From Eubacterium sp. (lineage in GTDB: Bacteria > Bacillota > Clostridia > Lachnospirales > Lachnospiraceae), in NCBI GenBank assembly GCA_024681515.1, contig JAILAR010000106.1:1-64000 (forward strand): a stretch of 64,000 nt of DNA. The letters run 5' to 3'. Below are positions 1 through 64,000 of this stretch, one piece after another; position 1 is the stretch's first letter, and each line of letters opens with the position of its first letter. Below the pieces are notes generated by a model, which saw nothing but the letters and a program-made list of their open reading frames with translations, was not told the DNA's origin and ran no database searches. Made by a program: the position numbers and the translations under genes.

Positions 1-1
1 C

Positions 2-778
2 CAGTATGTGGGACGCGAGCGGAAGGACTATGGATATAACTGTACAGGTTTTGTTGCGTCGGTTTTGTACTATGCCAACGGCGAAACCGAAGAGGATGCG
101 CTGGCGAAGATGAAGGAGTGCTTCCGTCCGCTGTCCCGGGGCGGAAGCTTCACGGATGGGACGGGATGGTATTACTATCTGGCGGAGAAACAAACCGAGC
201 CGGAGACCGGCAGGGCGAAGGTGTATTATTTGGGCGAAGCGCAGGATGCCGCTTCCATGCAACCGATGCTGGATGCGGCAGAGCGAAGCGGAAAGGTGAG
301 AGAAGGCTACATTCTGTTTTTCTGGCCTTCCACCGGCTGGGACTGTCATTTTGGGATCTATGCCGGTAAGACGGCGGAGGGGATCCATCAGATGTACCAT
401 GCCGCGGGCACGTATCACAGAGGGGTCAAAATGAATTCCTCCATCGATCTTACTGCAGTGACCTCGGAAGGTCCGTCCTACATGTATGTGATCCCGCTTC
501 CGGATACGGAGGGAGAGCACCCGATGGGCGAGCCGGGATGGCAGGTCCTGGACGGACAGAGAGTGCATTTTTATCCGGGCGGAAAGATGACTTTGGGGTG
601 GTACAAAGAGGATGATGTGTGGTATTATATGGATCCGGAGACCGGTGTACTGACGACAGGCTGGCGGGAGATCGGCGGAAATCGGTACTATTTCTGCAAA
701 GACGGTTCCATGGCTGAAAATTGTATGTATGGAGCATCAATCATCGATGAAAACGGGGTGTGTCAGGAGGTTAATTAA
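2..778 (+). CDS. Secreted NlpC/P60-like hydrolase with cell-wall-binding repeats (5' partial)
   Basis: The reading frame is open to the window edge (QYV before the first GTG), so the N-terminus and any signal peptide lie upstream. The visible part starts with YNCTGFVASVLYYANG, which has the Cys-plus-GFV pattern of the NlpC/P60 nucleophile region. About 100 residues later DCHFGIYAG could supply the catalytic His. This suggests a peptidoglycan peptidase or amidase acting outside the cell. The last ~80 residues are choline-binding-type aromatic repeats (GWYKEDDVWYYMD, then GWREIGGNRYYF), which usually hold proteins to the wall. The C-terminal ending ENGVC resembles that of the subtilase at 12145, so both may use the same anchor. 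The hydrolase call is an inference from short motifs; the wall-binding call is firmer. Confidence 0.7.
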   Translation, partial: QYVGRERKDYGYNCTGFVASVLYYANGETEEDALAKMKECFRPLSRGGSFTDGTGWYYYLAEKQTEPETGRAKVYYLGEAQDAASMQPMLDAAERSGKVREGYILFFWPSTGWDCHFGIYAGKTAEGIHQMYHAAGTYHRGVKMNSSIDLTAVTSEGPSYMYVIPLPDTEGEHPMGEPGWQVLDGQRVHFYPGGKMTLGWYKEDDVWYYMDPETGVLTTGWREIGGNRYYFCKDGSMAENCMYGASIIDENGVCQEVN

Positions 779-804
779 AACCCCGCATCGAAATCAGTAA
801 AAGA

Positions 805-861
805 AAAAAGAGGGTGTTTGTCGGCCGCATGAAAATGCGCCAGACAGGACACCCTCTTTTT
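805..861. terminator. Bidirectional intrinsic terminator
   Basis: A 13-bp perfect stem (AAAAAGAGGGTGT against ACACCCTCTTTTT) has A-runs on one side and T-runs on the other. It lies between the ends of two convergent genes and can serve both strands. Confidence 0.85.
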
Positions 862-890
862 GGTTCGTGAAACTTTTACTCTTTGATCGG

Positions 891-1448
891 TTATTTGATC
901 TTCAGAGACTCCAGAACGGCCTTTGCCTCTGCACTGTCAAACTTGAAACCTGCGCAGGAGACACGAACCGGCTTGCCGTTTGCGGTTGCATACAGCTCAA
1001 AGCCGTATCCGCCCCAGCCGTCGCTGTACTCAAAACCTGTCCAGTCGATATCGCCGATCTTCCCGGAGACATCCTTCTGCTCGTTGGTGTAGGTCTTCTT
1101 GTTGTACTCATACTGATTCTTCATGGTCTCTTCCTTCTCCATCTTGAAATCGAAGTAGGAGAAGTCGGACTTCTTTACGGAGCAGTAGTGGGTATCGTTC
1201 TCATCGAAGGCATCACCCTTTCTGAACTTCCAGCCCTCAGGAATTCCGACGGTGTAATCGCCCCAGGTCTCGGTGGATGCGATGGTAACACCGGATGCAG
1301 CGGGTGCTGCTTCTGTCGGAGCTTCGGTTGCGACCGGCGTGGGATCTGCAGCCGGTGCAGAGGTCGTGCTTTCACTGCTTCCGCCGCAGGCTGCAAGGCT
1401 GAGGCACATGCAGGCAGCTGCCATGGCGATTGTAAGTTTTTTCTTCAT
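891..1448 (-). CDS. Small secreted lipoprotein of unknown function
   Basis: The protein (185 aa from the preferred start) opens with KKKLTIAMAAACMCLSLAAC, a lipoprotein signal peptide with lipobox LAAC, so it should be lipid-anchored outside the membrane. A Ser/Thr/Ala/Pro-rich linker of about 35 residues follows, then a roughly 130-residue globular domain with several Trp and Tyr residues that I do not recognise. The track starts two codons earlier at MIM, but GGGAGG sits directly against that ATG. The second ATG has an 8-nt spacing and is preferred. The gene is monocistronic, with a promoter at 1597-1624 and a shared terminator. Confidence 0.8.
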   Translation of the reverse strand: MKKKLTIAMAAACMCLSLAACGGSSESTTSAPAADPTPVATEAPTEAAPAASGVTIASTETWGDYTVGIPEGWKFRKGDAFDENDTHYCSVKKSDFSYFDFKMEKEETMKNQYEYNKKTYTNEQKDVSGKIGDIDWTGFEYSDGWGGYGFELYATANGKPVRVSCAGFKFDSAEAKAVLESLKIK

Positions 1449-1596
1449 GATCATTTCCTCCCGGATTCTTTTGAGTCAGGCATATGGAGCCCGTGATTCG
1501 TTTGTGATCATCATGAGATGTTATTCAGGAAAAACGGTTCATGAACGATCAAAGGGGATCAGGAATCTCCGGCTGCCGACCGGATTTCAAGTCGCG

Positions 1597-1624
1597 ATTA
1601 TACCCGTTTACGATAAAATGTCAA
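1597..1624 (-). promoter_or_regulatory. Promoter of the lipoprotein gene
   Basis: On the minus strand, TTGACA (1624-1619) and TATAAT (1602-1597) are both perfect consensus hexamers, spaced by 16 bp. Transcription would start near 1590 and leave a leader of about 140 nt before the start codon at 1448. Confidence 0.65.
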
Positions 1625-1693
1625 GCGTTACGGCAAATCTGTTGTGAAAATGCGCTTATCAGAGTGTTATTGACGCATTTTCTATGCATTTTT

Positions 1694-1723
1694 TTGACGG
1701 AAAGCGGCCTGTCATGGTATAAT
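1694..1723 (+). promoter_or_regulatory. Promoter of the polyferredoxin-nifJ operon
   Basis: TTGACG, an 18-bp spacer and TATAAT with an extended -10 TG (TGGTATAAT). It predicts a leader of about 105 nt that contains the structured hairpin at 1794-1819. Confidence 0.75.
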
Positions 1724-1793
1724 AAAGCGTTCGTGCTGCGCGAGACTGAAACTATGTGTAAGGCATATGGAAGGACGTGAGAGCACATAATCT

Positions 1794-1819
1794 TACGGAG
1801 CGGCGGAAGCCGCGAAGTA
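1794..1819 (+). other. Tandem-G.A hairpin, copy 1 (operon 5' leader)
   Basis: The segment folds as TAC / GGA / GCGGC / GGAA loop / GCCGC / GAA / GTA: two helices separated by a purine internal loop (GGA opposite GAA) and capped by a GNRA tetraloop. Related hairpins occur at 16766 and 48500 with the same internal loop but compensating stems. It lies 18 nt before the start codon at 1838 and could affect mRNA stability or translation. Confidence 0.6.
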
Positions 1820-1837
1820 TAATATAGGGGGTACCAA

Positions 1838-2983
1838 ATGAATAATGAGAATACGTCCGCCCTTTCGGCGGAGATCGCCTTTATCGGCTGTGCGGGGAGC
1901 GCTGCCGGCAAGGCCAGATTCAAGGATCGGTGTGCGACCTGCCGGGAGGCAGTGGACTCCGGTTTTGTACGGGGAGAGTGCAGGAGCGGCTGTGTGGGAG
2001 TCGGTTCCTGTATCCCGGTATGCAAGCAGAATGCGATCAAGATCATCGACGGGAAACTCGTGGTGGACCGGGATCTTTGTAACGGCTGCGGTGACTGCGC
2101 GGCGCCGGACGTCTGCCCGCAGGGACTGATCCGTATGATCCCGAGGGAAGCTACCAACTTCATTCCCTGCTCCAGCACGGAAGAAGAAGAGGATGTGGTA
2201 CGGGCTACCTGCGGCTACGGCTGCATTGCCTGCGGTGAATGCGAGCGGTCCTGTCCCCGCGGCGCGGTATCCATCGTGGATCATCACGCGGTCATCGATT
2301 ATACGAAATGCGCCGGCTGTGCGTCCTGCACGGTCCGCTGCAAGAAGAAGATCATCGTAGATACGCTCCATGATCTGACGATGCTGAAGGAGAAGGTGGC
2401 ATTTGTCCGCTGCTCCGGCGGGGCGAAGGCCTCTGCTGCATTTAAGGCACTGGGCATTCAGAGCTGTGAGGAAGCGGCAAAGCTGGATGCAAAATCCATG
2501 GGACTCTGTACCACCGGCTGCTGCGGTCAGGGAAGCTGTACGGCGGTCTGCCGCTATGACGCTATTCATATAGAAAACGGTACGGCAGTCGTGGATCCGG
2601 AGAAATGCGTGGGCTGCCGGGACTGCACCTACGCCTGCCCGAAGCATCTGATCACCATCGTTCCCTATCAGGGCATGAAGCTGGTTCCCTGTTCTTCAAC
2701 TGCTGATTATGAAGATAAACTGCAGGTCTGCGATTCCGCCTGCATCGGCTGCGGAGACTGTGTGGACAACTGCCCGAACGGTGCGATCTACATGGAAGAA
2801 CGCCATGCGGTGGTGGATCCCGAGATCTGCGAGAACTGCCACATGTGTCAGTATGTCTGCATGCGGAATGTGATCCGCGAGCAGAGCGTTCCGGATTATA
2901 TTTATCTGCAGCGTGAGGCCATGGCGAATGATTCGCTGGACGAAACGCCCGAAGCAGAAGGTGTGAAAGGAGGTGACCGCTGA
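1838..2983 (+). CDS. Polyferredoxin, tandem RnfB-C-terminal-like 4Fe-4S protein
   Basis: This 381-aa soluble protein consists of repeated ferredoxin units. Cys motifs of the CxxCxxCxxxCP type recur along the chain (CNGCGDCAAPDVCP, CIACGECERSCP, CAGCASCTVRC, CVGCRDCTYACP, CIGCGDCVDNCP, CENCHMCQYVC), enough for roughly seven or eight 4Fe-4S clusters. Two segments with a PCSS motif just before a Cys-rich block resemble the C-terminal half of RnfB, but the RnfB membrane anchor is absent. The stop overlaps the nifJ start (TGATG), so the two are translationally coupled. The likely role is to carry electrons between pyruvate oxidation and the downstream flavoprotein. Which partner donates and which accepts is inferred from context only. 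The leader AGGGGG provides the ribosome binding site. Confidence 0.85.
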   Translation: MNNENTSALSAEIAFIGCAGSAAGKARFKDRCATCREAVDSGFVRGECRSGCVGVGSCIPVCKQNAIKIIDGKLVVDRDLCNGCGDCAAPDVCPQGLIRMIPREATNFIPCSSTEEEEDVVRATCGYGCIACGECERSCPRGAVSIVDHHAVIDYTKCAGCASCTVRCKKKIIVDTLHDLTMLKEKVAFVRCSGGAKASAAFKALGIQSCEEAAKLDAKSMGLCTTGCCGQGSCTAVCRYDAIHIENGTAVVDPEKCVGCRDCTYACPKHLITIVPYQGMKLVPCSSTADYEDKLQVCDSACIGCGDCVDNCPNGAIYMEERHAVVDPEICENCHMCQYVCMRNVIREQSVPDYIYLQREAMANDSLDETPEAEGVKGGDR

Positions 2984-5900
2984 TGCGTGTAAGAAAGACA
3001 ATGGACGGAAATACGGCAGCGGCTCACGTAGCTTACGCCTTCTCTGAGGTTTCCGCGATCTATCCCATTACGCCGTCTTCCCCGATGGCGGAAAGCATGG
3101 ATGAATGGGCGGCCGGAGGCAGAAAGAATCTCTTCGGCGAAAAGGTAAAGATCATTGAAATGGAATCCGAGGGCGGTGCGGCAGGCGCGGTTCACGGCTC
3201 TATCACGGCAGGTGCCTATACGACCACATTTACGGCTTCCCAGGGACTTCTTCTGATGATCCCGAATATGTATAAGCTGGCGGGAGAGCAGACCCCTACG
3301 GTATTCCATGTGGCTGCCCGCGCCCTGGCGACCCATGCGCTCTCCATCTTCGGAGACCATTCGGATGTCATGGGCTGCCGCCAGACCGGCTTTGCCATGC
3401 TGTGTTCCAACAGCGTGCAGCAGGTCATGGATCTGGCAGCGGTAGCGCATCTGGCCACGATCGACGGAAAGCTTCCCATGATGCATTTCTTTGACGGCTT
3501 CCGTACCTCCCATGAGTATCAGAAGATCGAAGTCTGGGATTATGAGGATCTTCGGGAAATGGTGAACTGGGACGCAGTCCGCCGCTTCCGCGAGCATGCG
3601 CTGAATCCGGAGCACCCGCATTTGCTTGGCTCGGCGGAGCAGCCGGAGACCTTCTTCCAGCATCGGGAGGCCTGCAATCCGGCCTATAATGCCACTGTGG
3701 AAACTGTGGCAAAGTATATGGACATGGTGAACGCAAAGATCGGAACGGATTACAAACCGTTCAACTATTACGGTGCGCCTGACGCGACGGAGATCCTGGT
3801 AGCCATGGGCTCTGTCTGCGATGCGGCGGAAGAGGTCGTGGATTACCTGAACGCAAACGGACATAAGACCGGTATCGTGGAAGTGCATCTGTACCGGCCC
3901 TTCTCCGTAGACTATCTGACCCGGGTGCTGCCGGAGACCGTGCAGAAGATCGCGGTTCTGGACCGGACCAAGGAGCCGGGCGGCATCGGCGAGCCGCTGT
4001 TCCTGGACATCTGCTCCGCACTCCGCGGAACAAAATGGAAGGACTGCCTCATCGTCGGCGGACGCTACGGGCTTGGTTCCAAGGACGTACAGCCCGGAGA
4101 TATCCAGGCGGCATTCGAAAATCTTTGGAGCGATGCTCCGAAGCAGGAATTCACACTGTCCATCAACGATGATGTGACGCATCTGTCCCTGCCGGTCACC
4201 TCCAATCCGGATGTGGCACCTGCGGGAACAAAGGCGTGCAAATTCTGGGGATTGGGTGCGGACGGTACCGTCGGTGCCAACAAGAACTCCGTCAAGATCA
4301 TCGGCGATCATACCGACAAATACGTGCAGGCGTATTTCCAGTATGATTCCAAGAAGTCCGGCGGTGTGACCATCTCGCATCTCCGCTTCGGGGACAGCCC
4401 CATCAAGTCCACCTACTACGTAAAGCAGGCGGATTTCGTGGCATGCCACAACAGTGCCTATCTGACAAAATATAAAATGGTGCAGGACGTGAAGCCGGGC
4501 GGTTCCTTCCTGCTGAACTGTACCTGGACGGACGAGGAGCTGGAGCAGCATCTTCCGGCAGCGGTGAAGCGGTATATCGCGCAGAACAATGTGAAGTTCT
4601 ACACCTGTAACGCGGTGGAGATCGCAAAGAAGGTGGGCCTCGGTGCACGGCGGACCAACTCCGTATTGCAGGCGGCTTATTTCCAGATCGCACAGATCAT
4701 CGATATCAACAAAGCGGTGGGTTACATGAAGGACGCCATCGTGAAGACCTATTCCAAGAAGGGGCAGAATATCGTGGATATGAACTGCGCAGCAGTTGAC
4801 GGCGGCGTGGAGAGTGTTCATGAAGTGAAGGTACCCGAGGCGTGGAAGACGGTTGCTGATGATCCCGCACCGGCACCGCTGGCGGGCCGCGACAAGCTGC
4901 ACACCGACTATCTGAACAATATTCTGGTACCTACAAATACGCTGACCGGCGACAACTGTCCGGTATCGGCGTTCCTGGATACGGCGGACGGACTTCTGCC
5001 TTCCGGTACGGCCATGTACGAGAAACGCGGCATCGCCGCGGATCTTCCGCACTGGTGCTCCGGAAACTGTATGCAGTGCAACATGTGTGCTTATGTCTGC
5101 CCCCACGGCGTGATCCGTCCCTTCGTGCTGACCGCGGAGGAAGCAAAGGATTATCCGGATGCACAGCCCATGAAGGGAATGAAGGATATGTATTTTGTGC
5201 TGGGCTTCTCGGCAAAGGACTGCACGGGCTGCGGCTCCTGTGCGGAGGTGTGTCCGGCACGGAAGAAGGCTCTGGAGATGCAGGCCATGGATACGGATTT
5301 CATGGAAGCTGCCCAGGCAAAATATGACAAGTTGTTTGCTACGGTACATAACGAGGATCGCAGGATCCCGTTCGATAATTCAACCGTAAAAGGTTCCCAG
5401 TTCGCACAGCCGCTGATGGAATTCTCCGGCGCGTGCCCGGGCTGCGGCGAGTCGCCGTATGCAAAGCTTGTTACCCAGCTCTTCGGTGACCGGATGCTCT
5501 GTGCAAATGCTACCGGCTGCTCCATGATCTGGGGCTGCTCTGCACCTTCCACGCCGTACACGGTGAACAAGGAAGGCCGTGGGCCGGCATGGGCAAACTC
5601 CCTCTTTGAGGATAACGCGGAATTCGGTTACGGCATGGCGACTGCGGTAAACGCCCGTCGAAAGGAGTTGCAGACGGCGGTGGAGACACTTCGGACCCTG
5701 GCGGGGGATTCGCAGGGTGCGGCGGACGGCATGGTGACCGCGACCGAAAACTGGCTTCGTTTCATGAATGATGGCAAGGCATCCCGGATCGTGGGAAATG
5801 AGCTGCTGGAAAAATGTAAGGCACTTGTGGCTACAGAGGCCAAAGGCGTGGCCGCAGCGGAAATGAAGAAGAGCGCCGCATATATCGTGGAGCATGCGGA

Positions 5901-6588
5901 TTTGCTCAGCAAGCCTTCCGTCTGGATCTTCGGCGGTGACGGCTGGGCTTACGATATCGGTTACGGTGGACTGGATCATGTTCTGGCTTCCGGCGAGAAT
6001 GTGAATGTTCTGGTCTTTGATACGGAGGTTTATTCCAATACCGGCGGTCAGTCCTCCAAGGCGACCCCCATCGGTGCGGTGGCGAAGTTTGCCGCGGCCG
6101 GGAAGCAGGTGAAGAAGAAAGACCTGGCACAGATCGCCATGGCTTACGGATACATTTATGTGGCACAGATCGCCATGGGTGCAAACCCGGCGCAGACGCT
6201 GAAGGCACTCCGGGAGGCAGAGGCTTACGACGGCCCGTCCCTGATCATCGCCTATGCACCGTGCATTAACCACGGTGTCAAGGCAGGCATGAACCGGAGT
6301 ATGTTGGAGATGCGGAATGCGGTCCGTTCCGGTTACTGGAATCTGCTGCGCTATGACCCGCGTCTTGCAGAGAAGGGCCAGAACCCGCTGATGCTGGACA
6401 GCAGCCGCCCGACGGACAGTTACCGCGACTTCCTGATGGGAGAGGTTCGTTACAATTCCCTGAAACTTCGCTTCCCGGAGGAGGCGGAGACCCTCTTTAC
6501 CAAGGGCGAGGAATCTGCGAAGGAGCGGTATGAGTCGCTGCATATCAAGGCGATGGATTCAAAGGCGAAAGGAGGGGATGCGCAGTGA
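2983..6588 (+). CDS. nifJ: Pyruvate:ferredoxin (flavodoxin) oxidoreductase
   Basis: At 1201 aa this is the normal length for single-chain PFOR, which converts pyruvate and CoA to acetyl-CoA, CO2 and reduced ferredoxin in the cytosol. The order of domains fits: an N-terminal pyrimidine-binding domain (AYAFSEVSAIYPITPSSPMAE), the transketolase C-like and gamma domains, a 2[4Fe-4S] insert around residues 690-755 (CMQCNMCAYVCP and CTGCGSCAEVCP), then the TPP-binding part with CPGCGESPYAKL and GDGWAYDIGYGG followed by VYSNTGGQ. It is the second gene of the operon, overlapping its upstream neighbour by 1 nt and the downstream gene by 4 nt. No frameshift or missing motif was seen. Confidence 0.97.
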   Translation: MRVRKTMDGNTAAAHVAYAFSEVSAIYPITPSSPMAESMDEWAAGGRKNLFGEKVKIIEMESEGGAAGAVHGSITAGAYTTTFTASQGLLLMIPNMYKLAGEQTPTVFHVAARALATHALSIFGDHSDVMGCRQTGFAMLCSNSVQQVMDLAAVAHLATIDGKLPMMHFFDGFRTSHEYQKIEVWDYEDLREMVNWDAVRRFREHALNPEHPHLLGSAEQPETFFQHREACNPAYNATVETVAKYMDMVNAKIGTDYKPFNYYGAPDATEILVAMGSVCDAAEEVVDYLNANGHKTGIVEVHLYRPFSVDYLTRVLPETVQKIAVLDRTKEPGGIGEPLFLDICSALRGTKWKDCLIVGGRYGLGSKDVQPGDIQAAFENLWSDAPKQEFTLSINDDVTHLSLPVTSNPDVAPAGTKACKFWGLGADGTVGANKNSVKIIGDHTDKYVQAYFQYDSKKSGGVTISHLRFGDSPIKSTYYVKQADFVACHNSAYLTKYKMVQDVKPGGSFLLNCTWTDEELEQHLPAAVKRYIAQNNVKFYTCNAVEIAKKVGLGARRTNSVLQAAYFQIAQIIDINKAVGYMKDAIVKTYSKKGQNIVDMNCAAVDGGVESVHEVKVPEAWKTVADDPAPAPLAGRDKLHTDYLNNILVPTNTLTGDNCPVSAFLDTADGLLPSGTAMYEKRGIAADLPHWCSGNCMQCNMCAYVCPHGVIRPFVLTAEEAKDYPDAQPMKGMKDMYFVLGFSAKDCTGCGSCAEVCPARKKALEMQAMDTDFMEAAQAKYDKLFATVHNEDRRIPFDNSTVKGSQFAQPLMEFSGACPGCGESPYAKLVTQLFGDRMLCANATGCSMIWGCSAPSTPYTVNKEGRGPAWANSLFEDNAEFGYGMATAVNARRKELQTAVETLRTLAGDSQGAADGMVTATENWLRFMNDGKASRIVGNELLEKCKALVATEAKGVAAAEMKKSAAYIVEHADLLSKPSVWIFGGDGWAYDIGYGGLDHVLASGENVNVLVFDTEVYSNTGGQSSKATPIGAVAKFAAAGKQVKKKDLAQIAMAYGYIYVAQIAMGANPAQTLKALREAEAYDGPSLIIAYAPCINHGVKAGMNRSMLEMRNAVRSGYWNLLRYDPRLAEKGQNPLMLDSSRPTDSYRDFLMGEVRYNSLKLRFPEEAETLFTKGEESAKERYESLHIKAMDSKAKGGDAQ

Positions 6589-8024
6589 TCAATCAAAGTA
6601 AAGTAAGAACAAAGATGCCTGAGCAGGACCCCTGTGTCCGCACCGGAAATTTCGATGAGGTGGCTACCGGTTATACCGAGGAAATGGCTGTCCGTGAGGC
6701 GCTTCGCTGTCTGAAATGCCGGGAGCATCCCTGTATGACCAGGGGCTGCCCGGTACATAACAACATTCCTGCATTTATCGAGAAGATCACGGAAGGTGCC
6801 TTCGAGGAGGCATATCAGATCCTGGCGGAGACCACATCCCTGCCCGCTGTCTGCGGGCGGGTATGCCCCCAGTATCTGCAGTGTGAAGGAAACTGTGTCC
6901 GCGGAGAGAAGGGCCGCCCGGTGGCCATCGGTGCCCTGGAACGGTTTGTGGCGGACTGGCACAGAAAGCATGCGGGATCTGCGGATGAGAAAGCTGCGGA
7001 GGCTGCAGCGGTAAAATCCGCAGGTACGATGGCAGATGCAGTGAATGCGGTTACGGAGTTTATGAGCGGCGCTGAGGCTGCAGAACATAAAGATAAACGG
7101 ATCGCGGTGATCGGTTCCGGACCGGCAGGTCTTACCTGTGCCGGCGAGCTGGCGAAAAAAGGGTACAGCGTCACACTCTTTGAAAAAGAGGAGATCGCCG
7201 GCGGCGTGCTGGCTTACGGAATCCCGAAGTTCCGGCTCCCTGCGGAGATCCTTGAACAGGAGCTCAGTAATCTGAAGGCGGTAGGTGTCAGCTTTGAAAC
7301 CGGGAAAACGCTGGGGAAGGACTTTACCTTAAATGATCTTTCGAACGAGGGGTATCGTGCGGTCTTTATCGGAAACGGCGCCGGGAAATCCCTCCGACTG
7401 GGGGTGCCGGGACAGGAGCTGACGGGAGTCGTGCCTGCGGCAGCATTTTTGTATGATGTAAACGTGAAGAAAGAGTATCCTGACGCTGAGCGGATCGCGG
7501 TGATCGGCGGCGGCAATGTTGCCATGGATGCCTGCCGTGCGGCTGTTCGCTGTCCGGCAGCGAAGAAGGTAACGGTGGTATATCGCCGCTCCGTGGCGGA
7601 GATGCCGGCGGATCCTGCGGAGCTGAAAGAAGCAGAGGCTGAAGGAGTCGAATTCCTGTATCTCACCGGTCCGGTGGAAGTTATCGGACAGGATGGAAAA
7701 GTGGCAGGTCTGAAATGTCAGAAGATGGTACTTACCGAGCCGGATGCCTCCGGCCGCAGAAAGCCGGTTCCGGTTCAGGACAGTGAATTCGTACTGGACG
7801 TGGACTGCATTATCGAAGCCATCGGGACGCAGAGTGACAATGCATGCGTGGACGGCGTTGAGACCACGGACCGCGGACTGATCGTGGTGGATGAGGAAAC
7901 ACTGGCTACTTCGAAGCCGGGTATTTATGCCGGCGGAGATACCGTCACCGGTCCGAAGACTGTGATCGCGGCTATGGGCGCCGGAAGAAAGGCCGCAGCC
8001 GCGATAGAAGCTTATCTGGGGTGA
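6585..8024 (+). CDS. GltD/NfnB-like NAD(P)-dependent flavoprotein oxidoreductase
   Basis: The protein (479 aa) has the fold of the glutamate synthase small subunit. An N-terminal Fe-S region (CLKCREHPC, CPVHNNIP, CGRVCP) is followed by an FAD-binding Rossmann motif (GSGPAGLTCAGELAKKG, about residue 178) and an NAD(P)-binding motif (IGGGNVAMDACRAA). The C-terminus has the usual YAGGDTVTGPKTVIAAMGAG. No gltB partner is present; the neighbours are polyferredoxin and PFOR. Transfer of electrons between ferredoxin and NAD(P)H, as in NfnB-type proteins, is therefore a better guess than glutamate synthesis. An extra Ala-rich linker near residues 125-165 separates the two halves. Translation starts at GTG, 7 nt after AGGAGGGG, overlapping the nifJ stop by 4 nt. 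Confidence 0.85.
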   Translation: MINQSKVRTKMPEQDPCVRTGNFDEVATGYTEEMAVREALRCLKCREHPCMTRGCPVHNNIPAFIEKITEGAFEEAYQILAETTSLPAVCGRVCPQYLQCEGNCVRGEKGRPVAIGALERFVADWHRKHAGSADEKAAEAAAVKSAGTMADAVNAVTEFMSGAEAAEHKDKRIAVIGSGPAGLTCAGELAKKGYSVTLFEKEEIAGGVLAYGIPKFRLPAEILEQELSNLKAVGVSFETGKTLGKDFTLNDLSNEGYRAVFIGNGAGKSLRLGVPGQELTGVVPAAAFLYDVNVKKEYPDAERIAVIGGGNVAMDACRAAVRCPAAKKVTVVYRRSVAEMPADPAELKEAEAEGVEFLYLTGPVEVIGQDGKVAGLKCQKMVLTEPDASGRRKPVPVQDSEFVLDVDCIIEAIGTQSDNACVDGVETTDRGLIVVDEETLATSKPGIYAGGDTVTGPKTVIAAMGAGRKAAAAIEAYLG

Positions 8025-8029
8025 GTGCT

Positions 8030-8515
8030 ATGCATGATACGATTACAATGACCATTGGGAAACAGAAAAATATCGCGCTCATCGCGCATGACGGGAAGAA
8101 ACCGGAGCTGATCAAATGGTGCAAGGACAACGCGGATATCCTGAAACGGCATTTCCTGTGCGGGACCGGAACCACGGCCCGCATGATCGCGGATGCCACG
8201 GATCTTCCGGTGCGGGGATATAATTCCGGGCCCTTGGGCGGCGACCAGCAGATCGGAGCAAAGATCGTGGAGGGGCGGATCGATTTCGTGATCTTCTTCT
8301 CGGACCCCCTTACCGCGGCGCCCCATGATCCGGATGTAAAAGCTTTGATGCGGATCGCGCAGGTGTATGATATCCCGTTTGCCAACAACAAGGCAACGGC
8401 GGATTTTCTGCTCCATTCCACGTTGATGGATGAGGAGTATGATCATGAGATAGTCAACTTCAAGCAGAATATCGCCCACCGGGCGGAGACTCTTCCGAAG
8501 GAGACGGAGGAGTGA
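8030..8515 (+). CDS. mgsA: Methylglyoxal synthase
   Basis: Methylglyoxal synthase converts dihydroxyacetone phosphate to methylglyoxal and phosphate, a bypass of lower glycolysis. Family motifs are clear: IALIAHDGKKPELIKW at the N-terminus, LCGTGTTA, GYNSGPLGGDQQIGAKI with the catalytic Asp region, FFSDPLTAAPHDPDVKAL and FANNKATADFL. The size of 161 aa is slightly above the usual 130-150. The track starts at GTG 8021, overlapping the previous stop. The ATG at 8030 sits about 5 nt behind GGGGTGA and is equally good, so the start is uncertain by three codons. It is the last gene of the operon and is followed by a terminator. Linking the methylglyoxal bypass to PFOR suggests control of carbon flux around pyruvate. 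Confidence 0.95.
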   Translation: MHDTITMTIGKQKNIALIAHDGKKPELIKWCKDNADILKRHFLCGTGTTARMIADATDLPVRGYNSGPLGGDQQIGAKIVEGRIDFVIFFSDPLTAAPHDPDVKALMRIAQVYDIPFANNKATADFLLHSTLMDEEYDHEIVNFKQNIAHRAETLPKETEE

Positions 8516-8522
8516 TCCGAAA

Positions 8523-8562
8523 AGCCTGCTGCGGATGCTGAATCTTGCAGCAGGTTGTTTTT
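8523..8562 (+). terminator. Terminator of the polyferredoxin-nifJ-mgsA operon
   Basis: The stem GCCTGCTGC pairs with GCAGCAGGT and is followed by a T-rich run. It closes the operon just before the composition becomes AT-rich. Confidence 0.8.
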
Positions 8563-8701
8563 AAAATGTTTTTGGTCGGATGGGCTATTGGGAGTGAATG
8601 CGAATATAAAGAAATGACTGGCTTGGAAACAGAGTATAACAAAATGAAAATGAAAAATAAAATAATTTATGCGAAAAACCAAATTCATTTTCAAATTTCT
8701 G

Positions 8702-8730
8702 TTGACAAACCTGCTTGATGCGTTTACAAT
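8702..8730 (+). promoter_or_regulatory. Promoter of the ATPase-TOPRIM cassette
   Basis: TTGACA, exactly 17 bp, then TACAAT: a near-consensus sigma-A promoter in the AT-rich spacer 8563-8785. It gives the cassette its own transcription start about 50 nt before the first start codon. Confidence 0.75.
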
Positions 8731-8785
8731 TTGATACGGTTACACGGAATGTAGTATGGAACGTATTATGGAATAGAGGTGGAGA

Positions 8786-10228
8786 ATGTATCAGATTTAC
8801 GAATCGCATTTTGACAGGCTTCCGTTTGTAAGGATCCGGAAAGTGGAACTGACGAATTTTAAAGGCGTGGAACACGGTGTTTTGGAGATGAACTGTGCAA
8901 GGGAATTCGTGCCCTATGATACGGAATCGGATATTCTTGGACTGTACGGACAGAATGGATCCGGAAAGTCCTCCCTGGTAGAGGCGCTCTATCTCGTGAA
9001 GGGGATCATTGGCGGATATCGCCTTGGTGGTGAGTTTGAAAGATATATCGATGTTGCAGCGGAAAATGCTACTATCTCTGTGGAATTTGAATTTCAGTAT
9101 ACAGACGGGACGGTTGCGACGGTGGCCTATGAGGTGAAACTGGAATCAAAGGAGAATTCCGAAGAATCGCTCGGTGAGGAAAAACAACAGAAGGATCAGC
9201 GACGTCTGTATATTTATGATGAGATCATTCGGACGGATCTTTATGAGGACGGAAGGGTCGGCCGGATGCATACCATCGTGGATACAAAGAACAGACTGCT
9301 TTGCGGTGATAGTCTGGAAAAGTATTATTATGACAGAGAAGATAAGAAGATCCGAGAAGAACTGACCTATCAGAAGAGAAAGCAGATGGACGGTTCATAT
9401 TCCTTTGTGTTTGCTCAGGAGGTTTCGGATATCTTGAGCAAGAAAAACTCGGACGGTGCTGCGTCCAAATATTATGAGATCTTGGCGGAGCTGGAACTAT
9501 ATATTACCAATTATCTGTTTGTGATCGGAACCAGCATCACCGGATTGGTCCATATGAAGGCGGCAATTCCAATCTTTACGCCTGTTCGTGATCGGCCGAT
9601 CATTCTTATGGATCAGACAGTTATTTCCAAAAAAAGGATCAAATATGTGGAGAAAACTTTCAAAGTGATCAATACGGCCTTGGCGACGATCATTCCCGAC
9701 TTACAGTTGGAACTCCGGACGACGCCGACAGTCACCAATGAGGGAGAAGATGGTTACTTTGTGAAGGTGCTTTCCGTTCGAGGAGACAGGGTATTTCCGT
9801 TTAATTATGAGTCGGATGGTATCATAAAGCTCGTCTCGATCATGGCGGATTTTGTATTTGCATACAATCAGGGATCTGCCACGCTGGTGGTGGATGAGTT
9901 TGATGCCGGTGTATTTGAGTATCTTTTGGGAGAGTTGCTTCAGATCTTTGAAAAATCGGGGAAAGGGCAACTGATCTTTACCTCACACAATCTGCGTCCG
10001 TTGGAGGTGATCGATAAGAAATTTATCCGGTTTACCACATCTGATCCGGAGAACCGCTATTACAGACTGAAAAATGTCGGCAGTACCAATAATCTTCGCG
10101 ATCTTTATTTACGCGAGGTACAGCTGGGCAATCTGGATGTGGAGATGTATCGCAGAACCAAATCCTTTAAGATTTCGAAGGCAATGAGTCAGGCGGGAAA
10201 GGAGATGGACAGCAGCGATGGGGTATAA
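8786..10228 (+). CDS. AAA15/21-type (ABC/OLD-like) ATPase, putative defence component
   Basis: The 480-aa protein begins with the short strand-helix typical of OLD/RecF-like ATPases (IRKVELTNFKGVEHGVLEMN). Walker A follows (GQNGSGKSS, residues 55-63). After a long insertion come a signature-like SDGIIKLVSI, Walker B with the acidic pair (LVVDEFDAG, near residue 370) and a switch His in IFTSHN. All ATPase residues look intact, so it should hydrolyse ATP, probably as a dimer. There is no TOPRIM or nuclease domain in this chain; that role appears to be in the next gene, which overlaps by 11 nt. Codon use and AT content differ from the flanking operons, consistent with acquisition. Known systems with related ATPases include PARIS (AriA), Septu (PtuA) and Gabija (fused); membership in any of them is not shown by the sequence. 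Confidence 0.8.
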   Translation: MYQIYESHFDRLPFVRIRKVELTNFKGVEHGVLEMNCAREFVPYDTESDILGLYGQNGSGKSSLVEALYLVKGIIGGYRLGGEFERYIDVAAENATISVEFEFQYTDGTVATVAYEVKLESKENSEESLGEEKQQKDQRRLYIYDEIIRTDLYEDGRVGRMHTIVDTKNRLLCGDSLEKYYYDREDKKIREELTYQKRKQMDGSYSFVFAQEVSDILSKKNSDGAASKYYEILAELELYITNYLFVIGTSITGLVHMKAAIPIFTPVRDRPIILMDQTVISKKRIKYVEKTFKVINTALATIIPDLQLELRTTPTVTNEGEDGYFVKVLSVRGDRVFPFNYESDGIIKLVSIMADFVFAYNQGSATLVVDEFDAGVFEYLLGELLQIFEKSGKGQLIFTSHNLRPLEVIDKKFIRFTTSDPENRYYRLKNVGSTNNLRDLYLREVQLGNLDVEMYRRTKSFKISKAMSQAGKEMDSSDGV

Positions 10229-11282
10229 TAGATCAAAGTATGAAAAACGGGATAAACGGGATAAACGAACAGATGCTGCGAAGAAAGACGGCTCAAACAA
10301 TGTGAAGCCCGAGGTGCAAAAAAAATCGAATGCGTTTGTATGTTTTTTGGTAGATGGATCCAGCGAGGAAAAGGCGTTTTCTTCTCAGTTCGAAGAATTG
10401 TTTGATATGGTTGGCGGGGATCGGATCAACGTTGAATTCAGACAAAAGAGTCATGATAAGCAACATGAGGATGCATATGCTGATCCGAAAAAAAAGAATC
10501 AGCCAAATGACGGTGGGGATATTACGGCATTTATGACTAAGGGAGTTCCTGCGGTTCAAGCAACTCCTAAGAATATTGCAAAACTGATCTATGAGTATTA
10601 TTTCAAACGTCAGGATAAGGCTTCCGGATTGGGATGGGATGATCTTACTACCATCATCCATATTATTGATATGGATGGGGCTTACGTATGGGATGATCGG
10701 GTCCATGAGTTTACATCTGAGGAAGAGGCTTTTGCGGATTCGTTGAACGGTAATAATCAAAATAAAAAGAGAAATACTCTTTATCTGGAGGACCATATCG
10801 CTGTTCGAGCCGAAGAGGAATCAGAGACGGATTCGAAGAACGTAACAGCGAGTTCGACGGGGCTTGAAAAACTCCTTAAGAGAAATGCCCAGAAGAGAGA
10901 AAATATTGATTATCTTCTTTCACTGAATGGGAAGTTAACGGTACATAGAAAAACCGTGAATTATTATCTTTACTTCTTCTCATCGAATTTAGATCATTTT
11001 CTCTTCGACGATGCGAACCTTCCTAAAAAAGATAAGTCACGGAAGGCGGACGAATTTCGTACAAGCAACAGCGATGCAGATGCTTTATGTAAGTTTTTTG
11101 ATGACAGTTGTTTTACTGCGAGTCGGAAGTTGAAGGGTTCAGGCATGGATCTGGATTGGAAATATAAAGAGTCCTGGGATGAATTCAGAAGAGGAGACGG
11201 CACCGCTTCTCTGGCACGGTGGACGAATGTGGATCTGCTCATAGAGAAGATAAAGAATTCAACATTGGAGGATTGGCTGTAA
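10218..11282 (+). CDS. TOPRIM/RloB-like protein, putative nuclease partner of the ATPase
   Basis: The protein (354 aa) starts with a lysine- and arginine-rich tail, then FVCFLVDGSSEEKAF, which fits the first TOPRIM strand with its acidic residue. IIHIIDMDGAYVWDD follows, a hydrophobic strand ending in the DxD motif. Further on, YFFSSNLDHFLF occupies the place of the SNPxFE-type motif in RloB-like proteins. These three motifs in order suggest a metal-dependent TOPRIM fold, possibly a nuclease acting on DNA or RNA. The gene overlaps the ATPase by 11 nt and ends at a strong terminator, so the pair forms an isolated unit. Homology to DUF4435/AriB is possible but cannot be decided by eye. Function as an antiphage effector is inference. 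Confidence 0.6.
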   Translation: MGYNRSKYEKRDKRDKRTDAAKKDGSNNVKPEVQKKSNAFVCFLVDGSSEEKAFSSQFEELFDMVGGDRINVEFRQKSHDKQHEDAYADPKKKNQPNDGGDITAFMTKGVPAVQATPKNIAKLIYEYYFKRQDKASGLGWDDLTTIIHIIDMDGAYVWDDRVHEFTSEEEAFADSLNGNNQNKKRNTLYLEDHIAVRAEEESETDSKNVTASSTGLEKLLKRNAQKRENIDYLLSLNGKLTVHRKTVNYYLYFFSSNLDHFLFDDANLPKKDKSRKADEFRTSNSDADALCKFFDDSCFTASRKLKGSGMDLDWKYKESWDEFRRGDGTASLARWTNVDLLIEKIKNSTLEDWL

Positions 11283-11291
11283 ATGCGTGGA

Positions 11292-11338
11292 GGGCCTGTC
11301 TGTTCGGATGGTATGATCCGGACGGACAGGTCTTTTTT
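11292..11338 (+). terminator. Terminator of the ATPase-TOPRIM cassette
   Basis: An inverted repeat (GGCCTGTCTGTTCGGA against TCCGGACGGACAGGTC) is followed by seven T residues. It lies directly behind the stop codon. Confidence 0.88.
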
Positions 11339-11359
11339 TGTGTGAATCGATCTGTATTA

Positions 11360-11388
11360 TTGCGAACGGGCGGGGAATGTACTATAAT
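11360..11388 (+). promoter_or_regulatory. Promoter in front of the GGDEF ORF
   Basis: TTGCGA, 17 bp, TATAAT. The predicted start of transcription (about 11395) is so close to the first ATG (11400) that there is no room for a ribosome binding site. This supports the idea that the original start of the gene has been lost. Confidence 0.5.
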
Positions 11389-11399
11389 ATCTATCGGGT

Positions 11400-12074
11400 A
11401 TGCCCATCGCCATGGGTGTTGTGGATATCGTCCGCTATCTTGCCATGCCGAATGAATACAGGAAGGTCTCCTACTACAAGTATGCCGTGCTGTTCTTCAT
11501 TTTCATGTGCGGTGTGTATGAGTTTATGCAGATCGCGGAAATGAGCCGCCGCGGACAGTATGCACAGATCATGGAGGAAATGGCTTATAAGGACGGTCTG
11601 ACCGGACTTCTCAACCGGATGGCTTATAACCGGGAACTGGAAGCGGCCGCAAAGAAGGATGCGCCCTGTACACTGATCATGCTGGATATGAACTATCTGA
11701 AGAAGGTAAATGATGAGCGCGGACACGACAGGGGAGATATGTATATCTTCAAGATCGCAGAGTTCATGCAAAAGTCCTTCTGCCACGGAGAAAAAAGCTT
11801 CCGTATCGGCGGAGATGAATTCTTTGTTCTGGCGGAGTATACCAATGAGGATCCGCTGTTTTCGGAAAGTATTCAGAACATGAAGCATATGGTGGATGAA
11901 TTCAACGAAAACTTCGGAAAAGCTCTGCCCCTCAGTATCGCCTACGGATATTCGGTGTTCCGGCCCGGTGAGACGGATCTGGATGAACAGGTCCGCATCG
12001 CGGATCAGAAGATGTACAAGATGAAAGTGGAGATGAAGGCGGGAATGGCCTTCGGACTTGCTTCCGTTGATTAA
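11400..12074 (+). CDS. GGDEF diguanylate cyclase, probably 5'-truncated
   Basis: The 224-aa ORF carries a complete GGDEF domain: DGLTGLLNRMAYNREL, MLDMNYLKKVND with the metal-binding Asp, and RIGGDEFFVLAE as the active loop, ending in the usual ADQKMYKMK helix. The first ~45 residues contain one clear membrane segment (YYKYAVLFFIFMCGVYEFM) and look like the last helices of a larger multi-pass input domain. An in-frame TAA lies five codons upstream of the first ATG. No Shine-Dalgarno motif precedes it, and a -10 box overlaps the expected leader. I read this as a remnant left by a deletion next to the ATPase-TOPRIM cassette. The enzyme core could still work if it is expressed. Confidence 0.65.
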   Translation: MPIAMGVVDIVRYLAMPNEYRKVSYYKYAVLFFIFMCGVYEFMQIAEMSRRGQYAQIMEEMAYKDGLTGLLNRMAYNRELEAAAKKDAPCTLIMLDMNYLKKVNDERGHDRGDMYIFKIAEFMQKSFCHGEKSFRIGGDEFFVLAEYTNEDPLFSESIQNMKHMVDEFNENFGKALPLSIAYGYSVFRPGETDLDEQVRIADQKMYKMKVEMKAGMAFGLASVD

Positions 12075-12144
12075 ACGGAATATAGAGAATTGTAATACAT
12101 GTAAAGCAACAAAAAGCAACAAAATGCAAAAAAGGAAGGTTTTT

Positions 12145-15100
12145 ATGAGTTACGGCAAGCATAAAAAATGGATCGCGGCAGCACTCTCCGGAGTGCTGCT
12201 TCTTGGTGCTTTCGGGCCACTCGCTCCGCAGGTTCTGGCGGCGGAAAGTGAAGAAAGTGCAGAAATCGCAGGACGTACGGAGAGCTGGGCGGAGAAGATT
12301 CCTTCTCTGCTTGCCGCAGGGGAGTATGAGGAGGGTGTCGTCGTTGTCGGAATCGACCGCAGCCTGCCGGCCCCTGCCAGAAACTGCGGAGTGGATGGTG
12401 CGGTGATCAATTCCGGGACGGAGAAAATCATGTCCGTAGCGGAAGATCATGTGACCATGGCTGATACAGCGGCGGATGACATGAAGATGTCCCAAAACGG
12501 TACGGGCTCGGACGGCGTGTCCGACACCATCAGCATCGAGATCGCTTCGGACAGCAGCAAGACCACGGAAGAACTGCTTTATGAGCTGGCGAAGGATGCG
12601 AGGGTCGTTTTTGCGGAGCCGAACTATCTGACCGAGGAGAGCAGTGAAAAGGAGCAAAAGATTCTGGCCTCTTATCTGGATGATGAACTTGCAGAGGCAT
12701 CGGAGATCGCGGATCTGACTTCGCTCCAGTGGGGCTGCTGGGACGGAATGGGTACGGTAAGAAAGGATATGTCCAAAGATGCATCCATTCATGTACCGAC
12801 CTTTGGGGCGACAGGACGGAACATGACAGGAGATCCCATCGTGGTGGCTGTTCTGGATTATCCGGTGGATTATACGAATCAGGACCTCTCGGACCGGATC
12901 TACCGTTTTTCCGCGAGCCAGCAGAAACTGCTTGGCTGTGATGAATACGGGTATAATGCATGCTGGCAGAGCGCGAACGGTAAAATGGATTATTTCGGGG
13001 GGAGTCATGGAACCCACTGCTCCGGCATCATCGGTGCATCCTGGGACGGGCATGGTATCAGCGGCGTTGCATCGAATACAAAGATCATCTCTGTTCAGAT
13101 TGCCCTGGAAGACGGAAATACCTCGCTGGTCAATCTTCTGCGGGGATTTGCATTTGTAAAGAACGCAAATGAAAACGGCATCGGGATCCGTGTGACCAGC
13201 AATTCCTACGGCCTTGTGCAGTACAGCGCTGCGCTGGATGCGGCAGTCCGGGAACTGGGCGAGGAATATGGTACGGTATCGGTATTTGCGGCCGGTAATT
13301 CCAACAAGGATCTGGGACTCCTCACGGATCTGGGATCCACACTGGAAGATAATCCGTATGCCATCGTTGTGGCGGCAACGGATCAGAGCGAGAAGAGGGC
13401 CGGCTTTTCCAATTACGGAGAAGGAACGGTTGATCTGGGTGCGCCCGGTGTATCGATCCTTTCCACGGTAACTACGGACTGTGTGTCCTATCTGCCGGAT
13501 GCGGTGCCGGGAAGCAATCTTCGGTATGAAGGATTTGAAGGTGAGGTGGCGACAGATGTTGCGATCCGCGCGGTGGTCATGGGAAATGAAACGGTGGAAC
13601 CGTATGCAGACGGCACTCCGCAGCAGACAGCGGAAGGGGAGCCGTATTTCCTTGGAGAACACTCTGCAAAACTTACCCTTCCTTCGGGAACTGCCAATGC
13701 GCGTGCCCTGGAGTTTCAGTTGGGAGATGTCAGTGATTCGGAAGAACGGTTATACTTCGGTCTTTCCTACTATCAGCCGGATCGGTACACGAACGTTCGT
13801 TTCCATGCGAAGGGAAAGGACGGAAGCTATGAGGAACTGAAAAGAACAATGAATGATGAGGGAGGCTCCGGCTCCGGCTCCGGCTGGCATGCCGTTTCGG
13901 TTATGCTGGAGGATAGTACGGACCTGAGTGATCTGGATATTGTGGTTACCCTCGGGGCTTCGGATTCCGCCGGAGAGCTTTATATCGATTCCGTGGGACT
14001 CGGAACCAAATGTGTACCTTACGCTTATATGAGCGGTACGTCCATGGCCTGCCCTATGGTGTCGGGCGCTGTGGCCGTGCTTGCGGCGGACCGGCCGGAG
14101 CTTTCCGGACTGGAACTGGCTTCACTTGTGAAATCCTCGGTTCGTCCGGCGACTTCCATGAAGGGGATCACCAAAACCGGCGGTGTGATCGATTTTGAAG
14201 CGGTGACGGGACTCCGGAGTCCGGTGATCACCGATCTGGGTCTGCAGGACGGAGTCCTTGAAATAAAGGGTTCGGGCTTTGGGGAGACCATTGGACGGAT
14301 CCGCGTGATCCGTCGCTCCGTGGGAACGGATCCGGTGACACTGTATGATTCCTCCAAAGCGAAGAACAAGAAGGATATCACCTGGAATGATACGTCCATA
14401 TCCCTTCCCTATGCGGGCACGGCTTCGGGTGTGGCCCAGGTGATGATCGAGAATGCTTCCGGCAGGAGCGGTTCCCGGGAACTGCTTCTGGGACGCGGCG
14501 AAAATGTATATGAGAAGGAGCTTCCGACCTTTGAGGATTATGCGGAGATCCGGCTCCCGGACGGAAGCAACGGACGCGCGGACCTTGACACGGCAGGAAC
14601 TCTGACCGGCTTTGGAGACAAACTGTACTATATTCCTACCTCCACTTTGGTAGAGGAACAGCCGGTTTCAAAACGCATGTTTATTTATGATCCGCAGAAT
14701 GAATACTGGGATGAGGGACCGGAGCTGCCGGAACCGCTCTGCCACATTTCTTCTGCAATCTATGAGCAGCGGCTCTATGTTATGGGTGAATCCGCGGCAT
14801 ATTATAACGGGGAGATCGGATACTACAATGACTGTTCCACCATGCGGGTCTATGTATATAATCCGGAACTGAATCAGTGGATCAAGGTTTCTGCTGAGGG
14901 CGTACAGCTGGGACAGTCCATCGTGAATTACAACGAGGAGCTCTTTGTTGTGGGCGGGACCGAGGTGGCACTGTATTCTCCGTATGAGGGCGCCGATAAG
15001 GCGGTCGTATCGCTTCGGGAGGAAATCAACTGGCCGAGCCTGGCGGCAAAGGGAGACTGTATCTACGTTTATGATGCGCAGCAGTATCGGTTCGGTGTGA

Positions 15101-15993
15101 TCCAGGAACGGGCTTATCAGGATCTGTCCGGTACGCTTCCTGAGATCATGAATTATACGGCCGGAAGAGAAGAGGAGAATTACTGGATGCGCCGGGGGAC
15201 CCTGCTGGCCGTATCCGATGGAATCCTGCTGGTGGGACCGGCGGAGAAGAGTCAGGGCACGGATAAAGTGATCTCGGATACCTTCCTGCTGAGGGAGGGT
15301 GCTTCGAAGTTTGAATCCTGGCCGAAGCGTATGTCAGAGGACCGGGTGAAGGCTTCTGCTGTGGCATCCTATCGCGGCTGGGTATATGCCATCGGTACGG
15401 CAACTCTGGAGCCGGGAGAGTACTTCTTCCGTGCGACCGCCATGGAAGTGGATGAGTATTACGGAGACATCCCGCGGAAGGAAGATACGCTGAAATGGAA
15501 GCATAACAGCAAGGGCTGGTGGATGGAATATCCGGACGGGACATATCCGAAGAGCGAATGGATCCAGGTAAAAGGAAAATGGTACTATTTCGCGGAAGAC
15601 GGCTACATGGCTGTCAATGAGTGGCGGGACGGCCGCTGGCTTGGAAAGAACGGTGCATGGACCTATGAAGGCACCGGCACATGGAAGAGCAACAAATACG
15701 GCCGCTGGTATGAGGACAGTCTGGGCTGGTATCCGGTGAGCCGCTGGCAGAAGATCGACGGGAAGTGGTACTACTTCAACAAGAACGGGTATGTTGTGAC
15801 CGGCTGGCAGCAGCTGAGCGGGAAATGGTATTTCTTCAATAAGGACGGATCCATGAAGACCGGCTGGAAAAAGTCCGGCGGAAAATGGTATTACCTTGGT
15901 GCAGACGGGGCGATGGTAACTGCCAAAACGTTGCGTATGTCCGGTAAGGTAACGTATGAGTTTGACGAAAACGGGGTCTGCGTGAATCCGTAG
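12145..15993 (+). CDS. Secreted wall-bound subtilisin-like serine protease with kelch-like region
   Basis: The track start at 12058 overlaps the GGDEF gene. The ATG at 12145 follows AAGGAAGG by 5 nt and begins a proper signal peptide (MSYGKHKKWIAAALSGVLLL), giving 1282 aa. The subtilase triad is visible: Asp in VAVLDYPVDYTNQDL, His in GGSHGTHCSGIIGA, oxyanion Asn in TSNSYG and Ser in MSGTSMACPMVSGAVAV. The catalytic domain is split by a ~170-residue insertion with a carbohydrate-binding look between the PGVSILST strand and the Ser motif. A central region of kelch-like blades follows (YDPQNEYWDEGPELPEP). The last ~170 residues are wall-binding repeats (GKWYYFNKNGYVVTGWQ). It probably processes extracellular proteins at the cell surface. 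The structured element at 15994 abuts its stop codon. Confidence 0.9.
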   Translation: MSYGKHKKWIAAALSGVLLLGAFGPLAPQVLAAESEESAEIAGRTESWAEKIPSLLAAGEYEEGVVVVGIDRSLPAPARNCGVDGAVINSGTEKIMSVAEDHVTMADTAADDMKMSQNGTGSDGVSDTISIEIASDSSKTTEELLYELAKDARVVFAEPNYLTEESSEKEQKILASYLDDELAEASEIADLTSLQWGCWDGMGTVRKDMSKDASIHVPTFGATGRNMTGDPIVVAVLDYPVDYTNQDLSDRIYRFSASQQKLLGCDEYGYNACWQSANGKMDYFGGSHGTHCSGIIGASWDGHGISGVASNTKIISVQIALEDGNTSLVNLLRGFAFVKNANENGIGIRVTSNSYGLVQYSAALDAAVRELGEEYGTVSVFAAGNSNKDLGLLTDLGSTLEDNPYAIVVAATDQSEKRAGFSNYGEGTVDLGAPGVSILSTVTTDCVSYLPDAVPGSNLRYEGFEGEVATDVAIRAVVMGNETVEPYADGTPQQTAEGEPYFLGEHSAKLTLPSGTANARALEFQLGDVSDSEERLYFGLSYYQPDRYTNVRFHAKGKDGSYEELKRTMNDEGGSGSGSGWHAVSVMLEDSTDLSDLDIVVTLGASDSAGELYIDSVGLGTKCVPYAYMSGTSMACPMVSGAVAVLAADRPELSGLELASLVKSSVRPATSMKGITKTGGVIDFEAVTGLRSPVITDLGLQDGVLEIKGSGFGETIGRIRVIRRSVGTDPVTLYDSSKAKNKKDITWNDTSISLPYAGTASGVAQVMIENASGRSGSRELLLGRGENVYEKELPTFEDYAEIRLPDGSNGRADLDTAGTLTGFGDKLYYIPTSTLVEEQPVSKRMFIYDPQNEYWDEGPELPEPLCHISSAIYEQRLYVMGESAAYYNGEIGYYNDCSTMRVYVYNPELNQWIKVSAEGVQLGQSIVNYNEELFVVGGTEVALYSPYEGADKAVVSLREEINWPSLAAKGDCIYVYDAQQYRFGVIQERAYQDLSGTLPEIMNYTAGREEENYWMRRGTLLAVSDGILLVGPAEKSQGTDKVISDTFLLREGASKFESWPKRMSEDRVKASAVASYRGWVYAIGTATLEPGEYFFRATAMEVDEYYGDIPRKEDTLKWKHNSKGWWMEYPDGTYPKSEWIQVKGKWYYFAEDGYMAVNEWRDGRWLGKNGAWTYEGTGTWKSNKYGRWYEDSLGWYPVSRWQKIDGKWYYFNKNGYVVTGWQQLSGKWYFFNKDGSMKTGWKKSGGKWYYLGADGAMVTAKTLRMSGKVTYEFDENGVCVNP

Positions 15994-16102
15994 CTTCCAT
16001 TCCGCCATCAGGCGGAATGAGAAGCGTATACGCCCATCACCCAAGGTGATGCCCGAACGAAGTGAGGGTTATGATCCGGCTTCCTTGGCCGGCTCATAAG
16101 GC
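15994..16102 (+). ncRNA. Four-hairpin structured element, copy A
   Basis: Starting at the subtilase stop codon the sequence folds into a hairpin with a CATCAG hexaloop (15994-16024). It is followed by GTATACGCCCA, a stem ATCACC/GGTGAT, a tandem-G.A hairpin CCC-GA-AC-GAA-GT-GA-GGG (16052-16068) and a stem with CCGGC/GCCGG, closing with AAGGC. Copy B at 40939-41049 has the same order, loops and linkers, but its stems differ by paired changes. That covariation supports a conserved RNA structure. Function is unknown; both copies sit immediately 3' of a coding region. Confidence 0.6.
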
Positions 16103-16128
16103 AGAGTTTTGAATGAGTAGAGGTTGTT

Positions 16129-16587
16129 ATGTCATATCGATTCTATGGCTGGGAGAGGGCTACGGTCCTGGCGGCAACAAATGAATATCAGGGGATCGAC
16201 ACACCGCAGGATCTGTACGATGCCCTGCATCACATCTGGTGTGAGTATACCTGCGCGCCAAGGCTTCGGGCCGAGTGGAGTATGGCAAACCAGACCCTGG
16301 GACAGTGCAGCATCACGGCATTTCTTGCACAGGATATCTTCGGCGGAGAGGTTCGCGGTATTCTCCGGCCGGGTGGAAATTATCACTGCTTCAATGTGGT
16401 GGGAGATGCTGTCTTTGATCTGACCAGCGAACAGTTCGGCAGTGAGAAACTGAACTATGACGAGTATACCGTGCAGAGCAGGGAGGAGCATTTCTCCAAG
16501 GACGAGAAGTTCCAGCGGTATGAATTCCTGAAGGCTGCGCTGAAGAATTACGTGGAGGGACATATCCCTACCGGGCTTAATTCCTGA
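16129..16587 (+). CDS. YunG-like small protein of unknown function
   Basis: The protein (152 aa) has the motif TLGQCSITAFLAQDIFGGEV followed by GGNYHCFNVVGDAVFDLTSEQFG. These resemble the QCAVTALxVQDYFGG and HxWN...DLTxxQF motifs I associate with YunG-type proteins, which look like small papain-like folds with a Cys near the start of the core and a His later. Here the His is in NYHCFN. No signal peptide or membrane segment is seen, so it is probably cytosolic. Its 3' end overlaps a decayed EAL-domain fragment by a few bases, suggesting that it landed in or next to an older c-di-GMP phosphodiesterase gene. The start ATG has AGAGGTTGTT upstream, a mediocre ribosome binding site. Confidence 0.65.
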   Translation: MSYRFYGWERATVLAATNEYQGIDTPQDLYDALHHIWCEYTCAPRLRAEWSMANQTLGQCSITAFLAQDIFGGEVRGILRPGGNYHCFNVVGDAVFDLTSEQFGSEKLNYDEYTVQSREEHFSKDEKFQRYEFLKAALKNYVEGHIPTGLNS

Positions 16588-16718
16588 AAAAGATCGGATG
16601 CGAGAAAGCCCAGGGCTTCTACTTCGGAAAACCCATGCCCATGGACGAGACCAAGGCGTTTACGGCCGGGAAAGGCATGAAGTGGGAGAAAGATTATCAT
16701 GAAGCACGGACTGTATAA
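16584..16718 (+). pseudogene. C-terminal remnant of an EAL-domain phosphodiesterase
   Basis: This frame, absent from the ORF track, reads LKKIGCEKAQGFYFGKPMP and continues for about 25 residues to a stop at 16718. CxxAQGFYFGKPMP is the last conserved block of EAL domains. An in-frame TAA at 16578 and the lack of any start codon show that only the last 45 codons survive. The sequence is well preserved, so the loss may be recent. It may be the other end of whatever event created the YunG-like gene and the truncated GGDEF ORF. Confidence 0.75.
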
Positions 16719-16765
16719 GGGTAGTAAGGCATGATGGCAGGTAACCACGTGCGGAATGATAATCT

Positions 16766-16789
16766 CACGGAGCGCGTAAGCGCGAAGTG
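16766..16789 (+). other. Tandem-G.A hairpin, copy 2
   Basis: Folds as CAC / GGA / GCGC / GTAA loop / GCGC / GAA / GTG. Compared with the copy at 1794, the outer pair changes TAC/GTA to CAC/GTG and the inner stem changes too, while the GGA/GAA internal loop and GNRA loop are kept. No gene follows; the terminator at 16806 is next. Confidence 0.55.
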
Positions 16790-16805
16790 TGGAATCATAA
16801 ACATC

Positions 16806-16840
16806 AAAAAACCAGCAGGATCGAACCTGCTGGTTTTTTT
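16806..16840. terminator. Bidirectional terminator
   Basis: A 14-bp perfect stem (AAAAAACCAGCAGG against CCTGCTGGTTTTTT) lies between convergent transcription units and ends about 20 nt from the stop of the minus-strand sensor gene. Confidence 0.9.
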
Positions 16841-16860
16841 GTGCGAGTGCGGCCGTCAGA

Positions 16861-18804
16861 CTACCGATTTGTGATATATACGCCCTGCTCGCGCTTTGCT
16901 TTCTTTGCGGCATACATCTTCTCGTCTGCAGCCTTCAGTGCCTTCACCATCTGGTAGCTTTCATTCAACGTTGTTACATAAGCGCCGCAACTGGTTGCAA
17001 CCGTGAAGGGCAGATTTACCGACTGGTTAAACTCCTGAAGGAACGTGTCGATCTTTTGGATGATACTGTCCGGATCGCAGTCACCGAATACCACCGCAAA
17101 GAGCTCATCGCCGCCGAACCGGGCTGCCAGCGAGTTCTCCGGGCAGGCATATACCAATGCATCTGCAACCGCTGCAATGGCGCGGTCACCGTCGGCATGA
17201 CCGAAGGTGTCGTTGATGTATTTCAGGCCGTCCAGATCGGACATGATCAGGGTGATGGGTTTTCCTCTGTGCTCATCGGAATGGGCGCACTCCCAGAAAG
17301 CCTTGCTGAAACCGAGACGGTTGTACAGGCCGGTCAGAGCGTCATGGCGGTACATGGAATCCATTTTTTCCAGAAGGAATCGCTGATACTGCATATTCAC
17401 GTAGCCGCCGACACCCATGTTCAGTGCATTTGTGATGCTGGCCGAACGGGAATAGTCCGTAATGGCATAGTTCTGGAAATAGTAGCAGGCAAAACCAAAA
17501 GGACGGTTCATATAATCCAGTGCGTTAAAGAGCAGAGGATGTCCCTGGGATGCCAGCTCCAAAATACGGTCCCTGTACCCGCCGGAAAGAACGGATTCTT
17601 TCGGGTTCACAGTCGGATCATAGAAGATCTCGTCCGGCAGCGGAATGTGGTCGAACCGATGCTCCTCCGCATAGTCTGCATCGTTGATCAGATGCAGATC
17701 CCGGGAAGGCATGTCCTCTTGAGAAATCATAAAATAGTTCTGTTCCGTATCAAAGCAGTGTCGGTCCACCACGGTCAGGTGGTGTTTCGTCTTATGCTGA
17801 TGGATCTTGGAGGCCATCTCGTAGGGGGTAAGACTGGTCTCCATGGCTGTAGAGATATCGTACAGGATCCGGATATCTTCCTGATGCCGGTAGAAGCTGT
17901 TGTTAAAACTCGAAAGAAGGGTATGTGCCTGCCAGATCATGGACGGACAACCACAGGACTCGTTCGGGATCAGTTTCGGAAGGATCTTCCTGTGGGAACA
18001 GGATTCGCCACGAAGCAGGCGGTTTACCGTATCACCGGTTGCTTCCGCCAGCAGCTCACTGTCACAGCTTGCGCTGGAGATCTTCGGCGTGGAGAAGAAG
18101 ATCTGCTCGTATCCGTCAAAACCGGAAACAATCACATCTTCCGGAACCCGGTATCCGGATTCCTGGAGAACATCACTGACATTCATGGCCATGATATCAT
18201 TTGCGCAGATGATCGCATCCGGAAGATTACCGTGATCGATCAGCTTCCGGGTGGCTTCCCGGGTAGGATCCGCCCAGAAATCCCCGTAGCTTACCATGCT
18301 GTCGTTAAAGGGAATCCCGTTTCTTTCACAGACTTTCCGGAAGATCTTGATCCGTTCATCGGAGAAAACGTTATTTGGAAGGCCGGCCATCATATGGGGA
18401 TGCTTAGCATGATGATCTTCGATGATGTGCCGTGCAATCTGCTCAAAACCGGCGCCGTAATCGAAGCTGACGTGGATGGTATCCTCGTAATCCCCGTCGA
18501 TCACGATCACGGGGACGTTATTTGCTTTGCAGTTGGACAGGATCCGATGGGCGATGGTATGGCTCTTGATCTTCTCATCCATCAGGATCAGACAACTCAG
18601 CTCCTCGAAGGGAATGATGTCATAGACGTAGGTCTCCGCGGGGATCGTTTTTTCATCCCAGTAAATATCGGTATTGATCGTAAATACAAGGAGGGAGGCA
18701 TCTTCCTCCCGGATCTTATCATTTAATGTTTGGATGAATCCGTAGATCTGCGGATCATAGACGCGTGAAGTACAAAGCGCGACCAGACGTCTGCGGGTTT
18801 CCAT
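16861..18804 (-). CDS. Cytosolic LacI-like ligand-binding sensor fused to GGDEF domain
   Basis: The first ~300 of 647 residues match the Peripla_BP_3/LacI-type effector domain: RRLVALCTSRVYDPQIYGFI, HIIEDHHAKHPHMMAGLP, DAIICANDIMAMNVSDVL and GYRVPEDVIVSGFDG. There is no helix-turn-helix and no signal peptide, so it should sense a small molecule in the cytosol. A ~180-residue linker region leads to a GGDEF domain: DALTGLYNRLGFSK, IMSDLDGLKYINDTFGHADGD and RFGGDELFAVV. GGDEL replaces GGDEF, but the metal and GTP residues look intact, so diguanylate cyclase activity is likely. No RxxD inhibitory site precedes the loop. The EAL protein at 25761 has the same type of input domain, suggesting paired control of c-di-GMP. 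The promoter carries a palindrome between its boxes. Confidence 0.88.
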   Translation of the reverse strand: METRRRLVALCTSRVYDPQIYGFIQTLNDKIREEDASLLVFTINTDIYWDEKTIPAETYVYDIIPFEELSCLILMDEKIKSHTIAHRILSNCKANNVPVIVIDGDYEDTIHVSFDYGAGFEQIARHIIEDHHAKHPHMMAGLPNNVFSDERIKIFRKVCERNGIPFNDSMVSYGDFWADPTREATRKLIDHGNLPDAIICANDIMAMNVSDVLQESGYRVPEDVIVSGFDGYEQIFFSTPKISSASCDSELLAEATGDTVNRLLRGESCSHRKILPKLIPNESCGCPSMIWQAHTLLSSFNNSFYRHQEDIRILYDISTAMETSLTPYEMASKIHQHKTKHHLTVVDRHCFDTEQNYFMISQEDMPSRDLHLINDADYAEEHRFDHIPLPDEIFYDPTVNPKESVLSGGYRDRILELASQGHPLLFNALDYMNRPFGFACYYFQNYAITDYSRSASITNALNMGVGGYVNMQYQRFLLEKMDSMYRHDALTGLYNRLGFSKAFWECAHSDEHRGKPITLIMSDLDGLKYINDTFGHADGDRAIAAVADALVYACPENSLAARFGGDELFAVVFGDCDPDSIIQKIDTFLQEFNQSVNLPFTVATSCGAYVTTLNESYQMVKALKAADEKMYAAKKAKREQGVYITNR

Positions 18805-18867
18805 ATAGACCTCCCCAACGCAAACAGGCTGCCGTCATTACGACAGGGTTTTATATGACACACACTG

Positions 18868-18896
18868 ATTATAACACTCCGCGGAGTGTAAAACAA
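18868..18896 (-). promoter_or_regulatory. Promoter of the sensor-GGDEF gene with a palindromic operator in the spacer
   Basis: On the minus strand TTGTTT (18896-18891) and TATAAT (18873-18868) are 17 bp apart. The spacer is filled by the perfect 16-bp palindrome ACACTCCGCGGAGTGT (18874-18889). A regulator bound there would directly control polymerase. The -35 box is weak, as expected for a regulated promoter. Confidence 0.55.
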
Positions 18897-19025
18897 CGAT
18901 ATACAACAAGAAAGAAGGAGGTCCGGGAGATATTATCGTCATATATCACAAAAAAACTTTGTAGATTTGACAAATAAAATAGGAAAATGTCAAAATTTCC
19001 TGTCGAAATTTTTTTTTATATGTAG

Positions 19026-19031
19026 TATAAT
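19026..19031 (+). promoter_or_regulatory. -10 element upstream of the AAA-like gene
   Basis: TATAAT lies about 32 nt before the start codon, in an AT-rich stretch. A convincing -35 at the right distance is not seen (TGTCGA at 19 bp is the nearest). Confidence 0.45.
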
Positions 19032-19062
19032 GATTCCATGACTGATGTTTGGAGGGGGAATT

Positions 19063-20310
19063 ATGAAACCATTCAGAAATGCGTATGAGGCAATTAAAAG
19101 ATTACTCTCTAAATTATTCGGCGGCGGAGAAGAGAAAGAAGAAGTAACCAGCGCAGCTGAGCCGGAACTTAAGAAAACAGAGCCGCAGCCGGAACCGGAG
19201 CCCCAAAAGCCGGAGGCAAAACCCGAGAATAAGAAGGCAGAGCCGAAAAAGCCTGAGGCGAATAAAAAGCCGGAGGCAAATAAGAAACCTGAGGCGAAAC
19301 CTGAGAATAAGAAGGCAGAGCCGAAAAAGCAGGGAGCAAAGCCTGAGAATAAAACCGCAGAACCCAAAAAGTCTGCTTCAGGTAAGACGGCGGAAGAGGA
19401 CATGGAAGCTTATGTCCGCGAGTCCGAGAGAAAAGAGCAGGAAGCCTATGCAGCCGAGGCAAAGCGCCGTGCGGAACGTGCAGCCAAGCGTGAAGCGGAA
19501 GAGAAACGTGCAGAGCAGCGTGCGGCAAGACGTGAGATGGAAGCACAGGCAGGCATGGGTGTCCGCCGCGTGACCGATCCGGTGACCGGTGAAGAGGTAC
19601 CGCTGGGTGCACTTCCGGCCAGAGCCGTTACTCTGAAGAAGTACAGCAAGATCGCTTCCACATCGGACGATGTGATCCTGTCCGTGAATTCAATCCTGCG
19701 TCATCCGGATATGTCGAAGAATATCGTTATCCTCGGAAAGAACGGTTTCGGTACGGTTCGTGTAGGTGAGGATTTTGCGAGAAGCTTTTATGCGATGGAA
19801 CTGGTAAAGTCCGATAAGATCGCAAAGATCAAGGCAAAGCAGCTGAACAAGATCGGTCTGGAGAAGCTGCAGGGCCTGAAGGGCGGATGCCTCATCATCG
19901 AGAATGCAGGTCTTGTAGTACCTGCAAAGCTGGTTGAGGTTATCAAGAACTCCGCACCGGATGAGAATGATTACGTTGTGATCCTGACCGGTGAGATCGA
20001 TTCGCTGGCTCGGTTCTTTGAGGATAATCAGGATGTTGCGGATCAGTTCATTTATCTGGTCGGCATCCATAAGATCAAAGAGAAGGGCATGATCTCTCTG
20101 GCGCGTGGTTATATCAAGGAGAAGGGTTACACCGCAGACAAGCCTGTTTATGAGCAGCTGAAGCAGTCCCTTACCGCCATGGAGGAAGGCAACATCGACC
20201 GTTTCCTGGAATTCCTGGATAAGGTTATGGAAGCTACCGATGCGCGTGAAGTGTCCGAAGGCAACGGAGGACATAAGGAAGTACTTGTTGAGGACGTCCG
20301 TAAGGCGTAA
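19063..20310 (+). CDS. Protein with Lys/Pro/Glu-rich N-terminus and degenerate AAA-like core
   Basis: The start at ATG 19063 is chosen because GGAGGGGG lies 4 nt upstream; the track adds six codons. The protein (415 aa) has a short hydrophobic N-terminal helix, about 100 residues of repeats such as EAKPENKKAEPKKPEANKKP, then a highly charged helix (residues ~120-165). The C-terminal ~240 residues resemble a CbbX/SpoVK-type AAA+ fold. IVILGKNGFGTVRVGEDFAR sits where Walker A should be, GGCLIIENAG where Walker B should be, and VVILTGEIDSLARFFEDN at sensor 1. The GKT and DE residues of the two Walker motifs are missing, so it probably does not hydrolyse ATP and may be a scaffold. Cellular role unknown. 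It is single-gene, with its own terminator. Confidence 0.6.
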   Translation: MKPFRNAYEAIKRLLSKLFGGGEEKEEVTSAAEPELKKTEPQPEPEPQKPEAKPENKKAEPKKPEANKKPEANKKPEAKPENKKAEPKKQGAKPENKTAEPKKSASGKTAEEDMEAYVRESERKEQEAYAAEAKRRAERAAKREAEEKRAEQRAARREMEAQAGMGVRRVTDPVTGEEVPLGALPARAVTLKKYSKIASTSDDVILSVNSILRHPDMSKNIVILGKNGFGTVRVGEDFARSFYAMELVKSDKIAKIKAKQLNKIGLEKLQGLKGGCLIIENAGLVVPAKLVEVIKNSAPDENDYVVILTGEIDSLARFFEDNQDVADQFIYLVGIHKIKEKGMISLARGYIKEKGYTADKPVYEQLKQSLTAMEEGNIDRFLEFLDKVMEATDAREVSEGNGGHKEVLVEDVRKA

Positions 20311-20325
20311 CCTGTACAATCTATT

Positions 20326-20367
20326 AAGAAAGATCTCTGCTATACTGCTGGGGTCTTTCTTTTTTTG
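20326..20367 (+). terminator. Terminator of the AAA-like gene
   Basis: The stem AAGAAAGATC pairs imperfectly with GGGTCTTTCTT and is followed by a long T run. Confidence 0.8.
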
Positions 20368-20503
20368 CTGTTTCATGCTATAGTGTAGAACTGTTACAGA
20401 ACTTTACGGGATGATGTCAGATGCTTTAAAATGATATAAATTCATGTAAAATCATTCGGGATCATACATAATAAAGTTAAATACGGATATGAGGTGAATG
20501 GGA

Positions 20504-21784
20504 ATGGCCATGAAGAAGAAGCCGGTTACCGGCATGAAAGATATCCTCCCCCGGGAGATGGAGATCCGCGATTATGCCATCGGGCTGATCAAGGATACAT
20601 ATCGGAGATTTGGATTTACATCCATGGAGACTCCTGCGGTGGACCACATAGAGAATCTGTCTTCCAAGCAGGGCGGTGAAAATGAGAAGCTGATCTTCAA
20701 GATCCTGAAGCGTGGTGAGAAACTGCGTCTGGAAGAAGCAAAAGAGGAGATCGATCTGGTAGACGGAGGTCTCCGCTATGACCTGACAGTGCCGCTCTGT
20801 CGGTATTACTCTAACAATGCAAACGAACTGCCGAGTCCTTTTAAGGCGTTACAGATGGGCCCTGTATGGCGTGCGGATCGTCCGCAGAGAGGGCGTTACC
20901 GCCAGTTCATGCAGTGTGACATCGATATTCTGGGAGAACCGTCGATCCTTGCAGAGATCGAACTGATCCTCGCAACCACCACATTGCTGGGCAAACTGGA
21001 TTTCAGCCGGTTTACAATCCGGATCAATGACCGCCGGATCCTTCGGGCCATGGTGGACTATGCCGGCTTTACGGCACCGGAAGGCATGGGCAGCGTTGAT
21101 TATGACGGTATCTTCATCACGCTGGATAAGATGGATAAGATCGAGCTCACAGGTGTCCGTGAGGAACTGATCGGTGCAGGGTATGCGCAGGAAACCGTAG
21201 ATAAATATCTGAAACTGTTTCAGAAGATCACCCCGGATGTGGCAGGTCTTCGGACGCTGAAGGAGACGCTGGGGGATTTTCTCCCGGAAGAAATCTCTTC
21301 CAATCTCGCTGCCATTATGGAAAGCGTGGATGCCGCTAAGGAAGCAGATTTTAAGATCGCGTTTGATCCTACACTTGTGCGAGGAATGTCTTATTATACC
21401 GGTCCGATCTTTGAGATCTCCATGGACGAATATGGCGGATCTGTCGGCGGCGGCGGACGTTATGACGAGATGATCGGCCGTTTCACCGGACAGTCGACGC
21501 CTGCCTGTGGTTTCTCCATCGGATTTGAGCGGATCGTCATGCTCCTTCTGGAACGTGATTTCCAGGTGCCCGGAAGCGCAAAGAAGACGGCATATATGGT
21601 TGAAAAAGGAATGCCCGGAGAGAAACTTGCCAGGATCCTTGCAAAGGCGAAGGCAAAGCGCGCAGAGGGCGAGAGTATCAATCTTGTGATGATGAAGAAG
21701 AACAAGAAGTTCCAGAAGGATCAGCTGACGGCAGAGGGCTACACGGAGATCGTGGAATTCTTTGCCGACAGGGAGATCGATTGA
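20504..21784 (+). CDS. hisS: Histidyl-tRNA synthetase
   Basis: The enzyme charges tRNA-His with histidine in the cytosol. Class II motifs are clear: GMKDILPREMEIRDY at the N-terminus, RYDLTVPLCRYYSNN (motif 1 region), GPVWRADRPQRGRYRQFMQCDIDILG (motif 2) and the HisRS-specific RGMSYYTGPIFEIS, with GFSIGFERIVMLLL as motif 3. The C-terminal anticodon-binding part is present. HisZ paralogues usually lack some of these, so HisS is preferred. The track start at 20498 leaves only one base after GAGGTG; the third-codon ATG at 20504 has a 7-nt spacing and is chosen. No T-box leader is visible in the 140-nt upstream gap. Confidence 0.93.
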   Translation: MAMKKKPVTGMKDILPREMEIRDYAIGLIKDTYRRFGFTSMETPAVDHIENLSSKQGGENEKLIFKILKRGEKLRLEEAKEEIDLVDGGLRYDLTVPLCRYYSNNANELPSPFKALQMGPVWRADRPQRGRYRQFMQCDIDILGEPSILAEIELILATTTLLGKLDFSRFTIRINDRRILRAMVDYAGFTAPEGMGSVDYDGIFITLDKMDKIELTGVREELIGAGYAQETVDKYLKLFQKITPDVAGLRTLKETLGDFLPEEISSNLAAIMESVDAAKEADFKIAFDPTLVRGMSYYTGPIFEISMDEYGGSVGGGGRYDEMIGRFTGQSTPACGFSIGFERIVMLLLERDFQVPGSAKKTAYMVEKGMPGEKLARILAKAKAKRAEGESINLVMMKKNKKFQKDQLTAEGYTEIVEFFADREID

Positions 21785-21838
21785 TGAATTGAATGTGACT
21801 GTGATGAGGTCAAAATAAGATCGAAATACGATTATGAT

Positions 21839-21879
21839 AAAAGCGGTTCACTGCCGGCGAGAAGTGGATCGCTTTTTTT
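21839..21879 (+). terminator. Terminator of hisS
   Basis: AAAAGCG pairs with CGCTTTT, with additional CACT/AGTG pairing inside, and is followed by a T run. Confidence 0.8.
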
Positions 21880-21989
21880 CAAACTTTCAGTTTGTTTTCA
21901 GATTGACATTGTAAAGTACAGTCATACAAAGCAACAAAACCTCGAAACAAAGCCGTTTGCGAGGCAGCTGACAGAAAGGGGATGAGATC

Positions 21990-23291
21990 ATGCATAAGAA
22001 ATTTACAAAACGTTTTTTTACATTTATCGTCGGACTGGCACTGGTGGGTTCCATGGCGGCATGCGGATCAACGGGTACCGATAATACAGCTTTAGGAAAT
22101 GCAGGAACCGGTACTTCTGTAAGTACGTCGTCGGACGGGGCGGTTACGGAAGATAAGGTGACCACTGCTTCGTCCGCAGCAACGGCCAATGATGGAACGG
22201 TGGTTACCGTGGCAGCAACCGGCTCAGACGGAGCCATCGATACATCGGATCTCTTTTCAAAGCGTGATCTGACCCAGACGGCGGATCTTTCGGAAGCGGA
22301 GACATATACACTCAGCGACGGACAGGATATTGAGATCACGTCTGCAGGGGTGTATGTACTTACGGGAACAGCTTCGAATGTGACGGTCACGGTAAATGTG
22401 GCGGACGATGAGAAGGTCCAGCTGGTGTTGGACGGCATAGATATAACAAATGGCAGTCAGCCGGTCATTTTCGTAAAAAATGCGGATAAGGTTTTCATAA
22501 CCACTGCATCCGGTACGGAAAACGATCTGTCGGTAAGCGGCAGTTTTACGAAGATGGATGATACGAATACGGATGCCGTGATCTATTCAAAGGACGATCT
22601 GGTACTGAATGGTCTGGGGACGCTGAACATTTCTTCTTCGGAAAATGGGATCAGCTGCAAGGATGATCTGAAGATCACCGGCGGAACCCTGAACCTGAAT
22701 GTGGCAGATGCGGCGCTGGAAGCAAATGATTCCATCGCTGTTGCGGACGGTACCGTAAACGTGACTGCCTCCAATGATGCGCTCCATGCGGAGAATGATG
22801 ATGACAATTCCAAAGGATATATCTATATCTGCGGCGGAACTCTGACTCTGAAAGCGGCAGATGACGGGGTTCATGCGACGACCATCGTTCAGATCGATGG
22901 AGGTACCCTCGATATCACAGCAGCGGAAGGCGTCGAGGGCACCTGGATCCAGATCAATGACGGAACCGTCAATATTACGGCAAGTGATGACGGGATCAAC
23001 GCGGCAAACAAGTCGTCTTCTTATTCGGCAAAAGTGGAGATCAACGGCGGTTACACAACCGTCACCATGGGCCAGGGTGATACGGACGGTGTGGATTCCA
23101 ACGGTGATATCATCATAAACGGCGGAACCATCAGCGTTACCGGACAGTCCACATTTGATTATGACGGAACAGGAACCATTAACGGTGGAACCGTCATTTC
23201 CAACGGCGAAGAAGTGACCACCCTCCCGAACCAGTTTATGGGCGGCGGCATGGGCGGCATGGGCGGCGGTGGCCGGGGCGGCTGGCACTAA
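21990..23291 (+). CDS. Secreted lipoprotein with carbohydrate-binding beta-helix (Cthe_2159-like)
   Basis: The 433-aa protein begins with a lipoprotein signal (FIVGLALVGSMAACGS; lipobox MAAC) and a Ser/Thr-rich linker of about 60 residues. The rest consists of short parallel-beta repeats with the recurring pattern GGTLxxxAADDGVHA, GGTLDITAAEGVEG and DGTVNITASDDGINA. That is the hallmark of the carbohydrate-binding domain-containing family related to Clostridium thermocellum Cthe_2159, which binds polysaccharide such as pectin or cellulose. The chain ends with a flexible Gly/Met tail (GGGMGGMGGGGRGGWH). It is surface-anchored and probably calcium-dependent, given the many DD motifs. It is monocistronic; the start has AAGGGGATGAG upstream. 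Confidence 0.8.
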   Translation: MHKKFTKRFFTFIVGLALVGSMAACGSTGTDNTALGNAGTGTSVSTSSDGAVTEDKVTTASSAATANDGTVVTVAATGSDGAIDTSDLFSKRDLTQTADLSEAETYTLSDGQDIEITSAGVYVLTGTASNVTVTVNVADDEKVQLVLDGIDITNGSQPVIFVKNADKVFITTASGTENDLSVSGSFTKMDDTNTDAVIYSKDDLVLNGLGTLNISSSENGISCKDDLKITGGTLNLNVADAALEANDSIAVADGTVNVTASNDALHAENDDDNSKGYIYICGGTLTLKAADDGVHATTIVQIDGGTLDITAAEGVEGTWIQINDGTVNITASDDGINAANKSSSYSAKVEINGGYTTVTMGQGDTDGVDSNGDIIINGGTISVTGQSTFDYDGTGTINGGTVISNGEEVTTLPNQFMGGGMGGMGGGGRGGWH

Positions 23292-23333
23292 GAACCGGAG
23301 CAAGATCGGCGGATGATGAACCGCCGGGGAATG

Positions 23334-23366
23334 AAGCGGCAGGGTAACACCCTGCTGCTTTTCTTT
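23334..23366 (+). terminator. Terminator of the carbohydrate-binding lipoprotein gene
   Basis: AAGCGGCAGGGT / ACCCTGCTGCTT stem with a 3-nt loop and T-rich tail. Confidence 0.8.
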
Positions 23367-23499
23367 ATTTGACCGGTGTGTTATACTATGTGACGGAACT
23401 ATCGTGTATGTGATAAATCAGGCGGAATGTCTTCGCGAGGGGATTTGTTCCTCCGAGTTGCAACGGCCGACGGCTGTGATCATTGATGAGGGAATAAGG

Positions 23500-24279
23500 A
23501 TGGATCGGTTACGGACCAGAACGGCAATTAAATATTTGGCGATCCTTACCATGCTGATCGATCATATCGGCATGTTTTTTATTCCGATCAGTACGATCCC
23601 GGGACTTCTCTGCCGGGTGATCGGCCGGTTTACCGCGCCGACCATGTGCTTTTTCCTGGCAGAAGGGTACATCCATACCTCTTCCCGGAAGAAATACGGG
23701 ACCCGTCTTTTCGTCTTCGGTGTTCTGTCCCAGATTCCATATGCACTATCGCATTATGCCGTTCCCTCAAGGGATCCGCTGCTTCAGGATACGGTGGCCG
23801 GAGTGGCAGGCTTTTCCTGGGAACGTGCATGGAAGGCGCTTCTCACGCCGGACTTCAATATGATCCTGACACTCTTTCTGTCATTTTTGATCCTGTATGT
23901 TTATGATCTCGTGCCCGGTTACAATAAAAGGATCGTCCTGATCGGTCTGTTACTGGCAGCTTCCATGTTCTGTGACTGGGGGATGGTAGCACCGTTTTAT
24001 GCGCTGACATTTGCCATCTATCGGGAGGACCGGAAGAAGCAGCTGAAATACTTTGTGCTGATCACGATGTGTTATGTCATAATGGAGACGGTTTTCTGTA
24101 TCATGAACGACCGTCACTGGTACGGTCAGCTCTGGCAGCTGGGACTCTTACTTTTTATTCCGGTCCTTTCCCTGTATAACGGGGAGAGCGGCAGCCGATC
24201 TGCATTTCATAAATGGTTTTTCTATCTTTTCTATCCGATCCATCTTCTGATCTTCTGGGCGATACTGACCTGGTGCTGA
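23500..24279 (+). CDS. TraX-like polytopic membrane protein
   Basis: The track starts at 23404, but the first 32 codons look non-coding. The ATG at 23500 follows GAGGG by 7 nt and begins MDRLRTRTAIKYLAILTMLIDHIG. LKxLAIxxMLIDHIG near the start, a second helix with RFTAPTMCFFLAEGYIHT and later YPIHLLIFWAIL are typical of the TraX family, first known from F-plasmid pilin acetylation. In Firmicutes the chromosomal members are of unknown substrate. About seven to eight membrane helices are visible in 259 aa. It stands alone, with no conjugation genes nearby, so a role in envelope acylation is only a guess. Confidence 0.8.
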   Translation: MDRLRTRTAIKYLAILTMLIDHIGMFFIPISTIPGLLCRVIGRFTAPTMCFFLAEGYIHTSSRKKYGTRLFVFGVLSQIPYALSHYAVPSRDPLLQDTVAGVAGFSWERAWKALLTPDFNMILTLFLSFLILYVYDLVPGYNKRIVLIGLLLAASMFCDWGMVAPFYALTFAIYREDRKKQLKYFVLITMCYVIMETVFCIMNDRHWYGQLWQLGLLLFIPVLSLYNGESGSRSAFHKWFFYLFYPIHLLIFWAILTWC

Positions 24280-24448
24280 GCAGGCACCGTCGGTTATTGC
24301 CCTTTTTTCTGCTCTGATCGCCGGTCTGAGGCAAATTTTCAAAAAAAACCGAAAAAAAGACGCAAAAACGGTGGTTCTTCTGTGCGTTTCATGGTAAAAT
24401 GTAAGTTGGATTTTTGGGGGTGCATGGCTCAAAATAAGGGGGGAGAGT

Positions 24449-25729
24449 ATGCAAAATTACAGACAGAATAAATTAAATCTGGTGGCCGGATTAATGTTCC
24501 TGCTGATCGCACTTTTCCGGACGGTTTCTTTTGTCGACACGATGAAGATCGTTAACCAGTACAACAGGTATGGTATTTCTCTCGGATGGCAGGTCTGGGT
24601 GGCGGTCATTGCAGAGGGACTGATCCTGCTCCTGTTTGCGCTCGCTGGTATCTTCCTGCTGATGGCGAGAGATGATCTGTATGGAAATGTGATCATAGGC
24701 GTCGGGGTGTCCTTCCTGGTGGAGTATCTGGTGCTCGTGATCAATCTGATCTCCACGGCCAGACAATACGGAGGATCTGTCGCCGGATATATGCTCAACT
24801 GGAGATTTGTTCTTCTGTACGGTGCGATGACCTGCTTTGGTCTCTGCTTTATCCTGTCAGGAGTCTATGCGAAAAAAGTGGAGGAGAGTCCTTCCAAAAT
24901 CGGAAGCGGCTGGCTCCAGGGACCGATAGCCTTTGTTCTGGGGATCGTCCTTATGATCATTCCCACCATCGGAACGGGAACATCCGTGCTGGATATGTTC
25001 TCTGCGGTTTCATCAGATAAAACGTGGGTCGCTATTGCGGGATTTATATTGGATCTGCTCTCTCTGATCTTTGCCGGTCTGCATCTGAAAAAAGCAGAGG
25101 AGGATTCCTTCCTTCAGGGAGCGAAGAAACCGCCGATCTACGGTGTTCCGGCCTATAACGCAAATCCTTATCAGCCGTTCAACACAAATGTACAGGGCAG
25201 CGTGCCTTATACTCCGGGTAATTCCGGTCAGTACGGAGCACAGCAGGGCTATGCGGCAGGTCAGTACGGAGCACAGCAGGGTTATGCGGCAGGTCAGTAT
25301 GGAGCGCAGCAGGGTTACGCAGGTCAGTACGGGGCTCAGCAGGGCTACGCGGGCCAGTACGGAGCGCAGCAGGGCTACGCGGGTCAGTACGGAGCACAGC
25401 AGGGCTACGCGGGTCAGTACGGAGCGCAGCAGGGCTACGCGGGTCAGTACGGAGCACAGCAGGGCTACGCGGATCAGTACGGAGCACAGCAGGGTTACGG
25501 CGGTCAGTATGGAGCGCAGCAGGGCAGCCAGTATGCTTACGGCGGTCAGGACAGTGCTCCCCAGCAACAATACAGCACGGGTAAGTACAGTCTGGTTCAG
25601 CCGGAGGGAGAACAGGCGGCGGATCCTTCGGGAATGGGATCACAGGGATCTGAGGAACGGATCCTGAATTACGGACAGTCTCAGGGATACGGGCAGCAAC
25701 AGGTGAACCCGGATCCTAATCAGCAATAG
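24449..25729 (+). CDS. Membrane protein with cytosolic or surface GQYGAQQGYA repeat tail
   Basis: The protein (426 aa) starts behind GGGGGGAGAG. It has about six hydrophobic segments in the first 220 residues (for example LVAGLMFLLIALFRTVSF, LILLLFALAGIFLLMA, FVLGIVLMIIPTIG). A low-complexity tail follows. It contains ten tandem copies of a 10-11-residue unit, GQYGAQQGYA, and then more Gln/Gly/Tyr-rich sequence. Such Tyr/Gln/Gly repeats can be flexible or phase-separating. I know no function for this combination. It lies 31 nt upstream of the sensor-EAL gene and may be co-transcribed with it. Confidence 0.75.
   Translation: MQNYRQNKLNLVAGLMFLLIALFRTVSFVDTMKIVNQYNRYGISLGWQVWVAVIAEGLILLLFALAGIFLLMARDDLYGNVIIGVGVSFLVEYLVLVINLISTARQYGGSVAGYMLNWRFVLLYGAMTCFGLCFILSGVYAKKVEESPSKIGSGWLQGPIAFVLGIVLMIIPTIGTGTSVLDMFSAVSSDKTWVAIAGFILDLLSLIFAGLHLKKAEEDSFLQGAKKPPIYGVPAYNANPYQPFNTNVQGSVPYTPGNSGQYGAQQGYAAGQYGAQQGYAAGQYGAQQGYAGQYGAQQGYAGQYGAQQGYAGQYGAQQGYAGQYGAQQGYAGQYGAQQGYADQYGAQQGYGGQYGAQQGSQYAYGGQDSAPQQQYSTGKYSLVQPEGEQAADPSGMGSQGSEERILNYGQSQGYGQQQVNPDPNQQ
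25226..25525 (+). repeat. Ten tandem 30-33-bp coding repeats
   Basis: Units begin at 25226, 25259 and 25292 and then every 30 bp to 25502 (consensus GGTCAGTACGGAGCACAGCA plus 10 bp). Synonymous differences between units show some age, while runs of identical units suggest recent slippage. Confidence 0.95.
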
Positions 25730-25760
25730 AAAACGACATAAAACAGACGGAGATGGCACT

Positions 25761-28700
25761 ATGGTAAATGGGAAGATCGCGCTCCTGCTTGGACAGGCAG
25801 ATGAGGGCTATCAGCAGAATTTTATACGGGGTGTGATGCGGCAGGCATTTGCCGACGGATTTGAGGTATATGTTTTTTCCATGTACATCAAATATCAGAA
25901 CACAAAGGAACGGGAGATCGGGGACTCCAATATTTATAATCTGATCCCCTGGGATTCCTTTGATGCGGCGATCCTGCTTTCGGATACGATCCAGACCCCT
26001 GATGTGGAGAAGAAGCTTCAGGAGCATATCCATGAAGTATTCCAGGGGCCGGTAGTTTGTGTTGATACGGACAGCGATTATTTTATGAATTACTGGACTG
26101 ACGGTTATCAGTCAGTCTATCAGCTGGTATCGCACATGATCGACGTGCATGGAGCGAAGGATATTGCATTTCTGACGGGACGAAGGCACCATAAGCACTC
26201 CCTGCGTCGGGCCGCGGCTTATCGTGCGGCTATGCAGGATCACGGACTTGAGGTGGATGAGGAACGTCGGATCCTTTACGGAGATTTCTGGTATACCAGT
26301 GGAAGCTGGGCAGCAGAGACGCTGCTGAGGGAGAAGGGACGGATGCCCCAGGCTATCGTGTGTGCAAATGATCAGATGGCCATCGGTGTGGCTGAGACTC
26401 TGGAGAAGAACGGCGTCCGGATCCCGGAGGATGTGCTTATTGCCGGATATGGTGCTACGGAGGAAGGAATGCTCAGTCCGAAATCCCTGACTTCGGCCCA
26501 GGTACCTGCGGAGTATTACGGTGTCTATTCGGTACGGACCATAGAGCAGATGCTCGCGGGGGTGGAAACCTCCAAGCCGGATTACAGACCGGAACTTTTC
26601 CTGGGAGAAAGCTGCGGATGTCATGATGTTGTGGATATCCTTCGGGGGCATAAGCGTGAAAAATGGACCTCGAACTCTTCGGATGAAGGATATTACTCGA
26701 TCCATAATACGTTGCTGGATGATATGCTCCGGTGTGATAATCTGGATGATTTCCTCGGACATGTCTATGAGAATCTGTATCAGATCCATGATCTGGAACG
26801 GTTTGATCTGTTCCTGAATGATCTCTGGATGAAGCCGGAAGACATGATGACCAGAGAATTTCCGAAGAAAGGGTATTCGGATATCATGCTGCATGCCATT
26901 CACTACGAGGCAGTGGATGCAACGCATGGATGGGCAGGAACGAAGAACATCTGTCAGAGTGAGAAGTTGATTCCGGATGTGGACCGCAGTACACCGAGAG
27001 GATACATTTTTACTCCGGTATTTGTAGAGGATGTCTGCTTTGGCTATGCCATGATCAGCTTCGGAAACCAGCCCCGCAGCTATGATGAGGTCTATCGGCT
27101 GTGGATCCGGTCTCTGGCAAGGGGGCTTGAGGAACTTCGCAGGAAGGTGCTCATGCAGGTTCTGGAGATCCGTGTAGCCGGACTGGAACGGCAGAAGTTC
27201 CAGAGTACATCTGTAACCTCCGAGGAGCAGGAAGCAGGCGACGGACTTACGGAAGAAGAACTGCAGGATCGCATGGAAGTGGAGCGGATCCTTGACAATA
27301 ATCTGTTCAAATATCATTTTCAGCCCATCGTTCGCGTGAAGGACGGCGAGATCTATTCGTACGAAGCGCTGATGCGATCGAAAACGGACAAGATGATCTC
27401 GCCGCTGGAGATCATCCGTCATGCTACCGCATTGGACCGTCTGGTGGATATTGAAAAATATACGTTCCTGAATGTGCTTCGAATCCTGGAAGATAATCCG
27501 GAGGTCTTTGAAGGAAGAAGACTTTTCATCAACAGTATCCCCGGTTGCTGGATCCCGGAAGAGGATCTGAAGAAGGTTCGTTCCATGATCAAGGATAATC
27601 CGGGCACGGTGGTGGTGGAACTGACGGAGCAGGCAGAGATCGCAGAGTCCGATATCAATCAGCTGAAGCGGGATCTTCGCCAGTTGGGTGCGGGTATCGC
27701 GGTCGATGACTATGGAACCGGATATTCCAATATCAGTAACCTTCTCCGGTATATGCCGGACGTGGTAAAGATCGACCGGTCCCTGCTGACCGATATTCAT
27801 AACAGCACACAGAAGCAGCATTTCGTAAGAGATGCCATCGAATTCTGTCACAGTAACAATATCCTGGCGCTGGCCGAGGGTGTGGAGACCTCGGAAGAAC
27901 TGCATGAGGTGATCCGCCTCGGTGCAGACCTGATCCAGGGATACTATACGGGACGTCCGTCCGAAGAGATCAAAACTGCCATCGACGGAAATATCAAGGA
28001 CGAGATCGCCCGCTATTACCGCGAGGTAGTGGAGGGAACGGGAGAGAAGGAATTCATTGCGGGACGCATCAACCGGATCTCCGTCAGCAATCTGGTGCGG
28101 GATCACAAGACCACCATCGTTATCGGAGATAAAGACGCTACATTCCGCGACATTACCATCGTAGGTATGCCGGGTCTGACCCATGCGCTGAACATTGAGA
28201 TCCTGGAAGGCTATGACGGCAGAGTTACGTTGGAAAATGTGGTCCTGACCAGTATGAAGAAGAGACCTTGCATCCGTCTTGCGGATAATGTGAATCTGAC
28301 ACTTCGCCTCATAGGCCTGAACCGTCTGATGGACGGCGGTATCCTGGTTCCGGAATCCTCCTGCCTGAATGTGGAAGGCGCAGGAAGCCTGACGGTGAAG
28401 ATCGACGGTACCGGAGGATACGGGATCGGCAACCTGCCGGATTCCAGACACGGAGACATTTCCTTCTATCAGGATGGGGATATCCGCCTGGATCTGAACG
28501 GGAAGCATGTGGTGGGTATCGGTTCCGGCCAGGGCGGAAATATCGCGATCCATCGCGGAAAGTATGATATTTATCTGAACGGTGATGAGACCGTGGGCAT
28601 CGGTGCGGTAGACGGAGATTCCAATCTGGAGATCCATGACTGCGAGGCAACGGTGGATCTTGCCGTGGACAGCGGCGTCTGCATCGGAAGCGTACATCAG

Positions 28701-29102
28701 AATGCCAGCGTGAAGATCTGGAGCTCTCTGGCAAAATGTAATATTGCCGGGAAGCGGATCACGGCAGTGGGAACCATTGACGGTGCCCAGGCGAAGGTGG
28801 ACGTTCACGACATGGGGTTGATACTGAATGTAAACGGCGACCTGACCTCCGGGATCGGAAGCCTCTGCGGCAAGTCGGCACTGAAGGTTGTAAACGGTTC
28901 CTTCCGTTATACTGGTTCCGGACTGGAAGCATACTGCTACGGAGGGCAGACGGAAGATACGGATCTCTATGTGGCAAATGCGGATGTGAGTGTGGATATC
29001 AGTACGGAGATGGGTGCGGTTACAAAGGCACCGAAGGAAAAACAGGCCTTCCATTACGGAAGAAACCGCGTTCTTCTGAACGGATATCCGGTGGAAGATT
29101 GA
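25761..29102 (+). CDS. Cytosolic LacI-like sensor - EAL phosphodiesterase - beta-repeat protein
   Basis: In this 1113-aa protein, residues 1-285 form a LacI/Peripla_BP_3-type domain (KIALLLGQADEGYQQNFIRG, AIVCANDQMAIGVAETL, VRIPEDVLIAGYG) without DNA-binding or signal sequence. Residues ~515-750 form an EAL domain with all key motifs: SYEALMRS, FINSI, VVELTEQAE, VDDYGTGYSN, VVKIDRSLL, ALAEGVET and QGYYTGRP. It should therefore degrade c-di-GMP. Residues ~765-1100 are a right-handed beta-repeat region with recurring GIGSG/GIGAV/GIGSL steps spaced about 25-30 residues. This part resembles carbohydrate-binding beta-helices but here is cytosolic. It is the output opposite of the sensor-GGDEF protein at 16861. 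The function of the C-terminal part is unknown. Confidence 0.88.
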   Translation: MVNGKIALLLGQADEGYQQNFIRGVMRQAFADGFEVYVFSMYIKYQNTKEREIGDSNIYNLIPWDSFDAAILLSDTIQTPDVEKKLQEHIHEVFQGPVVCVDTDSDYFMNYWTDGYQSVYQLVSHMIDVHGAKDIAFLTGRRHHKHSLRRAAAYRAAMQDHGLEVDEERRILYGDFWYTSGSWAAETLLREKGRMPQAIVCANDQMAIGVAETLEKNGVRIPEDVLIAGYGATEEGMLSPKSLTSAQVPAEYYGVYSVRTIEQMLAGVETSKPDYRPELFLGESCGCHDVVDILRGHKREKWTSNSSDEGYYSIHNTLLDDMLRCDNLDDFLGHVYENLYQIHDLERFDLFLNDLWMKPEDMMTREFPKKGYSDIMLHAIHYEAVDATHGWAGTKNICQSEKLIPDVDRSTPRGYIFTPVFVEDVCFGYAMISFGNQPRSYDEVYRLWIRSLARGLEELRRKVLMQVLEIRVAGLERQKFQSTSVTSEEQEAGDGLTEEELQDRMEVERILDNNLFKYHFQPIVRVKDGEIYSYEALMRSKTDKMISPLEIIRHATALDRLVDIEKYTFLNVLRILEDNPEVFEGRRLFINSIPGCWIPEEDLKKVRSMIKDNPGTVVVELTEQAEIAESDINQLKRDLRQLGAGIAVDDYGTGYSNISNLLRYMPDVVKIDRSLLTDIHNSTQKQHFVRDAIEFCHSNNILALAEGVETSEELHEVIRLGADLIQGYYTGRPSEEIKTAIDGNIKDEIARYYREVVEGTGEKEFIAGRINRISVSNLVRDHKTTIVIGDKDATFRDITIVGMPGLTHALNIEILEGYDGRVTLENVVLTSMKKRPCIRLADNVNLTLRLIGLNRLMDGGILVPESSCLNVEGAGSLTVKIDGTGGYGIGNLPDSRHGDISFYQDGDIRLDLNGKHVVGIGSGQGGNIAIHRGKYDIYLNGDETVGIGAVDGDSNLEIHDCEATVDLAVDSGVCIGSVHQNASVKIWSSLAKCNIAGKRITAVGTIDGAQAKVDVHDMGLILNVNGDLTSGIGSLCGKSALKVVNGSFRYTGSGLEAYCYGGQTEDTDLYVANADVSVDISTEMGAVTKAPKEKQAFHYGRNRVLLNGYPVED

Positions 29103-29139
29103 TTTAGATTGAATTAGTGGAATCCCATGTGGAGGGCGT

Positions 29140-29820
29140 ATGAAATACAAATGTCCCTGCTGCGGATATTTTACCCTGGAAGAGAAGCCCGGGCATTATG
29201 AGGTTTGCCCGGTCTGCTTCTGGGAAGATGATCCGAAGGCCAAAGAAGCACCGAAGATCGCCTTTGGTGCAAATCAAATGAGTCTTGCGGAAGCACGGAG
29301 GAATTTTCTGGAGATCGGTGCATGCGAACCGGACGCTTTGAAGTCGGTTCGGGATCCATTGGAAGAAGAGATCAATCCGGCCTCCAAGCTTGAGTGTGTC
29401 CGTGCCACGAGGCTTTGGCAGAAGGCGGGGGCGTATTATGTAAGGATCCAGGCAAATAACCAACGATACGGTATCGACCTTGCAACGGAGTTTGACGAAC
29501 ATGACACGGAGGAAACCTGTTATGTGGTCCTTCTGGATCAGGGATTTCCCGTTGCGACCTGTCGGATGTTCAAGTGCAGCGAGGGATATATCGAGCTGGG
29601 CCGGGTGGTGGTGCTGCCGGATTATGAGCGCCGCGGGCTTGCAACCCGTCTGCTGTCTGAGGCAGAAGCCTGGGCAAAGGAAATGGGTTATAAACGGGTT
29701 GTGATCGAGGCCAGAACCGTTCTGGAGACTTTTTACGAAAAGCGGGGATATATCCTGCTGGCAAAGCATCCCGTTCGCAGGGAACCCTTTGACTGTGTGC
29801 AGATGGGCAAGAATCTGTAA
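29140..29820 (+). CDS. CPCC zinc-ribbon fused to GNAT acetyltransferase
   Basis: The N-terminal 60-70 residues of this 226-aa protein (YKCPCCGYFTLEE, then CPVCFWEDDP) match the CPCC cysteine-rich family, a small zinc-binding domain normally found alone. The remainder is a GNAT acetyltransferase: ELGRVVVLPDYERRGLATRL is the acetyl-CoA-binding motif A with the RGLA loop, followed by EAWAKEMGYKRVVIEA and FYEKRGYI. The substrate is unknown. The fusion joins two domains that I know as separate proteins; no frameshift or stop separates them. It follows the sensor-EAL gene by 38 nt. A good AUG with TGGAGGG upstream supports the start. Confidence 0.85.
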   Translation: MKYKCPCCGYFTLEEKPGHYEVCPVCFWEDDPKAKEAPKIAFGANQMSLAEARRNFLEIGACEPDALKSVRDPLEEEINPASKLECVRATRLWQKAGAYYVRIQANNQRYGIDLATEFDEHDTEETCYVVLLDQGFPVATCRMFKCSEGYIELGRVVVLPDYERRGLATRLLSEAEAWAKEMGYKRVVIEARTVLETFYEKRGYILLAKHPVRREPFDCVQMGKNL

Positions 29821-29827
29821 TTAATAA

Positions 29828-30005
29828 TATGATGATAGGGTCAAAAGGTCCGAGCGACGCGCCTCAGCGGTCGCTTGAGACCTTAATTGACCCGCCGAAC
29901 ACGAATGACGAGAGCCGTGAGTGTTCCCGCAGCACATTGCACACGTAGTATGCGTGCTGCGGATCATCAGCTGGGGGCAAAATACCTTTTGACCCCAGCA
30001 TCATA
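29828..30005. repeat. 178-bp element with 22-bp terminal inverted repeats
   Basis: TATGATGATAGGGTCAAAAG at the left end and its inverse at the right end match in 20 of 22 positions. Inside are hairpins AGCGAC/GTCGCT, GAACAC/GTGTTC and CCGCAGCAC/GTGCTGCGG. The left GGGTCAAAAGGTC can also pair locally with GACCTTAATTGACCC at 29879-29893, which would compete with the terminal pairing. It may be a non-autonomous mobile element (MITE) or a switching RNA. There is no ORF in it. Confidence 0.65.
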
Positions 30006-30079
30006 ATATAGGTGATTCATTTGCGGCGGCCGATCAGGCCGCCGAAAACTATAATAGGGACTATGGAGGAACAAACATT

Positions 30080-30649
30080 TTGAATTCGGGAAAAAATCAA
30101 CTTATGAAGATCTGTCTCATCTTGGTAGGGGTCATGCTGCTGCTGATGGGACTTCTTTATCTTCTGACCCGTGGACTTGGGGAAGAAGAGGGTTTGGCCG
30201 AGACCGGTACCACGGTGTCTGTGGGGACGGAGGCTTCCGGCAGTGCAGGAGGAAGCACTGAGGCGGCATCGAGCGAGGCAGCGCAGACTGAGGCGGCATT
30301 GAGCGAGGCGGCGCAGACCGAGGCAGTATCGAGCGAGGCGGCGCGGACTGAGGCGGCATCTTCCGAAACAAAGACCGAGATCACCTACTGGTTCCGTACA
30401 AAAGCTCAGCGTGACCAGCATTACGAAAAACACGGAAAAGAGATGGGTTTTGCCTCTGCGGAAGATTATTTACGTGCGGCAAACGAAGTGGTAAAAGATC
30501 CTTCAAGTTTACATAAGATTGAAAAAGAGGACGGAGACGATGTTTATTACCGCGAAGCGGACAATGCGTTCGTGATCGTTTCCACGGACGGCTATATTCG
30601 GACGTTCTTTTATCCGAGCGGCGGAAAATCCTATTACGACAGGCAGTGA
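30080..30649 (+). CDS. Membrane-anchored protein with repeat linker and BECR-toxin-like C-terminal domain
   Basis: The 189-aa protein appears to use a TTG start; GGAGG lies 10 nt upstream, while the next ATG (30104) has no ribosome binding site. An N-terminal membrane helix (ICLILVGVMLLLMGLLYLL) is followed by an Ala/Glu/Ser linker with repeated EAASSEAAQT units. The C-terminal ~85 residues contain HYEKHGKEMGFASAEDYLRA and FVIVSTDGYIRTFFYPS. This pattern resembles the small nuclease-like domains at the ends of polymorphic toxins (BECR fold). No immunity gene is adjacent, and the chain is a short anchored protein rather than a toxin, so it may be a domesticated or regulatory version. Function not established. 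Confidence 0.6.
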   Translation: MNSGKNQLMKICLILVGVMLLLMGLLYLLTRGLGEEEGLAETGTTVSVGTEASGSAGGSTEAASSEAAQTEAALSEAAQTEAVSSEAARTEAASSETKTEITYWFRTKAQRDQHYEKHGKEMGFASAEDYLRAANEVVKDPSSLHKIEKEDGDDVYYREADNAFVIVSTDGYIRTFFYPSGGKSYYDRQ

Positions 30650-30677
30650 TCACACCTATTTGTAAATGATTGTTTAT

Positions 30678-30706
30678 TTGACACAGATTCCATAGTTATG
30701 TACTAT
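30678..30706 (+). promoter_or_regulatory. Promoter of the RND exporter gene
   Basis: TTGACA, 17 bp, TACTAT. It leaves a leader of about 40 nt with GAGAGG before the ATG. Confidence 0.65.
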
Positions 30707-30752
30707 CGTAACGTGGAATATTTCCAAGATAACAGATAGAGAGGACGATTTA

Positions 30753-33700
30753 ATGCTTTCGAAATTCAGTGTAAAAAGGCCGTTTACCGTCCTGGTCGGG
30801 GTCGTTCTGATCCTGGTCCTGGGGTATGTGGCTTACGGAAAAATGACCGCGGATCTGCTCCCCAACATGAGCTTTCCCTACGTGATCATCATTACGACGG
30901 ATATGGGCGCCAGCCCGGAGGAAGTGGAGTCTGACGTAACGGCCAAGCTGGAGGCAAGCCTTGCCACCACATCGAATCTGAAGACGCTTCAATCCATGTC
31001 ACGGAACAGTGTATCCATTGTGATCCTGGAATATGAGCAGACGGCGAATATGGACTCCACCATGATCGAGATCCAGCAGAAACTGGATCAGACGAAGGCG
31101 GGCTTCACGGATCGCGTGGGTTCCCCCATGATCATGCAGATCAATCCGAATATGCTTCCTATCATGGTAGCGGCTGTCGGCGTAGAGGATATGGAGCCGA
31201 CAGAGGTGACGACCTATGTTGAGAACAGCATTATCCCGCAGCTGGAGAGTATAGAGGGCGTAGCTTCGGTTACTGCTTCCGGCGGGATCACGGAGACACT
31301 TCAGGTGTCTCTGAATCAGGATAAGATCGACAAGCTGAATGAGAGAGTTCTCGGTGAGATCCGCGACCAGTTTAAAGAAGCGGAGGATGAGATTCAGAAG
31401 AATAAGGATGAGCTGGAAAGCGGAAAGAACAAGCTGGAAAGCGGAAAACAGACGCTGGCAGATCAGATCAGTGCCGGTGAAACGGAGCTGAATACCCGGA
31501 AGATCCAGCTGTATACCTCGGAAGCGGAAATGAACCGTCAGCTGGTGGGACTGCAATCCACGCAGCAGAGCATGGAAGAAGCGACCAAGATGCTGAACCA
31601 GACCATGGAAGGAGCAAAGCAGCTGCAGGACGGTATCGAGCAGCTGGATGCAGGTATCGTAGAAATGAAGGGTGTTCAGGATTCTCTGGCGCCGCTTGCG
31701 CTTCTCTCGGATGAGGAGCTTCAGGCAGCTACCGGTATGGACCGTGCTACCTATGAGGCACAGATGGCAGAGCTGGCAGGAAAGATTGCGGCGGCTGAAG
31801 CGCAGCGCGCGGCGCTTCAGACCCAGCTGGATAACCTGAACAGCCGGATCGCTGTGGCAGGACAGTCATTTTCGCAGTATGGTCTGGACATAAAGACCGT
31901 AGATGATCTCCCGGCGGCCATCGAAACACTGGAACAGAGCAAGGCTCAGGTGGCAGTGGGGATCGCTACCATTCAGGAGGCGCAGAAACAGGTGGAAGCC
32001 GGAAAGGCAACCATCGATGAGGCACTGACGGCCCTCAGCAAAAATGAGATCCTGGGGTCTCTTCAGATCAGTGATGCGTCCACACAGCTGATCACAGGTG
32101 CGGCTGCACTGGAAACCGCACAGCAGACCATTGACAAGACCAAGGCGGATGCCGAGGCCAAGGCGGACATTAATTCCGTACTTTCTGCTGACGTGATCCG
32201 TCAGCTGCTGGTGGCACAGAACTTTGATATGCCGGCAGGATATATCACCGAGGAGAACGGTCAGTTCCTGATCAAGGTCGGCGAATCCATCAAGACCGTG
32301 GAGGATCTTGAGAATCTGGTACTGATCGATCTCGGCATGGACAGTATCGGTAAGGTATATCTTACGGATATCGCGGATGTGGAGATCCAAAGCAATGCGG
32401 ACTCTACCTATGCGAAGATAGACGGAAAACCGGGCATGCTCCTCAGCTTTGAGAAGCAGACAGGATATGCCACCGGCGATGTGACGGATCTGATCCTGGC
32501 AAAGTTCGGGAGTCTGGAGAAGAATGAGACACAGAAGGTGCATTTCTCGACACTGATGGATCAGGGTATCTATATCGATATCATCGTGAAGTCCATCCTG
32601 ATGAACATGCTGGTGGGTGCGGGACTTGCGATCCTGGTGCTGCTGATCTTCCTCAGAGATTTCAGACCAACACTCATCATTGCCTGTGCGATCCCGCTTT
32701 CGGTCATCTTCGCCATCGTGCTGATGTACTTCTCCAATATCTCGCTGAATATCATTTCCATGTCGGGACTTGCGCTCGGTATCGGTATGTTGGTGGATAA
32801 CTCCATCGTAGTAATTGAAAATATCTTCCGTCTGCACCGTCTGGGTATGCCCATCAAGAAGGCCTGCGTGAACGGCGCGAGTCAGGTGGCGGCGGCCATT
32901 ACGTCCTCTACGTTAACTACGGTCTGCGTATTTGCGCCGATCATTTTCACGGAGGGTATTACAAGGCAGCTGTTCGTGGACATGGGTCTGACCATTCTGT
33001 ACACGCTGGGGGCCAGCCTTCTGGTTGCACTCACACTGGTTCCGGCCATGGCGCAGGGCGTCCTTCGGCGGCCGAAGGAGGTTCGCCAGGGCCTGTTCGA
33101 CAAGTTCCTGAATGTATACGGAAAGTTCCTCCGGAAGACGCTCCGGATGAAATGGCTGGTGTTCCTGCTGGCTGTCGGTATGCTGATGCTCAGCATCTGG
33201 CTGTCCCTTCGGAACGGAACCGCATTTATGCCGGAAATGACTTCTACGCAGGTGACGGTTACCCTGTCTGCTCCGGAGGAGGAGACTCGTGAATTTGAGG
33301 AAATGACTGGCTATGCGGACACGTTAATGGCAAATCTGGAAGGTGTGGATGACATCGAGACCATCGGTGCCATGACCGGTTCCGGTACGATGCTGGCCAG
33401 CATGGGCGGTGTCAGCATGGGCAACGGCAGTTCCGGCAGCACTAATACAAGTACGAAAGTAACGATGTATATCGTGCTGAAGAATGACTCCACCATTTCC
33501 AATGAGGATATCGAGCAGAAGATCCTGGATGCGGCAAAAGATCTGAACTGTGATGTAAATGTCAATACCCAGATGATGGACATGAGCATGCTGTATGGTT
33601 CCGGTGTGTCCATCCAGATCCGGGGACGTGATCTGAGTGTGCTGCAGGATCTGGCGCGTCAGATGGGTGACGAGTTGGAGAAGATCGACGGCGTGACAGG

Positions 33701-34817
33701 CGTGAACAATGGTCTTCGCAATATGGAGCATGAAGTCTATGTATCCGTAGATAAGGAGAAGGCTGCTAAGTACGGTATGACCGTAGCGCAGGTCTTCCAG
33801 CTGATCTATGTGAAGACGGCGGAGACCCAGCCCTCCATGAAGCTGTCGACCGCGACAAAAGATTATGATGTGTATGTCAATTCGGCGGAGCAGGCCAATA
33901 TGAGCCGCGAGGAGCTGTCGAAGATGACATTTACCTATAAGGATCCGAAGACCGGCGATGAGACCGAGGTGAAGCTGACGGAGGTGGCGACCATCACCGA
34001 GCGTGAAGAACTGGCCATCATCAACCGGGAAGCACAGACCAGATACATCAATGTTACCGCAAAGGTGGAAGACGGTTATAACATCGGACTTGTGGGAAAT
34101 GATGTGGAAAAGGCCATTAAAAAGATCGATGTACCGGAGGGCTACCTCATCAAAATGGGTGGCGAAAATGAGGCGATCAATGATGCCATGAGCCAGCTGC
34201 TGCTGATGCTCCTGCTGGCCGTGATCCTGATCTATCTGGTCATGGTGGCCCAGTTCCAGAGTCTGCTGTCGCCGTTTATCATCATGTTTACCATTCCGCT
34301 GGCATTTACGGGAGGCTTCCTGGCTCTGTGGATGTCCGGAAATGTAGTCTCCGTTATCGCGCTGATCGGTTTCGTCATGCTGGCAGGTGTCATCGTTAAT
34401 AACGGTATCGTGCTTGTGGATTATGTAAACCAGCTTCGGAGAGAAGGTCTTTCAAAGAAGGACGCTATCGTAGAGTCCGCAAAGACGCGCCTTCGTCCGG
34501 TACTGATGACCGCACTGACCACGATCATTTCCATGTCTACCATGGCGATCGGTATGGGACGCGGTACCGAAATGGCACAGCCTATGGCCATCGTTGTTGT
34601 AGGTGGTCTGGTCTACGGTACGCTGCTGACGCTGGTGGTGGTTCCGTGTCTGTATGACGCCATGAACCGTGAGAAGGATATGCGGGAAGAGGATATCGAA
34701 CTCGTGAAGGAGCCGGAGGATGCGGAGTTTGCGGAAGAATCGGATGTGGTAATGAGTGAAGCGGTTCCTGTTTCGCTGACGGGCGCCACGCAGCAGACAA
34801 CGCCCCCGATTCAGTAG
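30753..34817 (+). CDS. RND-family exporter with long coiled-coil insertion
   Basis: RND pumps use the proton gradient to export drugs, lipids or peptides. Motifs of the HAE1/AcrB-SwrC group are present: VKRPFTVLVGVVLIL as TM1, DLLPNMSFPYVIIITTDMGA, SMSGLALGIGMLVDNSIVVI in TM4 with proton-relay Asp, and GFVMLAGVIVNNGIVLVDY in the second half. About 12 membrane segments are seen. Typical length is ~1030-1050 aa; the extra ~300 of the 1354 residues lie mainly at residues 200-480, a heptad-rich coiled coil (EDEIQKNKDELESGKNKLES) in the first extracytoplasmic loop. No membrane-fusion or outer-membrane gene is nearby, as expected for a monoderm cell. The insertion may replace the adaptor by reaching through the wall. 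Acidic C-terminal tail. Confidence 0.9.
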   Translation: MLSKFSVKRPFTVLVGVVLILVLGYVAYGKMTADLLPNMSFPYVIIITTDMGASPEEVESDVTAKLEASLATTSNLKTLQSMSRNSVSIVILEYEQTANMDSTMIEIQQKLDQTKAGFTDRVGSPMIMQINPNMLPIMVAAVGVEDMEPTEVTTYVENSIIPQLESIEGVASVTASGGITETLQVSLNQDKIDKLNERVLGEIRDQFKEAEDEIQKNKDELESGKNKLESGKQTLADQISAGETELNTRKIQLYTSEAEMNRQLVGLQSTQQSMEEATKMLNQTMEGAKQLQDGIEQLDAGIVEMKGVQDSLAPLALLSDEELQAATGMDRATYEAQMAELAGKIAAAEAQRAALQTQLDNLNSRIAVAGQSFSQYGLDIKTVDDLPAAIETLEQSKAQVAVGIATIQEAQKQVEAGKATIDEALTALSKNEILGSLQISDASTQLITGAAALETAQQTIDKTKADAEAKADINSVLSADVIRQLLVAQNFDMPAGYITEENGQFLIKVGESIKTVEDLENLVLIDLGMDSIGKVYLTDIADVEIQSNADSTYAKIDGKPGMLLSFEKQTGYATGDVTDLILAKFGSLEKNETQKVHFSTLMDQGIYIDIIVKSILMNMLVGAGLAILVLLIFLRDFRPTLIIACAIPLSVIFAIVLMYFSNISLNIISMSGLALGIGMLVDNSIVVIENIFRLHRLGMPIKKACVNGASQVAAAITSSTLTTVCVFAPIIFTEGITRQLFVDMGLTILYTLGASLLVALTLVPAMAQGVLRRPKEVRQGLFDKFLNVYGKFLRKTLRMKWLVFLLAVGMLMLSIWLSLRNGTAFMPEMTSTQVTVTLSAPEEETREFEEMTGYADTLMANLEGVDDIETIGAMTGSGTMLASMGGVSMGNGSSGSTNTSTKVTMYIVLKNDSTISNEDIEQKILDAAKDLNCDVNVNTQMMDMSMLYGSGVSIQIRGRDLSVLQDLARQMGDELEKIDGVTGVNNGLRNMEHEVYVSVDKEKAAKYGMTVAQVFQLIYVKTAETQPSMKLSTATKDYDVYVNSAEQANMSREELSKMTFTYKDPKTGDETEVKLTEVATITEREELAIINREAQTRYINVTAKVEDGYNIGLVGNDVEKAIKKIDVPEGYLIKMGGENEAINDAMSQLLLMLLLAVILIYLVMVAQFQSLLSPFIIMFTIPLAFTGGFLALWMSGNVVSVIALIGFVMLAGVIVNNGIVLVDYVNQLRREGLSKKDAIVESAKTRLRPVLMTALTTIISMSTMAIGMGRGTEMAQPMAIVVVGGLVYGTLLTLVVVPCLYDAMNREKDMREEDIELVKEPEDAEFAEESDVVMSEAVPVSLTGATQQTTPPIQ

Positions 34818-34831
34818 AGAATGAAAAAATG

Positions 34832-34860
34832 CAAGGCAGGGGAACACCCTGCCTTGTTTT
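34832..34860 (+). terminator. Terminator of the RND exporter gene
   Basis: CAAGGCAGGG / CCCTGCCTTG stem with TTTT tail. Its position rules out the track start of the next ORF, which would place this hairpin in coding sequence. Confidence 0.85.
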
Positions 34861-34877
34861 ACAAAGGAGAGAAGTGT

Positions 34878-35999
34878 ATGCAGCCGGAATTAACGACACT
34901 TTGTTACATCGAACAGGATGATAAATACCTCATGCTTCATCGGGTGAAGAAGGAGCATGACATCAACAAGGACAAATGGATCGGCATCGGCGGGCATTTT
35001 GAGGGAACGGAGAGTCCGGAGGAGTGCCTGCTTCGGGAAGTGAGGGAAGAAACAGGGCTTACGCTGACGGACTACCGGTTCCGGGGGTTGGTGACCTTTG
35101 TGTCCGGAGAGGAATGCCTGGAATACATGGCGCTCTATACCGCGACGGGTTTTACCGGGGATATGCTTCCCTGCGACGAAGGAACGCTGGAATGGGTGGA
35201 TAAGGAGGCTGTGTTTGGCCTGAACCTCTGGGCCGGCGATAAGCTGTTCTTCCGGCTTCTGGAGGAAGACCGGCCGTTCTTTTCCCTGAAACTGATATAT
35301 GACAGGTCGGGGATTTTGAGAGAGGCATGTTTGGACGGGAAGAAACTGGAACTACTGGATGTCCTTTCGGAAGAACCGCTGGAAACATATGAGGAGGAGC
35401 TGGCCCGCAGCGGTAAACTGGGATGCGGACCGGACGAAGTGTCCTATATCGGAAGCGGAGAAGAGCCCCTGCCGGTAGTGGAAGTGCAGGAAAGGGATAC
35501 GGTACATCGCCTGGGGCTCCTGCATGCGACGGCACATATCTGGGTGGTAAGGAATAACAGCTCGGAGGTCCTTCTGCAAAGACGCAGTTTATCAAAGGAT
35601 TCCAATCCCGGATGCTGGGATCTCTCTTCGGCCGGTCATATCGATGCGGGTGATGAGAAACTGGAGTCGGCGATCCGGGAGCTTCGCGAAGAACTGGGGA
35701 TACACGCCGCACCTTCGGAAATGCGTTACATCGGTTACACCCGCAGGAAGGCCTGGAAGCCATTTTACGGAAAACAGTGGCTGGATAACCAGATCAGCTA
35801 TATGTATGTATTCAGCGGGACGGTTGATACCAGTGCTCTCTGTCTGCAGGTGGAAGAAGTGGAAGAGGTTCGGTGGATGCCCATCGAAGAACTGGATGAC
35901 CGGATCCAAAATGATCCGGAGTTCAGGCACTGTCTGAATCCGGTGGAGGTCCGGTTCCTGAAGGATATGTGCTTAATGCCGAGGGAAGAATTTACATGA
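34878..35999 (+). CDS. Tandem Nudix hydrolase
   Basis: The start at 34878 is chosen because AAAGGAGAG lies 8 nt upstream and the track start lies before a terminator. The 373-aa protein holds two Nudix domains. The first (residues ~5-150) has GIGGHFEGTE followed by REVREETGL and is like MutT/8-oxo-dGTP hydrolases. The second (residues ~205-365) has SSAGHIDAGD followed by RELREELGI and resembles the IDI/Nudix group annotated in many Firmicutes. Both Nudix boxes keep the REUXEEXGU core, so both may be active on nucleotide or diphosphate substrates. Substrates unknown. The gene ends at a hairpin shared with the convergent methyltransferase gene. Confidence 0.9.
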   Translation: MQPELTTLCYIEQDDKYLMLHRVKKEHDINKDKWIGIGGHFEGTESPEECLLREVREETGLTLTDYRFRGLVTFVSGEECLEYMALYTATGFTGDMLPCDEGTLEWVDKEAVFGLNLWAGDKLFFRLLEEDRPFFSLKLIYDRSGILREACLDGKKLELLDVLSEEPLETYEEELARSGKLGCGPDEVSYIGSGEEPLPVVEVQERDTVHRLGLLHATAHIWVVRNNSSEVLLQRRSLSKDSNPGCWDLSSAGHIDAGDEKLESAIRELREELGIHAAPSEMRYIGYTRRKAWKPFYGKQWLDNQISYMYVFSGTVDTSALCLQVEEVEEVRWMPIEELDDRIQNDPEFRHCLNPVEVRFLKDMCLMPREEFT

Positions 36000-36002
36000 G
36001 AA

Positions 36003-36028
36003 AAACGCGGGCTGCATGCCCGCGTTTA
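36003..36028. terminator. Bidirectional terminator
   Basis: A 10-bp perfect stem AAACGCGGGC/GCCCGCGTTT lies between the convergent Nudix and methyltransferase genes. Confidence 0.85.
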
Positions 36029-36051
36029 CTGTTCTGTAAATCAAATTGTTG

Positions 36052-36789
36052 TTACCGTGCCGGCGGCTTCGGTAGCACCCGGTTCACGGTAGCGTAGTAA
36101 TCCGCATATTCCTGCCCAAACCTCTTGAAGAGATCCGGTTCCTCTGTCTTCTTCAGCAGTATGGTTAAAAGGATCCAAAGAATGATGGGGATCGCGTACA
36201 TATATACATTTCCGGAAATGAACAGCGCCCCGGTGCATGCAAACAGAAGGGCAGTGTAGATCGGATTCCGTACCCAGGCATAGACTCCTTCGGTGCAGAG
36301 CTTCCCACGGCGGATGTAATCATCGATCCGAGCCCCGAAGACGGCCTGAAAATAAATGATCACGCCGGCCAGTATGATCGCAATGCCAAGTCCCAGGTAG
36401 ATATATCGCAGAACCTTATTCTCCGGAACCCCGGAATCAAAGATCCATTTCTTTCGAAGCAGGATCCCGGCTACGGTCAATATGACGGCGATCAGTCCGA
36501 ATATCGGTCCGATGCCATAGACAGACATGGGCTTTTTCAGATTCTTTGCAACGATGGGAGAGAGCTGTCCCTCCTCCAGATCGGAGAAGTCATCCTCGGC
36601 CTGCGAAGCGACTTTATTCCGAGCCTGCTTCGGACGTTCTTCGGTGAATTCGTCTGAATTCTCGTCTCTGCTCTCATCTAAATTCTCATCAGAGTTTTCA
36701 TCATAACTCTCGTCATAGGACTCATCCAGACTCTCGTCCTGATCGATATCCCGTCCCCGTTCTTTTAACTTGTCAGCCATACTTTTCAT
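36052..36789 (-). CDS. ICMT/PEMT-family membrane methyltransferase with acidic N-terminus
   Basis: The C-terminal part of this 245-aa protein has GVYAWVRNPIYTALLF and later EEPDLFKRFGQEYADYYATV, the signature of isoprenylcysteine/phospholipid-type methyltransferases (S-adenosylmethionine-dependent, integral membrane). Four membrane segments are visible (for example IFGLIAVILTVAGILL and YAIPIILWILLTILL). The first ~80 residues are unusual: a strongly acidic, repetitive stretch of D-E-S/N units (SYDESYDENSDENLDES), probably an intrinsically disordered cytosolic tail. Substrate unknown; in bacteria such enzymes may act on lipids. It is transcribed alone from the gap at 36790-37000. Confidence 0.82.
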   Translation of the reverse strand: MKSMADKLKERGRDIDQDESLDESYDESYDENSDENLDESRDENSDEFTEERPKQARNKVASQAEDDFSDLEEGQLSPIVAKNLKKPMSVYGIGPIFGLIAVILTVAGILLRKKWIFDSGVPENKVLRYIYLGLGIAIILAGVIIYFQAVFGARIDDYIRRGKLCTEGVYAWVRNPIYTALLFACTGALFISGNVYMYAIPIILWILLTILLKKTEEPDLFKRFGQEYADYYATVNRVLPKPPAR

Positions 36790-37003
36790 CGGGCTGTATT
36801 CTCCTTTTTCATTTCTCTTGTTTGCTGAAACAATTGTACACGACGATTATACAGAATAATTCCCTTTTTCGCAATGCGTTTCCTGTGAGGGTTCAAGGAT
36901 TCTTCATTGATTCCGATCGGATCGATCCGGATGTGTATGGATAAAACGTTCGGAATATGAACGAAAAAGACGTTATCGGCATGAATTATATGCGAAACAT
37001 GTG

Positions 37004-37032
37004 TTGACAAAAGATTAAAATTGATGTACCAT
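37004..37032 (+). promoter_or_regulatory. Upstream promoter in the 36790-37278 gap
   Basis: TTGACA, 17 bp, TACCAT. It points toward the ABC transporter genes and lies 245 nt upstream of them. The rest of this 490-nt AT-rich gap holds a second promoter and inverted repeats (TGTGCA/TGCACA around 37060-37085) and no ORF or recognised RNA. Confidence 0.5.
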
Positions 37033-37124
37033 CTGTTTGTCAAATGAACAAATGAATAAATGTGCATATATACAGAAGTGCACAATAGAAACGTTTGTTC
37101 CGTATGTAACGTATACACAAATAC

Positions 37125-37183
37125 CAAAAGTTAGCGATAGACAACTTTACGATTGACAAATGAGAACTTTTGTGTGATATACT
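37125..37183 (+). promoter_or_regulatory. Proximal ABC-transporter promoter with inverted-repeat operator
   Basis: TTGACA at 37153 and TATACT at 37178 (19-bp spacer; GATATA at 17 bp is an alternative). The inverted repeat CAAAAGTT (37125-37132) / AACTTTTG (37165-37172) brackets the -35 box, a suitable place for a repressor or two-component regulator. Confidence 0.55.
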
Positions 37184-37278
37184 ACACAACGCCAGGTTGT
37201 GCGAAGCTAATTAGAAAGAGGCGCGCACTGGAACCGGTACATAAAAGAGTGTAATCAGATAATAATAAGGAGGCTGTC

Positions 37279-37995
37279 ATGTCAGAGGAAGAGAGACTGT
37301 TTTTGGAGATCGTGGATCTAAAGAAGGGGTTCGGATCGGGAGAGGCTCGCCAGGAGGTACTGAGAGGGATGAACTTCTCGGTAGCAAAAGGCGAGTTTTG
37401 TGTTTTGCTGGGACCCTCCGGTTCCGGTAAGTCCACACTGCTGAATATCATCGGCGGGATCGATAATCCGGACAGCGGTTACATTTCAATAAACGGTGAC
37501 AAGCTGGAGGATATGGGAGAGAAGGGATTGACACGGTACCGCAGAAAGCATCTGGGATATGTGTTCCAGATGTACAACCTGATCCCGAACCTGAACGTAA
37601 AGGAAAATGTGGAAGTCGGTGCGTATCTGTCCGATAATCCGCTGGAAATTGATGAACTTCTGAAAACTCTGGGTCTGTATGAGCATCGCCATAAGCTTCC
37701 GAATCAGCTGTCCGGCGGTCAGCAGCAGCGTGTGTCCATCGGACGCGCGATCGTGAAGAATCCGGACATTCTGCTCTGTGATGAGCCTACCGGAGCGTTG
37801 GACTATGTGACCTCCAAAGAGATCCTGAAACTGATCGAAGACGTAAATAAGAAGTACGGCAACACCATCATCATGGTAACCCACAATGAGGCGATCAAGC
37901 AGATGGCCGACCACGTGATCAAGCTTCGTGACGGTGTGGTGCGGAAGAATATCATCAACGAAACCAAGGTTTCGGCGGTAGATCTGGATTGGTAA
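37279..37995 (+). CDS. ABC transporter ATP-binding protein (MacB/LolD type)
   Basis: The 238-aa ATPase has Walker A GPSGSGKST, Q-loop in YVFQMYNLIPNLNV, signature LSGGQQQR, Walker B ILLCDEPTGALD and switch MVTHN, all intact. The YNLIPNLNVKENV segment is typical of the MacB/LolD branch that drives extracytoplasmic substrate movement, not transport through a pore. It forms a two-gene operon with the FtsX-like permease 43 nt downstream. The start has AAGGAGGCTGTC upstream. In Firmicutes such pairs commonly export antimicrobial peptides or sense envelope stress. Confidence 0.93.
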   Translation: MSEEERLFLEIVDLKKGFGSGEARQEVLRGMNFSVAKGEFCVLLGPSGSGKSTLLNIIGGIDNPDSGYISINGDKLEDMGEKGLTRYRRKHLGYVFQMYNLIPNLNVKENVEVGAYLSDNPLEIDELLKTLGLYEHRHKLPNQLSGGQQQRVSIGRAIVKNPDILLCDEPTGALDYVTSKEILKLIEDVNKKYGNTIIMVTHNEAIKQMADHVIKLRDGVVRKNIINETKVSAVDLDW

Positions 37996-38038
37996 TGAAG
38001 AACGACAGGTCAGATGATTTCTAACGGAGGAGAGAATC

Positions 38039-40939
38039 GTGAAAAAGAAAAAAATGAGGAGTCCGCTTCAGAAACGGGTTCCGAAGGAACTGATCGGTGA
38101 ATGGCGGAAATATCTTGTGATCTTCCTGCTGCTGGCGATCACTATCGGATTTGTATCCGGTATGTATGTGGCGAACAACAGCATGCTGACGGCGATCGAT
38201 GAATCAGTAACAAAATATAAGCAGGAATACGGTCATTTTGAACTGAACCAGGAAGCAGATGCCGAGCTTCTTGCAAAGCTGGAGAGCGGTGAGCAGGCGG
38301 ATATCTGGGCAGTGGCAACGGAAGAGGCCCGGAAAGAAGCAGACGCAAAGATCGATGCGGAAGCCCGAAAGCAGGCGGAGGAGCAGGCAGAGAAGCTTCT
38401 GGAGGAAGGCGTACGAAGCGCCATTGAGACAGAAGTAAAGACAGCAATCGAGGCACAGGTAAAGTCGGCCATCGAAGCCCAGGTGCAGCAGATGATCCCG
38501 GCAGGAACACCGGAATATGAGGCCGCTCTGAAACAAGCTATGGATCAGTCCTATGATGCGGCATTACAGCAGGCAATGAGCCAGTCCTACGATGCTGCAG
38601 TAAAACAGGCAATGAATGAAGCCTATGACGAGGCGCTGAAGAAAGCAAAGGAGGAATCCTACGAAGAGGTACTGCAGAAGATACTGGATTCCGAAGAATT
38701 TCAGACGGCGATCAGCGATATCCGAAAGGAAGCCTATGAGGAAATTGATAAGAAGGTAAATGAGGAAAAGGAGAAGCAGGAAGCAAAGAAATCCGAGGAA
38801 CAAAGGAAGGCGGAAGAAAACTTCTTTGCGGTTCCCGTAAAGCTTTATAAGAATTATTATAAAGATGTGGAAGAGGACTGGGACCGCGACGGGAAGAAGA
38901 ACGGAAAGGTCCGCCTTTACAGAAATACCGACGAGATCAACCATTCCTGTTATCTGGAAGGCGAGGAACCGAAAAATGATTCCGAGATCGCCATCGACCG
39001 GATGCATGCGGACTGCAACGGCGTCAAGGTGGGCGATACCATCCGGGTGCAGGGACGGGATATGAAGGTCACCGGCCTCATCGCCATGGTGAATTACTCC
39101 ACACTTTATGAGAAGAATACGGATTCCATGTTCGATGCCATCAGTTTTGATGTGGCAGTCGTTACACCGGAAGCCTTTGATCTGTTTGACGTAAGCATTC
39201 ATTACAACTATGCATGGATGTATGACACGGATGCACTGGGGGAGAAAGCCATCGACCCACAGGCCTCGGAAGAAAGGCAGAAGGAGCAGCAGAAGACCCT
39301 TTCGGATAATTACATGCTGGCGGTAATGACCCAGAGTGTGGCGGCAGACAACGAGCTGAAGGATTTCGTGCCCCGGTACGGAAATATGGCCATGAAGTTT
39401 GCGAAGGAGGATCTCTCCGGGGATGAAGTGATGGTGGGGATCCTGCTGTATATCTTCATCGTCATGATCGCATTTATCTTCGGCGTTACCATCACGAGTA
39501 CCATCAACAAAGAGGCATCGGCCATCGGAACGCTCCGGGCGTCCGGCTATACCAAGGGTGAACTGGTAAGGCATTATATGACGGTTCCGGTATTCGTAAC
39601 GCTGTTTTCATCGATCATCGGAAATGTGCTGGGGTACACAGCTTTCAAGTTTATCGTTGTAGGGATGTACTATAACAGCTACAGCCTTCCGACCTATGTG
39701 ACCATCTGGAATTCGGAAGCCTTTATCCGGACGACCCTGATCCCGGTGATCATCATGATCCTGGTGACCTGGCTTGTGATCCGCAGAGCCATGCGGTTCT
39801 CGCCCCTTCGGTTCCTGCGTCATGATCTGCGGAGCAGCAAGAGGAAAAAAGCGGTGAAGCTGCCGCATTTCCCGTTCTTCCACAGATTCCGTCTCCGGGT
39901 GATCCTGCAGAACATCCCGAACTATCTGGTGCTGTTCTTCGGACTGGCCTTCGTCATGATCCTGCTGGCATTTTCCTTCGGACTTCCGTCCACGCTGAAC
40001 AGCTATACGGATAACGTGGTGGATGAAATGTTCGTAAAGAATCAGTACATCCTGAAAACGCTGGAGGATGAGGACGGAAATGAACTGACAACAAAGACCG
40101 AGGGTGCGGAGAAATTCAGTATCACGGATCTGAAGACCACAGACGGACCGAGGGTCGGCGAAGCCATCACGGCATACGGAGTTGTGGTGGATAGTAAGTA
40201 TCTGGCGATTCCGGCGGGTCTGGCAGAGGATGAAGTGTACATTTCCTCGGCATATCGTGACAAGTTCAAACTGCAGGTTGGCGACAGCATCACACTGAAG
40301 AAACCCTTTGCAGAAGATAAGTACACATTTAAGGTTGCAGGTGTCATGGATTACACCGGCGGACTTATTGTGATCATGCCGCAGGATCATTTCAACAGTA
40401 CCTTCGGTTATAAGGCAGGATCCTTCAGCGGATATATGAGTAACGAGGAGATCACGGATATCGCAAAGAAGGATATCGCAGCCTCCATCACGGAAGATGA
40501 CATTCTGAAGATTTCACGGCAGCTGAATCATTCCATGGGTGATTACATGGCCATCTTCCAGGTGGTATGCTTCATCCTGGCGCTGATCCTGATCTACATG
40601 CTGACCAAGGTTATCATCGAGCGGAATGAAAATGCCATCTCCATGGTAAAGATCCTGGGATATGAAAATAAAGAGATCGCGTCCCTGTATCTCATCAGCA
40701 CCACCTGGTTTGTCCTGATCTCGGCCATCATCACGGCCTTTGCAGGCGTATGGGCCCTTTCGGCCATCTGGGTGGCATATATGAAAAAGATGGACGGCTG
40801 GCTGCCGGTACACTTCGGTGCGACGGACTACCTCTGGATCATCGGGATCACCTTCGGTGCGTATCTCGTAGTTATGCTCCTGGATTACTTCCGGATCCGA
40901 AGAGTTCCTATGGATGAGGCGCTGAAAAATGTAGAATAG
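38039..40939 (+). CDS. FtsX-like ABC permease with large coiled-coil ectodomain
   Basis: GTG start, with GGAGGAGAG 4 nt upstream; 966 aa. An N-terminal membrane helix (YLVIFLLLAITIGFVSGMYV) is followed by an ectodomain whose residues ~80-270 form an Ala/Glu/Lys/Gln-rich coiled coil (EARKQAEEQAEKLLEEGV, repeated QAMSQSYDAA units). A MacB-type core and an FtsX domain of three membrane helices follow (GILLYIFIVMIAFIFGVTIT region). A second ectodomain and a second FtsX domain (VVCFILALILIYMLTKVI) complete the protein. Partner ATPase directly upstream. The coiled coil likely spans part of the wall or gates substrate. Its stop codon is embedded in the hairpin of element copy B. Confidence 0.9.
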   Translation: MKKKKMRSPLQKRVPKELIGEWRKYLVIFLLLAITIGFVSGMYVANNSMLTAIDESVTKYKQEYGHFELNQEADAELLAKLESGEQADIWAVATEEARKEADAKIDAEARKQAEEQAEKLLEEGVRSAIETEVKTAIEAQVKSAIEAQVQQMIPAGTPEYEAALKQAMDQSYDAALQQAMSQSYDAAVKQAMNEAYDEALKKAKEESYEEVLQKILDSEEFQTAISDIRKEAYEEIDKKVNEEKEKQEAKKSEEQRKAEENFFAVPVKLYKNYYKDVEEDWDRDGKKNGKVRLYRNTDEINHSCYLEGEEPKNDSEIAIDRMHADCNGVKVGDTIRVQGRDMKVTGLIAMVNYSTLYEKNTDSMFDAISFDVAVVTPEAFDLFDVSIHYNYAWMYDTDALGEKAIDPQASEERQKEQQKTLSDNYMLAVMTQSVAADNELKDFVPRYGNMAMKFAKEDLSGDEVMVGILLYIFIVMIAFIFGVTITSTINKEASAIGTLRASGYTKGELVRHYMTVPVFVTLFSSIIGNVLGYTAFKFIVVGMYYNSYSLPTYVTIWNSEAFIRTTLIPVIIMILVTWLVIRRAMRFSPLRFLRHDLRSSKRKKAVKLPHFPFFHRFRLRVILQNIPNYLVLFFGLAFVMILLAFSFGLPSTLNSYTDNVVDEMFVKNQYILKTLEDEDGNELTTKTEGAEKFSITDLKTTDGPRVGEAITAYGVVVDSKYLAIPAGLAEDEVYISSAYRDKFKLQVGDSITLKKPFAEDKYTFKVAGVMDYTGGLIVIMPQDHFNSTFGYKAGSFSGYMSNEEITDIAKKDIAASITEDDILKISRQLNHSMGDYMAIFQVVCFILALILIYMLTKVIIERNENAISMVKILGYENKEIASLYLISTTWFVLISAIITAFAGVWALSAIWVAYMKKMDGWLPVHFGATDYLWIIGITFGAYLVVMLLDYFRIRRVPMDEALKNVE

Positions 40940-41049
40940 AACCCGATTTTTCATCAGAAAAATCGGGTTCGTAGACGCCCACACGCCAGAGGCGTGTGCC
41001 CGAGCGAAGCGAGGGACATGTGCCGGTTACAGAAACCGGCACATGAGGC
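40939..41049 (+). ncRNA. Four-hairpin structured element, copy B
   Basis: It begins at the last base of the permease stop codon with a 13-bp perfect stem (GAACCCGATTTTT and its complement) and a CATCAG loop. GTAGACGCCCA, stem ACACGCC/GGCGTGT, the tandem-G.A hairpin CCC-GA-GC-GAA-GC-GA-GGG (40999-41015), a 12-bp stem CATGTGCCGGTT/AACCGGCACATG and AGGC follow. The order, loops and linkers match copy A at 15994, and paired changes in every stem keep the fold. Confidence 0.62.
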
Positions 41050-41172
41050 CTGATTCATCAGAAAAATTGGTTTGATAAGACTTATGTAAATCAAATTCCC
41101 ATAGGATTTTGTTGACATAATTCCAGAACACAAAATGTTAACGATTTGTAAATGAAATTTGAACAAAACCTA

Positions 41173-41200
41173 TTGACAAAATTTCATATTTGCGTATAAT
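41173..41200 (+). promoter_or_regulatory. Promoter of the candidate small RNA upstream of dnaX
   Basis: TTGACA, 16 bp, TATAAT: two perfect hexamers in AT-rich sequence with no ORF directly behind. Confidence 0.7.
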
Positions 41201-41206
41201 GGGCTT

Positions 41207-41370
41207 ATAAGGTTCAGAGAGAAACCGGCAGCGCAGTCCGAAATGCAAAGCCACGAAAGGTTTTTTGAGAGAGCTGACAACTTTGAGAGAGTTGTGAAAA
41301 AGATTCCTGCCGATCATTGGCAGGCAAAAAAAGAGGACAGGTTCCAAAGAGGACTGGTTCTCTTTTTTTG
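41207..41370 (+). ncRNA. Candidate small RNA of about 165 nt, identity unknown
   Basis: The predicted transcript runs from the promoter at 41173 to a terminator (41326-41370; AAAAAGAG/CTCTTTTT stem with T7 tail). Inside are hairpins ACAACT/AGTTGT and CCTGCC/GGCAGG. No credible start codon with ribosome binding site opens a conserved ORF. In Bacillus the SRP RNA gene lies just before dnaX, but the conserved GGAAGGNAGCAG tip is not found here, so this is not a recognisable SRP RNA. Confidence 0.45.
41326..41370 (+). terminator. Terminator of the candidate small RNA
   Basis: Long imperfect hairpin with outer AAAAAGAG/CTCTTTTT, G-U pairs inside, and a run of seven T. Confidence 0.75.
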
Positions 41371-41407
41371 CGCGTTTCCCCGAGGCGAGCACATGCGGAG
41401 CATGTGT

Positions 41408-41467
41408 CGAAATAGAACTGTGGCCGCCATCGTGCTTGCACGATATGGCGGCCACAGTTCTATTTCG
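41408..41467. repeat. Long perfect hairpin (23-bp arms) with conserved tip
   Basis: CGAAATAGAACTGTGGCCGC (first 20 of 23 bp) is repeated in inverse with a 14-nt loop containing GTGCTTGCAC. The tip matches the terminator hairpin at 50141-50200 (consensus CATCRTGCTTGCAYGAWATG), although the arms are unrelated. Confidence 0.7.
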
Positions 41468-41499
41468 GCCATGTGCCTCCGGCACATGTATTCGCCGAG

Positions 41500-41640
41500 G
41501 GGCGCGACATCGACGCGCCTTTGGCGCGGAGATGTCGCGAAGCCCAATAGGCCAGGGCATCGACGCGCCTTTGGCGCGGAGATGTCGCGAAGCCCAATAG
41601 GCCAGGACATCGACGCGCCTTTGGCGCGTCGATGCCGCGA
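41500..41640. repeat. Tandem 50-bp palindromic repeats (2.7 units)
   Basis: Period 50 bp (units at 41508, 41558, 41608). Each full unit folds as GCGACATC / GA / CGCGCC / TTT / GGCGCG / GA / GATGTCGC, again a tandem-G.A internal loop between two helices. The third unit is altered (stem read-through to TCGATGC). A single diverged copy is at 48402-48446. The remaining parts of the 41050-41750 gap hold only the small RNA, this hairpin array and the dnaX promoter. Confidence 0.8.
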
Positions 41641-41671
41641 GCGGAGAGTAGTGCAAACCACGAATCCTCCC

Positions 41672-41700
41672 TTGCGAAAAAGGCTCTCTTCGGTTATAAT
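41672..41700 (+). promoter_or_regulatory. dnaX promoter
   Basis: TTGCGA, 17 bp, TATAAT, about 45 nt upstream of the dnaX start codon. Confidence 0.65.
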
Positions 41701-41750
41701 TCTAACTGGGTGTGCTGTAAAAACGTACACTCCTTAGAAAGGAATAACCT

Positions 41751-43442
41751 ATGGCTTATGTAGCGCTGTACCGGAAATTCCGCCCGGACACTTTTGAAGA
41801 AGTGAAAGGGCAGGAACATGTTGTTACAGCTTTAAAAAATCAGATAAAATATGACCGCATAGGTCACGCCTATTTATTCTGCGGAACCAGAGGAACCGGT
41901 AAGACCTCTGTGGCGAAGCTCATGGCAAAAGCAGTCAACTGTGAACATCCGGTGGACGGCAGCCCCTGCGGAGAGTGTGACAGCTGCAGGCGGATCGCCT
42001 CCGGCGCCGCCATGAATGTGGTGGAGATCGATGCGGCTTCCAATAACGGCGTGGACAATATCCGTCAGATCAATGAGGGTGTGCAGTATGCCCCGTCCGA
42101 CGGAAAATACATGGTATATATCATCGACGAGGTGCATATGCTTTCGGCAGGCGCATTTAATGCCATGCTGAAGACTTTGGAGGAACCCCCGTCCTACGTG
42201 ATCTTCATTCTGGCTACCACGGAGTCCCACAAGGTTCCGGTAACCATCCGTTCCAGGTGCCAGCGATATGATTTCCGAAGGATCGAGTATTCGACCATCG
42301 CGGATCGAATGGAGGATCTGATGCAGAGGGAAGAGGTTCCCGTGACCAGAGACGCGCTCGAGTACATCGCCCGCGCTGCGGACGGCTCCATGCGTGATGC
42401 ACTCTCAATCCTTGATGAATGCGTGTCCTATCACCTGGGTGCGGAGCTTACGCTGGATCGTGTGCTTTCCACCATCGGCGCCGTGGATACGGAGCTTTTC
42501 GAAAAACTGACGGAGAAGATCGGAGAGGATGATCCCGTGGCTGTCATGGAACTGATCCATGAGGTAGTATGGAGAGGAACGGACCTGACAAGGTTTGTGG
42601 ATGATTACGTATGGTTCCTTCGGAACCTGCTCTTTCTTGCCCTTTCTCCGGGACTCGGAACCCGGCTGGATCTGACGGAAGAAAAAGTGGCACTGCTGAC
42701 AGAACTGGGAAAGCAGTTTACGCATGATACGCTGCAAAGGCAGCTTCATGTCATGCAGGATCTGTCACAGGAGATCCGGTACTCCTCGGCAAAACGTGTG
42801 ACCCTGGAAATGGGCATGATCCGTCTTATGCGTCCGGAAACGGATGTGGATCTGGAAGGAGTTCTTGCCCGTTTGGACCGGATGGAGCAGCGCGCGGAAT
42901 CGGCGGAAGCAGAGGTGCTCCGGCTGACGGAACGGATCGATGCGTTGAAAACAGAGATGGAACGCCGCCCGTTGGGAGCTGTGGCTGTGAGTCCTGACGG
43001 TATTTCCGGAGCAGATGCGGGTACGCAGCAGGGCAGGCCGGAGCTTACGGAAGAAGAATATAAGCAGGCGGTGCGACAGATCTATCCGAAGGCGGATCCG
43101 GATGAACTGTGCGAATTGGCGAAAACCTGGCGAAAGAAGATCCTTCCCAATCTGAAAAATGACAGCTTCCGGGCATTTCTCCAGTTTGCGCAGGTAATAC
43201 CTGATGTGACGGAACAGGGGGAGGCGGTCGGTTTAAAACTGGCGTTTGACGGGCTTGCACCGAGCAACCCGAAGGTGACCTTCTTCAAAAAACAGTCCCG
43301 GATGGAGGAACTCCGTGAGGAGGTAGAACAGCTGGCCGAGAGGAGTCTCTCCATTCGACTGGAAGAGTCGGAGGAAGAGATCAAGAAGATGATTGTGCTT
43401 GATATGACCAAAATACATTATGATGACATTGAGGAAGAATAA
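41751..43442 (+). CDS. dnaX: DNA polymerase III subunit gamma/tau
   Basis: This is the clamp-loader ATPase of the replisome, 563 aa. The start MAYVALYRKFRPDTFEEVKGQ is family-typical. Walker A is GTRGTGKTSVAK, the zinc site is CEHPVDGSPCGECDSC, Walker B is YIIDEVHMLS, the sensor is ILATTESHKVPVTIRSRCQRY, followed by domain III. The C-terminal ~190 residues (coiled region, then LKNDSFRAFLQFA) correspond to the tau-specific part that contacts polymerase. AGAAAGGA precedes the start. It leads the conserved dnaX-ybaB-recR order, followed by pfk. Confidence 0.97.
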   Translation: MAYVALYRKFRPDTFEEVKGQEHVVTALKNQIKYDRIGHAYLFCGTRGTGKTSVAKLMAKAVNCEHPVDGSPCGECDSCRRIASGAAMNVVEIDAASNNGVDNIRQINEGVQYAPSDGKYMVYIIDEVHMLSAGAFNAMLKTLEEPPSYVIFILATTESHKVPVTIRSRCQRYDFRRIEYSTIADRMEDLMQREEVPVTRDALEYIARAADGSMRDALSILDECVSYHLGAELTLDRVLSTIGAVDTELFEKLTEKIGEDDPVAVMELIHEVVWRGTDLTRFVDDYVWFLRNLLFLALSPGLGTRLDLTEEKVALLTELGKQFTHDTLQRQLHVMQDLSQEIRYSSAKRVTLEMGMIRLMRPETDVDLEGVLARLDRMEQRAESAEAEVLRLTERIDALKTEMERRPLGAVAVSPDGISGADAGTQQGRPELTEEEYKQAVRQIYPKADPDELCELAKTWRKKILPNLKNDSFRAFLQFAQVIPDVTEQGEAVGLKLAFDGLAPSNPKVTFFKKQSRMEELREEVEQLAERSLSIRLEESEEEIKKMIVLDMTKIHYDDIEEE

Positions 43443-43457
43443 CAAGGAGGACCAGTA

Positions 43458-43802
43458 ATGGCAAAGAGAGGCGGCTTCGGCGGCATGGGTATGATGCCCG
43501 GCAACATGAACAACCTGATGAAGCAGGCACAGCGCATGCAGAAGCAGATGGAAGAGACAAAGGCAGCACTGGAGGAGAAGGAGTACGAAGGTACTGCCGG
43601 CGGCGGTGTTGTGAAGGTGAAGATGAACGGTAAGAAGGAGATCACGGAGGTGAAGATCTCTGAGGAAGTTGTAGATCCCGAGGATATCGAAATGCTGGAG
43701 GATCTGGTGCTGGCGGCGATTAACGAAGTGCTCCGCCTGCAGACGGAAGATGAGCAGACCGAGATGGGCAAGATCACCGGTGGAGGAGGTCTTCCGTTCT
43801 AA
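43458..43802 (+). CDS. YbaB/EbfC nucleoid-associated protein
   Basis: The 114-aa protein matches the YbaB/EbfC family: an N-terminal Gly/Met-rich tail ([18 protein letters not shown]), a helix with [19 protein letters not shown] and the core [20 protein letters not shown]. Members bind DNA as dimers and affect nucleoid structure or recombination. AAGGAGGACCAGT precedes the start; the stop touches the recR start codon. Position between dnaX and recR is conserved across bacteria and supports the call. Confidence 0.95.
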
Positions 43803-44399
43803 ATGGATGTTTATGGAGGAGAAGTAAACCGCCTGATCGAGGAGTTGTCAAGGCTTCCGGGTATCGGGCCGAAAGGTGCACAGAGACTGGCGTTTTATAT
43901 CGTCGGAATGTCGGAGGAACGTGTGGAAGCTCTGGCGGAGGCGATCGCTCAGGCTAAGAAAAAAACGCGGTATTGCAAGCTTTGCTGTAATATGACGGAT
44001 CAGGATATGTGCCCGATCTGTGCGTCTCCCAACCGGAATCACAAACTGATCATGGTGGTGGAGAATCCGCGGGATCTGGCGGCCTACGAGAAGACGGGCA
44101 AATACGAGGGTGTGTATCATGTACTGCACGGAACCATTAATCCGGCGGCAGGGATCGGTCCTCAGGAGATCCGCCTGAAGGAGCTGCTGCTCCGGCTGCA
44201 TGATGACTGCGATGAACTGATCATCGGAACCAGTCCTACCGTAGAGGGCGAGGCAACGGCCATGATGATCTCCAAATATGTGAAACCGGCGGGTATCAAA
44301 TGCACCCGTATCGCCAGTGGTGTTCCGGTGGGAAGTGAACTGGAGAGCACGGATGAAATGACACTGCTGAAGGCGTTGGAAGGAAGAGTTGAACTATAA
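43803..44399 (+). CDS. recR: Recombination mediator RecR
   Basis: The 198-aa protein acts with RecF and RecO in loading RecA at gaps. Helix-hairpin-helix (RLPGIGPKGAQRLAFYIV), zinc finger (CKLCCNMTDQDMCPIC), TOPRIM (LIMVVENPRDLAAYEKT) and the C-terminal EGEATAMMISKYVKP are all present. It begins immediately after the ybaB stop codon and is likely translationally coupled. Confidence 0.97.
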   Translation: MDVYGGEVNRLIEELSRLPGIGPKGAQRLAFYIVGMSEERVEALAEAIAQAKKKTRYCKLCCNMTDQDMCPICASPNRNHKLIMVVENPRDLAAYEKTGKYEGVYHVLHGTINPAAGIGPQEIRLKELLLRLHDDCDELIIGTSPTVEGEATAMMISKYVKPAGIKCTRIASGVPVGSELESTDEMTLLKALEGRVEL

Positions 44400-44419
44400 A
44401 GAATGAGGAGGGTTACAGA

Positions 44420-45499
44420 ATGAAGAGAATCGGTATGCTGACCAGCGGCGGCGACTGTCAGGCGCTGAATGCGACCATGCGCGGCGTGGCAAAGGGACTG
44501 GAGAATCTCTTTGGTATCGGCGAGGTTGAGATCTACGGATTTAAGGACGGTTACAAGGGGCTCATCTACGGAAATTATCAGAAGATGAAACCCATGGATT
44601 TCACGGGACTGCTGAACAAGGGCGGTACCATTTTGGGAACCTCCCGTATGCCGTTCAAGATGATGGATGTTCCGACGGATGACGGCGTGGAGAAGGTTCC
44701 GGCCATGATCCAGACCTATAAGAAGCTGGAGCTGGACTGCCTTGTGGTCCTCGGCGGAAATGGTTCCCAGAAGACCGCGCACCTGCTGTCCCAGAACGGA
44801 CTGAATGTGGTCGGTCTTCCGAAGACCATCGATAATGATATCTGGGGAACGGACATTACGTTCGGTTTCCAGAGTGCGGTTGACGTGGCGACCCATGCCA
44901 TCGACTGCATCTATACGACCGCAGAATCCCATAGCCGTGTATTCGTGGTTGAGATCATGGGACACAAGGTTGGCTGGATCACGCTGTACGCAGGTATTGC
45001 CGGCGGCGCAGATGTCATCCTGCTTCCGGAGGTTCCGTATGACATGAAGAGGGTCTATAAGGCAATCGAGAAGCGGACCAAGCAGGGCAAGCGTTTCACT
45101 ATCATTTGCGTGGCGGAAGGCGCGATCCCGAAGGAAGTCGCAAAGCTGCCGAAGAAGGAGCGGAAGGAAGCGATCGCAGCGCTGCAGCATCCGTCCATCG
45201 GATATGAGATCGCAGACCAGATCCGTGCAAAGTTCAGTGCGGATGTCCGCGTAGCGATCCCGGGACATACACAGCGTGGCGGAAGCCCGGATGCGTATGA
45301 CCGGTTTATTTCCAGCCGTTTCGGCGCAAAGGCTGCGGAACTGATCCGTGATAAGGATTTCGGCAAGCTGGTGGTTATGCTGAACGGTCAGGTTGCGGCA
45401 ATCCCGCTGGAGGAGACGGCAGGAAAGCTGAAGTATGTAGATGTGGATAATCAGGCGATCCAGGAAGCGAAGACTCTTGGAATCTGCTTCGGAGACTAA
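44420..45499 (+). CDS. pfkA: 6-phosphofructokinase
   Basis: The enzyme phosphorylates fructose 6-phosphate in glycolysis; 359 aa. Conserved parts are MLTSGGDCQALNATMRG, GGTILGTSRMPF, VVLGGNGSQKTAHLL, LPKTIDNDIWGTDITFGF and VVEIMGHKVGWITLYAGIAGGAD. Two residues matter for cofactor choice. The GGDGS loop of classical ATP enzymes is GGNGS here, and the PGTIDND motif carries Lys (PKTIDND), as in PPi-dependent enzymes. This mixture is known in group III PFKs, so ATP or PPi use cannot be fixed by eye. AATGAGGAGGG precedes the start. Last of the dnaX cluster or its own unit. Confidence 0.92.
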   Translation: MKRIGMLTSGGDCQALNATMRGVAKGLENLFGIGEVEIYGFKDGYKGLIYGNYQKMKPMDFTGLLNKGGTILGTSRMPFKMMDVPTDDGVEKVPAMIQTYKKLELDCLVVLGGNGSQKTAHLLSQNGLNVVGLPKTIDNDIWGTDITFGFQSAVDVATHAIDCIYTTAESHSRVFVVEIMGHKVGWITLYAGIAGGADVILLPEVPYDMKRVYKAIEKRTKQGKRFTIICVAEGAIPKEVAKLPKKERKEAIAALQHPSIGYEIADQIRAKFSADVRVAIPGHTQRGGSPDAYDRFISSRFGAKAAELIRDKDFGKLVVMLNGQVAAIPLEETAGKLKYVDVDNQAIQEAKTLGICFGD

Positions 45500-45511
45500 T
45501 AACAATCATTC

Positions 45512-48136
45512 ATGAAAAATACGTTGTTGAAAATCCTGTTCAGGGTGGTTCTCTTTTTAGTGGTTTTTACGGGAACCGCCCTGAGCGTAAATGCATGGAG
45601 CAACCGGGGGAGTGACCGCGCCTATGTGGAACTTGGCGGTGCGACTCTTCCGGTTGTTTATACGTGCTACGGCGAGAACCGCCTGACTGCACTCCCGGCA
45701 TATAAGCAGGAAATGGATCCGTCACTTATGCGTGATTCGATCCTGCCGGTGGGAGAAGATCGGGAGGTTCATTTTGCTGTGGAGGATCCGCTGGGGACGG
45801 TGAGTGAAGTGTCCTATCAGCTGCGTTCTTCCACGGGTGAGACCCTGATCGAGGAAGGAAGCGTGTCCATGACTCAGGTTCGGGGCGGACTCACGCATTT
45901 TACCGCAAAACTGCGGATGGATATGTCAAAGACACAGTCGTACACATTTGTGGTGCTCCTGCCTGATGGGAGTGGTGCTTCGGACGCGGATTCAGATACG
46001 GATGCGGAGCAGGAGTCGGGAAAGACCGGCGTGCTGCGGTATTACACCCGTATTGTCCGGCTGGAATATGCATATGTGGATGCGTACCTTGCTGAGGCGG
46101 AGGCGTTTCATGAGCTGCTTCTTTCCGGGAAGAAGGAAGGGACGGAGGATGAGGTTCGTTCCTACATGTCAACGCCTCCGGAGGATTATAACCGCGAGGA
46201 CCTCGGCTTTGTATCCCTGTTTTCAGGGTACGAAACTCTGACCTGGGACGGACTGCAGCCGGAGGTCGTGGGCGATGTGGAAACCGCGCTGACGGAGATC
46301 TATTCCGACGGCGGCACGGTGGTTCGTTCCTATATGATCAACACCGTAGAGGAAGATACGCAGGAGATCCGCACCTATCATGTGGAAGAGCATTTCGTGA
46401 TGGAGTATGTCCCTGAGAAGGGCGCTGCCCGGATCACGGATTATTTTCGTAAAATGGACCGGCAGTTCCTGCATCGTCAGTTTGAGCGGAGCGTAAACGG
46501 CGTGCGTCTGGGGACGCAGAGTAAGGCGCCGGTTTTTCTGACCAGTGAGGATAACCAGCATATGGGCTTTGCCATGCAGGGCTGTGTCTGGTGCTACGAT
46601 TATAACGCTTCTACGCTGACCCGGATCTATGGACCGGAAGGAGATCTTTCTCCGTTTACGGAAAAGGAAGATTACAAGATCCTTTTTGTGGACGGAGAAG
46701 AAGTGTGGTTTGCGGTGTATGGCCGGATCAGCAGCGGGAAGCATGAGGGTGAAAACGGGATCCTGATCCAGCGCTATCGGATCAAAGACCGGCTGGTGGA
46801 GGAGAGGGCGTTCATTTCCACAAACCTGTCCTGTGAGTGGATGGGGCTGGAGGTTGGCCGGCTGTTATATCTGGATCACGGAACGGAAAAGCTGTATTAT
46901 CTTCTGAATGGCGCGATCCGGTCGCTTCCCGTTTCTGACGACTCTGAGAATGCGGCTTCTGATGGGGAGATCCTGAAGGACGGGCTGTCTGTATCCGCTG
47001 TGCTGGTGTCTGACAGCGGAAGTGTGGTGGCATTTCCGGAAGATCAGGCGGCAACCGGCGGTTCGGATAAACTGGCGCTTTGGGATCTGGCCGGAGGCAC
47101 CCGGCATGAGATCACGGAGAGCGGCCGGAAGCTGCAGGGTCTGTCCTTTATCGGGGAGGATTTTGTGTATGGAGCCGCCAGACCGGAGCATGTAACTCTT
47201 GCCGCAGACGGACATCCGGTATTCTATTATTCCGGGATCCGTATCGTTAAGCGGGACGGAACAAAGGAAAAGGATTACAGCCCGGCAAATATGGTACTTT
47301 CCGAGGTGGTATTCCTGAACAATACCATTTATCTCAGTCGAAAGCATGTGATTGATGGCGGAGCTCTGGTGGATGGTGCTGCGGATTATATCACATATAA
47401 GCTTGTGGATGAGAAAGGACAGACGGTTCTGACGAATTCCGGAGGTGTGGACGGATATGCGATCATATTCCCGAGTAACCTGTATATGACCTCCGTTCCG
47501 GAGATATTGATCGCAAAAGAAGGTACGGAAGCGGGTCTGCAGCTTAAGGTTAAGGGAAATGCAGATCAGAGTCTTGGTTATCTTTTCCGCGCAGGTGTGC
47601 TGATCAAAACCTCGGAATGGGTAGGAACGGCGGTCCGCGAGGCGGTGGAAAATCGTGGATATGTGGTGCTTGCAGATGGAAGTACGCTGTACCGGCGCAA
47701 GACCGGCGCGCCATATCTGACGGTTGCGGACAAGGTGAAATATCAGAAGGCAGAAGAGGGCGATGACGGCTATGCTGCATGCCTCGTGATGAGCCTTCAG
47801 ATGGCCGGCAGTGAAGTGAGCTACGATGAGGCGAAAAGATTCCTTCAGGAACAGGGCAGAAGCTGGGAAAGGGCGTTTGAGACCCTTGGCAAAGGTTCGG
47901 TACGCGGACTGAACCTGACCGGTGCGGACCTGGATACGGCTGTGCTTTTCCTGGGTGATGGGATACCCTTTGCCACGAAACTGTCCGATCGTTACGTTTA
48001 TGTTGTGAGCTTTAACCAGGATGCGATCCGATATTATGATCCGGTGAAAGACACGGAAGTCAGAACGGCAAGAAGCAGTTTCCGAAATGCAGTTTCCGAA
48101 GCAGGGGATGAATTTTTCACCTTTGTGAGCGATTAA
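45512..48136 (+). CDS. Large secreted protein with C39-peptidase-like C-terminal domain
   Basis: The 874-aa protein begins with a signal peptide or anchor (ILFRVVLFLVVFTGTALSVNA). The next ~690 residues look like Ig-like and beta-propeller material without a family I recognise. The last ~150 residues form a domain like papain-type C39 peptidases (YAACLVMSLQMAGSEVSYDE, later FATKLSDRYVYVVSFNQDAIRYYDP). A Cys at the right place is present (AACLVM), but the usual His is replaced in VYVVSF, so catalysis is doubtful. No good ribosome binding site is seen near the start; GGAGAC lies 15 nt upstream. Role unknown, presumably at the surface. Confidence 0.65.
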   Translation: MKNTLLKILFRVVLFLVVFTGTALSVNAWSNRGSDRAYVELGGATLPVVYTCYGENRLTALPAYKQEMDPSLMRDSILPVGEDREVHFAVEDPLGTVSEVSYQLRSSTGETLIEEGSVSMTQVRGGLTHFTAKLRMDMSKTQSYTFVVLLPDGSGASDADSDTDAEQESGKTGVLRYYTRIVRLEYAYVDAYLAEAEAFHELLLSGKKEGTEDEVRSYMSTPPEDYNREDLGFVSLFSGYETLTWDGLQPEVVGDVETALTEIYSDGGTVVRSYMINTVEEDTQEIRTYHVEEHFVMEYVPEKGAARITDYFRKMDRQFLHRQFERSVNGVRLGTQSKAPVFLTSEDNQHMGFAMQGCVWCYDYNASTLTRIYGPEGDLSPFTEKEDYKILFVDGEEVWFAVYGRISSGKHEGENGILIQRYRIKDRLVEERAFISTNLSCEWMGLEVGRLLYLDHGTEKLYYLLNGAIRSLPVSDDSENAASDGEILKDGLSVSAVLVSDSGSVVAFPEDQAATGGSDKLALWDLAGGTRHEITESGRKLQGLSFIGEDFVYGAARPEHVTLAADGHPVFYYSGIRIVKRDGTKEKDYSPANMVLSEVVFLNNTIYLSRKHVIDGGALVDGAADYITYKLVDEKGQTVLTNSGGVDGYAIIFPSNLYMTSVPEILIAKEGTEAGLQLKVKGNADQSLGYLFRAGVLIKTSEWVGTAVREAVENRGYVVLADGSTLYRRKTGAPYLTVADKVKYQKAEEGDDGYAACLVMSLQMAGSEVSYDEAKRFLQEQGRSWERAFETLGKGSVRGLNLTGADLDTAVLFLGDGIPFATKLSDRYVYVVSFNQDAIRYYDPVKDTEVRTARSSFRNAVSEAGDEFFTFVSD

Positions 48137-48305
48137 GGACGCCGTTTGCAGGACCGGTTTACATTTTTCAGACTTATGTAAAACAAGGCCTGGGGTTTTC
48201 ACTTTTTCTTCACATTTTATCCCTAACTTCGTCATAATTCTCTGTTACTATAAAGATGTTCCAAATGAAGGAATCTATACCTTCCCCCACATTTTTTCAT
48301 ACCTT

Positions 48306-48340
48306 TGAACCCGCTGATTGCCCAGCGGGTTCATTTAGTT
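48306..48340 (+). terminator. Intrinsic terminator
   Basis: TGAACCCGCTG / CAGCGGGTTCA, 11-bp perfect stem with an ATTGCC loop and TTTAGTTTT tail. It lies about 170 nt after the C39-like gene. A diverged partial copy of the same arms is at 48361-48402 (GCAATCAGTGGGTT / AACCCGTTGATTGC). Confidence 0.8.
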
Positions 48341-48401
48341 TTGCAAGGCGTATAACATGAGCAATCAGTGGGTTCAAAATTGGAATCAAACCCGTTGATT
48401 G

Positions 48402-48446
48402 CCGAGGGGCGCGACATCGACGCGCCGAAGGCGCGGAGATACGCGG
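48402..48446. repeat. Single copy of the 50-bp palindromic repeat
   Basis: GCCGAGGGGCGCGACATCGA continues with CGCGCC / GAA / GGCGCG / GA and a damaged outer arm. It matches the array start at 41494 over 26 bp and differs only in the loop and distal arm. The rest of the 48137-48545 gap holds the terminator and, downstream, the promoter and hairpin of the next gene. Confidence 0.75.
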
Positions 48447-48485
48447 TTATATACAAAAAAACCAGATGAAATCCAACGACGAACA

Positions 48486-48494
48486 TGATATAAT
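48486..48494 (+). promoter_or_regulatory. Extended -10 promoter of the small ORF and lysA
   Basis: TGATATAAT, an extended -10 element; no -35 consensus. The predicted transcript would begin at about 48500, exactly at the tandem-G.A hairpin. Confidence 0.6.
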
Positions 48495-48499
48495 TGCGT

Positions 48500-48524
48500 T
48501 ACGGAGCGCCTTAGGCACGAAGTA
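48500..48524 (+). other. Tandem-G.A hairpin, copy 3 (mRNA 5' end)
   Basis: TAC / GGA / GCGCC / TTA loop / GGCAC / GAA / GTA, one C.A mismatch. The fold and internal loop equal the copies at 1794 and 16766. Here it would form the very 5' end of the mRNA and ends 9 nt before the GGGGAGG ribosome binding site. Confidence 0.6.
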
Positions 48525-48545
48525 CGGAATGGGGAGGTATATCTT

Positions 48546-48878
48546 ATGAAGTGTCTCGATTTGGTCGACCTTACAAAAGAACTGGCAGAGCGCGCCGGCT
48601 GCAGCCTGGACGCGGCAGACAAGTTTGTGAAGATCCAGGATCTGTATTTTGATAAGGTTGGCGTGAATGTGGATCCGGATGCAGCATCCCTCGCGCCGCC
48701 GGAGCCGGCTGTAGTGGATGATGCAGAGATGATCCAATACATCGTGGAGAATGCGGGTATGGCAGAATCCTTTGTCAGACGTCTGGCAGATGCGGAACAT
48801 GCATACATGACGGAAAAAGGATTTATTAATGAACGTGGGGAGGTCGAACCGTTTGTGAAAGGCAGGAATATCAAGTGA
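48546..48878 (+). CDS. Small protein of unknown function, coupled to lysA
   Basis: The 110-aa acidic protein (MKCLDLVDLTKELAERAGCS) shows no signal peptide or membrane segment and no motif I recognise. Three predicted helices and a Pro-rich turn (LAPPEPAVVDD) are visible. A good GGGGAGG site precedes the ATG, and the stop overlaps the lysA GTG by 4 nt. It is therefore very likely translated and co-regulated with lysA. It could be a small regulator or binding partner; nothing in the sequence decides this. Confidence 0.7.
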   Translation: MKCLDLVDLTKELAERAGCSLDAADKFVKIQDLYFDKVGVNVDPDAASLAPPEPAVVDDAEMIQYIVENAGMAESFVRRLADAEHAYMTEKGFINERGEVEPFVKGRNIK

Positions 48879-50125
48879 AAACACCATTTGTAACAAAGAC
48901 ACAGATCGAAGAGATCGCGGCGAAGTATCCCACACCGTTTCATATCTACGATGAGAAGGGGATCCGTGAAAATGCAAGAAAGATGCAGAAGGCCTTTGCC
49001 TGGAATCCGGGCTTTAAGGAGTATTTCGCGGTAAAGGCAACCCCGAATCCGACCATCCTGAAGATCCTTCATGAGGAGGGCTGCGGCACGGATTGTTCAT
49101 CCCTGGCAGAACTGATGATGTCCGAACGCTGCGGCATCGTCGGAAATGAGATCATGTTCTCTTCCAACGATACGCCGGCGGAGGAATTCGCCTATGCTGC
49201 AAAGCTTGGGGCAACCATCAATCTGGACGATATCACACACATTTCCCTGCTGGAAGAGACCTGCGGGATCCCGGAGCGGATCTCCTGCCGGTTTAATCCG
49301 GGAGGGTTCTTTGAGATCTCCAATGCGATCATGGACAATCCGGGAGACGCGAAGTACGGCATGACCAAGGATCAGCTGATGGAGGCGTACAGTTATCTGG
49401 CAGCGCACGGCGCGAAGGAATTCGGGATCCATGCATTTCTGGCCAGCAATACCGTGACGAACGATTACTATCCGACACTGGCGGGCATCCTGTTCCGCCT
49501 TGTTGTAGAGATCAAGGAAAAGACCGGCGTAGAGCTGTCCTTCATCAACCTGTCCGGAGGCATCGGAATTCCGTACAAGCCGGATCAGACAGGAAATGAC
49601 ATTGAGGTGATCGGCGAGGGAGTCCGCAAGGTTTATGAGGAGATCCTGGTGCCGGCAGGTATGGGCAATATCAGTATTTTCACGGAATCCGGACGCTTCA
49701 TGCTGGCACCGTACGGACATCTGGTGACGAAGGCGATCCATGAGAAACACATTTACAAGGAGTATATCGGTGTGGATGCGTGTGCGGCAAACCTCATGCG
49801 TCCTGCAATGTACGGTGCGTACCATCACATTACCGTGCTGGGCAAGGAGAATGCGCCCTGTGATCATACCTACGATGTTACCGGTTCCCTCTGCGAGAAC
49901 AACGATAAGTTTGCCATCGACCGGCAGCTGCCGAAGATCGACATGGGAGATTATCTGGTGATCCACGATACCGGAGCCCATGGTTTCGCGATGGGTTATA
50001 ACTATAACGGACGGCTGCGTTCCGCGGAGCTTCTGCTGCGGGAGGATGGATCGGTCGCATTGATCCGCAGACCGGAGACGGTGGAAGATTATTTCGCAAC
50101 TCTGGAGGGATTCTGGAACTTGTAA
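48875..50125 (+). CDS. lysA: Diaminopimelate decarboxylase
   Basis: This PLP enzyme makes L-lysine from meso-diaminopimelate. The 416-aa chain has the fold-III pattern: TPFHIYDEKGIRENAR, YFAVKATPNPTILKIL with the PLP-binding Lys, GTDCSSLAELMMSER, SGGIGIPYKPDQ for phosphate binding, FTESGRFMLAPYG, then VDACAANLMRPAMYGAYHHI and YDVTGSLCENNDKF with the active-site Cys, and GAHGFAMGYNYNGRLRSAEL. GTG start overlapping the upstream stop by 4 nt. Related decarboxylases of the same fold exist, but the CxxxD/E and neighbouring motifs favour LysA. Confidence 0.87.
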   Translation: MKTPFVTKTQIEEIAAKYPTPFHIYDEKGIRENARKMQKAFAWNPGFKEYFAVKATPNPTILKILHEEGCGTDCSSLAELMMSERCGIVGNEIMFSSNDTPAEEFAYAAKLGATINLDDITHISLLEETCGIPERISCRFNPGGFFEISNAIMDNPGDAKYGMTKDQLMEAYSYLAAHGAKEFGIHAFLASNTVTNDYYPTLAGILFRLVVEIKEKTGVELSFINLSGGIGIPYKPDQTGNDIEVIGEGVRKVYEEILVPAGMGNISIFTESGRFMLAPYGHLVTKAIHEKHIYKEYIGVDACAANLMRPAMYGAYHHITVLGKENAPCDHTYDVTGSLCENNDKFAIDRQLPKIDMGDYLVIHDTGAHGFAMGYNYNGRLRSAELLLREDGSVALIRRPETVEDYFATLEGFWNL

Positions 50126-50140
50126 CGAGAAGAACCGGCG

Positions 50141-50200
50141 CGAATACAAAAAGGGCACAGCATCATGCTTGCATGAAATGCTGTGCCCTTTTTGTATTCG
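50141..50200. terminator. Long bidirectional terminator hairpin (22-bp arms)
   Basis: CGAATACAAAAAGGGCACAG (20 of 22 bp) pairs perfectly with its complement around a 16-nt loop containing ATGCTTGCAT. It lies between convergent lysA and the cyclophilin gene. The tip is shared with the hairpin at 41408. Two smaller hairpins follow (GCGGCTCG/CGAGCCGC and GTGTGC-GAA-GCACAC, 50202-50246). Confidence 0.85.
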
Positions 50201-50254
50201 TGCGGCTCGACGACAGGCGAGCCGCGCGTGTGCGAAGCACACGGCACCGGGACT

Positions 50255-50791
50255 CTATTTTGCCAAAGTTTCCGGCTCCGGATACTCTGCTCCGAAGGTG
50301 TCCACCGTTACGGCCTTCATTCTCTGCGGAACTTCCGGTCTGTCGCTCCAGTCGGTGAGAGTGGTTGCGATCGCTTCCAGTACGTCATCCCCTTCGATGA
50401 GCTTGCCGAAAGCTGCGTATGCACCGTCCAGATGCGGGGAATCCTTATGCATGATAAAGAACTGGGAACCGGCAGAATCCGGATGCATGGCGCGTGCCAT
50501 TGAGAGAACGCCGCGTGTATGCTTCAGATCGTTTTTGAAGCCGTTCTGGGAGAACTCGCCCTTGATGGAGTATCCCGGACCACCGGTACCTTTCCCGTCG
50601 GGACAACCGCCCTGAATCATGAATCCACGGATGACACGATGGAAGATAAGGCCGTTATAGAAGCCTTTGTTCACTAGAGAAATGAAGTTGCGTACGGTGT
50701 TCGGAGCGACCTCCGGATAGAGCTCCAGCTTCATCACATCACCGGTTTCCATCGTGATGGTTACGATCGGATTTTTGTTTGCATTTTCCAA
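50255..50791 (-). CDS. Cyclophilin-type peptidyl-prolyl isomerase
   Basis: A cytosolic 178-aa cyclophilin: [43 protein letters not shown] (active-site Arg/Phe/Gln), [20 protein letters not shown] and the Trp-containing loop [11 protein letters not shown]. The start is TTG: GGAGGG lies 7 nt upstream and no in-frame ATG with a ribosome binding site is nearby. It catalyses proline isomerisation during folding. Confidence 0.95.
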
Positions 50792-50833
50792 AATAATACC
50801 CTCCTCAGTTGTACGGAATAGTCCCTTTCCGCC

Positions 50834-50862
50834 TTGCTATTTTCTGCGAAAAGTGCTATTAT
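50834..50862 (+). promoter_or_regulatory. mltG promoter
   Basis: TTGCTA, 17 bp, TATTAT, about 100 nt upstream of the mltG start. Confidence 0.5.
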
Positions 50863-50965
50863 ATGATAGCATTATTGTAAACTCGGTGCAAGTGTGCCTT
50901 TTTTGCGTGCAAAAAAAACAGATCATAATTTAATTAACTGTGAAATAAACGGGAGGGTTCGGGTC

Positions 50966-52093
50966 ATGGCCCCGGGCAAATTTTCAGTAAAATTCGTTAA
51001 GTTCATGATCGGTCTGGTGGCTTTGGTGGCCCTGGGACTGATCATTATGGACCGATATAAAGAGTATAAGGAAGCGTATAATGCGGAGCTCACCAATACG
51101 TCCCACACACAGGGACAGGATGTCAAGGTTGTGATCCCGGAAAATGTCTCCGTCAAGGAGATCGCGCATATCCTTTATCGGAAGGGCCTGATCAAGTACG
51201 AAGGAGCTTTTGTGGACCGGCTCCAGTCTTCCCAGTTTCGTGGGGAACTGAAGCATGGAACTTATACTTTGAACACCGGTATGAATACTTTGGAAATGAT
51301 GGAGATCATGTCAAAGGAGGATGAGACCGGCGGTGTGCTTCAGAAACTGGTTGTGCCGGAGGGCTTTACGATCGATCAGATCGCGGCACGGTGTGAGTCG
51401 CAGGGTATTTGCTCGGAGGATGACTTCATCAATGCCTGCAAGTCCGTTACAAGGACAAAATTCCCGTTCCTTGCGGATGTTCCGGACGGTGTGGCAGTAC
51501 GGTACCGACTGGAGGGGTATCTCTTCCCGGCTACGTATGACATTACGAAGGACACCACGGCGGAATCGCTGGTGTACTGGATGCTGGATACGTTTATGTC
51601 CTACTATGATGATGATCGGCAGGCAAGAGCGGAAGAGCTGGGGCTCAACTCTTATCAGGTGGTCAATATGGCGGCCATGATCGAGCGTGAGTGTCGGGTT
51701 GCGGAGGAGCGACCGGTGATCGCGGGTGTCATTAACAACCGTCTGAAGGATGACATGCTTCTGCAGATCGACTCGACGGTTTTGTATCCCATCACCAGGG
51801 GAATGTATGACAAGGAACAGGTATTATACGAGGATCTGGAGGTGGAATCCAGATACAACACCTACCGGTACAAAGGACTTCCGGCAGGACCGATCTGTAA
51901 TCCCGGAATCGCCTGCATCGATGCGGTGCTCTATCCGATGGAACACGATTATTATTACTACCATATCGTAAATGAGGAGACCGGTGAGCATGCATTCTTC
52001 AGAACTTACGAAGAGCATGAGAGCGGAACCGGCGGTGTTACGGTACAGGACATGATCGACAGTGAATCGGATGATGAATCGGATGAGGAGTAG
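50966..52093 (+). CDS. mltG: Endolytic murein transglycosylase
   Basis: The track start at 50894 lies before GGGAGG; the ATG at 50966 is 9 nt behind it and begins MAPGKFSVKFVKFMIGLVALV. The 375-aa protein has one N-terminal membrane helix, a LysM-like segment (VVIPENVSVKEIAHILYRKGLI), then the YceG/MltG domain: LEGYLFPATYDI, MAAMIERECRVAEERPVIAGVINNRL with catalytic Glu, LQIDSTVLYPI, YNTYRYKGLPAGPICNPG and YYYYHIVNEETGEHAFF. It cuts nascent glycan strands to end peptidoglycan synthesis. The C-terminus adds an acidic tail. Confidence 0.93.
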   Translation: MAPGKFSVKFVKFMIGLVALVALGLIIMDRYKEYKEAYNAELTNTSHTQGQDVKVVIPENVSVKEIAHILYRKGLIKYEGAFVDRLQSSQFRGELKHGTYTLNTGMNTLEMMEIMSKEDETGGVLQKLVVPEGFTIDQIAARCESQGICSEDDFINACKSVTRTKFPFLADVPDGVAVRYRLEGYLFPATYDITKDTTAESLVYWMLDTFMSYYDDDRQARAEELGLNSYQVVNMAAMIERECRVAEERPVIAGVINNRLKDDMLLQIDSTVLYPITRGMYDKEQVLYEDLEVESRYNTYRYKGLPAGPICNPGIACIDAVLYPMEHDYYYYHIVNEETGEHAFFRTYEEHESGTGGVTVQDMIDSESDDESDEE

Positions 52094-52202
52094 TCCGAGA
52101 CGCATTCATACCAATTCAGGAATACGGAATATACACACAGAATATATGCATAAATAACAGACAACTCAGAATACAGACATCACAAAAGGGGAGGAAGCAA
52201 AA

Positions 52203-53858
52203 ATGAGAAGTTTCAGTTTTCACGCAAAGACCATCGGCAAGGAACGTTACCTGACCTATATCATGGGTGAGGGAATGGAGCTTGACGAGGATACACTGGA
52301 TTTCATGGAGGAACAGGATCCGTTGGAACTGGTGCATGTGATCTTCGAACAGGACGAGGATTACGATTATCTGACCTATGACATTTCCGGGCTGGTATCC
52401 TTGGAGAAGTTCACCTCCGGCGTGGTAAACAAGGAAACGGTATTGAAGATCCTGCGGAATATTGCTCTGGGACTGATCAGCTGCAAGGAGCAGGCGCTGC
52501 ATCTGGCATACATTCTCCTTCACAAGGGGTTCATGTATATCGATCAGGATACGATGAAGATGCAGTTCATCTGCCTTCCGGTAGAAGGAGAAGCAGCGGT
52601 ATCCGTTGAGTTTAAGGGATTCGTCCGTCAGCTGATCGCTAATTTCAAATATGATATCAACGGAGATCTGACTTATGTCGGAACACTGCTGGCGTTCATT
52701 AACGGCGACAACTTTAATCTTCGGAATCTCATCGGTCTTACGGAAGCGCTGATGGAGGATGACGGGATCGAATATGATGAGGCGGAAAGCATTTCCACGG
52801 AGGAAGGCGAGATCTTAAACAGCTCGGTTCCGGAACCGGAGGAGAAGGATATCTCCAGCTTCATGGATGGTCTTGCCGGAGAAGGCGAGGCTCTGCCGGA
52901 GATCGGTGACGATGAGGATGAAACGGCACCGGAGGATGAGGTAGAGCTGGAAGAGGCGATGGCAGAGGAAGCTGAGGCGGAAGAAGATGTGACAGAGGAA
53001 GCTGAGGCAGAGGAATCTGAAACAGAAGAAGCTGAGGCGGAGGAAGCTAAGGCAGAAGAAGCTGAAACGGAGGAAGCTGAGGCAGAGGAAACTCAGGCAG
53101 AGGAAGTTGAGACAGAAGAAGCTGAATCTGATAAGGCTGAAGAAGTAAAGAACGAAGAACCGGAGAATTCTGAAGAAGAGAAAGAGGAAGAGGAGCCGAA
53201 TCTCGAGGAGCTGGCTGAAAAGGCAAAGCGTCTGGCTGAAGAAGCAAAGCTTGCCACACGTGGAGCAAGACAGATCGGCGGAAAGAATATTAAGGTCAGC
53301 CGCGCTGCTCTGATCCAGAATGCGGCAGCACAGGAAGCTGAGATCGTTCAGGAAACCGGTGATACAGACAGCACGGATCTTCTGAGAGGAGAGGGAGCAG
53401 AGGCGATAAATGCTTCAAAGGATGTGAAAGAAGTATCACGTTCTTCTAAGAACAAGAAGGATAAGAAGAATGTCGTAACCGAAGAGATCCCTGAGAAGAA
53501 GGAAGAGGAAGAGGCTGAGAAGCCGGCACCGGCACCTGCTAAGACAGATACATCTACATTAAAGATCAATCCGTACCTGCTTCGTGTGAATACGAAGGAG
53601 AGGACCATGATCACGAAGAACATCTTCAAGATCGGGAAGGCAAACCGTGGTGTTGATTACTCGGTAAGCGGAAATGGGGCAATCTCCAGACAGCATGCCA
53701 TTATCACCAAGAAGGATGACGGATACTATATCAAAGATAACAAGTCTACGAATCATACCTACGTAAATGATCGGGAACTGGCAGACGGAGAAGAGGTACT
53801 CCTGACCAACAATTCCGTGATCAGCTTAGGTAACGAGGAATTTATGTTTAAATACTGA
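52203..53858 (+). CDS. DUF6382-like protein with C-terminal FHA domain (reader 1)
   Basis: Residues 1-175 of the 551 form an uncharacterised globular domain (YLTYIMGEGMELDEDTLDFM, HLAYILLHKGFMYID) that I associate with DUF6382, often joined to FHA domains. Residues ~240-345 are an acidic repeat region built from EAEAEEAETEEA units. The last ~90 residues are a complete FHA domain: KNIFKIGKANRGVDYSVSGN, then GAISRQHAIITKKDDGYYIK with the Ser-Arg-x-His core, and NKSTNHTYVND. FHA domains bind phosphothreonine. It begins the FHA-FHA-PP2C-kinase cluster, so the kinase at 56853 is the likely source of its ligand. Confidence 0.85.
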   Translation: MRSFSFHAKTIGKERYLTYIMGEGMELDEDTLDFMEEQDPLELVHVIFEQDEDYDYLTYDISGLVSLEKFTSGVVNKETVLKILRNIALGLISCKEQALHLAYILLHKGFMYIDQDTMKMQFICLPVEGEAAVSVEFKGFVRQLIANFKYDINGDLTYVGTLLAFINGDNFNLRNLIGLTEALMEDDGIEYDEAESISTEEGEILNSSVPEPEEKDISSFMDGLAGEGEALPEIGDDEDETAPEDEVELEEAMAEEAEAEEDVTEEAEAEESETEEAEAEEAKAEEAETEEAEAEETQAEEVETEEAESDKAEEVKNEEPENSEEEKEEEEPNLEELAEKAKRLAEEAKLATRGARQIGGKNIKVSRAALIQNAAAQEAEIVQETGDTDSTDLLRGEGAEAINASKDVKEVSRSSKNKKDKKNVVTEEIPEKKEEEEAEKPAPAPAKTDTSTLKINPYLLRVNTKERTMITKNIFKIGKANRGVDYSVSGNGAISRQHAIITKKDDGYYIKDNKSTNHTYVNDRELADGEEVLLTNNSVISLGNEEFMFKY

Positions 53859-53864
53859 TGCTGA

Positions 53865-53891
53865 CTCGACGACCACGAAGTGCTCGGAGAG
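53865..53891 (+). other. Tandem-G.A hairpin between the FHA genes
   Basis: CTC / GA / CGACCAC / GAA loop / GTGCTCG / GA / GAG, with one C.C mismatch. It is another helix-G.A/G.A-helix hairpin, unrelated in sequence to the neighbouring families but with the same architecture. It lies 6 nt after the stop codon at 53858. Confidence 0.5.
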
Positions 53892-53946
53892 ACGCATGGC
53901 GAAATATACAAGCAATACAATGAGATAGAATTGGGGGATGTGTAGC

Positions 53947-55983
53947 ATGAAAAAGTATGGGATCATAATTGACAAGATGGAAGGATACCAGACACTTCGG
54001 TATCAGCTGCAGGGAATGGATGTATTTGATGATCGTGCGGCAGACCGCGCGAGAAATACGCCGGTTATCGGATTAATGCAGCTGCAGTACATCGATGCCG
54101 GTGGACGGCGGGAATTGATGGCAAATGTGCCGGATTTCCCGACACTGAATGCGCTTATTCAGAAGCCGCTTAAGAAACAGGAAGTGCTCACCTTCCTGAA
54201 AAATCTGTCGATTACATTTTCAGCAGGATCCCAGGGACTTCCGGTGGGTTATATCGTTAAGAACGATGAGTATATTTTCGTGAATCCCCAGAACTTGCAG
54301 ACCATCTGCATGTATGCGCCCATTAAACAGAACACGATGGACATTTCCGAGATTCCCTCGTTCTTCAGGGATCTTGTCGCAAAGATGAAGTTCGATGAGA
54401 TGGATCGTGATAATTATGTTGCACGGCTGTTCAATGAGATCAACGCATTCCAGTTTAGTCTGGAGCGTTTCCAGGCTCTTATAAACGAAATGCTTGTTAC
54501 AGCGGTAGCAGATGCAACTACCGGAAAAGTGAATCGCATGGAAGTTATGCGAAATCGGGCAGGAGGCCAGATGCCGCCACAGGGAATGGCGATGCCACCG
54601 CAGGGAATGCCGATGCCACCGCAGGGAGCCCAGATGCCGCCGCAGGGAATGCCGGTGTCGCCGCAGGGAATGCCGGTGTCGCCGCAGGGAATGCCGATGC
54701 CACCGCAGGGAGGCCAGATGCCGCCGCAGGGTATGCCGATGCCGCCGCAGGGAGGCCAGATGCCGCCGCAGGGAATGCCGATGGCACCGCAGGGAGGTCA
54801 GATGCCGCCACAGGGCATGCCAAAAGCGCCTGAAATGCCGAAGGCACCTGAAGCACCGAAGACACCTGAAATGCCGAAGGCACCGGAAGCGCCGAAGGCA
54901 CCTGAAATGCCGAAAGCACCGGAAGCGCCGAAGGCGCCGGTAATGAATGAAATCCCGCAGGCGCCGAAGGCCCCTGAAATGCCGAAGGCCCCTGAAATGC
55001 CGAAGGCCCCGGAAGCGCCGAAAGCTCCGGTTATGAATGAAATTCCGCAGGCCCCGAAGGCACCTGAAATGCCGAAAGCACCTGAAATGCTGAAGGCCCC
55101 TGAAATGCCGAAGGCCCCGGAAGCGCCGAAGGCGCCGGTAATGAATGAAATCCCGCAGGCGCCGAAGGCACCGGAAATGCCGAAGGCACCTGAAATGCCG
55201 AAGGCACCTGAAATGCCGAAAGCGCCGGAAGTGCCGGTTATGAATGAAATCCCGCAGGCTCCGAAGGCACCTGAGATGCCGAAAGCACCTGAAACGCCGA
55301 AAGCCCCGGAGATGCCGAAGGCACCGGAAATGCCGAAGGCGCCTGAGATGCCGAAAGCACCTGAAATGCCGGCAGCTATGAAGAATCCGACCAGCGAGTT
55401 GGTTTCGTCTGCTGAACTGGATCTCGGCTCTATGATGGGTGGCGCGCCCGCAACGCCGAAGGCACCTGAAATGCCGAAGGCACCTGAAATGCCGAAAGCA
55501 CCTGAAATGCCGAAGGCACCTGAAATGCCGAAGGCACCTGAAATGCCGAAGGCACCTGAGATGCCGAAGGCACCTGAGATGCCGAAGGTACCTGAAACGC
55601 CGAAGGCACCGGAAGCACCGAAGAACCCCGCGGCACCGACTGCTCCGGCAGCACCTGCCGCTCCGCAACCGAGCCCGCTTCAGCCGAACTTTGTTCGAAA
55701 GAGTACCGGTGAGCGGATCATCTTCACGAAGGACAAATTCACCATCGGAAAATCGAAGGTTTCTGCAGATTATTCCATCGAGAATAATTCGGCCATCAGC
55801 CGGACACATGTAGAGATCATCAAGAAGAACGGTGTGAATTACATGAAGGATCTGGGCTCTACCAACGGAACATTTGTGGACGGAAAGAGATTGGCACCGA
55901 ATGAAGAAGTCCTCCTGAAGAACGGACTTGTAGTCCGGATGGGAGACGAGGAATTTGTATTCCATCTCAGAGTAGAGGACTGA
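53947..55983 (+). CDS. DUF6382-like protein with long Pro-rich repeats and FHA domain (reader 2)
   Basis: The ATG at 53947 (8 nt behind GGGGGAT) is preferred to the track GTG three codons earlier. Residues 1-200 of the 678 form a domain distantly like the N-terminus of the previous protein (LRYQLQGMDVFDDRAADRAR). Two repeat blocks follow: about 15 units of MPPQGMPMPPQGGQ, then over 200 residues of MPKAPE/APKAPVMNEIPQ. They should form a long, stiff Pro-rich tether. The C-terminal FHA domain is intact: KDKFTIGKSKVSADYSIE, AISRTHVEIIKKNGVNYMKD, STNGTFVDGKRL. It probably carries the reader away from its attachment point. Cytosolic. Confidence 0.85.
   Translation: MKKYGIIIDKMEGYQTLRYQLQGMDVFDDRAADRARNTPVIGLMQLQYIDAGGRRELMANVPDFPTLNALIQKPLKKQEVLTFLKNLSITFSAGSQGLPVGYIVKNDEYIFVNPQNLQTICMYAPIKQNTMDISEIPSFFRDLVAKMKFDEMDRDNYVARLFNEINAFQFSLERFQALINEMLVTAVADATTGKVNRMEVMRNRAGGQMPPQGMAMPPQGMPMPPQGAQMPPQGMPVSPQGMPVSPQGMPMPPQGGQMPPQGMPMPPQGGQMPPQGMPMAPQGGQMPPQGMPKAPEMPKAPEAPKTPEMPKAPEAPKAPEMPKAPEAPKAPVMNEIPQAPKAPEMPKAPEMPKAPEAPKAPVMNEIPQAPKAPEMPKAPEMLKAPEMPKAPEAPKAPVMNEIPQAPKAPEMPKAPEMPKAPEMPKAPEVPVMNEIPQAPKAPEMPKAPETPKAPEMPKAPEMPKAPEMPKAPEMPAAMKNPTSELVSSAELDLGSMMGGAPATPKAPEMPKAPEMPKAPEMPKAPEMPKAPEMPKAPEMPKAPEMPKVPETPKAPEAPKNPAAPTAPAAPAAPQPSPLQPNFVRKSTGERIIFTKDKFTIGKSKVSADYSIENNSAISRTHVEIIKKNGVNYMKDLGSTNGTFVDGKRLAPNEEVLLKNGLVVRMGDEEFVFHLRVED
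54566..55640 (+). repeat. Coding repeats for Pro/Met/Ala/Lys/Glu tether
   Basis: First MPPQG units (24-30 bp period), then CCGAAGGCACCTGAAATG units of 18 bp interrupted by GTNATGAATGAAATCCCGCA blocks at near-regular intervals. A length-variable region is expected between strains. Confidence 0.9.
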
Positions 55984-56065
55984 TCCCGGCACTGTAGATC
56001 ATACGGATGATACGGTCGGAAAGCCGGATCGTATCTGAATCATCTGATAAAAGAGGAAGAGTAAA

Positions 56066-56839
56066 ATGGAGTTTCGTGCAACCTATAATACGGATATCGG
56101 TATCCGGAAGAATACGAACCAGGACTCGCTGGCACTCCGGATCATCGATTCTCCGGTGGGACAGATCGCTTTTGGCATCGTATGCGACGGAATGGGCGGT
56201 CTGGCCAAGGGCGAGCTTGCTTCCAAGGAAGTGATCGAGGCCTTCTGCGATTGGTTTGACCAGAGTTTCCAGAGAATGATCCTGAACGGCAGCTTTACCG
56301 TTGCCACGCTTCGGGGGGATTGGAATGACATCATTCAGGAACAGAATCAGAGACTCGGCCGTTATGGCGCTGAGAATAATCTGATGCTGGGAACTACGGT
56401 TTCTGCCATTTTGATGGTGAAGGATGAGTTTTATATCGTTCATGTCGGAGACAGCCGCGTTTACGAGATGTCGTCAGACGGTGTGCGTCAGCTCACAAAC
56501 GACCAGACCTTTGTGGCAAGAGAGATTGCCATGGGACGTATGACGCCGGAACAGGCGAAGACGGATCCGAGGCGGAGCGTGCTTTTGCAATGCGTTGGCG
56601 CATCCAAGGTTGTTGAACCGGATTTTGTAAAGGGGCATCTGAAGAAAGGCGCGGTCTATCTCCTTTGTTCGGACGGTTTCCGCCATCAGATTTCCGACGA
56701 GGAAATGGTTGAGAAGGTTGGACCGGAGGCCTGTGGCTCTGAGGAAGAGATGAAGTTCGGTTGTGTATATCTGACGGAGCTGGTGAAGAATCGGCGGGAA
56801 ACCGATAATATCACCGTGGCTTTGATCAAAACAATGTAG
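56066..56839 (+). CDS. PP2C-type Ser/Thr phosphatase
   Basis: This 257-aa phosphatase (Stp1/PrpC type) is metal-dependent. Motifs are IRKNTNQDSLAL, IVCDGMGGLAKGELAS with the metal-binding Asp, LGTTVSAILMVKDEFYIVHVGDSRVY, LTNDQTFVAREIAMGRMT and a terminal RRETDNITVALIK. It should remove phosphate from the Ser/Thr sites set by the kinase in the next gene, only 13 nt downstream. GAGGAAGAG precedes the ATG. The gene order FHA, FHA, PP2C, kinase indicates a single signalling operon. Confidence 0.95.
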   Translation: MEFRATYNTDIGIRKNTNQDSLALRIIDSPVGQIAFGIVCDGMGGLAKGELASKEVIEAFCDWFDQSFQRMILNGSFTVATLRGDWNDIIQEQNQRLGRYGAENNLMLGTTVSAILMVKDEFYIVHVGDSRVYEMSSDGVRQLTNDQTFVAREIAMGRMTPEQAKTDPRRSVLLQCVGASKVVEPDFVKGHLKKGAVYLLCSDGFRHQISDEEMVEKVGPEACGSEEEMKFGCVYLTELVKNRRETDNITVALIKTM

Positions 56840-56852
56840 TGGGGTTGCCGGA

Positions 56853-58976
56853 ATGACAAAAGAAGGTACCGTCCTGGACGGAAAATACGAAATACTGAAG
56901 GAGATCGGGCGCGGTGGTATGTCCATCGTATACCTCGCGCGCGATAACCGTCTGAATAAGCAGTGGGCTGTCAAGGAGATCAAGAACGACGGATCGAAGA
57001 GCACGCAGACACTGTTAAAGGGGTTGGAGCGAGAGGCAAACATCCTGAAGAATGTGGATCATCCCGTTCTTCCGCGTATTGTCGATATCATCAACAGTCG
57101 CGGAACGATCTATGTCGTTATGGACTTCATCGAAGGAACCAACCTGGGTGATGTTCTGAAGCAGGAAGGCGCACAGTCCCAGGAGGACGTGATCGAGTGG
57201 GGACGCGAACTGGCATCCGCACTGGATTATCTGCACTCCATGAATCCGCCGATCATTTACCGTGATATGAAGCCGGCCAATGTTATGCTGAAGCCGGAGG
57301 GCGGTGTGAAGCTGATCGACTTCGGTACGGCGAAGGAGTACACGATCGAGAGCAATGCGGATACGACAGCACTTGGTACCCGTGGATATGCGGCTCCGGA
57401 GCAGTTTGGTGATGCACAGGGACGCGGTATTTACAAAACCGATGCCCGGACTGACATTTATAATCTGGGTGCGACGCTGTACCACATGGTGACAGGTATG
57501 AATCCCTGCGAACCGCCGTATGAGATCAAGCCGATCCGTCAGTGGAACCAGGCACTGTCCACCGGTCTGGAACAGATCATTATGAAATGTACCCAGCCGA
57601 ATCCCGATGACCGTTATCAGTCCTGTTCGGAGCTTCTGTATGCGCTGGATCATTATACCGAGCTGGATGATTCCTATAAGAAGGCAAATAAGAAGAAGGT
57701 GATCCTGTTCGGCGTCAGCGCAGCCATGACCATCGCGGCGGCCATTACCGCCATTGTGGGCTACAACGGCATGAAGCGTGTCGAGCGCGAAAACTATTCT
57801 GCTTATATTGAGGAAGGAAATGATCTGAAGATCCAGCAGCGGTATCCGGAGGCGGCAGAGCAGTACAAGAAAGCCTTTGATCTGGATAGTGATGCGGCGG
57901 ATGCATATGTAAATTACATCAATCTGTATATAGACGCATCTAATGATCCGAATGTGACCGCGGCAAACGCTCTCAAGGTGGATGACGGACTTACAACCGT
58001 GGCAAACCGTGTGAGTAACAGCGATTCCAGCGCAAGCAAGAATGCGGAAGTTCTGTATCGCCTCGGACTCGCTTACTTTACAAAAGAGAATCCGGATTAT
58101 ACGGCGGCAGATAAATATTTCCGTATGGTACCGAGCGATGATCCGACCTACGGTGAGCTGGCCGGATATTACGAAGGAATCGCATTTATCCGCTCCGGAA
58201 GCGTTGAGAATGTGACAGAGCTGATGGCAAGAGTCAACAGCTTCGCGGATTATAACGTGAGTCATTTCTCGAATACGGATGAGCAGAAGTTCATCAATTA
58301 TCAGACGCTGGGCAGCATCTATGCGATGTATGTGACTACGGAAGGCGTGGCCGAGAAGGGCGAGCAGGTCATGAGCCAGGCTCTGGAAGACCTGGAAAGC
58401 TATGACGGTGACAACGCACTCCGGTACGAGTACGACTATTATAACGATCTCTCCGAGATCTATTTCCAACTGGCGAAGACATCGGAGGATGCAAATCAGA
58501 AGAATACCTATTACAATCTTGCGATCTCTGCCTGTCAGGAAGTGATCAGCCAGATCGAAGGACTTCTGGCGACGGGAACCGACAATGAAAAAATGGTCGG
58601 TTATCGAAAGTCCTACGAAGAGAAGATGTCCCGTATCGCGGAGATCTACGGCGCCGAGGAGAAGTTCACCGAGGCCTGTGAGACCTACGAGAAGGCAGAG
58701 GCAAAGCTGACAGAGCTGGCTGCAAGCAAGTCGGCTGCAAATGAGAATCTGGGCCGGATCTACACCAAGCATCTGGCGTATGTATATCAGGTATTTGCGG
58801 CTAAGAATCAGGATATTACAAAATGGTCGACACAGGATAAGAACACGATCCTTGCAATCTACAAGAACGGAAGCAAAGTGTCGGGCATTGAGAAGAATTC
58901 CAACTGGGTGAAACGTGTGGTAGATATGCAGGAACTTGAAAAATCCGGCAGCACAACTGAAGAGAAGGGAGAGTGA
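56853..58976 (+). CDS. Receptor-like Ser/Thr protein kinase (PknB/PrkC type) with TPR-like ectodomain
   Basis: The cytosolic kinase domain (residues 1-270 of 707) has GRGGMSIVYLARDNRLNKQ, the Lys in WAVKEIK, YRDMKPANVMLK as catalytic loop, LIDFGTAKEY as DFG and GTRGYAAPEQFGDA in the activation segment. A single membrane helix follows (VILFGVSAAMTIAAAITAIVG, residues ~286-306). The rest is helical and repetitive (YPEAAEQYKKAFDLDSDAAD), like TPR units, and contains no PASTA domains. It is therefore not a muropeptide-sensing PrkC. Orientation puts the TPR region outside. The stop overlaps the next gene's upstream GTG, so the two are coupled. Confidence 0.93.
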   Translation: MTKEGTVLDGKYEILKEIGRGGMSIVYLARDNRLNKQWAVKEIKNDGSKSTQTLLKGLEREANILKNVDHPVLPRIVDIINSRGTIYVVMDFIEGTNLGDVLKQEGAQSQEDVIEWGRELASALDYLHSMNPPIIYRDMKPANVMLKPEGGVKLIDFGTAKEYTIESNADTTALGTRGYAAPEQFGDAQGRGIYKTDARTDIYNLGATLYHMVTGMNPCEPPYEIKPIRQWNQALSTGLEQIIMKCTQPNPDDRYQSCSELLYALDHYTELDDSYKKANKKKVILFGVSAAMTIAAAITAIVGYNGMKRVERENYSAYIEEGNDLKIQQRYPEAAEQYKKAFDLDSDAADAYVNYINLYIDASNDPNVTAANALKVDDGLTTVANRVSNSDSSASKNAEVLYRLGLAYFTKENPDYTAADKYFRMVPSDDPTYGELAGYYEGIAFIRSGSVENVTELMARVNSFADYNVSHFSNTDEQKFINYQTLGSIYAMYVTTEGVAEKGEQVMSQALEDLESYDGDNALRYEYDYYNDLSEIYFQLAKTSEDANQKNTYYNLAISACQEVISQIEGLLATGTDNEKMVGYRKSYEEKMSRIAEIYGAEEKFTEACETYEKAEAKLTELAASKSAANENLGRIYTKHLAYVYQVFAAKNQDITKWSTQDKNTILAIYKNGSKVSGIEKNSNWVKRVVDMQELEKSGSTTEEKGE

Positions 58977-58981
58977 TCGGT

Positions 58982-59731
58982 ATGGGTATGTATCGTACAT
59001 TATTTATGGTCGGCCTCATCCTGGCGATCGCATTCCTGATCGCAACGATCGTTCTCTTCTTTGTTCTGAAGATTCCGAAAGCGATCGGCGTTGTTACAGG
59101 ACGGACCCAGAGGAAAGCCATCGAGGAGATCCGCGAGGGCGGATATGAGGCAAGATCCAAGAAAGAAGCAATCAAGAGTTCCGGAAAGCGGATCCATGTA
59201 CGTGATGTGGAAATGGATACGGGGGCGTTGCATAAGGGTGCAACCAGCGGCGGTCTGAAAGCCGATAAATCCGTAAAGATCGTGAATATCGCAACAAAAG
59301 CGGAAGAGAAGAGTGTCTTTACTTCGGAGGCTGCACAAAACAGCCGTCCGAACCGGGATCGAAGCAAGGCATACGAAGAAACCGAGGTGCTGGACTTCAC
59401 GGCCACCATCAAGAATCCGAATGCAAAGCCGGAATCCGATGAGACCGAGGTGCTCGGACACGAAGGAGCTGCCGTGGACGATGATTCAACGGATGTACTT
59501 CCGGGCATCGAACCGGCGGAAATGAAAGACTTTGACAGTGAAGAGGCAACGGATGTACTGAACATCACGCCCAATGTTCCGGGGGAGGATGAGATCGTCG
59601 GCCGGTACAGTGCGGAGGAGACCGCGGTACTTCGGAGCATGCATGTGACGACGGAAGAAGAACAGTCCGACATGCGGGATATCAAGGTGCTTTACAAGGA
59701 GACAGTGGTTCATACGGATGAAACGTTGTAA
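58982..59731 (+). CDS. Membrane protein with five T-x-V-L motifs, probable FHA-docking substrate
   Basis: The start at ATG 58982 is 8 nt after AAGGGAGAG; the track GTG overlaps the kinase stop. The 249-aa protein has a single N-terminal membrane helix (VGLILAIAFLIATIVLFFVL) followed by a disordered, charged tail. Five short motifs of the same kind lie in the tail: EETEVLDF, DETEVLGH, DSTDVLPG, EATDVLNI and EETAVLRS. Each has an acidic neighbour, Thr, and Leu at +3, which is the kind of site FHA domains read when Thr is phosphorylated (pT-x-x-L/I/D). Next to a kinase, a phosphatase and two FHA proteins this is a strong candidate for their membrane docking partner. This is an inference. Confidence 0.7.
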   Translation: MGMYRTLFMVGLILAIAFLIATIVLFFVLKIPKAIGVVTGRTQRKAIEEIREGGYEARSKKEAIKSSGKRIHVRDVEMDTGALHKGATSGGLKADKSVKIVNIATKAEEKSVFTSEAAQNSRPNRDRSKAYEETEVLDFTATIKNPNAKPESDETEVLGHEGAAVDDDSTDVLPGIEPAEMKDFDSEEATDVLNITPNVPGEDEIVGRYSAEETAVLRSMHVTTEEEQSDMRDIKVLYKETVVHTDETL

Positions 59732-59859
59732 CGAGTGACATCGAAAGACAATGATCGAATGAAACATGAGATTCGGATCGAATCTCGAAAGAGGACTTCA
59801 AGGACGGGCCGAAAGAGAGTTATGAAAACGTCAGGTTTACTGATGAAAGGATGGGAACT

Positions 59860-62800
59860 ATGGAAAAAAGAGCAAGAGGGAAAGGGCATATCGCAAGGCG
59901 CGTGACTGCATTTTTGCTCGCAGTGGCTATGGTGTTCAGTGTGGTATATCTGAACGGCCGGAAAGAGGTGTCCGAAGCGGAGATCGCGATCACGGATGAT
60001 AACTTTCTGGAGCAGTTTAAGGATGAACTGATCTCTCCCACGGGAGTGGCGAATATGATGGTTTTGTTACCTGCGACTCCTTCTTTAACCAATCCGGTAA
60101 ATTTAAGTCTGAAACTTCCGGAGCCGGGGGAGAATTATGCGTGGTATAAACAGGGAGAGGAACCCTCCGCTTCCGCTGATGTGCTCACCGAGGGAACCCG
60201 CGTGACGCGCATAACCAGTGATGAAGGACATGTTATTCTTTATCATGTTGTTCCCGGGGTGGCACCGGCAGCGGATGATGATCCGGAAACTCCCGATGTG
60301 GATGAAACCGTCGGAGTCAATGCCGTGGCTGAAAAGGTAAGGGAACTCTACTTTTCAACTTTGCAGGTGCGGGAGATGAAAGATTCTGCCGCCGTGGAAA
60401 ACGGTAAGATCGAGTGGAAGAATTGGTCGTTTGAGGAGAATAGAACAGAGGGTGTCCAGAATCCCGGTACGCCTGATGAAGCTCCGGTTGTGAGTTATTA
60501 TTATGGTTCTGCTCTGTATGCATACGACACCGGGGATGTAGATACCGAAAAAACCGATGCAGATATCACCGAATGGAAAAGCCGGAGTGAGATTCAGACT
60601 GCAGTCAATCAGGCCGGGAATGCATATGACGGGGATTACAGGATCTATAAAAAGGTCGTATTGCCGGATACAGCCAATACGGTATGGATGTTCAGCTCTG
60701 CGAAGTTTAACCGTGACTTCTACATGAATATCACGGACGTGTCCATTTCCGCAGATGGTGAAAGCGGATCCTATGATTCTTCCTCAAAAGCACTGTCCAT
60801 CGATAAGGTGGCACCGAAGGCGGATGTGGAGATCGCATTTACGACGACGGATGATACGTTATCATCCATCAAGGCAGTGAATGATGCGGATTCGACCGAG
60901 GAATATACGGCCGCTGCCGGTGAGACGACTGTTACGATCACCGGAGATGAAGCAAATGAAGGCCTGACCAAGAACTTTACGATCACCGTTGAATGCACCG
61001 GTAAGAAAACGGAGACCTATACGGCTTCCATCACTTACGTTGTTGCGAAACCGAAGATCGAGAACGTCCGTGTTGCGATCCAGGGTGTGGATGCGGCAAA
61101 GGCGTCAGACGACAAGTACTATATCAATAAAGATGACAATGATGTAAAGATCAAAGCAGATGTAAAGGTAGAGGGACAGAATGTAAATCTTTCCTCCATC
61201 GAGCTGCAGGATGCCACCAGCGGTGACGTGCTTGCAACGAAGACGGTAGGCGGCACGGAGGCACATCCGGAATTCCTGATCCCGGGAGATCTGCCGAGCG
61301 GACTTCCTGTTGGTGACAGCAGTTATAAAATCTGCGTAAAGACGGATAAGCAGGGTGAGATCCTTTCGGATGCCATTGACATCTTCTACGATGTGGCGAT
61401 CCCGACCTATGGAACCGTAGAAGCAAGCCAGACGGCAAAGGGTGTGGACTATGATCAGACCTCCGATACAGACGGAGTCTTCCCGGATCTCTTTACCACG
61501 AAACAGCCGATCACAATGGTAACCACCGTTGTAGATAAGACCAATCCGGTCACCCCGCAGAGTGGTGTGAGCTATGTAAAGCTCTTTATCGGTGAGGATG
61601 CAAATAATCTGACGGTTGAAGAAGCGGTCAGCTTTGACAATACCCTCGGAACGGCAACGTCGACCATCCCGGCGGATCATCTGAGCAATTATCAGGGCAA
61701 GACCGTATATGCAAAGTTTATCGCTTATGATTATGCCGGAAACCCGGCAGAGCAGCTGCTGACACTGACTTTCAGCGAAGATGAGGTTCATATCACAAAA
61801 GAATTTGTGGAACCGGAGACCCAGCTGAATAATGAGGATGCGACAAATGTAGGAGCGTTCTCCGTAAAGTACACACTGGTTACCGATATGCCGCTTTATA
61901 AGGCTACCTTTGATGCAAAGGAAGACGGTACATCACTGACACAGCAGGTTTATTCCCAGACGGATCCCGAGCTGACTGCAAAGAGCTATGCGGACGGTTT
62001 TTATACCTATGAGATCACTGTTCCGATCTCCCGGACGACATCTGTGGAGTATACGGATCTGATCCTGGCAGCAGAGACGGTGATGGGAGCAACCTCCCAG
62101 AATCAGATTCAGGCGATCCGGATCGATCTGATCGGCGGTGAGTTTGCCTTTGCGGATCCGGAGATCGAGAATCGGATCGCAAACGGTGAGTATTTCCATG
62201 ATCTGGTACTCAAAGTGAACTTCTCCGAGCAGAAGACGGATGACACAAACCCGAACGAATATCGGAGCGGATTCTTCAAGAAATATGACCGTTCCATTCC
62301 GCCGGCAGAAATGAAGGGTATCGAGGAGGTTACCTCCTATGTGCTGGCAGATGATCAGATGACCGGTATGGCGGCGCTTCAGATCAGTTCTTCTACGGAT
62401 AAGGCCGGAACGGAAGTTTCGTTCAATCTGTATGACAAGGTAGGAAATGTAGCGACCTTCGGACCGATCATGATCCACGTGGATGGTTCTCTTCCGAAGA
62501 CCAAGGATATGAAAGCGGTTTCCGGTTCGTATGTTGTTACGGAAGGCGCAAAGGGCAACAAGCGTCTGCTCCCCGGAGATCCGATCCTGTCCTTCACGAC
62601 AACGGATAATATCCAGGTAGTAAAGGTAGATGCGACCATCGCAAAGCCGGATAAGAGCAAAGCAGACATTGCTTCCTTCCTGACGGACTGCAATCTTCCG
62701 GCAACCAAGCTGAGCCAGCTGCTGGGTGAGAAAGCGGCAGACGGAACATACAAACTGACACTGGACATCTATGATCAGATGATCCTGGACAATCTTTCCA

Positions 62801-64000
62801 CGCAGGATCCGGTGGAGCAGTCTCTGACCTTTATCGTAGATAATACGCCGCCGGAAGTGTCCGTAGATTTTGCGGATTCTGGCATTATCCGTAACGGAAA
62901 GTATACCAATGAAGAAACCGTAAAAGTGATCCTCTACGCAGACGATGCATATCTTGATGATAGCAGTCTGGTAGTGGCTGACAATGGAGTAAAGAAGGGT
63001 GTATCCTGGGAAGAGTCTCCTGCAGGTGGTATGACCGCTGAAATGGATGTTGCCGGAGAGGGTACCCATAAGATCACGCTGTACGCAAAGGACAGAGTCG
63101 GAAATGATAACATCACATCGCCCCTTACCTTTGTGATCGATACAACGGATCCGGTGGTTACCACCACGCTGAACGGTGCGGTATATACGGAGTCTGACTT
63201 TAAGTATCTCGCAGACACTGCAAAAGCAGGCATCAAGGTCGAGGACAAGAACAAGGATACGGCTCATGGGCTGACGGTTCGCGTGATCAAGGAACTGACC
63301 GATGGTACGACAGACGATACAGGTGCCATGGCAGATCAGAAGGAAGGCGAGCGTTCCTTCAGCGACAATGCAAAGTATACCATCCGTTATAAGGTTGTGG
63401 ACCTTGCCGGAAATGAAGTGACTGTCAACAATCGGTTTGTAGTTGACCGTATGAAGCCGGTGAACGATATCAAGATCCGGAAGCCGCAGGACGCAGCAAA
63501 GTTCGGTACATTTAAAGAAAACTATAACAATAAGGAAACCGGCGTTTCCTATGACTATGCAAGATATTTCAATCATGATGTGACCATGGATCTGACGGTG
63601 CAGGATTTCAATCTGACAGAGATCCTTGTGACCGATGGCGGAACCACCGTGAAGCGGTATGACCGCGAGTCCGGCGGCTTCACAGCAGGTTCAAACGGAA
63701 ACTATAGTTCGGTTTACACCGCTTCTTCGGAAGGCGTTCACAACATCGTGATCACGGCAAAGGATGCTTCCGGAAATGTTTCCACGACACAGACAGTATC
63801 CTTCGTTATCGACAAGACGGCGCCGGTGGTTTCTACAACACTGAACGGTACCCCCTTCAGTGAAGGTGATTCCGTAAGATACCTGACATCGGGCGGTACG
63901 GTTGCTGCTACGGTATCCGATACGAACAAGGATGAAGCAGACCTGTCCCGTACGGTACAGATGACACCTCCGGGTTCATCCGCATCCGTTTCCACGGCAA
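59860..64000 (+). CDS. Giant secreted Ig-like-repeat surface protein (3' partial)
   Basis: Absent from the ORF track because no stop lies inside the window. ATG 59860 follows AAGG by 9 nt and begins MEKRARGKGHIARRVTAFLL, a signal peptide (VTAFLLAVAMVFSVVYLNG); at least 1380 codons follow. Beyond the first ~250 residues the chain is made of repeated beta-rich units with YDYAGNPA, YDKVGNVA, KDRVGNDN, VDLAGNEV and KDASGNVS, each followed by a new strand pair. These are bacterial Ig-like domains of adhesins. Two later repeats are close copies (PVVTTTLNGAVYTE, PVVSTTLNGTPFSE). Wall anchor and end lie outside. It probably binds host or polysaccharide surfaces. The gap 59732-59859 holds no other gene. 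Confidence 0.85.
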   Translation, partial: MEKRARGKGHIARRVTAFLLAVAMVFSVVYLNGRKEVSEAEIAITDDNFLEQFKDELISPTGVANMMVLLPATPSLTNPVNLSLKLPEPGENYAWYKQGEEPSASADVLTEGTRVTRITSDEGHVILYHVVPGVAPAADDDPETPDVDETVGVNAVAEKVRELYFSTLQVREMKDSAAVENGKIEWKNWSFEENRTEGVQNPGTPDEAPVVSYYYGSALYAYDTGDVDTEKTDADITEWKSRSEIQTAVNQAGNAYDGDYRIYKKVVLPDTANTVWMFSSAKFNRDFYMNITDVSISADGESGSYDSSSKALSIDKVAPKADVEIAFTTTDDTLSSIKAVNDADSTEEYTAAAGETTVTITGDEANEGLTKNFTITVECTGKKTETYTASITYVVAKPKIENVRVAIQGVDAAKASDDKYYINKDDNDVKIKADVKVEGQNVNLSSIELQDATSGDVLATKTVGGTEAHPEFLIPGDLPSGLPVGDSSYKICVKTDKQGEILSDAIDIFYDVAIPTYGTVEASQTAKGVDYDQTSDTDGVFPDLFTTKQPITMVTTVVDKTNPVTPQSGVSYVKLFIGEDANNLTVEEAVSFDNTLGTATSTIPADHLSNYQGKTVYAKFIAYDYAGNPAEQLLTLTFSEDEVHITKEFVEPETQLNNEDATNVGAFSVKYTLVTDMPLYKATFDAKEDGTSLTQQVYSQTDPELTAKSYADGFYTYEITVPISRTTSVEYTDLILAAETVMGATSQNQIQAIRIDLIGGEFAFADPEIENRIANGEYFHDLVLKVNFSEQKTDDTNPNEYRSGFFKKYDRSIPPAEMKGIEEVTSYVLADDQMTGMAALQISSSTDKAGTEVSFNLYDKVGNVATFGPIMIHVDGSLPKTKDMKAVSGSYVVTEGAKGNKRLLPGDPILSFTTTDNIQVVKVDATIAKPDKSKADIASFLTDCNLPATKLSQLLGEKAADGTYKLTLDIYDQMILDNLSTQDPVEQSLTFIVDNTPPEVSVDFADSGIIRNGKYTNEETVKVILYADDAYLDDSSLVVADNGVKKGVSWEESPAGGMTAEMDVAGEGTHKITLYAKDRVGNDNITSPLTFVIDTTDPVVTTTLNGAVYTESDFKYLADTAKAGIKVEDKNKDTAHGLTVRVIKELTDGTTDDTGAMADQKEGERSFSDNAKYTIRYKVVDLAGNEVTVNNRFVVDRMKPVNDIKIRKPQDAAKFGTFKENYNNKETGVSYDYARYFNHDVTMDLTVQDFNLTEILVTDGGTTVKRYDRESGGFTAGSNGNYSSVYTASSEGVHNIVITAKDASGNVSTTQTVSFVIDKTAPVVSTTLNGTPFSEGDSVRYLTSGGTVAATVSDTNKDEADLSRTVQMTPPGSSASVSTA

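What the first reader, a model, noticed from the sequence alone, without database searches (positions are those of the whole stretch)
15994..16102. Two copies of a four-hairpin element placed exactly at stop codons
Copies at 15994-16102 and 40939-41049 share the order P0 (CATCAG hexaloop) - GTANACGCCCA - P1 - CCCGA-NC-GAA-GN-GAGGG - P3 (CCGG core) - AGGC. Almost every stem differs, yet pairing is kept: P0 arms are unrelated (ATTCCGC vs GAACCCGATTTTT), P1 is ATCACC/GGTGAT vs ACACGCC/GGCGTGT, and P2 has AC/GT vs GC/GC. Both begin at the end of a long gene for a surface or membrane protein. I know no named RNA with this layout. It could be a 3'-UTR regulatory RNA, a processing signal or a mobile structured repeat.
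Basis: seen in the sequence. Interest (0 to 1): 0.75.

Follow-up and report, generated by a model that had tools for sequence, protein, structure and literature searches.

The report
Folded repeat built around stop codons
Rumen bacteria of the family Lachnospiraceae carry a scattered 110-base repeat that folds into one hairpin plus a four-way junction and often sits so exactly at the end of genes that the gene's stop codon forms the foot of its first hairpin; it is missing from the RNA family catalogue and looks like a new, mobile cousin of the REP and BOX repeats that can influence the genes they follow.

Summary
Both copies are real. The host genome (a rumen Lachnospiraceae) has about 30 copies, 16 of 61 genomes of the genus have some, and a few other genera of the family do. 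Alignment of 58 distinct copies supports one fold: hairpin P0, linker CGTAYR, then a four-way junction (P1, P2, P3 closed by GCC/GGC or ACC/GGT). 35 of 40 pairs show changes on both sides (covariation 0.73 against 0.20 shuffled). Mismatches show that only the sense strand folds. TAG directly precedes most copies and pairs with the CGTA that follows P0; in 44 of 80 such copies this TAG is the in-frame stop of a gene (about 11% expected). Proteins keep their natural ends. Related genomes lack the element and there use TAA, TGA or TAG. At orthologous sites structure persists while sequence changes. No Rfam match. Reading: a new family of small, mobile, structured repeats, REP- or BOX-like, that end up in mRNA 3' ends and between cistrons and probably act in cis on translation termination or mRNA decay. 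The mobiliser and the function remain unshown.

The parts
12058..15993 (+). Upstream gene of copy 1: subtilase with choline-binding (cell-wall) repeats, ends ...CVNP* with TAG
   Evidence: ORF; Pfam PF00082, PF19127, PF01473; orthologs end at the same codon without the element
15991..15993 (+). Copy 1: stop codon TAG, pairs with the CGTA after P0 (bulged G) at the foot of P0
   Evidence: TAG...CGTA in 76 of 79 TAG-preceded copies
15994..16025 (+). Copy 1 P0: arms 15994-16005 / 16012-16024 plus C16025 pairing with G of TAG; CATCAG loop 16006-16011
16026..16031 (+). Copy 1 linker GTATAC (consensus GTAYRC)
   Evidence: conserved across copies
16032..16034 (+). Copy 1 junction helix 5' strand GCC, pairs with GGC 16100-16102
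   Evidence: fold; G-C to A-U covariation
16035..16051 (+). Copy 1 P1 (CATCACC / GGTGATG, triloop)
16052..16068 (+). Copy 1 P2 (CCC-GA-AC-GAA-GT-GA-GGG, tandem G.A and GAA triloop)
16069..16099 (+). Copy 1 P3 (TTATGATCCGGC / GCCGGCTCATAA)
16100..16102 (+). Copy 1 junction helix 3' strand GGC
38039..40939 (+). Upstream gene of copy 2: FtsX/MacB-type permease, ends ...LKNVE* with TAG
   Evidence: ORF; PF02687, PF12704; seven orthologs end at the same codon
40937..40939 (+). Copy 2: stop codon TAG at the foot of P0
40940..40970 (+). Copy 2 P0: arms 40940-40951 / 40958-40969, loop CATCAG 40952-40957, C40970 pairs with G40939
40971..40976 (+). Copy 2 linker GTAGAC
40977..40979 (+). Copy 2 junction helix 5' strand GCC, pairs with 41047-41049
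40980..40998 (+). Copy 2 P1 (40980-40987 / 40991-40998)
40999..41015 (+). Copy 2 P2 (CCC-GA-GC-GAA-GC-GA-GGG)
41017..41045 (+). Copy 2 P3 (41017-41028 / 41034-41045)
41047..41049 (+). Copy 2 junction helix 3' strand GGC; a decayed remnant of a second unit (CATCAG with AAAAAT) seems to follow at 41050-41075

Best explanation
This is an undescribed family of small (about 105-120 nt), non-coding, dispersed structured repeats of Lachnospiraceae. One unit is TAG + P0 hairpin + CGTAYR linker + a four-way junction of P1, P2 and P3. The family spreads as a non-autonomous mobile element (each genome has its own near-identical subfamily, tandem arrays, and empty sites in relatives) and settles with its TAG serving as the stop codon of the upstream gene, so it becomes the 3' UTR or intercistronic spacer of that gene's mRNA. 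There the sense strand folds. Resident copies are kept structurally intact over long times, so they probably do something useful in cis. The most likely action, inferred from E. coli REPs close to stop codons, is a brake on ribosomes arriving at or leaving the stop codon and/or a barrier to 3'-5' exonucleases that sets the expression ratio of the genes on either side. SHOWN: fold, strand, placement, copy spread, retention at orthologous sites. INFERRED: transposition, co-transcription, cis effect. UNKNOWN: the mobilising enzyme.
For: Fold: 58 distinct copies, 35 of 40 pairs with two-sided changes, 96.6% pairs formed, covariation 0.729 vs 0.195 shuffled and at most 0.116 slid; the junction helix itself covaries (GC 35, AU 21). 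Strand: distinct G.T 49 vs A.C 22, G.A 53 vs C.T 5, so the sense strand folds. Stop codon: TAG precedes most copies; the 4 nt after P0 are CGTA in 76 of 79 of these; 44 of 80 TAGs are in-frame stops of ORFs of 100 codons or more against about 11% expected from TAG sites in the window, p about 2e-21. Proteins: 29 of 31 orthologs without the element end at the same codon; stops are TAG in 12 of 12 sites with the element, 10 of 31 without, Fisher p = 6e-5. Orientation: about 88 of 111 copies lie downstream of a co-directional ORF, 13 do not. Mobility: genome-specific subfamilies and arrays, e.g. five to six 113-bp units in G002, empty orthologous sites. Retention: at the FtsX and PotA loci orthologs are closer to each other than to paralogs, with two-sided changes outnumbering broken pairs 65 to 12 over all ortholog pairs. 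At the ACT-domain gene the P0 3' arm matches each species' own last codons and stop, TAG or TAA (a similar hairpin with TGA in G035). Downstream: 48 of 98 copies have an RBS and start within 80 nt. Few T-runs, so not terminators.
Against: No expression, 3'-end or ribosome data. No transposase was linked: Y1/RAYT genes do not track the element. No empty site resolves the insertion junction to the base. Roughly half the copies, and most in G226, are not at a stop codon, so that placement is not obligatory. Copies decay at some orthologous loci, so no copy is essential.
Confidence: 0.58

Rival explanations
1. A purely DNA-level selfish element: a single-stranded DNA hairpin transposed by a HUH/Y1-type (IS200/IS605, RAYT) enzyme that needs TAG as its target or guide. 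Position at stop codons reflects only where insertion does no harm, and RNA folding is irrelevant.
For: TAG or ATAG at the left end in most copies, like the GTAG tag of REPs (PMC3733652); strand-specific folding also fits ssDNA transposition; DNA folding gives nearly the same structure; GAA triloops in P1 and P2 are known to be very stable in DNA (own knowledge).
Against: Y1 transposases do not co-occur: 10 of 16 element-bearing and 26 of 45 other genomes, my tally; G000 holds only a 53-aa fragment. Copies at stops are about five times more frequent than TAG targeting alone predicts. Orthologous copies keep pairing by compensatory change, which a dead insertion need not do.
Confidence: 0.25
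2. A specific regulatory RNA: a riboswitch-like receptor or a processed trans-acting 3'-UTR sRNA released from these mRNAs.
For: Complex junction fold with conserved loop and linker; position between cistrons before an RBS in about half the copies.
Against: Upstream genes share no function; tandem copies with near-identical units; no conserved expression platform or T-run.
Confidence: 0.08
3. Integron-like attC sites, folded single-stranded recombination sites placed at cassette stop codons.
For: Structure conserved rather than sequence, position after stop codons, arrays.
Against: The attC boxes RYYYAAC and GTTRRRY occur in order in 0 of 59 copies; neighbours are housekeeping genes.
Confidence: 0.02
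4. A stop-codon recoding or readthrough signal (PYLIS-like) that acts on UAG.
For: UAG is preferred (12 of 12 sites) and is followed at once by a stable hairpin.
Against: Orthologs end at the same codon with TAA or TGA; TAA also occurs in P0; nothing coding is conserved after the stop.
Confidence: 0.02

Closest known systems
REP / GTAG- and CGTC-tagged palindromic repeats with RAYT transposases (PMC3733652, PMC2817692, PMC8266576)
   Same: Small extragenic structured repeats in genome-specific families, TAG-type tag at one foot, clusters, hairpin placed close to stop codons; E. coli REPs less than 16 nt from a stop down-regulate translation (reviewed in PMC12306157)
   Different: REPs are single 20-40 bp palindromes; this is 110 nt with a covarying four-way junction. 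Tag is TAG (ATAG or GTAG) and is itself the stop codon; no RAYT association
BOX, RUP and SPRITE repeats of Streptococcus pneumoniae (PMC3049150)
   Same: Dispersed repeats of about 100 nt with RNA-like folds, tandem internal units, co-transcribed with operons; BOX supplies the stop codon of 36 genes
   Different: No A/B/C module layout; here P0 pairs with the stop codon; copies kept at orthologous loci with compensatory change; different bacterial group and sequence
Bacterial MITEs
   Same: Non-autonomous, dispersed; in G261 five copies lie inside a repeat with terminal inverted repeats
   Different: The element itself has no terminal inverted repeats and no consistent target duplication (41 of 59 have none)
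Rfam 15 families
   Same: Covarying structured RNA-type fold
   Different: No family matched at gathering threshold; nothing meaningful at E up to 5

Membership tests
Any Rfam 15 RNA family | Score above the family's gathering cut-off | tested here: not met
   0 matches in the window; only unrelated sub-threshold matches around further copies
REP (GTAG type) | Single palindrome of 20-40 bp | tested here: not met
   P0 plus four-way junction, 105-120 nt
REP (GTAG type) | GTAG tetranucleotide at one foot | tested here: inconclusive
   TAG is conserved; the fourth base varies: ATAG 42, GTAG 25, TTAG 9, CTAG 3
REP (GTAG type) | Association with a RAYT / Y1 transposase | tested here: not met
   PF01797 presence does not track element presence in the genus
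BOX element | boxA-boxB(n)-boxC modules and BOX sequence | not tested
   No BOX model was run; comparison with the description in PMC3049150 only
MITE | Terminal inverted repeats and target-site duplication | tested here: not met
   No TIR seen in the unit; direct flanking repeats of 3 nt or more in 2 of 59 copies. Two G237 copies have ATAG on both sides
Integron attC site | RYYYAAC and GTTRRRY boxes | tested here: not met
   0 of 59 copies
Intrinsic terminator | G+C hairpin followed at once by a T-run | tested here: not met
   Run of 4 T within 14 nt in 7 of 59 copies

The most novel reading that the evidence does not exclude
A new class of cis-acting RNA, the stop-codon junction element: the UAG forms the foot of a hairpin next to a four-way junction, so that arrival and departure of the terminating ribosome opens and closes the fold and thereby sets reinitiation, mRNA stability or cistron ratios. 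It is kept by compensatory evolution at orthologous genes and rewritten so that P0 stays complementary to whatever stop codon the host gene uses.
Probability: 0.27. Interest if true: 0.8.

Novelty: new variant of a known kind. Interest (0 to 1): 0.57.

Why it matters
Small dispersed repeats are usually treated as junk hairpins. This family has a more elaborate, strand-specific fold than the REP hairpins, is built around the stop codon without changing the protein, and is kept at the same gene in different species while its sequence turns over. It offers a natural series for testing how structure at the stop codon affects termination, reinitiation and mRNA decay in anaerobic gut Firmicutes, and a starting point for finding an unknown mobiliser. 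It is also an unannotated family that genome pipelines currently miss.

Tried and rejected
Rfam at gathering and at E up to 5: nothing. Y1/RAYT transposase as the mobiliser: no correlation. attC and terminator readings: rejected. Low G.U share as proof of DNA-level selection: rejected, because terminator-like hairpins in the same genomes also have only 4.3% G.T against 2-4.5% here. Larger shared flank in G226 as an autonomous element: it is another repeat, no transposase reading frame was seen. A viral-contig hit (L301) and the Deltaproteobacteria and Acidimicrobiia hits to the short core: the L301 hit scores only E = 0.45 with the model, chance; the other two were not rescored and their taxonomy makes chance likely. 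Empty sites could not give an insertion junction to the base because the intergenic DNA is too diverged. Literature searches found no description of this element, but only open-licence papers are held.

Full report
OBSERVATION. Both copies are present as described. Copy 1 spans 15991-16102 and copy 2 spans 40937-41049 if the TAG is counted. Single-sequence folding gives P0, then GCC pairing with the final GGC around P1, P2 and P3, i.e. a closed four-way junction; z-scores are -6.9 and -10.9, with no shuffle as stable. The short core alone is not significant within the window, so I looked for more copies.

MORE COPIES. The core pattern has 20 hits in the host genome (3.13 Mb, 197 contigs), none for the reversed control; extracting them showed full copies and fragments of one repeat. 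A covariance model built from seven diverse copies (R1) finds 31 copies in the host and copies in 16 of 61 genomes of the genus (33 in one, 25 in the complete genome G002). In the rest of the family it is sparse: 7 of 397 genomes drawn across genera with the wider model R2, and 3 of 391 in the class. Viral contigs gave no convincing copy.

STRUCTURE. On 58 distinct copies, 96.6% of pair cells are standard, 35 of 40 pairs have two-sided changes, and the covariation score is 0.729 against 0.195 for shuffles and at most 0.116 for slid partners. The junction helix covaries: GCC/GGC in some, ACC/GGT in others. Caveat: the alignment was fitted to the model and copies are related, so these counts are not independent events; but the effect is far beyond both controls, and the seven-copy MAFFT alignment made without a model shows the same. 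Mismatch types are asymmetric: distinct G.T 49 against A.C 22, G.A 53 against C.T 5. G.T and G.A are tolerated in the strand that folds, so it is the strand reading TAG-P0-P1-P2-P3. The share of G.T is low (2-4.5%), but terminator-like hairpins in the same genomes are also low (4.3%), so I do not use this to argue for DNA.

STOP CODON. TAG directly precedes most copies (ATAG 42, GTAG 25, TTAG 9, CTAG 3) and the four bases after P0 are CGTA in 76 of 79 of those: T-A, A-T and G-C with one bulged G, so the TAG can be the foot of the stem. In 44 of 80 TAG-preceded copies that TAG is the in-frame stop of an ORF of at least 100 codons. If TAG sites were hit at random outside genes, about 11% would be stops (window estimate), p about 2e-21. 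The gene call is by ORF length only. Most other copies follow a co-directional gene; 13 of 111 have a longer opposite-strand ORF instead.

EMPTY SITES. For twelve host copies I compared orthologs in seven related genomes lacking the element at that site: 29 of 31 end at exactly the same codon, so the protein is not altered. The stop is TAG in 12 of 12 sites with the element, and TAG 10, TAA 14, TGA 7 without (Fisher p = 6e-5). Either TAG stops are the target or the stop becomes TAG on arrival; the data do not separate these.

RETENTION IN PLACE. The same element sits after an FtsX-type gene in four species, after potA in three, and after an ACT-domain gene in at least three. At FtsX and potA the orthologous copies resemble each other (76-96%) more than any paralog in their genome (65-73%), so they were inherited in place. 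Over all ortholog pairs there, two-sided changes outnumber broken pairs 65 to 12 (pairs of species overlap, so the numbers are not independent). At the ACT-domain gene (C-terminus MMHRI/V, natural in nearly all relatives) the stop lies inside the P0 5' arm and the 3' arm matches each species' own last codons and stop: GATC-TAG with CTAGATC, GGTC-TAA with TTAGACC, GATC-TAA with TTAGATC; in G035 a hairpin of the same kind holds CGGATC-TGA with TCAGATCCG. Three tandem units in G020 repeat this gene-specific arm. This is compensatory evolution or template-switch copying of an arm; I cannot tell which. Other orthologs hold only remnants or nothing, so the element is dispensable.

MOBILITY. Each genome has its own subfamily of near-identical copies at unrelated loci, plus tandem arrays: five to six 113-bp units in G002, three in G020 and G377. 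In G261 five copies lie inside a larger repeat with matching inverted ends (CAATATAGGTCTGAA), while a sixth sits plainly at a gene's TAG stop. Two G237 copies are flanked by ATAG on both sides, but most copies have no direct flanking repeat. Y1/RAYT transposases do not track the element. The mobiliser is therefore unknown.

MECHANISM. Established knowledge: REP hairpins in mRNA stabilise upstream messages, and those less than 16 nt from a stop reduce translation (reviewed in PMC12306157); BOX repeats supply the stop codon of 36 pneumococcal genes and are co-transcribed with operons (PMC3049150). Here the hairpin begins in the stop codon itself, there is no T-run, and about half the copies are followed within 80 nt by an RBS and start codon. 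I therefore infer a cis element acting in the mRNA between two cistrons: P0 meets the ribosome a few codons before the stop, must be opened for termination, and re-forms afterwards; the junction blocks 3' exonucleases. Fold, strand, placement and retention are shown; transcription and effect are inferred.

VERDICT. Not an artefact, not in Rfam, and no description found in the open literature searched. It works like REP/BOX repeats but fails the tested defining features of REPs (size, transposase; the tag only in part), so it is reported as a new variant of the small structured repeat kind.

Noticed in passing
window 41160-41395: Promoter-like TTGACA/TATAAT followed by a leader with GCAGTCCGAAATGC and GAGAGAGTTGTGAA boxes and a terminator-like hairpin with T-run, before dnaX (41751-43442); several of the boxes recur after the orthologous permease gene in five related genomes, no Rfam match. 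Possibly an undescribed small RNA or leader.
   Followed up: partly
L006, L008, L010, L104 directly upstream of the copies; L004, L007, L061 downstream: A second small repeat, a hairpin ending GCGCGAAGTATGGAATAG, abuts the element in several places, its final TAG doubling as the element's TAG.
   Followed up: no
L001, L013, L017, L018: A third dispersed repeat, a chain of GCGAAGCG mini-hairpins (CCACGGGATTGCC...CTGCGAAGCAG...GGTCGCGAAGCGACC) that shares only the CCCGAACGAAGTGAGGG block with this element.
   Followed up: no
L281, L286, L290, L292, L295 (G261): Repeat of roughly 300 bp with inverted ends CAATATAGGTCTGAA carrying the four-hairpin element inside, with TAA in place of TAG.
   Followed up: partly
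L058, L059, L064, L070, L076 (G226), 3' flank: Copies share a further conserved sequence (ATGATTTCTGGAACACCCACTAC...) downstream, also present in inverted orientation, apparently another repeat family joined to the element.
   Followed up: partly
genome G079, contig C6:3833-4143: The ACT-domain gene is split by a frameshift or TGA in one relative.
   Followed up: no
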